DNA from: a virus
IMG/VR virus record: IMGVR_UViG_3300010883_000369
Span: 1 to 26,377 of that record
DNA: 26,377 bases
Reading direction: 5' to 3' (one strand)
Position numbers and translations under genes: made by a program. Each line of letters starts with the position of its first letter. The first letter of the stretch is position 1. A model generated the notes under the pieces. That model did no database searches, was not told the DNA's origin, and saw only the letters and a list, made by a program, of their open reading frames with translations. Below are positions 1 through 26,377 of the stretch, piece after piece.

Positions 1-107
1 ATTTTCTCCTATTTTTTAGATTTGTTTTAGAGTTTACTTGTTCGCAAGATTCCGTCACGCTGGCGAGGTCAGCTTTATGCAATGTGTCGGGCCTACTATT
101 ATATATC
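1..107 (-). promoter_or_regulatory. Promoter and structured 5' leader of a gene beginning beyond the left edge
   Basis: Read on the minus strand, a TATAAT -10 element lies at 103-98. The transcript would start near 91-93 and run about 90 nt to a ribosome binding site (AGGAGA, 10-5) at the very edge, so a start codon probably lies just outside the window. The first part of the leader is GC-rich against its surroundings and can fold. GTGTCGG (84-90) pairs with CCGTCAC (52-58) apart from one central mismatch. This stacks on GCTG (59-62)/CAGC (70-73), with a 7-nt loop and a 10-nt bulge. A second hairpin, CTTG/CAAG with a 4-nt loop, lies at 37-48. There is no T-run, so it does not look like a terminator. 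I do not recognise a riboswitch class. Confidence 0.45.
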
Positions 108-155
108 TACTATTAAAATATTTTGCTAATCTATGATAACTTTAAATCAATATGA

Positions 156-503
156 TTATCTTCTTAGCGCTTTTTTTATATCTTGTTTTATTTCTTTTAA
201 AGATCCGGCTAATGAGCTTACTTGGGAATGTAATTCATCATTAGCTACTTTAAACTTTGCTAATTCTGTTGTTAACACGTTAACACGTGAATCGTTGCCA
301 ATAGATTGTTTAACTGCTTTAATCTGAGCTAGCTCTGCAATGATAGCATCAACCCTTGGATCTTTGTTTGATTTCACAGCCAAAGCTTTTGCTAATTGAC
401 TTTTAAGCATTACAACTGCTTCTTTGAGTAATGCAACTTCTTTTTCTAAGCCTTCATGATTATGTGTTTCTGTAGCTTTTGCTACTTTTGTTTTACCGGC
501 CAT
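156..503 (-). CDS. Small coiled-coil protein, unknown function
   Basis: 115 residues, charged and helix-forming almost throughout. Leucine/isoleucine spacing suggests coiled coil over residues about 18-45 and 70-112. There is an internal repeat of the form D-P/S-R-V-D/N-x3-A/T-E-L-A-x-I/F-K, at roughly residues 48-62 and 71-85, suggesting a duplicated helical unit. The ATG at 503 is preceded by a strong AGGAGA site, and codon phasing is clean. No catalytic motif, membrane segment or signal peptide is seen. It is the last complete minus-strand gene before the left edge and is separated from its neighbours by non-coding DNA on both sides, so it is probably its own transcript. The gene call is solid. 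Function is unknown; a structural or oligomerising role is only a guess. Confidence 0.8.
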   Translation of the reverse strand: MAGKTKVAKATETHNHEGLEKEVALLKEAVVMLKSQLAKALAVKSNKDPRVDAIIAELAQIKAVKQSIGNDSRVNVLTTELAKFKVANDELHSQVSSLAGSLKEIKQDIKKALRR

Positions 504-505
504 GA

Positions 506-554
506 TATTCTCCTGTTAATAATTTATGACGATTATAATTATAACAGGAGAATA
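506..554 (-). promoter_or_regulatory. 13-bp perfect inverted repeat overlapping RBS and -10 box
   Basis: TATTCTCCTGTTA at 506-518 and its exact complement TAACAGGAGAATA at 542-554 flank 23 nt. The gene-proximal arm contains the ribosome binding site of the coiled-coil gene starting at 503. If a transcript enters from upstream, this site would be locked in a hairpin. A TATAAT box (ATTATA at 538-543 on the plus strand) overlaps the other arm, so a transcript starting from it would lack that arm and escape the hairpin. The repeat could equally be a protein-binding operator. Confidence 0.5.
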
Positions 555-641
555 GAAACTATAAAAAGATTAATTTTCAATATAGTTTAATATATTTTTT
601 TTAAATATTCTATCATTAGATAGTTAGCTTTGTAGAGTGAG

Positions 642-1001
642 ATGATGCGACCAATTATAATTCAAGACAGCAAAATACCAAAGTACCTGTCAATCTTTAT
701 CAACATATACGCAATCACTTTATACCCTTTTATTATATGTAAAGAAAAAATGAGTGAAACAACACTCAATCATGAAAAAATACACCTAGCACAACAACGT
801 GAACTCTGGATCATTGTTTTTTACTTGCTATATGTTTACTATTGGCTGCATGGCAGAGTATCAGGAATGACATCTGGTGAGGCTTATATGGCTATTCCTT
901 TTGAGCGTGAAGCATATCAAAATGAAACTGAAAAGTATTACCTTATTTGTAGGGAAAAGCATTCTTGGAAAAAATACTTAAAAAAGACTAGTCAATCTTA
1001 G
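642..1001 (+). CDS. HExxH membrane-associated protein, probable metallopeptidase-like
   Basis: 119 residues and the only plus-strand gene supported here. The zinc-ligand motif H44-E-K-I-H48 is followed by a hydrophobic stretch (about 53-70, rich in W, Y, L, I and V) and then by a conserved-looking P-F-E-R-E-A-Y segment (86-92). Glu88 or Glu90 of that segment could supply a third zinc ligand. A second hydrophobic stretch covers about 15-33. I recognise this arrangement from small proteins of unknown function, seen mostly in Bacteroidetes, with HEKIH and FEREAY blocks. No enzymatic activity is established that I know of. Two ATGs are adjacent at 642 and 645, with a purine-rich GAGTGAG just upstream. 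The 3' end overlaps the convergent gene by 14 bp. Opposite orientation and a family unusual for phage heads suggest an acquired accessory gene. Confidence 0.7.
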   Translation: MMRPIIIQDSKIPKYLSIFINIYAITLYPFIICKEKMSETTLNHEKIHLAQQRELWIIVFYLLYVYYWLHGRVSGMTSGEAYMAIPFEREAYQNETEKYYLICREKHSWKKYLKKTSQS

Positions 1002-1650
1002 CGCCTAGCCAAAGACCTAATGCAGCTTGATGTATATGTTTGTTCATTAAATTTGTAGGTATTAACCACTTTAACGGCAATTCTTCTTTTGGTATATGTG
1101 TCATTGTTTGTGATCCCATCATTCCTTGCTGTTGTACAACAGATATCTCTTGCTGACGTATCCAATTGACTTTTGACTGGCTAGTGTACGTTGATTGATT
1201 AATGACTGTCATAGAAGAGTCAAAAAGAATCATATTAACAGTTATTTGATGATCATCAATTGTTATAAACGTCTCAACAGTCATATGATCATTTTTATAT
1301 CCACATTTCTTATGATCTGCGATATAGTCACAATCATCCCATGCATACTTTATTGTATCTTTATCATAAACATTTACATTATGATGCATTATTATCGGTT
1401 CCCATGCTCCTCTTTTGTTTCTTACTTTTGCATTTCTCCAAAAACTATTAGTATAACTAAAAACAGATTTATCAGATACAACAGCTTCAACTACAGAAGA
1501 CTGTATTGATATCTTTATTGGTGCTACATAAATCTCTAAGTCTCTATGTGCCTCAACAATAATTGTTGCGCCTACTTTTTCATTATTACCGGTCGTTGGC
1601 TCATGAGCATACCCATTTTTCATCATTAAGCCAACCAGAATTGCAATCAT
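988..1650 (-). CDS. Exported protein of unknown function with signal peptide
   Basis: 220 residues. The N-terminus is hydrophobic (about residues 2-10), followed by G-Y-A|H-E, a plausible signal peptidase I site after residue 15, so the product is probably exported to the periplasm. The mature part is predicted beta-rich and carries two cysteines inside a D-D-C-D-Y...K-K-C-G-Y segment that could form a disulphide. The polar C-terminal half contains a run of glutamines (V-V-Q-Q-Q-G-M-M). A ribosome binding site (GGTGGAG) precedes the ATG at 1650. The signal lacks strongly basic N-terminal residues, which is a weak point. The 3' end overlaps the plus-strand gene by 14 bp. I do not recognise a domain. 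Placement next to another membrane or envelope gene suggests an action on the cell envelope, but this is inference. Confidence 0.75.
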   Translation of the reverse strand: MIAILVGLMMKNGYAHEPTTGNNEKVGATIIVEAHRDLEIYVAPIKISIQSSVVEAVVSDKSVFSYTNSFWRNAKVRNKRGAWEPIIMHHNVNVYDKDTIKYAWDDCDYIADHKKCGYKNDHMTVETFITIDDHQITVNMILFDSSMTVINQSTYTSQSKVNWIRQQEISVVQQQGMMGSQTMTHIPKEELPLKWLIPTNLMNKHIHQAALGLWLGAKID

Positions 1651-1743
1651 ATTACTCCACCTTTTACTATATAAATATATATATCAAAAATAACGAGATC
1701 CTTTAAAGCAGCATCAGCAGCTTATTAATTTAAATTAAATAAT

Positions 1744-1765
1744 AAAAAAGCTGCAATGCAGCTTT
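1744..1765 (-). terminator. Intrinsic terminator after the 94-residue gene
   Basis: AAAGCTGC (1758-1765 read on the minus strand) pairs with GCAGCTTT, giving an 8-bp stem with a 3-nt loop. A run of T residues follows on the minus strand (complement of the A-run 1744-1749). It lies 28 bp past the stop of the gene at 1793. Confidence 0.75.
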
Positions 1766-1792
1766 AAAATCTATATACAACTAAAAAATATT

Positions 1793-2077
1793 TTATTCGT
1801 AATCTTCATATACAAAGTCTAACAGTTCTCTTGCACCTTCAATGATCGTATTAATTGAAACATCCATGAATCTTGTATGTGTTTCCCACGATAGATGCGA
1901 TTGATGTTCTAAAATATCTTTTGACAATCCTAAAAGCTGTAATCTTAATGCTGATGATGAAGGTTCTTCGCCCTGAGCTAGCATCACAACTTGATGATCT
2001 TCAGAATCTTCAACCTCTTCTGAAGAGTCTTCTTGTTCTTCTACAATATCTTTTTTATTTTTCTTTATACGAGGCAT
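1793..2077 (-). CDS. Small acidic protein, unknown function
   Basis: 94 residues. It has a short basic head (P-R-I-K-K-N-K-K), then a strongly acidic stretch (about residues 12-28, mostly E, D and S), and then a helical C-terminal half ending in an acidic tail (Y-E-D-Y-E). The ATG at 2077 has a good AAGGAGA site. It is the first gene after the major capsid gene, but the capsid terminator (2142-2169) lies between them and another terminator follows it, so it behaves as a single-gene unit. No promoter stands out in the 64 bp upstream, although a TATACT at about 2108-2113 on the minus strand is possible. Position next to gp23 suggests a head-related or decoration role. The sequence shows nothing diagnostic. 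Confidence 0.72.
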   Translation of the reverse strand: MPRIKKNKKDIVEEQEDSSEEVEDSEDHQVVMLAQGEEPSSSALRLQLLGLSKDILEHQSHLSWETHTRFMDVSINTIIEGARELLDFVYEDYE

Positions 2078-2141
2078 AAGCTTCTCCTTTTAATGTTCGC
2101 GATACAAGTATACAGCAATATTACTAGATGTACATATAAAT

Positions 2142-2169
2142 AAAAAAGGCGCCTTCTTGAAGGCGCCTT
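2142..2169 (-). terminator. Strong intrinsic terminator after the major capsid gene
   Basis: AAGGCGCCTTC at 2146-2156 and GAAGGCGCCTT at 2159-2169 form a perfect 11-bp, GC-rich stem with a 2-nt gap (a realistic loop is 6 nt). On the minus strand it is followed by six T residues (complement of 2142-2147). It closes the head-gene transcript 39 bp past the capsid stop codon. Confidence 0.9.
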
Positions 2170-2207
2170 AGTATGACTTAACTGTTTACCAATAAAGGTA
2201 ATTATTT

Positions 2208-4193
2208 TTAGATAATATCCATATCCATGCAAGTTACTGTTCCGTAGAAGTCAGCGCGAACCATTTTCTTTCCGTAACGAGTCATAACACCTTTTCTTGG
2301 GGTGAAATCCTCTGGAGCGAAGATGGTAGGAGTAACAATCAAAGGAACGTAAGGAGCATAAACATAACCAGTTTCAAGGTAAGAACCACCTTTATAACCT
2401 ACTAGGATCTTGTTTCTTGGGAAATAAGGATCTTTGTAAACTGTGAAACGATTTGTTAATGAACCAATTGCTTCAGCACCAAGATTCATTGGCATACCAA
2501 CTTGTCCTTGTCCGTCAATCTTAAGAGAAGGCTTGTAAAGTACAGACGCCTCGAAGATTGTAGCAACTTCAGGAGAAACCACGATAAAGTTTGCACTTCC
2601 TCGAAGAGTCTTTCTGTGAATCTGGTTTGCAACATCAATAATAGTCTCAACAAGTGTTTCGTACCATTCACGAACTGTACCAGTAAATGTAGGATACTGA
2701 GCAAGTGTAGAAGCTGCAGTCTGTGCAACACCATTTGTCTTGTTAACAAATTTACCAGGAATACGTGACCAGTAGTAATTAGCACCTTGAGCTTCAACAA
2801 GAAGATCATTAAGAATTTCACGATCGATTTCTAATGCAATCTGCTCTGAAAGAATCTGAGTTAATTCAACTTCAGCATCTAAAGAGTGATAAGCATTAAG
2901 ATCTTGCGCGAGTTCTGGTGACCAACGAGCTCTTAACTTACGAGTTGCGGCTGTAACAGCAATACTTTCAATCTTAATATCGATTTCAGGAATGATAGGT
3001 TGCGGAGTTGAAGCGAAGTCTGATTCAAAACTTGGAATCGTAACAACACCACCAGCACCACCAGCATCAGTAGTAGTAACTGAATCTGACTTAGCAAAAG
3101 AACCTGTAAGACCTAAAGCCAAGTCATCTGTAATACCAGCTGCAGAGACCAAAGTTCCTTGACAAATTGTAAGAAGTGCTCCTCCTACTGTACCACCAGA
3201 AGCTGCTGTTCCAGGAATTACAAATGGGTTCGGTGTAAAAACGTTAGCAGCAGATAATGTACCTACCTGATTAAGACGTCGAATATTTCGAATTCCTGTT
3301 CCTGTTTGAATTGAAGCTCCAGGAACTGTCAAACCATGAAAGGCAACAAGACCGGTGCCATCGCCTGTATGAACTGAATAAGACTTAGCATTTGTTACAT
3401 CAAAATCAGCATGAACAGCGTTTGCTAGCCCAATAACCAATGCAGTATATACATTTGAGCCTTCATCAATTTCTTTTGTGATCTGTGGATCAAATTGTAA
3501 CAACTTACCATCAGCGCCTGATGTACCTAAATTTCCGCCAATAGACGCAGATTGAGTTGCACCTGTACCCCAAGAACCTGAATAGATAAGTGGTTCTGTG
3601 GTTATGGCTGCTGCAAGATGAGCTTCTCTTCCACCTGTTAATGCTGCTGTTTTGTGAACTTTAGAGTATGATGAACCTGCAAGGTCGTACATACCGCCGA
3701 TGCCTGTTGCACCTTCACGAATTGCTTTTCCGTTAGGATCACCAAAAAGTGAATCACCAGTATCATAAGTTGCAACTTTTGATTTTGATAATGAAGAAGC
3801 AGATGAACTATTTGCTTCAGTATCGCCACCAACATCAGATCCGTAAGAGTAATCTAAGTAGAAAAGAAGTCCACTTGGAAGGCTCATTGGCTGAATTGAT
3901 ACCAATTCATTCGCAACCAAACCACCGAATACACGACGTACGATTGGAAATGCGATATTGGAAAAGCCATCGATGTTTCCAGCTGCGCCGGAAGATCCCA
4001 TTGTGTTTGTTTCACGAAGCAGTTGTGCTGCTTGATTTTCTAAAAGGCGAGACATTGTCTCACGCTTTGTTTCGTTAAGGCCACGTAACAATCCTGTTCG
4101 TGTCCACTTGTTAATAAGTCTACTACCTTCAGCACCAACGTGACGTTCACGGATGCCTTCAGTCAATTGACCTAATGTAAATTCTCTAGACAT
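2208..4193 (-). CDS. gp23: Major capsid protein, gp23-like
   Basis: 661 residues, the main shell protein of the prohead. Recognition rests on the segment at about 76-115 (G-F-S-N-I-A-F-P-I-V-R-R-V-F...Q-P-M-S-L-P-S-G), which matches the conserved N-arm/backbone of T4-type gp23. Position directly after the scaffold gene and a C-terminal half with typical gp23 segments also support it. It is clearly longer than T4 gp23 (about 520 residues). The extra length sits mainly between about 118 and 420 and is rich in Gly, Ser, Thr and Ala, as expected of surface-exposed insertions. L59-R-E61|T62 fits the gp21 cleavage rule (L/I-x-E) and lies just before the conserved core, close to where T4 gp23 is cut. 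L10-T-E12|G13 also fits. The start has an AAAGGAGA site, and a strong terminator follows. Confidence 0.95.
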   Translation of the reverse strand: MSREFTLGQLTEGIRERHVGAEGSRLINKWTRTGLLRGLNETKRETMSRLLENQAAQLLRETNTMGSSGAAGNIDGFSNIAFPIVRRVFGGLVANELVSIQPMSLPSGLLFYLDYSYGSDVGGDTEANSSSASSLSKSKVATYDTGDSLFGDPNGKAIREGATGIGGMYDLAGSSYSKVHKTAALTGGREAHLAAAITTEPLIYSGSWGTGATQSASIGGNLGTSGADGKLLQFDPQITKEIDEGSNVYTALVIGLANAVHADFDVTNAKSYSVHTGDGTGLVAFHGLTVPGASIQTGTGIRNIRRLNQVGTLSAANVFTPNPFVIPGTAASGGTVGGALLTICQGTLVSAAGITDDLALGLTGSFAKSDSVTTTDAGGAGGVVTIPSFESDFASTPQPIIPEIDIKIESIAVTAATRKLRARWSPELAQDLNAYHSLDAEVELTQILSEQIALEIDREILNDLLVEAQGANYYWSRIPGKFVNKTNGVAQTAASTLAQYPTFTGTVREWYETLVETIIDVANQIHRKTLRGSANFIVVSPEVATIFEASVLYKPSLKIDGQGQVGMPMNLGAEAIGSLTNRFTVYKDPYFPRNKILVGYKGGSYLETGYVYAPYVPLIVTPTIFAPEDFTPRKGVMTRYGKKMVRADFYGTVTCMDMDII

Positions 4194-4244
4194 AATTTTG
4201 TCTCCTTTTAAACAGTTGAATAGATTTCTATAATAAGCTTTGCG

Positions 4245-5261
4245 TTACTTAAGTCCCGCAAGTCTTTGCCATCTGCCTAAATCACCTGTATCGGTTCTTT
4301 TGCTTCCGGCTGATGTAGTAGTCTTAGATGAACTACCGTACCTTACTGACTCATTAATTGAAGCTTTTCGGCTATTGCCTAAAGATTCTGTTAATGACTT
4401 GTACAATGCTTTTGTTTCTACCAAGCTATTTGCTTCATCAAGTGCCTTGATGACTGACTTTTTCTGTGATTCAGTAAGAGCCTTATTTTGAAGTAGCTTA
4501 TTCACGTAAAGTAATTTTGCATTGAATAGGTTGAGATCTTCCAACTGTTCACGAAGAGTATTAACTGCCCCTCTGTATTTATTCAGTTTCTCTGTCTGAG
4601 ATCGATTTTGACGTCTCAGTTTACGAATTGCTTCGTTTAATTTGTTTATTTGAGGTGGGTTAACAAACGGATCTTGACCTTCACTGCCACCGCCGAATGC
4701 ACCTTTAACTCCTGCATTTTTCTTTCCTTTTCCGCCGAATGATCCATCGATTCCTGCCTTAGCATCACCTTTTCCACCAAACGTATCAGCTACGTTGCCT
4801 TCTCTAATCATTCTTCGTACTCTAGATAATTCTTGTCTTAACATTTTAGGATCGATTTCAAAAGTTTCAGCTAGCTGCTCTTCTTCATCACCAAACATTG
4901 CAGCCGGATCTTCATCAGCATCTTCTTCTTCATCTTCTTCATCAGTATCTAGATCAGTATCTAGATCAGCATCTTCATCTTCCATTTCTAGATCCATGTC
5001 TTCAGCTTCATCTTCTTCTATCATACCTCTAAGCATTTCAGGAAGATCGTCGCCTTCTACTTCATCGCCTAAGTCTAAAACAAGACGAATTTCATTCATT
5101 AATTCATCTAATTCCATTGAATCGTAGCCTTCGTTTTCTTCTTCTTCTTCGGCTTCCATCATATCTTCGGGATCTATGCCTTCCAGTCCTATTGATTCTT
5201 CTTCAATAGCTTCACGAAGCGCCTGAAGATCTACTTCATAAAATTTTTCACTATTTGACAT
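4245..5261 (-). CDS. Internal-start short form of the scaffold protein (nested, same frame)
   Basis: An ATG at 5261-5259, codon 153 of the long scaffold ORF, is preceded by AGGAG (5275-5271) with 9-nt spacing, a signal as good as that of most genes here. Translation from it would give 338 residues beginning M-S-N-S-E-K-F-Y, containing the acidic region, the glycine repeats and the coiled coil but lacking the 152-residue N-terminal part. Nested in-frame starts making a scaffold from the 3' part of a longer gene are known in lambdoid phages (C/Nu3). Here the case rests on the ribosome binding site and on where the recognisable gp22-like part begins. Not proven to be used. Confidence 0.5.
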   Translation of the reverse strand: MSNSEKFYEVDLQALREAIEEESIGLEGIDPEDMMEAEEEEENEGYDSMELDELMNEIRLVLDLGDEVEGDDLPEMLRGMIEEDEAEDMDLEMEDEDADLDTDLDTDEEDEEEDADEDPAAMFGDEEEQLAETFEIDPKMLRQELSRVRRMIREGNVADTFGGKGDAKAGIDGSFGGKGKKNAGVKGAFGGGSEGQDPFVNPPQINKLNEAIRKLRRQNRSQTEKLNKYRGAVNTLREQLEDLNLFNAKLLYVNKLLQNKALTESQKKSVIKALDEANSLVETKALYKSLTESLGNSRKASINESVRYGSSSKTTTSAGSKRTDTGDLGRWQRLAGLK

Positions 5262-5717
5262 TGTTTTGTTCTCCTGATTAGATTCAATGTTATTTTTTGA
5301 TTTTTTGTTTTCTAAAATATTAGCACTTTGATTAATTTTATCTGCTAAATTTAAAAGTTTTGTTCTTTCTTTTTTAGAAAGATTAGATAATGCTTGCTTA
5401 ACAGATGCATCAACAACATCTTTTCCTTCGCTTAAGGAATTTAATATTTTCTCGCCACCTAACATTTTAATTAAAGATTTTAAAGAATCTTCGTTTAGTA
5501 CGATTTCTTCATCTAAATCGCCTTCTATTTCTTCTATATTTGATGATATAGATTCATTACTGTCATCTTCATGATCATCTTCCATCAATTGTCCTTCAAT
5601 AAATTCTCTAATTCTTGGCGTCACAGCTTCTAAAATAGCTTTCTTAGCATTTTCTTCTGCTACGTATCTAAGCTTCTTTGCATCTGCAACTGCTTCTTCG
5701 AAAAGTTTGCTTGACAT
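4245..5717 (-). CDS. gp22: Prohead core scaffold protein, gp22-like, with extra N-terminal region
   Basis: 490 residues, the internal scaffold around which the capsid assembles and which the prohead protease later degrades. The N-terminal 150 residues are charged and helical. Residues 153-300 are extremely acidic, with a D-L-D-T repeat at about 250-258. Residues 311-345 carry three F-G-G-K/G repeats separated by A-G-I/V-x-G. Residues 356-450 form a basic coiled coil with the L-F-N-A-K-L-L-Y-V-N-K-L-L segment typical of T4-type gp22. Five sites fit the gp21 rule: I28-L-E|A, L95-S-E|G, L167-R-E|A, I304-R-E|G and L360-N-E|A. It is longer than T4 gp22. An internal ATG at codon 153 has its own ribosome binding site, so a shorter 338-residue form is likely too. 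It lies directly upstream of the capsid gene, as in T4. Confidence 0.88.
   Translation of the reverse strand: MSSKLFEEAVADAKKLRYVAEENAKKAILEAVTPRIREFIEGQLMEDDHEDDSNESISSNIEEIEGDLDEEIVLNEDSLKSLIKMLGGEKILNSLSEGKDVVDASVKQALSNLSKKERTKLLNLADKINQSANILENKKSKNNIESNQENKTMSNSEKFYEVDLQALREAIEEESIGLEGIDPEDMMEAEEEEENEGYDSMELDELMNEIRLVLDLGDEVEGDDLPEMLRGMIEEDEAEDMDLEMEDEDADLDTDLDTDEEDEEEDADEDPAAMFGDEEEQLAETFEIDPKMLRQELSRVRRMIREGNVADTFGGKGDAKAGIDGSFGGKGKKNAGVKGAFGGGSEGQDPFVNPPQINKLNEAIRKLRRQNRSQTEKLNKYRGAVNTLREQLEDLNLFNAKLLYVNKLLQNKALTESQKKSVIKALDEANSLVETKALYKSLTESLGNSRKASINESVRYGSSSKTTTSAGSKRTDTGDLGRWQRLAGLK
4941..4975. repeat. 12-bp tandem repeat within the acidic scaffold region
   Basis: The unit ATCAGTATCTAG occurs twice in direct succession (4941-4952 and 4953-4964), followed by a degenerate third copy. 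On the coding strand it encodes the D-L-D-T repeat. It lies in a longer stretch of GAA/GAT/GAC codons, seen on the plus strand as CTTCTTCAT-type runs, and is probably a slippage product. Confidence 0.7.
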
Positions 5718-5772
5718 TATTTGATCTCCACAACAATTTTTACATGTTTATATGTATTCTGCAACATTTTAT

Positions 5773-6369
5773 TTATCCTAACATACATTCATTAATATAG
5801 TTTAAAACAGCATGAACTGCGTGCTGCTGTCGTCGCCATGAACGTTCCATCGGATCTGTTAAATCTTCTAAATGATATATGTTATCATCTTCAATATCAG
5901 TCATTAATTTATGAGGCCTAGAGCTACCTTTTTCCGTTCCTTTATATCTATAGTTACCAGTGCTCTTAAATGCTTGATCTGAGCCGCCAGTGCCTATAGG
6001 TAAACCCATACCGTTTGGATATAGCTGTCTATGCGTAAAAGGTGCCATTCCATTCCTAGACTGTGGCATGTTTTCGTCTTGCCACTCTAGAATTGCATTG
6101 TTGCCCACTAAAGAAGAAGCAGAATGATTTTTTGATGCATCTGTACCACCCAAATAATTCATTCCTAGCTTGCGTTCTATTCCTATTTGGACGTCATTGT
6201 CAGGAAGTTCATCAACATAGTCGTCAAGTTCTTCGTATTCTTCAGGTATGACAGTATAAATTGGAAAAGTATGACTTCTACCAGAAGGCTCTAGAGAACC
6301 GTAAGTGTGACCTTTTAGACTATCATGAGGCGACCCATAACCTTCAAAAGTATACAAAGAAGACTTCAT
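5773..6369 (-). CDS. Head-region protein, unknown function
   Basis: 198 residues, polar, rich in Gly, Ser, Tyr and Pro, with little obvious secondary structure until a C-terminal helix (about 165-197, containing M-E-R-S-W-R-R-Q-Q-H). The middle has an acidic patch (E-E-Y-E-E-L-D-D-Y-V-D-E-L at about 43-55). The ATG overlaps the upstream stop by one base (TAATG), which implies translational coupling. It sits between a Pro/Gly-rich protein and the scaffold gene, inside the interval between gp21 and gp22 where T4 has no gene, so it is an addition relative to T4. It could be a minor head or core component. No enzymatic motif is visible. Confidence 0.75.
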   Translation of the reverse strand: MKSSLYTFEGYGSPHDSLKGHTYGSLEPSGRSHTFPIYTVIPEEYEELDDYVDELPDNDVQIGIERKLGMNYLGGTDASKNHSASSLVGNNAILEWQDENMPQSRNGMAPFTHRQLYPNGMGLPIGTGGSDQAFKSTGNYRYKGTEKGSSRPHKLMTDIEDDNIYHLEDLTDPMERSWRRQQHAVHAVLNYINECMLG

Positions 6370-6887
6370 TAATTAACTCCGTCAGAGCCTAAATAAGATT
6401 TACCACTGATGTATGTACCTAACGTATTTTGTTTACTTATCTCTTTAGCTGTCTTTGATGGTGAAGTTAAACCGCCTAATCCCGTTCCAAATTCTACATT
6501 AAGTGCAGGATCCATTACTTCGCCAGTATATGCAGGTTTATCGTTGGCATTAATACTACCAGGCCCGGGCGATGTAGGATTTGGCATGTAAGGCGAAGGT
6601 ATATTAAGTGAAGCAATATCAACATCTTCTAAATTAGGTGCATCTGGAAAGTCTCTATTAAAACTATTTAGCCCATTGCCCGGCCCTGCTAGCGGTCCTC
6701 CGTTAACTGCAACATCGCCGTCTAGCGCAAGTTTTGTATATTCTTTTTTTCGTTGAATATCATTTAACTCACCTGTATAAACTGGTGATGTTGGAAAGCA
6801 TGAAGTTAGATTAACATCTTTTCTTGCACCCATAGGCTTATTTGGTGCCGGTGGAACTTCAACAATAATTTGTTTTTGTTCAGGCAT
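6369..6887 (-). CDS. Pro/Gly/Asn-rich head-region protein, unknown function
   Basis: 172 residues of low predicted order, rich in Pro, Gly, Asn and Ser. Y-T-G-E occurs twice (about residues 37-40 and 120-123), each after a proline-containing segment, which suggests an internal repeat or repeated short binding motif. The gene is translationally coupled on both sides: its start overlaps the upstream stop (TAATG at 6887) and its stop overlaps the downstream start (TAATG at 6369). Such coupling within the protease-scaffold interval suggests a product needed in proportion to other head proteins. No domain recognised. Confidence 0.75.
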   Translation of the reverse strand: MPEQKQIIVEVPPAPNKPMGARKDVNLTSCFPTSPVYTGELNDIQRKKEYTKLALDGDVAVNGGPLAGPGNGLNSFNRDFPDAPNLEDVDIASLNIPSPYMPNPTSPGPGSINANDKPAYTGEVMDPALNVEFGTGLGGLTSPSKTAKEISKQNTLGTYISGKSYLGSDGVN

Positions 6888-7135
6888 TACTTAATCCTCT
6901 TTAACAAAGCAACTTTAATTAATTTTTTAGCTTCATTAATTTTTTTAATGCTATTTTGATTTTTTCTTTGCTTGCTATCAAGTTGCTTTAATAAGTTAAG
7001 ATAAGTTTCAACAAGCTTTTTTCTTGTTACTTTTTTTGATGATGATTTTTTTCTAATAGCAGCAGTTTTCAACTTATACTTTTCTTCTGCAATAATTCTT
7101 TTTAGCGTTGCAGGCGTTAATTTTTTGACTTTCAT
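6887..7135 (-). CDS. Small lysine-rich basic protein with CTS-like N-terminus
   Basis: 82 residues with a very high lysine content and almost no acidic patches, so it may bind nucleic acid or the acidic scaffold. The N-terminus (K-L-T-P-A-T-L-K-R-I-I-A-E-E, residues 5-18) resembles the N-termini of two other proteins in this window (genes at 7249 and 20814). It also resembles the pattern of the T4 capsid-targeting sequence, a short N-terminal helix ending in an x-I/L-x-E site cut by gp21. A GGAGA site precedes the ATG at 7135, and the stop overlaps the next start. One reading is a T4 internal-protein analogue, packaged in the head with DNA. That is inference from charge, location and N-terminus. 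Confidence 0.7.
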   Translation of the reverse strand: MKVKKLTPATLKRIIAEEKYKLKTAAIRKKSSSKKVTRKKLVETYLNLLKQLDSKQRKNQNSIKKINEAKKLIKVALLKRIK

Positions 7136-7165
7136 TATAGTTCTCCAAATTTCTAGATCTACGAT

Positions 7166-7190
7166 TTAACTTAACTTAACTTAACTCAAC
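7166..7190. repeat. TTAAC pentamer tandem repeat in the intergenic leader
   Basis: Four perfect TTAAC units (7166-7185) and one variant, TCAAC (7186-7190). They lie in the 113-bp non-coding gap between the genes at 7135 and 7249, beside an AT-only, nearly palindromic stretch (7191-7222). Within this gene block, where neighbours normally overlap or nearly touch, this is an unusually long gap and may hold a promoter. Confidence 0.7.
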
Positions 7191-7248
7191 TATAATATAA
7201 TTATTATAAAAAATAATATGTAACTAAAATATTTCATCTATTGTGCTT

Positions 7249-7740
7249 CTAATCAGAAAACGCTAGCGCTGCCCACTTGCTACTAGCTTCAGCGCCAAAG
7301 ATATCTGCCGGTTCGCTTTTACTAACAAGCTTTTGTGCTGCATCTGCATTTGCTAGTGGCATGGTGCTTCTAGAATTTTCAGCTGCAGCTTGTTCTTGAA
7401 GTGTAGACATTGCTGTATCTTTAAGCATTTCTGTGAGAATTGGATCGTTTGTTATTGATGCTGTTAGCTGATCAATATTTTTTTCAAATCTTGGGTTACT
7501 AGATATCTTTTCTTCACCAAACTTAATATTGTCTAAATATGTTGGGCGTTTATTATTTCTTTTTAATAGCTTGCTCTGACCTTCAGCAACATTAATTACA
7601 GACTCTCTTAACTTATTTGATTTTTTAGCTGAGCGATTAGGTGTAGTGTTCTCAGTCATTAATCCCTCGGCAAGAATTTCAATTAAGCATTCTTTAACAA
7701 TAGACTTGATAACTGTTTTAGTAAGTTTATTTGACTTCAT
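7249..7740 (-). CDS. Head-region protein with CTS-like N-terminus, unknown function
   Basis: 163 residues from the ATG at 7740, which overlaps the protease stop codon as ATGA. An in-frame ATG at 7752 lies further inside the protease gene and has no better ribosome site, so I prefer 7740. The N-terminus (K-L-T-K-T-V-I-K-S-I-V-K-E, residues 5-17) matches the motif seen in the genes at 6887 and 20814. It runs into L23-A-E25|G26, a perfect gp21 consensus site, which suggests a head-targeted protein that is trimmed. The rest is helical and polar with an alanine-rich C-terminus. It follows the protease gene directly, in the head-assembly cluster. No known domain recognised. Confidence 0.75.
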   Translation of the reverse strand: MKSNKLTKTVIKSIVKECLIEILAEGLMTENTTPNRSAKKSNKLRESVINVAEGQSKLLKRNNKRPTYLDNIKFGEEKISSNPRFEKNIDQLTASITNDPILTEMLKDTAMSTLQEQAAAENSRSTMPLANADAAQKLVSKSEPADIFGAEASSKWAALAFSD

Positions 7741-8345
7741 TTTAATTCCCATCGTAGTATATCGTTAAAGATTCTATTGATCCTGTCTGACTTGTTAAAT
7801 GTTTTTCTTAGATCAGAATCTTTAATTTTCTTTCCTTCGCTCATCATAAAAGCACCCGGTGTTGACGGTTCACTAACCATATCAAAACATATTAATTGAA
7901 AATCATCTTGCACAACTTGTGTGTCGCCTTGCCTTTGCGTAGAGCCTACGCCTCTGGATGAAATACCTAGCGTCACTCCACTTTCAATCAACGATTGTAT
8001 AATTTTACCACTAGGTGTATTAAGTATCTCTATCACACCGTATACATTGTCTCCTTGCATTTTCGCTTCAGTAATTATATGAGAAACATTTTTAAGTTCA
8101 ACAACAGAAGATTCTGGGTGATCACATTCGCCCATAGCTCGGTTTTCTTGAATTAGCTTCTGATAATTAACAACTTCTCTTTCTAAAATTGTTCTTGGGT
8201 ATACCCGTCCATTCTGATTGAGTGTATTGGCTCTTTGGATTATTCCCCTTAAGAGAACTTTACCATATTTTTCTTTAGACTCTTTTATTAAGTTCTTGTC
8301 TATAGAAATAGGACACCATTCAGTTAATAATTTTTTTTCCGACAT
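7737..8345 (-). CDS. gp21: Prohead core protease, gp21-like
   Basis: Serine protease that matures the prohead by cutting scaffold and capsid N-termini after L/I-x-E. From the ATG at 8345 it has 202 residues, near the size of T4 gp21. Family features: an N-terminal N-x-N-G-R-V-Y-P segment (about 43-50), the catalytic His in G-E-C-D-H76-P, the nucleophile Ser in L-G-I-S-S130-R-G, and a downstream D-M-V-S-E-P-S-T-P-G-A block. These match the S77-type (T4 gp21) fold. A TTG at 8375 would add 10 residues. The ATG is preferred because AGGAGA lies 5 nt before it and because it begins just after the upstream stop. Position between the gp67/68-like gene and scaffold is as in T4. Confidence 0.93.
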   Translation of the reverse strand: MSEKKLLTEWCPISIDKNLIKESKEKYGKVLLRGIIQRANTLNQNGRVYPRTILEREVVNYQKLIQENRAMGECDHPESSVVELKNVSHIITEAKMQGDNVYGVIEILNTPSGKIIQSLIESGVTLGISSRGVGSTQRQGDTQVVQDDFQLICFDMVSEPSTPGAFMMSEGKKIKDSDLRKTFNKSDRINRIFNDILRWELK

Positions 8346-8346
8346 T

Positions 8347-9198
8347 TCATTCTCCTGATTTAATTTCTCTGACAAGATCAGTAAGCGTCAAAAACTTTAC
8401 AATCATTTTGTCATCTAATTCATTAACATTTAAATCTATTATTTTAGATTCAACTAACTTTACCTTACCATTCAAATGACTGTTTTCATTCTTCTTTACA
8501 AACAATTTAAGTGAATTTAAAGAATTGCTTTTCTTTTCAGACAAAATGTGTTTAAGCTGTTCATGTGACTTATCGTCAGTGCCATAAAGCGCATATGCTT
8601 TTAAAATATCTTTTTGATCTTTTGTCATTCCAGAATATTTTTCATTTATCTTTTTTGTCATTATTTTTTGAACCAAAACATTTGTATGTCTCGTGTCAAT
8701 ATTACTATCATCGTATGCAATGTCAATTTTTTCTTCCATTAAGTGTGATAGAGATACTTGTTCTAACTCAACCATGAGTTTAAGATTAGATTCATCACCT
8801 TTTTGCCATTCATTAATCATATTGTGAATATTTGCGTATTGTCTATAGTCAGGAACTGATCTATAATAAAACTTTTTATCTCTTATTGTATGATTAATCT
8901 CATTGATTAATGCTGACTTTTCCTTTTGAAGCCTTTTCTTGTTAAATCTTCTTGCTGCATTTTTCGCTTCTGTTAAAATAGCTGCAGCAATCTCTGTGGA
9001 TGCTACATTTGTTTTTGCCAAAGCATTAAATAGCCTAAATTCCTTATACAATTCTGTATTTTTTGCATATCTTTTTTCTAGAATTCTAGTGGCAATTTTA
9101 GCATTTTGCTTATTGTTTTCTATTAATTGACTAGAAATATGACGCAGTAGCAATTCATACATTATACCTACGTTTCTTTTTTTATTATGTTTATTCAT
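8347..9198 (-). CDS. Helical protein in the gp67/gp68 position, probable prohead core component
   Basis: 283 residues from the ATG at 9198, which overlaps the end of the portal gene by 8 bp and has a GGGGAAG site. Reading open further upstream reaches only a poor start inside the portal gene. The protein is rich in Lys, Glu, Leu and Ile and almost entirely helical, with a conserved-looking start (N-V-G-I-M-Y-E-L-L-L-R-H-I). It lies exactly between portal and prohead protease, where T4 has the core proteins gp67 and gp68, but it is much longer than either. By position I infer a prohead core or scaffold-assisting role. Sequence similarity to gp67/gp68 cannot be seen by eye. Confidence 0.8.
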   Translation of the reverse strand: MNKHNKKRNVGIMYELLLRHISSQLIENNKQNAKIATRILEKRYAKNTELYKEFRLFNALAKTNVASTEIAAAILTEAKNAARRFNKKRLQKEKSALINEINHTIRDKKFYYRSVPDYRQYANIHNMINEWQKGDESNLKLMVELEQVSLSHLMEEKIDIAYDDSNIDTRHTNVLVQKIMTKKINEKYSGMTKDQKDILKAYALYGTDDKSHEQLKHILSEKKSNSLNSLKLFVKKNENSHLNGKVKLVESKIIDLNVNELDDKMIVKFLTLTDLVREIKSGE

Positions 9199-11245
9199 TA
9201 TCTTCCCCTGACCCTGATGAATTATTCTCAGAGATAACACTGGGTGAGTGTTTTCCGAATTTTTGATCTAGTCTGCTAAGTGTTGATTTTAATCTGCCTG
9301 TTATTTTTGCATTTTGATTAATCTTATTATCTAAGTATTCGCTAATATCCAAATCTTCTTCATTAATCATTGTTTCGCGAGCTATTTTTTTATGAGGACT
9401 CTTAAGAGCTTTCATATCTGACATCATTCGAGGTATTCCTGAAACATCGTTTTGTGCTCTCAATCTTTGATACGTACTACTCATATTATCTGAAATTGAA
9501 TGTTTTGCTTTCTTTTGTTTTGTTTTAAAATCTTGTTGTTGCGAGCTCTGCCACAGCTCAAATTCTGTTAAATGATCTTCAGAAGCTTCATCTTCAGAAT
9601 ATTCATCTTCATTCATCTCTTCATTTATTTTTGCAATATTATTAATAATATTTTGTGCTTTAATGGGAGCATCATCATCGTTAATAGAAAGCATACTCTT
9701 TTCAGATATATTACCACTTAAGTCGCCTAAAGGGCCTGTATCTACACCTGGACCGGATGGTTGCCCAAGATCGATACCGGGTAACGTCGGCCCTCCTGGC
9801 TGTTGTGCACCAAGACCAATCTCAGGCCCTTCTGCAGTTTGAATTTGCGTGGCTTCTATTTCTAAATCGTTTACTTTGTCTGAAGCTAATCCTTTTTTAA
9901 TACTTAATATCTCTTCGTCTGAAAGTCTTATTACGTTTTTTTGAACCCAGTTTCTGTCTATAAGCCCAGGCGTTTGTAGCGCTGTAGCAGCAACTTCAAA
10001 TCTTGTTCTAAACAACTCGAGCTTTTGTTGCTGTGCTATAGTTGATGGATTTGAGAGTGTCAAAGAAAAGTCTAACAAATCTTCGTCTGTAAAGCCTTGA
10101 CAGTATAAATGTACTATTGCTAGCTTATTTAGTTCAGAAAGAATAGTTCTTTGTATTCTTGCAATAGTTCTACTAAATCTTATATCTTCTTGCGACAATG
10201 TTGCTTTGGCGCCAAGACCTTCGTCATAACCTAAGTATGCTTTTGGTATTTTTAACGCAGAGAATAATTTCTTTTGAATATATTCTACATCGTTTGTTTC
10301 GCCGGCCATTGTTCCGCCGCCCAGTGTATCGATTGCTGTGCCTGAGTCCGCGCCTCTTACTGGTATAAAATAATCTTCATCAACAGAAAGCGGATTATAT
10401 CTTAAATCAACTTTTCCTGTTGATTTATCAACAACAGGTGATCTTTTAAGACTAGATTGTGCTTGTTCCATATAGTTTGCAATTTCATCAGGTGGCACAT
10501 TACCCACATCAATTTTAAAAACTCTTCTTTCCGGAGCACGAACGATTCTGTATACCAACATAGCGTCTTCTAAAAGAATCAATTGTCGCCATATTCTTCT
10601 TGCAGGTTCAAGAACAGATGATCCATACGGTAAGAAAGCATCGTTACCAAGTAATCTCATATGAGATATTTGCCAGTTTTCTAAAACTTGATTTCCTTGT
10701 GTTACCCATCTAAATCTAACTGCTAAAGGATCATTTGGATCGTAGCCTTCTTCTCTTTCAAGCTCTGATATTGGAAGCGGGTACGCATTTATCACACCGT
10801 ATTCTGGGTGTACATCATTAAAAAGGAAAAAATCACCATACTTTACTAAATTTCTAACCCAAGATGTTAGATTAAATTCAATATTAAGTGTATCATAAAA
10901 CAGCTCTGTTAATATTTCTTTTATTTTTGTATTTTCCGAGTAAATATGAAGTGTCATTCCATTTTCATCTGCAGCTACAGATTCTTCTGCGTAGATATCT
11001 AAAGCACTCGCAATTTCCGGTGTGTACTCCATTTCTGAAAAATCTGAATACCTTGCCATTCTATCATAAGTACCATATGCAGACATTGCTGCGCTATATA
11101 CTTGTGACTGGTTTTTCCTAAAAGATTCAAACGCTGTAGAAGTTTTACTATCCACAGGCTTTAAAACGTTTCTTTTAATAACCGGGCCTGAACGAAATAA
11201 TCTAGTTAACTTTTGAAACAAATTACCATTATTTTTTTCTGCCAT
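9191..11245 (-). CDS. gp20: Portal vertex protein, gp20-like
   Basis: 684 residues; forms the 12-subunit ring through which DNA enters and leaves the head and which nucleates head assembly. The segment at 62-95 (R-M-A-R-Y-S-D-F...T-P-E-I-A-S-A-L-D-I-Y-A-E-E) is the hallmark N-terminal helix of T4-type portals. The central part (Y-I-Q-K-K-L-F-S-A-L-K-I-P-K-A-Y-L-G) matches the gp20 core before the tunnel loop. It is longer than T4 gp20 (about 520 residues). The surplus is a C-terminal tail from about residue 470, with a Pro/Gly linker, an acidic stretch and basic helices. The start is 9 bp after the terminase stop, with an AGGTG-type site. Confident by sequence and order. Confidence 0.95.
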   Translation of the reverse strand: MAEKNNGNLFQKLTRLFRSGPVIKRNVLKPVDSKTSTAFESFRKNQSQVYSAAMSAYGTYDRMARYSDFSEMEYTPEIASALDIYAEESVAADENGMTLHIYSENTKIKEILTELFYDTLNIEFNLTSWVRNLVKYGDFFLFNDVHPEYGVINAYPLPISELEREEGYDPNDPLAVRFRWVTQGNQVLENWQISHMRLLGNDAFLPYGSSVLEPARRIWRQLILLEDAMLVYRIVRAPERRVFKIDVGNVPPDEIANYMEQAQSSLKRSPVVDKSTGKVDLRYNPLSVDEDYFIPVRGADSGTAIDTLGGGTMAGETNDVEYIQKKLFSALKIPKAYLGYDEGLGAKATLSQEDIRFSRTIARIQRTILSELNKLAIVHLYCQGFTDEDLLDFSLTLSNPSTIAQQQKLELFRTRFEVAATALQTPGLIDRNWVQKNVIRLSDEEILSIKKGLASDKVNDLEIEATQIQTAEGPEIGLGAQQPGGPTLPGIDLGQPSGPGVDTGPLGDLSGNISEKSMLSINDDDAPIKAQNIINNIAKINEEMNEDEYSEDEASEDHLTEFELWQSSQQQDFKTKQKKAKHSISDNMSSTYQRLRAQNDVSGIPRMMSDMKALKSPHKKIARETMINEEDLDISEYLDNKINQNAKITGRLKSTLSRLDQKFGKHSPSVISENNSSGSGEDNE

Positions 11246-11254
11246 AATTTACAC

Positions 11255-12856
11255 CTATTTTAAAATCCATAACATATCATCTGGTATACTACTGCGATTA
11301 ATTGCAGATTTAATATCTGGCTTGATATTTTTTTTATCATTTTGCCCAGATCTATAGATTGGTGATGATAAAGAATTTTGTTCTGATTTATACTCATTTC
11401 TTTTTACCTGAAATGCTGATAACATTGCTGTATTCAAACCTTTTGTAGAATTATTAATTTCTGAATTCGAATCAAATAGCCATGATCCAATCGCAGCACT
11501 CATTACTAAGTCATCGTTAAAACCTCTTTTTGCTTGAGCTTTACCGCTTTGCCATGTAAATACCTTTAACTCTTCATAAAATCTTGATGAATAAGAAATT
11601 AATTGTTTATTTCTTAAAGCCTCTTCAAGTTTTGCTAGCACTGTGCCTCTAGTCTTTCCGTTTGTATTAAAACCTGCTGTATCTGGTGTAGATGCCGGAA
11701 CATAATTGCCTATATATGCAGCATTACTTTTTTGTTTATAATACAATCTAGGATATCTTAATTCTATTAGCTTAAGTATTGTTGCATATCCGTAACTATT
11801 GTTTTCAGGACATAGTAATGCTTTATTATACTTTAAACCAAATTCATTTAAAAGTACCCCAAAATTGTCAGGTCTAATTTTACCTTTATACTCACAAACA
11901 ATTTCACCAGTATTTAAATCTATAATATGAAATGTTGAGAAATCTTTTGAGTCGCCTCGTGCCACATCAGCAGACATTACATAAGAATGTTCTGATAACG
12001 GATATTTCCATATCCACACATTCCTATCTGATCCTGTGCGTTCTAAGGGTTTAGTGACTATCTGCCTGAGCCATTCAACAACTGTATTATCTAAAAATGT
12101 TTCTCCACTCGTAGTAAAGTCACACAAGTATTCTTGTGCTATTTGCCTTTTAGACATGTTACCTGTGGTTTTTGAAAACCACTCAGCATCTCTTTCTGGA
12201 TGCACGTCCCAATTTAATTTTATTGCATTGAATTCATTTAATCCAGCTTCTGCATGTGTATATAGCTTATAGTACTGGCCACCTGCTCCATTAGGTGTAG
12301 ATAGAATAATTACCCGACCACCTGTTGAAACTGTTGGATATATACCTGTCCATATTGTATCAAAGTTTCTAACAAATGCTGCTTCGTCAACAATTAGTAA
12401 TGATAATGCTTCTGATCTTCCAGCATCTTCAGATGTAGGAATTGCCTTGATAGAAGAACCATGACTAAATTGTATCTGTTGCTTATTATTTGCGGTAATT
12501 TCAGGTAACATCAGCCACTTAGGTAATGATCTTATCATTGTCTTTACTTTTGTAATAAAGTTTTGTGCAACAGCTAGCTTTGTTGCAATAATAAGAATAT
12601 TTTTCTCTCTTTGAAATATTGCCATCCATACTGAATAGCCGGCTACTAGCGTTGACATTCCTAGTTGTCTAGACTTTAATACAATGTTAAATCTGTTATC
12701 ATTGAATTGTTCCACACAATCGTCTTGGAACGGAAAAGTATCAAAAGGTATCAACCCTTTTACGGGATGCTGAATTTTTAAATAATTTTTAAAAAAATAG
12801 TTAGGATTTTTACCACACTTTATTATTTCTTTGACATTTTGTGTTTTTGAAGCCAA
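11255..12856 (-). CDS. gp17: Terminase large subunit, gp17-like DNA packaging motor
   Basis: 533 residues. The N-terminal ATPase has a deviant Walker A, S62-R-Q-L-G-M-S-T69, with Met where the usual P-loop lysine stands and Lys61 just before. The Walker B is L-L-I-V-D157-E158, with coupling motif S-T-P-N-G at 186-190. The C-terminal RuvC-fold nuclease shows acidic residues D297 (S-A-D-V-A-R-G-D), E351 (C-P-E-N-N) and D448/D449 (N-D-D-L-V-M-S). It pumps DNA through the portal and cuts concatemers. The start codon is TTG, right after the upstream TAA and 8 nt past a GAGG. There is no ATG before Walker A in this frame, and residues 10-50 are already typical of the family, so TTG is well supported. 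Slightly shorter than T4 gp17. Confidence 0.96.
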   Translation of the reverse strand: MASKTQNVKEIIKCGKNPNYFFKNYLKIQHPVKGLIPFDTFPFQDDCVEQFNDNRFNIVLKSRQLGMSTLVAGYSVWMAIFQREKNILIIATKLAVAQNFITKVKTMIRSLPKWLMLPEITANNKQQIQFSHGSSIKAIPTSEDAGRSEALSLLIVDEAAFVRNFDTIWTGIYPTVSTGGRVIILSTPNGAGGQYYKLYTHAEAGLNEFNAIKLNWDVHPERDAEWFSKTTGNMSKRQIAQEYLCDFTTSGETFLDNTVVEWLRQIVTKPLERTGSDRNVWIWKYPLSEHSYVMSADVARGDSKDFSTFHIIDLNTGEIVCEYKGKIRPDNFGVLLNEFGLKYNKALLCPENNSYGYATILKLIELRYPRLYYKQKSNAAYIGNYVPASTPDTAGFNTNGKTRGTVLAKLEEALRNKQLISYSSRFYEELKVFTWQSGKAQAKRGFNDDLVMSAAIGSWLFDSNSEINNSTKGLNTAMLSAFQVKRNEYKSEQNSLSSPIYRSGQNDKKNIKPDIKSAINRSSIPDDMLWILK

Positions 12857-13231
12857 TTAACTAACCTCAAAATTAAATAAATTCCTTACAAGGGCTAGAC
12901 CCTTAGGAGAGTATACGTTCATATTGATTAACTCAACAGAAGGTATCATACCTGCTTGTTTTGTTTTTAAGGCTCGACCACATTCTAGCTTAAACTCTGA
13001 CTTAATGTCTTTAAGCTTTGCATTACATGCCTTTGCTAATTGATCTTCAGCTTTTTTAGCTTCAACTTTCATTTCAGCTCGATTTAAAAGATTAACAACA
13101 ACCATGCATGTAATTGTCATCATAGAATCTCCGTTAAGCTTTGAAATAATCTTAAAAGATCCGTTGTTATCTGTATCTTTATAAGTTCCGTCAAGAATAG
13201 CTCCTAACTTTCTTATTTCATCAAAATTCAT
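12857..13231 (-). CDS. Conserved small protein directly upstream of terminase, unknown function
   Basis: 124 residues. It has an N-terminal helix, then beta-like segments (S-F-K-I-I-S-K-L...M-M-T-I-T-C-M-V-V-V), then a long charged helix (about 50-85) and a C-terminal region ending N-L-F-N-F-E. It overlaps the zinc-motif gene upstream by 11 bp and abuts the terminase start without a gap, so it is co-translated with terminase. T4 has the small terminase gp16 at this place, and that role is possible by position. I see no helix-turn-helix and no gp16 signature, so I leave it unnamed. Confidence 0.78.
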   Translation of the reverse strand: MNFDEIRKLGAILDGTYKDTDNNGSFKIISKLNGDSMMTITCMVVVNLLNRAEMKVEAKKAEDQLAKACNAKLKDIKSEFKLECGRALKTKQAGMIPSVELINMNVYSPKGLALVRNLFNFEVS

Positions 13232-13484
13232 TATTTACTCCTATAATCAATTGCGTTCTTTTATAAATATACTCATCAAGGGCAGTTTTATCTGGTCGCC
13301 AACCTTCTTTCCATAAATCTTTTCTAGATTCCACAAAAGTTAAATAGCACTCACCACAACATTCGTACTCTTTATTTTTTAAAAAATCAACTCTGCCGAC
13401 TAAAACAAACTTACATAATTTGCAAAAAAAAGAATCCTTAGCTAGACCATTATCATTAAATAATACTTTATGGGCTGTGTACAT
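13221..13484 (-). CDS. Small zinc-finger-like protein
   Basis: 87 residues with C21-K-L-C24 and C42-C43-G-E-C46, two cysteine knuckles 17 residues apart that could bind one zinc ion. A helical C-terminal part follows (K-E-G-W-R-P-D-K...L-D-E-Y-I). The ATG at 13484 lies 17 bp inside the end of the Mre11-Rad50 gene and has AAAGGAG upstream. The 3' end overlaps the next gene by 11 bp. Likely roles are DNA, RNA or protein binding in recombination or packaging, judged only by its cysteines and neighbours. Confidence 0.8.
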   Translation of the reverse strand: MYTAHKVLFNDNGLAKDSFFCKLCKFVLVGRVDFLKNKEYECCGECYLTFVESRKDLWKEGWRPDKTALDEYIYKRTQLIIGVNNEF

Positions 13485-16400
13485 GTGAATCTACTCCTTT
13501 CTTTAGTATCTCTATAGAATTATCTACAATATCTTTAATTGCATCTATATGTGATATTATGATTATATTTCTAAACCATTTTTTAAAAGATACTAGTAGT
13601 TTACTGCAAGATTCTAAATTTGTTTCATCTAAAGAACCAAATCCTTCATCTATTATTAACATATTTGTCTTTGGCAAAGTAGAAACGTTAATTAACGCAA
13701 CTCTAATTGCAAGTGATGCCATCATTTTTTCCATACCGGAGGCTAATTCTATAATTCTTTTTGAGTCTCCATAGTCTATATATATATCCATAGAATTACT
13801 TTCTAAATCAGCTTCAAGTGCAACTGTAAAGCCTACAACGCCTTGAAGTATCTTTGTTATTTCAATGTTTATTTTAGGAAGTAATGTATGTATTATCTGT
13901 ACAGGTATTCCCTTCTTAGATGATGCTTGGATAAACATGTCATAAAGCTTAAGATCCTTTCTAAGTTTTTCATATTTTTCTTTATTTTGTTTGCATATAT
14001 CTCGTTTTGCGCGCCACGAAGCCAAAAGATTAAGCACTCTATTCCTGTTAATATCTTCAGCTTTGATTGCTATGCTTGTTTTTGATATGGAATCTTTTAT
14101 CATTACAATAGGGTTGTCTGAATCTTGTTCAGCAAAGCGTTGTTTTATTTTATGTGATTCTGTCATTAACAAATTAAGGCTATTGTTTTCTTGCGAAGTA
14201 ATCTGATCCAATCGTTCTATTAAAACTTTTTGATTTGTTATACCACTAATTAACTCTGACTTTTTTTGAATAATTTGTGCATATTTTTCTAATTTTTTGT
14301 CATAGTCTTCAGAAAGATTTTCTAATTCATTTGATATGTCATCTATTTTAACAGAAAGAAATGTTACTTTTCTTTGTTGTACATCTAATTTTTGTTTATT
14401 TTTGTGAGAATTTTTAATAAACTTGCAATTTAAAAACGTTTCACCACAAGGTACTTGATCTAAAATAGAAACAGACTTTTCAATTTGTTTTAGCTCGCTT
14501 CTCTCTAAATTTAAAGATCCTTGAAGCTCTAATAGACTGAGTTTTATCTTTGTTTTTGAATTCTTTTTCTTTTTTACATCTTCAAGATTAAATGCTTCTA
14601 TAAAGCTTTCTATTTTATTAATTTTAGACTCTTGATCAACTATTTTTTCGCTTAATAATAACTTTTTTGTATTGTTTTTTTGTATTTCGTCTTTTTTCAA
14701 ATCAATACTTTTAGTAATCTTATCTATTTCTGATTGTGCAACTAAATCTGCAGAATCAACTTTATGAAGTCGGGACTTAAGTTCATCTAAAGTATTTCTA
14801 AGATCTGATATCTTATCTTCTATACACAATTTTTCCTTTAGATGATCATCAATCTTCAGCATGCTTAATTCTAATTTTTGATCCCAATTCTCACCAGTCA
14901 AAGTACTAATTATTGACCGTGAAGAAGATGAATCTTTTTTTGCCATCTCATTTATCTTATCAAAAACTTCTAAGTCTAAAAAGTTTGAAAGAATGTTTTT
15001 TCTTGCAGCTGCTTTTTCTTTTATAAAATTGTTAATCTCACCTTGTGAGGCTAGACTAGTCAGCATAAATTCTTCTGATGTACCGATTGTTTGTCTTAGA
15101 ATTTTTTCAGTTTCTCTTCTTTGCTCTTCTGTCAAGTCATCAATTATAGTACCTGATCGATCAATTTTATAAAACTTTAAAGTTGTAGGTGCCCAAACAT
15201 CTTTCTTTGTTTGTTTTTTAATTGTATTTCTAACAATTCTATACTTTGTACCTGCTATTGATATGTCTATCTCAGTTTTGCAACTATTCCTTCTAGTGTT
15301 TATTATATGAATATTTTTTATTGCGCCTCGATCAGTTGTATTAAACAAACCGTAAGCTAAGCTTCCTATAATTGATGATTTTCCTCTTGCATTTTTTCCA
15401 AATATTCCTGTGATACCTTGTAATGAATCAAAATTTATAAAATTATCTTCGCCGTAAGCAAACATATTATCAAATTTCATTGAATTGATTGTCCATTTTA
15501 TATTTCTTCTTTCATTATCTAATCTGGCAATTTGATTAACATATTTTTCAGTCATCAATCTAAGCGCATCCCATTCAGCTTCTTTTAAATCATGATTTTT
15601 ATAGTATGATTTAAGTAATGTCAAATGAGTTTCACTGCTTCTTAAATCTAGGGCATTGTTATCTTCTTTGTCTATTATACTTTCTGCTTCAAACTTAGTC
15701 TCTATCTTAAAAACAACTTCTTTTGAGTTATGACTCTTCTTTAAAAGTTTTTGTATTCTTTTTGCATCTGATTGTGGTATGAAATTATCTGCTCTTATTC
15801 TAAATCTAGATCTACGTGGATGCTTTTTGCATGCTGCTATTGTTGCCTCTAAGGAACCTGCCCAATCAACTGTTATGAAAGGATATATATTTTCAACTTC
15901 ATGAAATTTTACATCAAAATCATTTCTACCCCTGATATCCCAAACCAAAAAGCCTTTTTCTCTTGTTTCACCATAGTTTTGTTGAATTGTACTACCACAG
16001 TATGCAACTGTTTTTTCTTTATTAAGGAATTGTCTTTTATGTATATCACCCAATAAGGCGTAGTCAAAACCTTTAAAAAAGTTAAGATTAATCTCACCAT
16101 CAAGTTGCCAATCAACATCGGTCAATGATCCTCGAACCGCGCCATGATACAATGCGATATTTACGTCTAGTGGGTCAGGATTAATGTTAACCCAGTTTTC
16201 TTCATCGAAACAAGAAAATACACACCACTTAAATCCTGGGTACCCTGTATCATATATGCCTGAATGTTTATAAAGAAATATATTTGGATCGTTAATTGCT
16301 TCAATTATAGGCGTAATTGCATCTTGACGATCTTTGTTTAAAATTAATCCGTCATGATTGCCTAGTATGACATGTGTTGGACAAATTGAAGCTAATCGTT

Positions 16401-16596
16401 TAAACCACCAGCAGAGGCTCTGTATGATCTCTGGTGAAATTCCCTGCGTTTTGCTATGTACAATATCACCACCTACATATATAATGTCAGGTTTAAGCTT
16501 TTCAACTTTTTTAAAAAAATCTTTAAATGCCAAAATATATTCATCATGTCTAGAAAGACCTCGCCAATGTACATCAGCAATATGTATAATTCTCAT
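13468..16596 (-). CDS. Fused Mre11-Rad50 (gp47-gp46/SbcD-SbcC) recombination nuclease
   Basis: 1042 residues in one frame. The N-terminal Mre11/SbcD phosphoesterase (about 1-360) has D8-V-H10, G-G-D44, G-N-H-D (79-82), H151 and G-D-I-H (183-186). The Rad50/SbcC ABC ATPase follows: Walker A G-K-N-A-R-G-K-S-S (400-408), Q-loop Gln518, two long coiled-coil arms (about 550-890), signature S-G-M-E-K (953-957), Walker B I-I-D983-E984, D-loop S-L-D-E and switch His1016. In T4 these are separate proteins (gp47 nuclease and gp46 ATPase) that process ends for recombination-dependent replication and host DNA breakdown. The coiled-coil apex has P-C717-G-E-T-F-L-N-C724, a CX6C in place of the usual zinc-hook CXXC. 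The ATG is 4 bp after the upstream stop, with GGAG before it. Confidence 0.93.
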   Translation of the reverse strand: MRIIHIADVHWRGLSRHDEYILAFKDFFKKVEKLKPDIIYVGGDIVHSKTQGISPEIIQSLCWWFKRLASICPTHVILGNHDGLILNKDRQDAITPIIEAINDPNIFLYKHSGIYDTGYPGFKWCVFSCFDEENWVNINPDPLDVNIALYHGAVRGSLTDVDWQLDGEINLNFFKGFDYALLGDIHKRQFLNKEKTVAYCGSTIQQNYGETREKGFLVWDIRGRNDFDVKFHEVENIYPFITVDWAGSLEATIAACKKHPRRSRFRIRADNFIPQSDAKRIQKLLKKSHNSKEVVFKIETKFEAESIIDKEDNNALDLRSSETHLTLLKSYYKNHDLKEAEWDALRLMTEKYVNQIARLDNERRNIKWTINSMKFDNMFAYGEDNFINFDSLQGITGIFGKNARGKSSIIGSLAYGLFNTTDRGAIKNIHIINTRRNSCKTEIDISIAGTKYRIVRNTIKKQTKKDVWAPTTLKFYKIDRSGTIIDDLTEEQRRETEKILRQTIGTSEEFMLTSLASQGEINNFIKEKAAARKNILSNFLDLEVFDKINEMAKKDSSSSRSIISTLTGENWDQKLELSMLKIDDHLKEKLCIEDKISDLRNTLDELKSRLHKVDSADLVAQSEIDKITKSIDLKKDEIQKNNTKKLLLSEKIVDQESKINKIESFIEAFNLEDVKKKKNSKTKIKLSLLELQGSLNLERSELKQIEKSVSILDQVPCGETFLNCKFIKNSHKNKQKLDVQQRKVTFLSVKIDDISNELENLSEDYDKKLEKYAQIIQKKSELISGITNQKVLIERLDQITSQENNSLNLLMTESHKIKQRFAEQDSDNPIVMIKDSISKTSIAIKAEDINRNRVLNLLASWRAKRDICKQNKEKYEKLRKDLKLYDMFIQASSKKGIPVQIIHTLLPKINIEITKILQGVVGFTVALEADLESNSMDIYIDYGDSKRIIELASGMEKMMASLAIRVALINVSTLPKTNMLIIDEGFGSLDETNLESCSKLLVSFKKWFRNIIIISHIDAIKDIVDNSIEILKKGVDSHVHSP

Positions 16597-16600
16597 TTAT

Positions 16601-17842
16601 TTACATCTCCATTTTTACAACCGAATCTTTTCTGTCATGAGTAAATTGTAGTTTATATCCTGGTAATAATACCCAGCATCTTTTAGATATACAACTTTTT
16701 GGCTTTTGCGCACAGCCATCAGTCATAATAATGTACCCGTCAAACTCTGCAGCGCGCTTTCTAAAGTGTGATTCTACACAATCAAAGCATGTACCACCAG
16801 TTAATGTACGCATCGGCAGTTTATATTTTTTTCCTTTTCGCCATGCATACTCAGAATTTTTATCAACTACAGTATCGAAGTGAAAGACATTAAAAGCTAC
16901 ATTTCTTGCTAGTTTGTTTAACGATGAAAAGAAAGCTGCAATTCCATCATCGCCTACCGAACCTGATTGATCTATGTATATCGCTAAATTTGAAGTTCTT
17001 TTTGTTTTTGTGCCAGGGTGAATATATGGATACTTTCTATTAATTCTGCGATATGTTTTTGACTTATTAGCTTTTTGCTTATTTCCACAAAAGTAATGAA
17101 GTGTCTTCTTCCAGTCGATTGTATCTTCAATAGAAGCAATAATTTGTGTTTTTATATCAAAAGATACAGATCCCCATGCGTTGTTTTGATTTGCTCGATC
17201 TGCAGATTTCTTTATTATTTCTTTTAACTTGCCTTTCATTAACTCTTTATCAGATTCTGACATGTCACCATCATCAATATCAAAATGTACATCAAACCCT
17301 GGATTGTCACCAAAGTATGACTCCATTGCTTCTTTGACATCAGGATTTTCTCTTAACTTTTCCATGTACCACTCTGATGTTTTATTGACTGGTAACGATT
17401 TAATTACGTCACTTATCATAACTGCTTTTTTAGTTGTTTCTTCATCCTGTAAATCTGCCATAGACGAAAATGGTTGCCCCGGTATCAACCCACCTTCAGG
17501 TAATTGGTTTGACGGAATTATGCTATTAATTGCTAAATCAGTAGCAATATTCCACAATATGTGCGGATCTTGTTTTCTAGAAGTTACATGATTAAAAATC
17601 AAGTGATAACATTCATGTTTCATAAGTCCAAAAAATTGATCTTTTGTTAGTGTTTCAATAAAATTAGGGTTCCAGTATAGACATATAGAGCCTTGTTGTA
17701 CTGAAACACCGGCTGTAGGCACAATTGTTTCAGTTCTTATTTTGTTCATAGAGCGAACTATTGAACTAAAAAAAGGTTCGTCAAAAAGAAAAGCTACTAA
17801 AAGTTTTTCAAATTTTTTCGATGTTATTTCACTACCAACCAT
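16601..17842 (-). CDS. Putative metallopeptidase with VWA-like domain (DUF2201 type)
   Basis: 413 residues. The N-terminal part has H76-E-C-Y-H80, followed by N-I-A-T-D102-L-A-I-N, the arrangement of the putative metallopeptidase domain of DUF2201 proteins. The C-terminal VWA-like domain has the metal-ion site D291-Q-S293-G-S295, a T-G-G-T351 and M-T-D375-G. The middle (about 185-220) is acidic then basic. Such proteins are usually encoded next to a MoxR-type AAA+ ATPase, as here. The ATPase is thought to remodel or load a client held by the VWA partner. Substrate and activity are unknown. The gene is preceded by a bipartite promoter (17866-17895) and an AAGGAG site, and it leads the operon into the Mre11-Rad50 fusion. 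Confidence 0.88.
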   Translation of the reverse strand: MVGSEITSKKFEKLLVAFLFDEPFFSSIVRSMNKIRTETIVPTAGVSVQQGSICLYWNPNFIETLTKDQFFGLMKHECYHLIFNHVTSRKQDPHILWNIATDLAINSIIPSNQLPEGGLIPGQPFSSMADLQDEETTKKAVMISDVIKSLPVNKTSEWYMEKLRENPDVKEAMESYFGDNPGFDVHFDIDDGDMSESDKELMKGKLKEIIKKSADRANQNNAWGSVSFDIKTQIIASIEDTIDWKKTLHYFCGNKQKANKSKTYRRINRKYPYIHPGTKTKRTSNLAIYIDQSGSVGDDGIAAFFSSLNKLARNVAFNVFHFDTVVDKNSEYAWRKGKKYKLPMRTLTGGTCFDCVESHFRKRAAEFDGYIIMTDGCAQKPKSCISKRCWVLLPGYKLQFTHDRKDSVVKMEM

Positions 17843-17865
17843 TATATACTCCTTAATTTAATATT

Positions 17866-17895
17866 ATTATAACATTTTAAAATGCAAGTTGCACG
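17866..17895 (-). promoter_or_regulatory. Bipartite promoter, copy 3 (upstream of the metallopeptidase/VWA gene)
   Basis: On the minus strand, CGTGCAACTT (17895-17886), 12 nt, then GTTATAAT (17873-17866) continuing AATA. The upstream block matches the other two copies at 7 of 10 positions, and the spacing and -10 block are identical. It lies 24 bp before the ATG of the gene at 17842. Confidence 0.65.
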
Positions 17896-17917
17896 AATTA
17901 ATTGCGTTTTAAAATAT

Positions 17918-18970
17918 TTAATATTTTGAAGAAGAATTAACGATCTCTGTTACTAGTTTACCTAGCTCCTTGTGAAATTTTCTAATATTATCTATCTTTT
18001 TTGTTTCCATCACCATGTTGAAAAAATTAATTATCATTTCTTCTGAACATTTTTTAGCAAATTCACATGCATTTTGAACTTGTGTTATTGTTGGCTCGTT
18101 ATTTTTAGTACTAAGTACAATTTGTTCCAAAAGATCATTCTTTTTATCATTTGACAATGCATCAATATCTTTGTTAAGCGTTGGATATTTATCAAGTACA
18201 TCTTCAGCAGAAAACTTTGTTTCATAGTTTCTAATAAACTCAGCAAATGCTACTGATGTGGTTGTGCCAATAAAACCTGTGCACATTGCATAAAATAAGT
18301 CAGGCAAGCTTTTTCCAGCGTAATCATCAGGATTCATATCCGCGTATATTAAAGAAGCACATAGTCTATGCCAAGAAGCAGGATTTGGATATACTTTTCC
18401 TGACTCTAGCTCACCAACATGTCTAAGGTGTGATGGATATTTTTTAATAAAATCACAAACTGAAGCTGCAATATCTGTTCTATCTGAAGCCCATGTTAAC
18501 CAGTCTTCTGTTGTTGGTTCAATAGCCATAGTCCAAAATCTTCTAAGTAGCGCAGGATCCATGTCAGTAACTTGATATTCGCTACCTTCATTAATAGCTG
18601 CATACACACGAGTTTTGGGGTGTAGCTTATGGCCGTTTAATTCTCTGTCTAATACAATTTGAAATGCACATTGTTGAACTTCAATTGTAGCCCTGTTTAA
18701 TTCATCAAAAAATAACACAACAGGCTCTTTACATGCCCTAATTAACCAATCAACGGGTGCAAATCTTGTTACACCGTCAACTAATTCTGGCAATCCAATG
18801 ATATCGCCTTCAGTCATTTGACTTAATCGCCTGTCTACGACTGGTAGGTTTATGGTATCACCAATTTTATGAAAAATATGAGATTTTCCAATGCCAGTAG
18901 GTCCTTTTGCTAATACTGATATATCTGCTGGTAGTGAAGATACTACTTTGATGAATGTTTGAATGTCCAT
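17918..18970 (-). CDS. MoxR-type AAA+ ATPase
   Basis: 350 residues. The AAA+ core has Walker A G23-P-T-G-I-G-K-S30, the MoxR-typical segment M-T-E-G-D-I-I-G-L-P-E (52-62), Walker B V-V-L-F-F-D89-E90-L-N-R, sensor-1 Asn127 and D-P-A-L-L-R-R-F (138-145), which carries the arginine finger. The C-terminal region is helical. MoxR ATPases act as chaperones that remodel or load cofactors into partners carrying a VWA domain, and the next gene is such a protein. The start has AAGGAG upstream and a promoter copy at 19007-19036. It could alternatively be called a CbbQ/NorQ-like ATPase. The exact subfamily is not resolved by eye. Confidence 0.92.
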   Translation of the reverse strand: MDIQTFIKVVSSLPADISVLAKGPTGIGKSHIFHKIGDTINLPVVDRRLSQMTEGDIIGLPELVDGVTRFAPVDWLIRACKEPVVLFFDELNRATIEVQQCAFQIVLDRELNGHKLHPKTRVYAAINEGSEYQVTDMDPALLRRFWTMAIEPTTEDWLTWASDRTDIAASVCDFIKKYPSHLRHVGELESGKVYPNPASWHRLCASLIYADMNPDDYAGKSLPDLFYAMCTGFIGTTTSVAFAEFIRNYETKFSAEDVLDKYPTLNKDIDALSNDKKNDLLEQIVLSTKNNEPTITQVQNACEFAKKCSEEMIINFFNMVMETKKIDNIRKFHKELGKLVTEIVNSSSKY

Positions 18971-19006
18971 TTTTGCTCCTTACGGTTGTGTTTTGTAATC
19001 TTTATT

Positions 19007-19036
19007 ATTATAACTTGCATGGATTAATGTTACATG
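19007..19036 (-). promoter_or_regulatory. Bipartite promoter, copy 2 (upstream of the MoxR gene)
   Basis: On the minus strand, CATGTAACAT (19036-19027), 12 nt, then GTTATAAT (19014-19007) continuing AATA. The upstream block and spacing are identical to copy 1. It lies just past the end of the previous gene and leaves a leader of about 30 nt before the MoxR ATG. Confidence 0.7.
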
Positions 19037-19039
19037 AGT

Positions 19040-19471
19040 TTAGTTAACATGTTTTAGTGATGATGGATAAAACCAGTCATTTCCCGATGATGTTATAACA
19101 AATACTCTCCCAGCATACTTTGAAAGATTCTTCTTGTTGTCATGCGATCGCTTATTAACCTGAATATTCGTGGAATTCTCTTTAACAACCAAACCTATCG
19201 ATTCGTCTGGTAAATATACCAAGTCACCTACGTTAATATTCCAAGTAACTTTAGCAGTTTGCCTATTCACATCTAGATCTTTTATTTTCTTTCTATCTTC
19301 ATATGTTAAGCCTAGGCGATCTTTTTTAACTTTTTTATTTTCTTCAGACTCTATTCTTTTACTTTTTTCTTCATCTGTTAGCTCGCTTAATAATTCTTGC
19401 TCAGCTTTTTCTCTTGCTTCTAATGCTTGTTTTCGTGCTTCTTTAATTTGTTTTTTAGTTAATTTAGGCAT
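19040..19471 (-). CDS. Small basic protein with C-terminal SH3-like domain, unknown function
   Basis: 143 residues from the ATG at 19471, which has AAAGGAAAG upstream. An in-frame TTG at 19510 lies within the 5' leader and is unlikely. The N-terminal half is a highly charged helix (K-K-Q-I-K-E-A-R-K-Q-A-L-E-A-R-E-K). The C-terminal half (about 75-143) alternates short beta-like segments, V-G-D-L-V-Y-L-P, I-G-L-V-V-K-E and G-R-V-F-V-I-T, suggestive of an SH3/KOW-type barrel with possible nucleic-acid or ribosome binding. It stands alone between two promoter copies, one driving it and one just past its end. Function unknown. Confidence 0.8.
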   Translation of the reverse strand: MPKLTKKQIKEARKQALEAREKAEQELLSELTDEEKSKRIESEENKKVKKDRLGLTYEDRKKIKDLDVNRQTAKVTWNINVGDLVYLPDESIGLVVKENSTNIQVNKRSHDNKKNLSKYAGRVFVITSSGNDWFYPSSLKHVN

Positions 19472-19498
19472 AAGCTTTCCTTTATAGTTATTAATACT

Positions 19499-19528
19499 AT
19501 TATAACACAAGTATATGTATGTTACATG
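19499..19528 (-). promoter_or_regulatory. Bipartite promoter, copy 1 (upstream of the SH3-like gene)
   Basis: On the minus strand, CATGTAACAT (19528-19519), 12 nt, then GTTATAAT (19506-19499) continuing AGTA. The TG one base before TATAAT also makes an extended -10. It lies between the stop of the PAP2-Fic gene and the ATG at 19471. Confidence 0.7.
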
Positions 19529-19548
19529 TGTTTTACAAGGGTTAATAA

Positions 19549-20814
19549 CTACTTGATTATGTGGTCAAAGCAAATGTTAAGATTTCTAATGTAATTGTTG
19601 CTGATCAGCTTATTTGTTTTTGCAAAATTAAAATTTAAGTCGCTACAGAGAATTACGCGGCCAAGCCTTCCATTACCATCAGCAAACGGGTGGATATATT
19701 CAAACAAAGCATGCCTTAAAAAAGGATCATTTTCATTGCTGCAAAAATTATTTATTTCACGATATATTAAGTCTGGTGCTGTATACGTGATACCTGCTGG
19801 TGACTTGTGGTCAAAGTTTCTTATTTCGCCAGGTGCGGCATCAACTAGCACATTATCATTGATGCATTTATGCAAATTAATTATTTTAAACGGATTATCG
19901 AGAGGGGTTAAGCTATTTGCTTTTATCAGCATTTTTAAAGTGCTTAGCAGGTCTATATTGTCTGTGCAATATTTTACTGGATAACATTGCAATACTTTTT
20001 TTGCGCATTTTACACAATCATCATAGGGTATATCAATGTTTTCTATTTCATTTGTCTTTTTAAGAAAATATGCAAAATCGCTATATAGATTATTATTTGT
20101 TGACTTACTAATTAAATCTTTAACAAATTTTCGAACATCAGACTTTTTAATTTTAGTATTACATGCGTCTTCATAACTTTTTGATGAAATATATGAATCA
20201 GCTAGCATTTGACCAATCATCTTGCCCGCTGATATGTCAGACGGATAATGCATACCATTTTCAATTCTTGATTGCGCAATCATTTCTGCTAATGTTTCTG
20301 CATCCATTTTTACTTCTGGAAAAGCATTGCCGATCATAGCTGCAGTAAAATATGCTATAGCAGTATGACCAGAGGGATATGACGGTGTATTTGAATCTTT
20401 AATTGCGCAGTATAACTCACTTTCATTTTGTAGCAAGTGCTTAGGTCGAGGTCTAGCGTGAGCAAACTTTAGTTTTAGGACTATTGTATCAGTATCGTCT
20501 AATAATAAAGATAAATGTTTCCAATTTATATTGAGCCCCATTTCTTTACTAAAAACTTTAAAGCAGTCTTCTACTGAATTATTTGACATGTTTAAAAAAG
20601 TGTTATTCATGCTTGGGTTTGCATAATAAAATATAACTTGTTCAACATCACTGTTATGCTCTTTTGAACCAATTTTTGGATAACTCAATTTAGGCAAGTT
20701 ATCTATGCTATTAATATATCTGCAGTCTCTTTCAATTCTTTTTTGATACTTTTTTGGAATTGTATCATTATAGTTTTGTCGCGTTTCGGAAAATAACGGC
20801 AGCAAACTTTTCAT
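19549..20814 (-). CDS. PAP2-type phosphatase fused to a Fic domain
   Basis: 421 residues with two catalytic domains. Residues about 60-210 form a PAP2/class A acid phosphatase core with all three motifs: K114-x6-R121-P, P147-S-G-H150 and S182-R-x5-H189-x3-D193. Residues about 225-415 form a Fic domain with a flap-like segment (about 335-347) and the full active-site motif H375-P-F-A-D-G-N-G-R-x-x-R386. Fic enzymes usually transfer AMP, or another phosphate-containing group, to a protein hydroxyl. PAP2 enzymes hydrolyse phosphate esters. There is no signal peptide or membrane segment, so a soluble cytoplasmic enzyme is expected, unlike most PAP2 proteins. No clear Fic inhibitory motif (S/T-x3-E-G/N) is seen. 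The start overlaps the previous stop (TAATG), coupling it to the zinc-ribbon gene. Target unknown. Confidence 0.9.
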   Translation of the reverse strand: MKSLLPLFSETRQNYNDTIPKKYQKRIERDCRYINSIDNLPKLSYPKIGSKEHNSDVEQVIFYYANPSMNNTFLNMSNNSVEDCFKVFSKEMGLNINWKHLSLLLDDTDTIVLKLKFAHARPRPKHLLQNESELYCAIKDSNTPSYPSGHTAIAYFTAAMIGNAFPEVKMDAETLAEMIAQSRIENGMHYPSDISAGKMIGQMLADSYISSKSYEDACNTKIKKSDVRKFVKDLISKSTNNNLYSDFAYFLKKTNEIENIDIPYDDCVKCAKKVLQCYPVKYCTDNIDLLSTLKMLIKANSLTPLDNPFKIINLHKCINDNVLVDAAPGEIRNFDHKSPAGITYTAPDLIYREINNFCSNENDPFLRHALFEYIHPFADGNGRLGRVILCSDLNFNFAKTNKLISNNYIRNLNICFDHIIK

Positions 20815-21263
20815 TAAATTTCGCCTTCGTGCTCATCGTAATCTAGTGCATGATAAACTTCAGAGATATCATCTGCAAGTTGCGCTATTTTTGTTCTTTG
20901 CCAATCATCTAGCTCATAACCGTCAGGTATCATATTAAGTAGCTTTTGTGCGTATTTTGAAACTTTATATAGCGAAGCCTTGGCCATATAATTATTGTTT
21001 GAATTATTTAATTTAGAATTACATTTTTCACATGTGCCACAGCCGCATCCTGATCCTTCAAATATTTTGCTTTGTGCTACATAACCGCACTCCATGCATT
21101 CATCTTCATTCATTGTAGATCCACATTGTTCGCATTTTAATGCAGCGCTTAAAGGCGGTGTGTCTTGTGATGATGCAACAGCGCGAGGTACTATTACGTC
21201 TTCACCCATTGATTGGAATTCTTTTATAATTAAATTCCTAATTTTTGCTCTAGATAACTTCAT
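20814..21263 (-). CDS. Zinc-ribbon protein with CTS-like N-terminus
   Basis: 149 residues in three parts. The N-terminal helix (K-L-S-R-A-K-I-R-N-L-I-I-K-E, residues 2-15) matches two head-region proteins of this window. A zinc ribbon carries C44-x2-C47 and C56-x2-C59, plus a second cysteine cluster (C73, C75, C78, C81). The C-terminal helical part (about 93-147, S-L-Y-K-V-S-K-Y-A-Q-K-L) resembles a module I recall at the end of various marine phage proteins. An AAGGAGC site precedes the ATG. The gene lies between primase and PAP2-Fic and overlaps the latter. It may be a virion-packaged protein despite its replication-type neighbours. Function unknown. Confidence 0.8.
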   Translation of the reverse strand: MKLSRAKIRNLIIKEFQSMGEDVIVPRAVASSQDTPPLSAALKCEQCGSTMNEDECMECGYVAQSKIFEGSGCGCGTCEKCNSKLNNSNNNYMAKASLYKVSKYAQKLLNMIPDGYELDDWQRTKIAQLADDISEVYHALDYDEHEGEI

Positions 21264-21278
21264 TTATTATGCTCCTTG

Positions 21279-22247
21279 CTAATACATCGAACCTGATGTT
21301 ATGTTATTTATTAAATATCCTACAGAATCAGCAAATTCAAAATGTTTTGCAGTGTTTATGTAATGAGTAACTTTTTCTTTTTCCATGTCACCAAAATCTT
21401 TACCTGAATGTTGTGATAATCTAATAGGCACACAATATGAACTCAATAGTTTAGCAATTTTAATCGATTTATCTTTTGCATCCGGATCTAAGCATAACAC
21501 GATCGGTGTTTTATTTTTAACAATCTGTCTAAATAAATAATAATTTTGATCTAGCCAACTACCAAGTATACAAGTTGAATTCTCAGGACAATGTAGTAAA
21601 TCAAAAACGCCTTCTGTTAAAACTAGCTCCTTATCAAACTCGATATCAAATTCTTTAAATATAACTTCTTTTCTACTAAGCATGCAATTTTTATACTTTC
21701 TGTATGCATTGCTATCTATAGATCTAGAAATAAAATAATTAATCTTACCTTCTGCGTCATTTGATGGGAATATTACGCTTGAAGCAAATTGATATTCTGA
21801 GCTAGCACCAATTCGAAAACGCAGTATATCTTCATCTGTGAAACCTCTATTATAAAGATATTTAATATGTCTTCTATGTCTTTTTCTTTTTTTATTAGAC
21901 ATGTCAGCAATTAAACAAAAGTCCTCAGGTAGTTTAACTTCATTTTTTTCAATTTCTTCAATTTCTTCTTTTTTTAAACCGCCAAACACAGAAGTTAATT
22001 CTAGTGCTTTGTCTTTGTAATCTGAGTACTTTAAAGCAGCTTTACCTATATTCCTACCTTTAGATTCACAAACCCAACAATGATAAACACCAGTATCTAG
22101 GCAAATAGAAAGCTTCTTTTTATTTGTCATCTTGCCTTTATCTTGACAAAAAGGACACATAACAGAAGCATTTTTTTCAGCGCCTGATAATTTGTATGAT
22201 CCAAAGTTTGCTTTTATTAAATCTAATTTTTGTTTAAATGTATACAT
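21279..22247 (-). CDS. DNA primase, DnaG/gp61-like (zinc finger plus Toprim)
   Basis: 322 residues, close to T4 gp61. The N-terminal zinc-binding domain has C31-P-F-C34 and H-C57-W-V-C60. The Toprim catalytic domain has T-E212-G-V-F-D (211-215) and L-D254-P-D256, with a further acidic D-F-G-D at 284-287. It would make RNA primers for lagging-strand synthesis, with the phage helicase as partner (not in this window). The start at 22247 lacks a clear ribosome binding site. It lies 24 bp after the RuvC-like stop, and residues 1-30 look native, so the start is accepted with some doubt. A GTTATTATATTA stretch just upstream could also be a weak promoter. Confidence 0.92.
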   Translation of the reverse strand: MYTFKQKLDLIKANFGSYKLSGAEKNASVMCPFCQDKGKMTNKKKLSICLDTGVYHCWVCESKGRNIGKAALKYSDYKDKALELTSVFGGLKKEEIEEIEKNEVKLPEDFCLIADMSNKKRKRHRRHIKYLYNRGFTDEDILRFRIGASSEYQFASSVIFPSNDAEGKINYFISRSIDSNAYRKYKNCMLSRKEVIFKEFDIEFDKELVLTEGVFDLLHCPENSTCILGSWLDQNYYLFRQIVKNKTPIVLCLDPDAKDKSIKIAKLLSSYCVPIRLSQHSGKDFGDMEKEKVTHYINTAKHFEFADSVGYLINNITSGSMY

Positions 22248-22271
22248 GCTAATATAATAACATGCATATTT

Positions 22272-22811
22272 TTAATTTTCAATTAGTTTGCGTGCTTTTG
22301 CAATAACATACGCATCTGCCATATCAAAGCATTCGTTTATAATTCTAATTTGACCTTTATTTTTTCCTGATTTCATTATTTTTGTTGGCCACACGATATC
22401 AGCATTAACACTTGAAACCCAATCAACAACTTGTTCTTTTGTACTTTTGTTACTTTTTCTATCTATTTTTAATCCGACAGCTTTTCTTGCAGCATTAACG
22501 TTAATTGATGTAACTGGTACATTTAATGTTTCATGACATATCCACCGGACAACACCATTAAATTGTGCTAATGTCATTAATGTTTTTGCTGACGATAAGC
22601 CGGGGCGAAACGACTGTAAGTTCTCTTCTACTGCAACAGAAGTTATATTAAATTTTGCTTGTATAGAAAGCAGCTCTGTTTTGATATGACCGGCTTTTGC
22701 ATATAAGCCTTTATGTTTGCTCAACGATACGTACCCAATGTCAACAAGTGTATCCTCGTCAAATACACAGTAACCTGTTGAGCTTGTTGATATATCTAAG
22801 GCTAAAAGCAT
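22272..22811 (-). CDS. RuvC-like Holliday junction resolvase
   Basis: 179 residues with the RNase H-fold resolvase pattern: L-A-L-D6-I-S-T-S-S-T-G at the N-terminus, A-V-E62-E63-N, and D163-M-A-D166-A-Y at the C-terminus, giving the four acidic metal ligands. It would cut branched intermediates before packaging, a job done in T4 by the unrelated endonuclease VII (gp49). The ATG is one base past the stop of the LamG-type structural gene, with AGGA upstream, so the two are probably on one transcript. Length is typical of RuvC. Confidence 0.9.
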   Translation of the reverse strand: MLLALDISTSSTGYCVFDEDTLVDIGYVSLSKHKGLYAKAGHIKTELLSIQAKFNITSVAVEENLQSFRPGLSSAKTLMTLAQFNGVVRWICHETLNVPVTSINVNAARKAVGLKIDRKSNKSTKEQVVDWVSSVNADIVWPTKIMKSGKNKGQIRIINECFDMADAYVIAKARKLIEN

Positions 22812-22812
22812 A

Positions 22813-25191
22813 TTAAAAGTCCTGTTTTAGTCTAACAATAAACTCGTCCTCTTCTGTTTTGACTATAGGCTGAGCGAAGTTAGCTTTCATTATAATATTA
22901 AAGTTATTATCATGAATGTTAACTGTTGTTAAGAAAACAGTGGATAAGTCTCTGTCGTTTACATTATCTGTTGGTGGTAATGCAATATAAGAAGAATTAC
23001 TCGAGCTATTTAACATTCCTTTTTCGCAAGGCACGTTTAACATCATGATGTGAATATTTTGTTCACCTTTAAATTTAATATCTGACTCATCCTTACAAAA
23101 GTAAGGTAGATGCGGTGTTTTTATATTTACTATTCCTTCATGATAGTATATGTCGCCAATATTATTCCATGTCGCATGTTTCGATCTGCAGTCCGCGCGA
23201 TATAAGCTTCCTTCGCCATTATCTTTTATTTTTATACTAATTGTATCTGATGAGCCTGTAAGATTTAAATCAATTACTTCAAATGTATTTTCTACTATTC
23301 TATTTCCGTAGTACAAATTAGATATATCAAATATTGTTGTTTCGTTACTCGATCTATCTCTTGTTCTTTGTGCTATAGTTAAAACAGAACCTGGTGCTAC
23401 ACCTGGGTTTTTTGGTGATGAGCCTACTACTTCATCAAAAATTGAGCCACCTTGAAATACTAGCCCAGGAAACAAAGAAGATGAAGGTATTAGATTATCT
23501 AAGCTTATTCTAGAATAATCATAGTGTGTTCCGTTATTAACGTAAGACGTACTTTCATATTGCGTAGATATAGATATTGGATAATAGTCTGGATAAAATA
23601 GGCCGTTGTCGCAAGGCAGGATTGTTAAGTTTCTCTTTACAAGTGATCCTGTATTATAAACAAACTCATCTGCTGTGATATTTTCAACTATTGCGTTCAT
23701 AACTGAACCGGTTAAAGATTGCAGTCTAGGAAACTCACCTTGCTTAAACTCTTTAACAAAATTTTCTAAATTTATTATTTTACCGCCTACACCAAAAGAA
23801 TATGCGGTGTTAAACGGATCGTTTGTTGATGTTGCGATCGTTTGGAATGGCGTCACAATTACTTCTCTTGCGCGTGTCTCAGGATAAAAGAAAGGAGGCA
23901 CAAAAAATAATAGATCGTCATACAAGCTTTTATTAGAAATTTCGCAGCCGGCTTTTGTTGAAATTATTTGATTAATCCCACCCGTGACTATAGTTTCAAT
24001 TTCATACTTGCTCAATGCTCTATTGAACAATTTTATATCATGAATTTCTGCATTTAATGGATTAGACAGTATTCCGGATTGATTTGCGGGTTCTGTGGTT
24101 ATCGCAGTTAATTGTGTCAATCCTTGTGCAGCAGCTTTTGTTGCATTAAAAAACTTTTGTGAATCTGCATTTATAGAGTCAAAGTAGTTACCAATAAAGA
24201 CTGCATTGTTACCAGTAGTTGATATACTTGATGATTGTATGTAAAAATTATCTAAATTACCGTCTGTTGATATAGACCCAGTTGAATTATCTACGCTCGG
24301 ATCCCAATTGATGGAAATATGATGCCATGTATTTTTGTTTAAAGAAAATGATGATGTAAATATTAAGTCACTAGTAGCATTTGGACTAGCTAAATTAACG
24401 TTGCTAGGGTTAGAATCAGCGCTATGACTTAGTTGCAGCAATATTTTAAAATCATCAACAAGATTAAATTCATCTAAATTTGATCCGCTTACAAGTGATA
24501 CAGCAATTGATGATGACATATGAAATATTGTGCCGGCTGTGTACTCACTTGCAGGTATTTTGTTGTCATACTTTGGATTAATCCAAAAATCTAAACAAAA
24601 TCCTTTTGGCGGCGTGTAAACATCACTTAGATTAGGGTATATAAGACAGCTGTCATCAGGCACACTATCGTTTGTAAAAAAATTTAAACAGTTGAAGTTT
24701 GTATAATGCAAACCACTGTTTGGATATCTATGCGAGTAATAAGGTTGTAATACATTATTAATATTTCGCTTAATTGTATGACATATGTTAAACTTTAAAG
24801 GCGAATCAAATCTGTACATATCAAGAAACTTACTATATCTAATATCTTTTGGCGCATTGTTGACAGCGTTAAAATACAATTCCATTACTGAATCTATGTT
24901 TATGCCTGCTGCAAAAGCTGAATAGTTACTTCTAATACTGTTATTTACTTTAGACATGATGTCAAATATATCAAAATCAACTAAATTAAAAGGATTAACT
25001 TTTTTATCTCTGTTAACTTCAGAGATGTTTTTTGAAACTAGATCTTTTATGCATTTCGATCTTATCGGTGCGACATATGCGCTACCTGTTGCTGGATATT
25101 CCCCTAACGAAGAAGAGACAAAGTGAACTTCAGGTTTAAGTGTGATAGTGCTCGTCTCGAACAATTCTTTTTTAAGCTCAATAAATGACAT
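22813..25191 (-). CDS. Virion structural protein with LamG (concanavalin A-like) domain
   Basis: 792 residues. The N-terminal region has F-V-S-S-S and Y-V-A-P-I-R-S-K segments that I associate with large virion proteins of marine myophages. A LamG-like domain spans about 185-405: F-C-L-D-F-W-I-N-P near its start, N-T-W-H-H-I-S-I-N-W in the middle, and I-H-D-I-K-L-F-N-R-A-L-S at the end, the classic order. Such domains bind carbohydrate or protein on cell surfaces. The C-terminus carries a 39-residue motif shared, without gaps, with the gene upstream. Position in the structural block suggests a baseplate, tail-fibre or head-surface component; which one is not clear. Starts 9 bp after the previous stop. 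Confidence 0.85.
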   Translation of the reverse strand: MSFIELKKELFETSTITLKPEVHFVSSSLGEYPATGSAYVAPIRSKCIKDLVSKNISEVNRDKKVNPFNLVDFDIFDIMSKVNNSIRSNYSAFAAGINIDSVMELYFNAVNNAPKDIRYSKFLDMYRFDSPLKFNICHTIKRNINNVLQPYYSHRYPNSGLHYTNFNCLNFFTNDSVPDDSCLIYPNLSDVYTPPKGFCLDFWINPKYDNKIPASEYTAGTIFHMSSSIAVSLVSGSNLDEFNLVDDFKILLQLSHSADSNPSNVNLASPNATSDLIFTSSFSLNKNTWHHISINWDPSVDNSTGSISTDGNLDNFYIQSSSISTTGNNAVFIGNYFDSINADSQKFFNATKAAAQGLTQLTAITTEPANQSGILSNPLNAEIHDIKLFNRALSKYEIETIVTGGINQIISTKAGCEISNKSLYDDLLFFVPPFFYPETRAREVIVTPFQTIATSTNDPFNTAYSFGVGGKIINLENFVKEFKQGEFPRLQSLTGSVMNAIVENITADEFVYNTGSLVKRNLTILPCDNGLFYPDYYPISISTQYESTSYVNNGTHYDYSRISLDNLIPSSSLFPGLVFQGGSIFDEVVGSSPKNPGVAPGSVLTIAQRTRDRSSNETTIFDISNLYYGNRIVENTFEVIDLNLTGSSDTISIKIKDNGEGSLYRADCRSKHATWNNIGDIYYHEGIVNIKTPHLPYFCKDESDIKFKGEQNIHIMMLNVPCEKGMLNSSSNSSYIALPPTDNVNDRDLSTVFLTTVNIHDNNFNIIMKANFAQPIVKTEEDEFIVRLKQDF

Positions 25192-25200
25192 AATTCCATC

Positions 25201-25905
25201 TTAGAAGTCTAGTCGTACTCTGAATGTGAGATCTTTTTCATCATTCTTTTCAACAGGACGGCTAAGTTTAGCAACTGCAAGTAGTTGCTCATTTGCATCG
25301 TATAAGCCGATTGTTGAAACAAAAGAAAACGATTTTTGTGTACCTTGTTCATTTTCATCAATAACAATTACACGGCCGTCTGCGTCCGTATAAGTTGGAT
25401 TTGATGAAAAGTTAAACTCATCTGCTGTAGCTCTACAAAATATTAAAGTTGAATTAATTTGTGTATTATTCTGAAATGTTAGAAATGTTTGTGATCCTTT
25501 GCCAAAGCGTGCTGATGACAAGTGATCTATACATTGATCCATTGATGCTGACGTTAAAAAGTTAGGTATCAGCTTATCTTTAAAAATAACAGCTGATGCT
25601 GCATTTCCAACTGCTTCAATAGAACCGCTCATTAACTGCGATCCTGAAGTTATTCTACCAATATCTAGTACAGCTATGCCTCTTTGATAGAATATCAAGC
25701 CTAATGTTTCAGATGTATTTGAACTATTTACAATATTTCCAACATCACCACCTGTTGCAGAACGCTCGATACTACTAGCTGCACCAACGTCTGTTAAGAT
25801 CATAGATCCAGATGTTGAGCTTACCCAAAGATTTGGCTGGCCATTTGAATCCAATGCGCCATCTTCGTCAGCATTTGCTGATGAACCACTCCTATACATT
25901 CTCAT
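25201..25905 (-). CDS. Virion structural protein, part downstream of an in-frame stop
   Basis: 234 residues from the first ATG (25905) after the nonsense codon at 26073-26071. The frame is open from 26070 and the 55 codons before this ATG read as ordinary protein (V-S-I-Y-N-Q-F-A-Q-E-L-L-G...), continuous in frame and style with the upstream part, so this is the C-terminal portion of one larger protein. No convincing ribosome binding site precedes 25905. The product is rich in Ser, Asn and Thr with beta-like segments and ends in the 39-residue C-terminal motif shared with the LamG protein (ends R-V-R-L-D-F). I read it as a structural protein whose full-length form needs readthrough, or whose stop is an error or mutation. 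Confidence 0.7.
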   Translation of the reverse strand: MRMYRSGSSANADEDGALDSNGQPNLWVSSTSGSMILTDVGAASSIERSATGGDVGNIVNSSNTSETLGLIFYQRGIAVLDIGRITSGSQLMSGSIEAVGNAASAVIFKDKLIPNFLTSASMDQCIDHLSSARFGKGSQTFLTFQNNTQINSTLIFCRATADEFNFSSNPTYTDADGRVIVIDENEQGTQKSFSFVSTIGLYDANEQLLAVAKLSRPVEKNDEKDLTFRVRLDF

Positions 25906-26070
25906 TGCGAATGTTTCTCTTTTTATTCCGTCTCTTACAAAAAGTCTTTTAAAATTGACAAAAAGGGCTTCGCTTATCTTATCAGTAGCAGTTGCGCTTC
26001 CAAAAGGTGCTACAAATTGTGATGATTTATCACCGAGCAGCTCTTGTGCAAACTGATTATAAATAGAAAC

Positions 26071-26073
26071 TTA
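26071..26073 (-). other. In-frame TAA interrupting the structural gene
   Basis: The coding strand reads ATG-CGA-GAA-TAA-GTT-TCT-ATT-TAT, where frame and protein character continue on both sides. One base change from AAA would give M-R-E-K-V-S-I-Y. TAA serves as the normal stop of many genes here, so a changed genetic code is not the explanation. Confidence 0.8.
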
Positions 26074-26377
26074 TTCTCGCATCATTAATGATTCTGATGT
26101 GAATAGTAGTTTACCATTGATATCTGTTCCTGTTTGTGCAGAAACAACTGTATCAGATGTCTTAAATAAACCCATTGTCAAATCAAATAATTCATTCGAA
26201 GTTTGCAGTGAAAAATCTTGATCGTATACTGTCTGATAGATAGAGCTAGTAACAGAACCTACAATTGCATCGTGAGACGCTGCGCCAGTCACAAAAACCT
26301 TGAATTTTTTTCTTGTTGCAGAACCTGAGATATCTTCTTCTACAAAGTCTATCAATTGATTCAATGTTGAACGCGTG
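26071..26377 (-). CDS. Virion structural protein, N-terminal part, runs off the right edge
   Basis: The frame is open to the window edge (about 101 codons visible), so the true start lies outside. A TTG at 26364 is not a convincing start because codons upstream (T-R-S-T) read on without a break. The segment I-D-F-V-E-E-D-I-S-G-S-A-T-R-K-K-F-K opens like marine myophage virion proteins I recall, and L-F-T-S-E-S-L-M-M-R-E directly precedes the stop. The protein resumes in the same frame after the TAA, so this is the N-terminal portion of the gene continuing to 25201. Specific virion location unknown. Confidence 0.7.
   Translation of the reverse strand, partial: TRSTLNQLIDFVEEDISGSATRKKFKVFVTGAASHDAIVGSVTSSIYQTVYDQDFSLQTSNELFDLTMGLFKTSDTVVSAQTGTDINGKLLFTSESLMMRE

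What the first reader, a model, noticed from the sequence alone, without database searches (positions are those of the whole stretch)
19549..20814. PAP2 phosphatase-Fic fusion in a phage replication-gene cluster
One uninterrupted frame carries complete catalytic motifs of two opposing chemistries: a phosphate-ester hydrolase (K-x6-R-P, P-S-G-H, S-R-x5-H-x3-D) and a Fic transferase (H-P-F-A-D-G-N-G-R-x-x-R). I know of no described phage enzyme with this pairing. It has no membrane segment, unlike most PAP2 proteins. A self-contained writer/eraser, a nucleotide-pool enzyme, or a host-takeover or anti-defence effector that modifies a host protein are all possible. Translational coupling to a possibly virion-targeted zinc-ribbon protein adds the option of early action after infection. 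The motifs are seen; the function is inference.
Basis: partly seen in the sequence, partly recalled or inferred. Interest (0 to 1): 0.88.

Follow-up and report, generated by a model that had tools for sequence, protein, structure and literature searches.

The report
Phage PAP2 phosphatase–Fic fusion, possibly head-borne
A group of uncultured T4-like phages carries one protein that joins a soluble phosphatase to a self-inhibited protein-modifying (Fic) enzyme; the pairing is real and conserved in at least 21 phage contigs, and its N-terminal tag looks like the signal that T4 uses to load proteins into its head for injection into the host.

Summary
The fusion is real. On the MINUS strand, 20814→19549, one 421-aa frame holds a PAP2 domain (Pfam 1e-15) and a Fic domain (3e-8). 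A model built from 16 homologues is confident (pLDDT 88, pTM 0.86) and matches class A acid phosphatases and FICD/SoFic-type Fic folds. It is not an assembly artefact: 20 other viral contigs carry the same fusion in the same gene order, with both catalytic residue sets conserved and dN/dS near 0.1. No named phage has it. (1) TNEIEN, between the domains, aligns with the inhibitory S-x-x-x-E-G motif of C. difficile Fic, so the Fic part is probably autoinhibited (class II-like). (2) The first 10 residues (M-x-S-[L/I]-x-x-L-F-x-[E/D]) are disordered but strongly conserved, and fit the T4 capsid-targeting sequence in register. Four further contigs keep leader and PAP2 site but have lost the Fic catalytic residues, which speaks against a simple writer/eraser. 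Best guess: a head-packaged, injected two-enzyme effector whose constant part is PAP2. Substrates are unknown. A sliding-clamp-like peptide remains a rival for the leader. New architecture of known families.

The parts
19549..20814 (-). PAP2-Fic fusion gene, 421 aa, start codon at 20814
   Evidence: homologues in 20 other contigs
20782..20814 (-). N-terminal leader, residues 1-11 (MKSLLPLFSET); candidate capsid-targeting sequence
   Evidence: pLDDT <50 for residues 1-6 and 8-16; L7 and F8 18/18, L/I at 4 18/18, E/D at 10 16/18; T4 comparison
20185..20694 (-). PAP2 domain region, residues 41-210
   Evidence: Pfam 111-205; class A acid phosphatase fold
20443..20469 (-). PAP2 motif 1, K116..R123-P124
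20365..20376 (-). PAP2 motif 2, PSGH 147-150
   Evidence: invariant
20236..20271 (-). PAP2 motif 3, SRx5Hx3D 182-193
   Evidence: R183, H189, D193 invariant
20038..20055 (-). Fic inhibitory motif TNEIEN, residues 254-259
   Evidence: E258 invariant in the 16 fusions; aligns with C. difficile Fic S31..E35
19657..19692 (-). Fic catalytic motif HPFADGNGRLGR, residues 375-386
20814..21263 (-). upstream zinc-ribbon-like protein, stop overlaps the fusion start; partner of unknown role

Best explanation
The gene makes a two-enzyme effector. Shown: an N-terminal leader, a soluble class A acid-phosphatase-like PAP2 domain, an inhibitory motif and a canonical Fic domain, all conserved together. Inferred: during head assembly the leader binds the scaffold core as T4 capsid-targeting sequences do (residues 4 and 7 for targeting, 8 and 10 for protease processing), so the protein is packaged and enters the host with the DNA. 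In the host the PAP2 domain removes phosphate from a soluble phosphorylated compound (constant activity of the lineage), and the Fic domain, once its inhibitory glutamate (E258) moves away, transfers AMP to a host protein. Autoinhibition would keep the Fic part harmless during phage production. Rough sub-confidences: fusion real 0.98; PAP2 active 0.85; Fic an autoinhibited AMP-transferase 0.75; head-packaged and injected 0.5; exact targets unknown.
For: Pfam and structure identify both domains. PAP2 and Fic catalytic residues invariant in 16 fusions; dN/dS about 0.1 in both domains where saturation allows an estimate. E258 aligns with E35 of C. difficile Fic in SNKIEG; the cousins have S-N-x-I-E throughout. 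Leader: disordered in the model yet L7 and F8 invariant in 18 sequences like the active-site residues; fits T4 IPIII MKTYQEFIAE and gp24 MAKINELLRE in register; in IPIII residues 4/7 direct targeting and 8/10 processing (PMC9026906). Scaffold gp22 of these phages begins M(S)SKLFEEA, sharing LFxE. The core phi-x-x-phi-phi-x-E also stands at the N-terminus of two head-cluster proteins of the window (6887-7135, 7249-7752) and is about 4-fold enriched at N-termini in G001 and 3.4-fold in G002. Related Fic domains occur behind leaders MRITRKNLRKII and MRITKNDLRKII (L041, L042) and in a 1026-aa protein encoded between protease and scaffold genes (L038, L040).
Against: No virion proteomics. The fusion's leader differs from the commoner MKITKxxLR type, and apart from the fusions themselves no protein of G001-G004 showed the S-[L/I]-x-x-L-F form at a convincing start. 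Position 10 is not always E (L, A, N or D in some), so cleavage is not assured. The window's VWA gene also holds the core by chance or otherwise. Leader enrichment is weaker in G003 (2.5x) and G004 (1.7x). The leader also resembles the T4 polymerase C-terminal peptide SLDFLF. AMP transfer and phosphatase activity are untested, and active-site geometry could not be measured from the model.
Confidence: 0.48

Rival explanations
1. The protein is made in the infected cell and works there (host takeover, anti-defence or nucleotide-pool control) without being packaged; the N-terminal S-[L/I]-x-x-L-F peptide docks it to the sliding clamp or another replisome part.
For: Neighbours include primase, RuvC and gp46/47-like genes. 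T4 gp43 ends in SLDFLFG, which fits S-[L/I]-x-x-L-F.
Against: Three of six phage contigs searched have a DnaE-type polymerase and none a T4-type one; no clear clamp peptide was seen in three DnaE sequences and no clamp was recognised (the gp45 search had no positive control). A clamp peptide does not explain the acidic residue at position 10.
Confidence: 0.3
2. Self-contained writer/eraser: Fic modifies a target and PAP2 removes the mark.
For: Both active sites sit in one chain and are conserved together in 21 contigs including the window.
Against: In L243, L245, L247 and L251 the Fic motif is APFxxGN[K/R]KxxN while the PAP2 site and leader are intact. PAP2 occurs alone in dozens of phage contigs. 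A PAP2 phosphatase would not be expected to split a protein-AMP phosphodiester (established knowledge).
Confidence: 0.08
3. PAP2 removes pyrophosphate or a nucleotide product and so drives or regulates the Fic reaction.
For: Class A acid phosphatases have broad substrate ranges (established knowledge); a Fic cousin is fused to another phosphohydrolase, Nudix (L039).
Against: PAP2 persists where Fic catalysis is lost and occurs alone in other phages.
Confidence: 0.12
4. Chimeric assembly or spurious frame.
For: None found; the window is one 26-kb metagenomic record.
Against: 20 other contigs with the same fusion and synteny, strong purifying selection.
Confidence: 0.01

Closest known systems
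Class A non-specific acid phosphatases (PhoN, PhoC, P. aeruginosa acid phosphatase 7f17/7f18)
   Same: Soluble PAP2 fold and all three catalytic motifs
   Different: No signal peptide seen; fused to Fic; carried by phages; only about 20-25% identical
Class II Fic AMP-transferases (SoFic, FICD/HYPE) and C. difficile Fic 0569
   Same: HPFxDGNGRxxR core and upstream (S/T)xxxE inhibitory motif
   Different: The domain upstream is PAP2; the sixth position of the inhibitory motif (G/N) is variable in the fusions
T4 internal head proteins with capsid-targeting sequences (IPI-III, Alt)
   Same: Short N-terminal leader; IPIII and gp24 share hydrophobic residues at 4, 7, 8 and E at 10 (PMC9026906); Alt is an injected host-modifying enzyme (PMC9026906, PMC5694885)
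   Different: Different enzymes; presence in virions not shown; Alt is cleaved at ITE-6, not position 10 (PMC5694885)
Phage Fic proteins such as TP901-1 ORF56 and PHROG 5978/11900
   Same: Fic core
   Different: No PAP2 match; similarity only around the Fic region

Membership tests
PAP2 superfamily (PF01569) | K-x6-RP, PSGH, SRx5Hx3D motifs and fold | tested here: met
Class A non-specific acid phosphatase | Secreted protein with signal peptide | tested here: not met
   N-terminus MKSLLPLFSETRQN has no hydrophobic signal core and is disordered; judged by eye and hydropathy, no signal-peptide program run
Class A non-specific acid phosphatase | Broad phosphomonoesterase activity | not testable with these tools
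   needs an assay
Fic family (PF02661) | HPFx(D/E)GN(G/K)R motif and fold | tested here: met
Class II Fic | (S/T)xxxE(G/N) inhibitory motif N-terminal to the core | tested here: met
   TNEIEN 254-259; E258 invariant in 16 fusions; aligned with C. difficile Fic S31/E35. Position 6 is not G/N in all homologues
Class II Fic | AMP transfer relieved by the E to G change | not testable with these tools
   needs an assay
T4-type capsid-targeted internal protein | N-terminal targeting sequence with essential residues 4, 7, 8, 10 | tested here: inconclusive
   residues fit in register, but the pattern is short and a clamp-peptide reading is possible
T4-type capsid-targeted internal protein | Present in the virion and ejected | not testable with these tools
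   no isolate, no proteomics
SoFic defence gene (PADLOC) | Full-length match to the SoFic model | tested here: not met
   match covers only 62-208 of 361 model positions, E 5.5e-14

The most novel reading that the evidence does not exclude
Marine T4-head phages deliver a modular family of injected effectors: a phage-wide N-terminal leader (core phi-x-x-phi-phi-x-E) loads unrelated enzymes into the head, and one such module is an autoinhibited Fic AMP-transferase that has been combined with exchangeable partners (PAP2, Nudix, poly(A)-polymerase/CCA-type nucleotidyltransferase, leucine-rich-variant repeats).
Probability: 0.4. Interest if true: 0.85.

Novelty: new variant of a known kind. Interest (0 to 1): 0.63.

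Why it matters
T4's Alt is the textbook case of an injected phage enzyme that modifies host proteins; few others are known (own knowledge). A conserved PAP2-Fic protein with a capsid-targeting-like leader would point to protein AMPylation as a time-zero takeover step in uncultured phages, and its leader gives a sequence handle for finding further head-borne effectors. The lineage that lost Fic catalysis but kept PAP2 offers a natural dissection of what each half does.

Tried and rejected
Single-sequence scans of viral contigs and genome contigs found nothing; searching with a neighbour (MoxR) opened the family. Literature searches for PAP2+Fic, Fic+virion+AMPylation and the MKITK leader gave nothing relevant. 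Clamp-peptide test: no PolB, no gp45 hit but also no control that rang, no beta clamp, DnaE present but without an obvious clamp motif: inconclusive. Functional tie to MoxR/VWA rejected: L030, L032 and L034 have the fusion without that pair. Toxin-antitoxin pairing with the zinc-ribbon protein was considered; nothing supports it. Pfam on five large leader-bearing proteins of G002 gave no families.

Full report
WHAT IS THERE. The window is a whole virus record of 26,377 bases from a phage with T4-type head genes: gp23 by Pfam, terminase about 41% identical to Microcystis and Flavobacterium phages, and by position and homology portal, protease, scaffold and fused gp46/47-like genes. The gene of interest lies on the minus strand, 20814 to 19549, 421 aa. 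Pfam finds PAP2 (1e-15, residues 111-205) and Fic (3.3e-8, residues 311-389), both above the curated cut-offs. The catalytic signatures did not occur in 200,000 shuffles and there is no membrane segment.

CONSERVATION. The single protein found no relatives in collection scans, but loci found through the neighbouring MoxR gene did: 16 contigs hold a homologue over all or nearly all of its length, about 35-48% identical, at the same position. Further scans add L030, L032, L034 and L246, making 20 contigs besides the window. The order primase - zinc-ribbon-like gene - fusion - small gene - (MoxR - VWA) - gp46/47 is largely kept. PAP2 and Fic catalytic residues are invariant in the sequences of the first alignment. 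Synonymous sites are near saturation in most pairs; where they are not, dN/dS is about 0.1 in both domains (L008/L012: 0.12/0.95 for PAP2 and 0.06/1.5 for Fic). Three MoxR loci (L014, L015, L019) belong to other phages and lack the gene at that place. No named phage record has the fusion.

STRUCTURE. An AlphaFold2 model from these sequences has mean pLDDT 88.2 and pTM 0.86, with residues 1-6 and 8-16 below 50. Against the PDB its N-terminal half matches class A acid phosphatases and its C-terminal half FICD, SoFic and C. difficile Fic. Profile searches agree.

INHIBITORY MOTIF. Between the domains lies TNEIEN (254-259). E258 is invariant and residue 254 is S or T in the alignment. In Fic cousins of other phages the stretch reads SNxIE, and the cousin profile aligns it with SNKIEG of wild-type C. 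difficile Fic (4x2e); the matching stretch reads ANKIAG in 4x2c/4x2d, described as the S31A/E35A mutant. The Fic half therefore carries the class II-type inhibitory motif. The sixth position (G/N) is variable among the fusions.

LEADER. Residues 1-11 are predicted disordered, yet in 18 aligned sequences L7 and F8 are invariant, residue 4 is always L or I and residue 10 is E or D in 16 (L017 and L016 fit once their GTG starts are used). Mean column entropy is 1.41 bits for residues 3-11 against 2.16 for 12-36. In T4 the capsid-targeting sequence of IPIII needs mainly residues 4 and 7 for targeting and 8 and 10 for processing (PMC9026906); the T4 N-termini read from the record are MKTYQEFIAEA (IPIII), MAKINELLREST (gp24), MELITELFDED (Alt) and MLKEQLIAEAQ (gp22). 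The fusion leader MKSLLPLFSET fits IPIII and gp24 in register. The scaffold protein of these phages starts M(S)SKLFEEA. The core phi-x-x-phi-phi-x-E occurs at 16.8% and 17.8% of N-termini in two large contigs against 4.2% and 5.2% of internal stretches, but only 10.5% against 4.2% and 6.5% against 3.9% in two others. No cellular control was run for that enrichment, and start-codon choice is uncertain. The same S-L-x-x-L-F pattern is present in the T4 polymerase tail SLDFLFG, so a clamp-binding peptide remains a rival; the tests made for it were inconclusive.

COUSINS. Fic domains 28-35% identical to this one, with the same inhibitory motif, occur in other phages: alone behind leaders MRITRKNLRKII and MRITKNDLRKII (L041, L042), with Nudix (L039), with a poly(A)-polymerase-type nucleotidyltransferase (L043), and in a 1026-aa protein with leucine-rich-variant repeats encoded between the protease and scaffold genes (L038, L040). 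PAP2 relatives occur alone (about 200-220 aa) in dozens of phage contigs and inside proteins of up to 2567 aa; some begin with a leader core, e.g. MSIKKIIREELESM (L253). The ones tested have no PHROG match, and one searched against named phages gave only weak, partial hits. In a tree of the PAP2 part, 42 of 43 stand-alone rows form one side of a branch with support 100/99, with the fusions and the Fic-decayed set on the other side; one very long row has an unsure place.

A NATURAL DISSECTION. In L243, L245, L247 and L251 the gene sits in the same place with leader and PAP2 motifs intact, but HPFxDGNGRxxR has become APFxxGN[K/R]KxxN and the inhibitory glutamate is gone. The four form one clade. 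A model still has a Fic-like fold (pLDDT 87; FICD hits) and the region stays under purifying selection (L245/L247 dN/dS about 0.1). So PAP2 and leader are the constant parts, Fic catalysis is dispensable in one lineage, and PAP2 cannot be kept there merely to erase a mark made by the same protein.

INTERPRETATION. The best-supported account is a two-enzyme effector, probably packaged in the head and injected, with a constant phosphatase and an autoinhibited AMP-transferase. Packaging, AMP transfer and substrates are inference. Targets of some bacterial Fic enzymes are known (GyrB and ParE, PMC7479194), but nothing here identifies the target. The architecture appears undescribed in the collections and the open literature searched; each domain belongs to a known family, so it is a new variant rather than a new kind.

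Noticed in passing
G001/G002 contigs (e.g. L187, L189, L194, L195, L197), L039-L043, L014: Dozens of unrelated proteins begin with MK[IL][TS][KR]xxLRxxIxE; a candidate phage-wide capsid-targeting leader that a text search of open papers did not find described.
   Followed up: partly
L036, L038-L043: Class II-type Fic domains in other phages combined with Nudix, poly(A)-polymerase/CCA-type and leucine-rich-variant domains, or alone behind a leader.
   Followed up: partly
L243, L245, L247, L251: Lineage with a catalytically decayed but still selected Fic domain beside an intact PAP2 domain.
   Followed up: yes
L253-L308: Large family of stand-alone phage PAP2 proteins; the representatives tested have no PHROG match, and one searched against named phages gave only weak partial hits. 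Some PAP2 domains lie inside proteins of 2007 and 2567 aa (L260, L279).
   Followed up: partly
L314-L316 (G006, G002, G001): T4-type head genes occur together with a DnaE-type (Pol III alpha) polymerase; no family B polymerase was found.
   Followed up: no
window 13468-16596: gp47-like and gp46-like parts are fused in one 1042-aa frame, also in the relatives.
   Followed up: no
window 16601-18970: MoxR-type ATPase plus VWA/metallopeptidase-like pair (Pfam DUF2201_N); PHROG 1314 calls the latter an HNH endonuclease, which looks like a wrong label.
   Followed up: no
L016 4714-7476, L017 5404-7488: Proteins of 920 and 694 aa with leader-like N-termini and no Pfam family, inserted just downstream of the fusion.
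   Followed up: no
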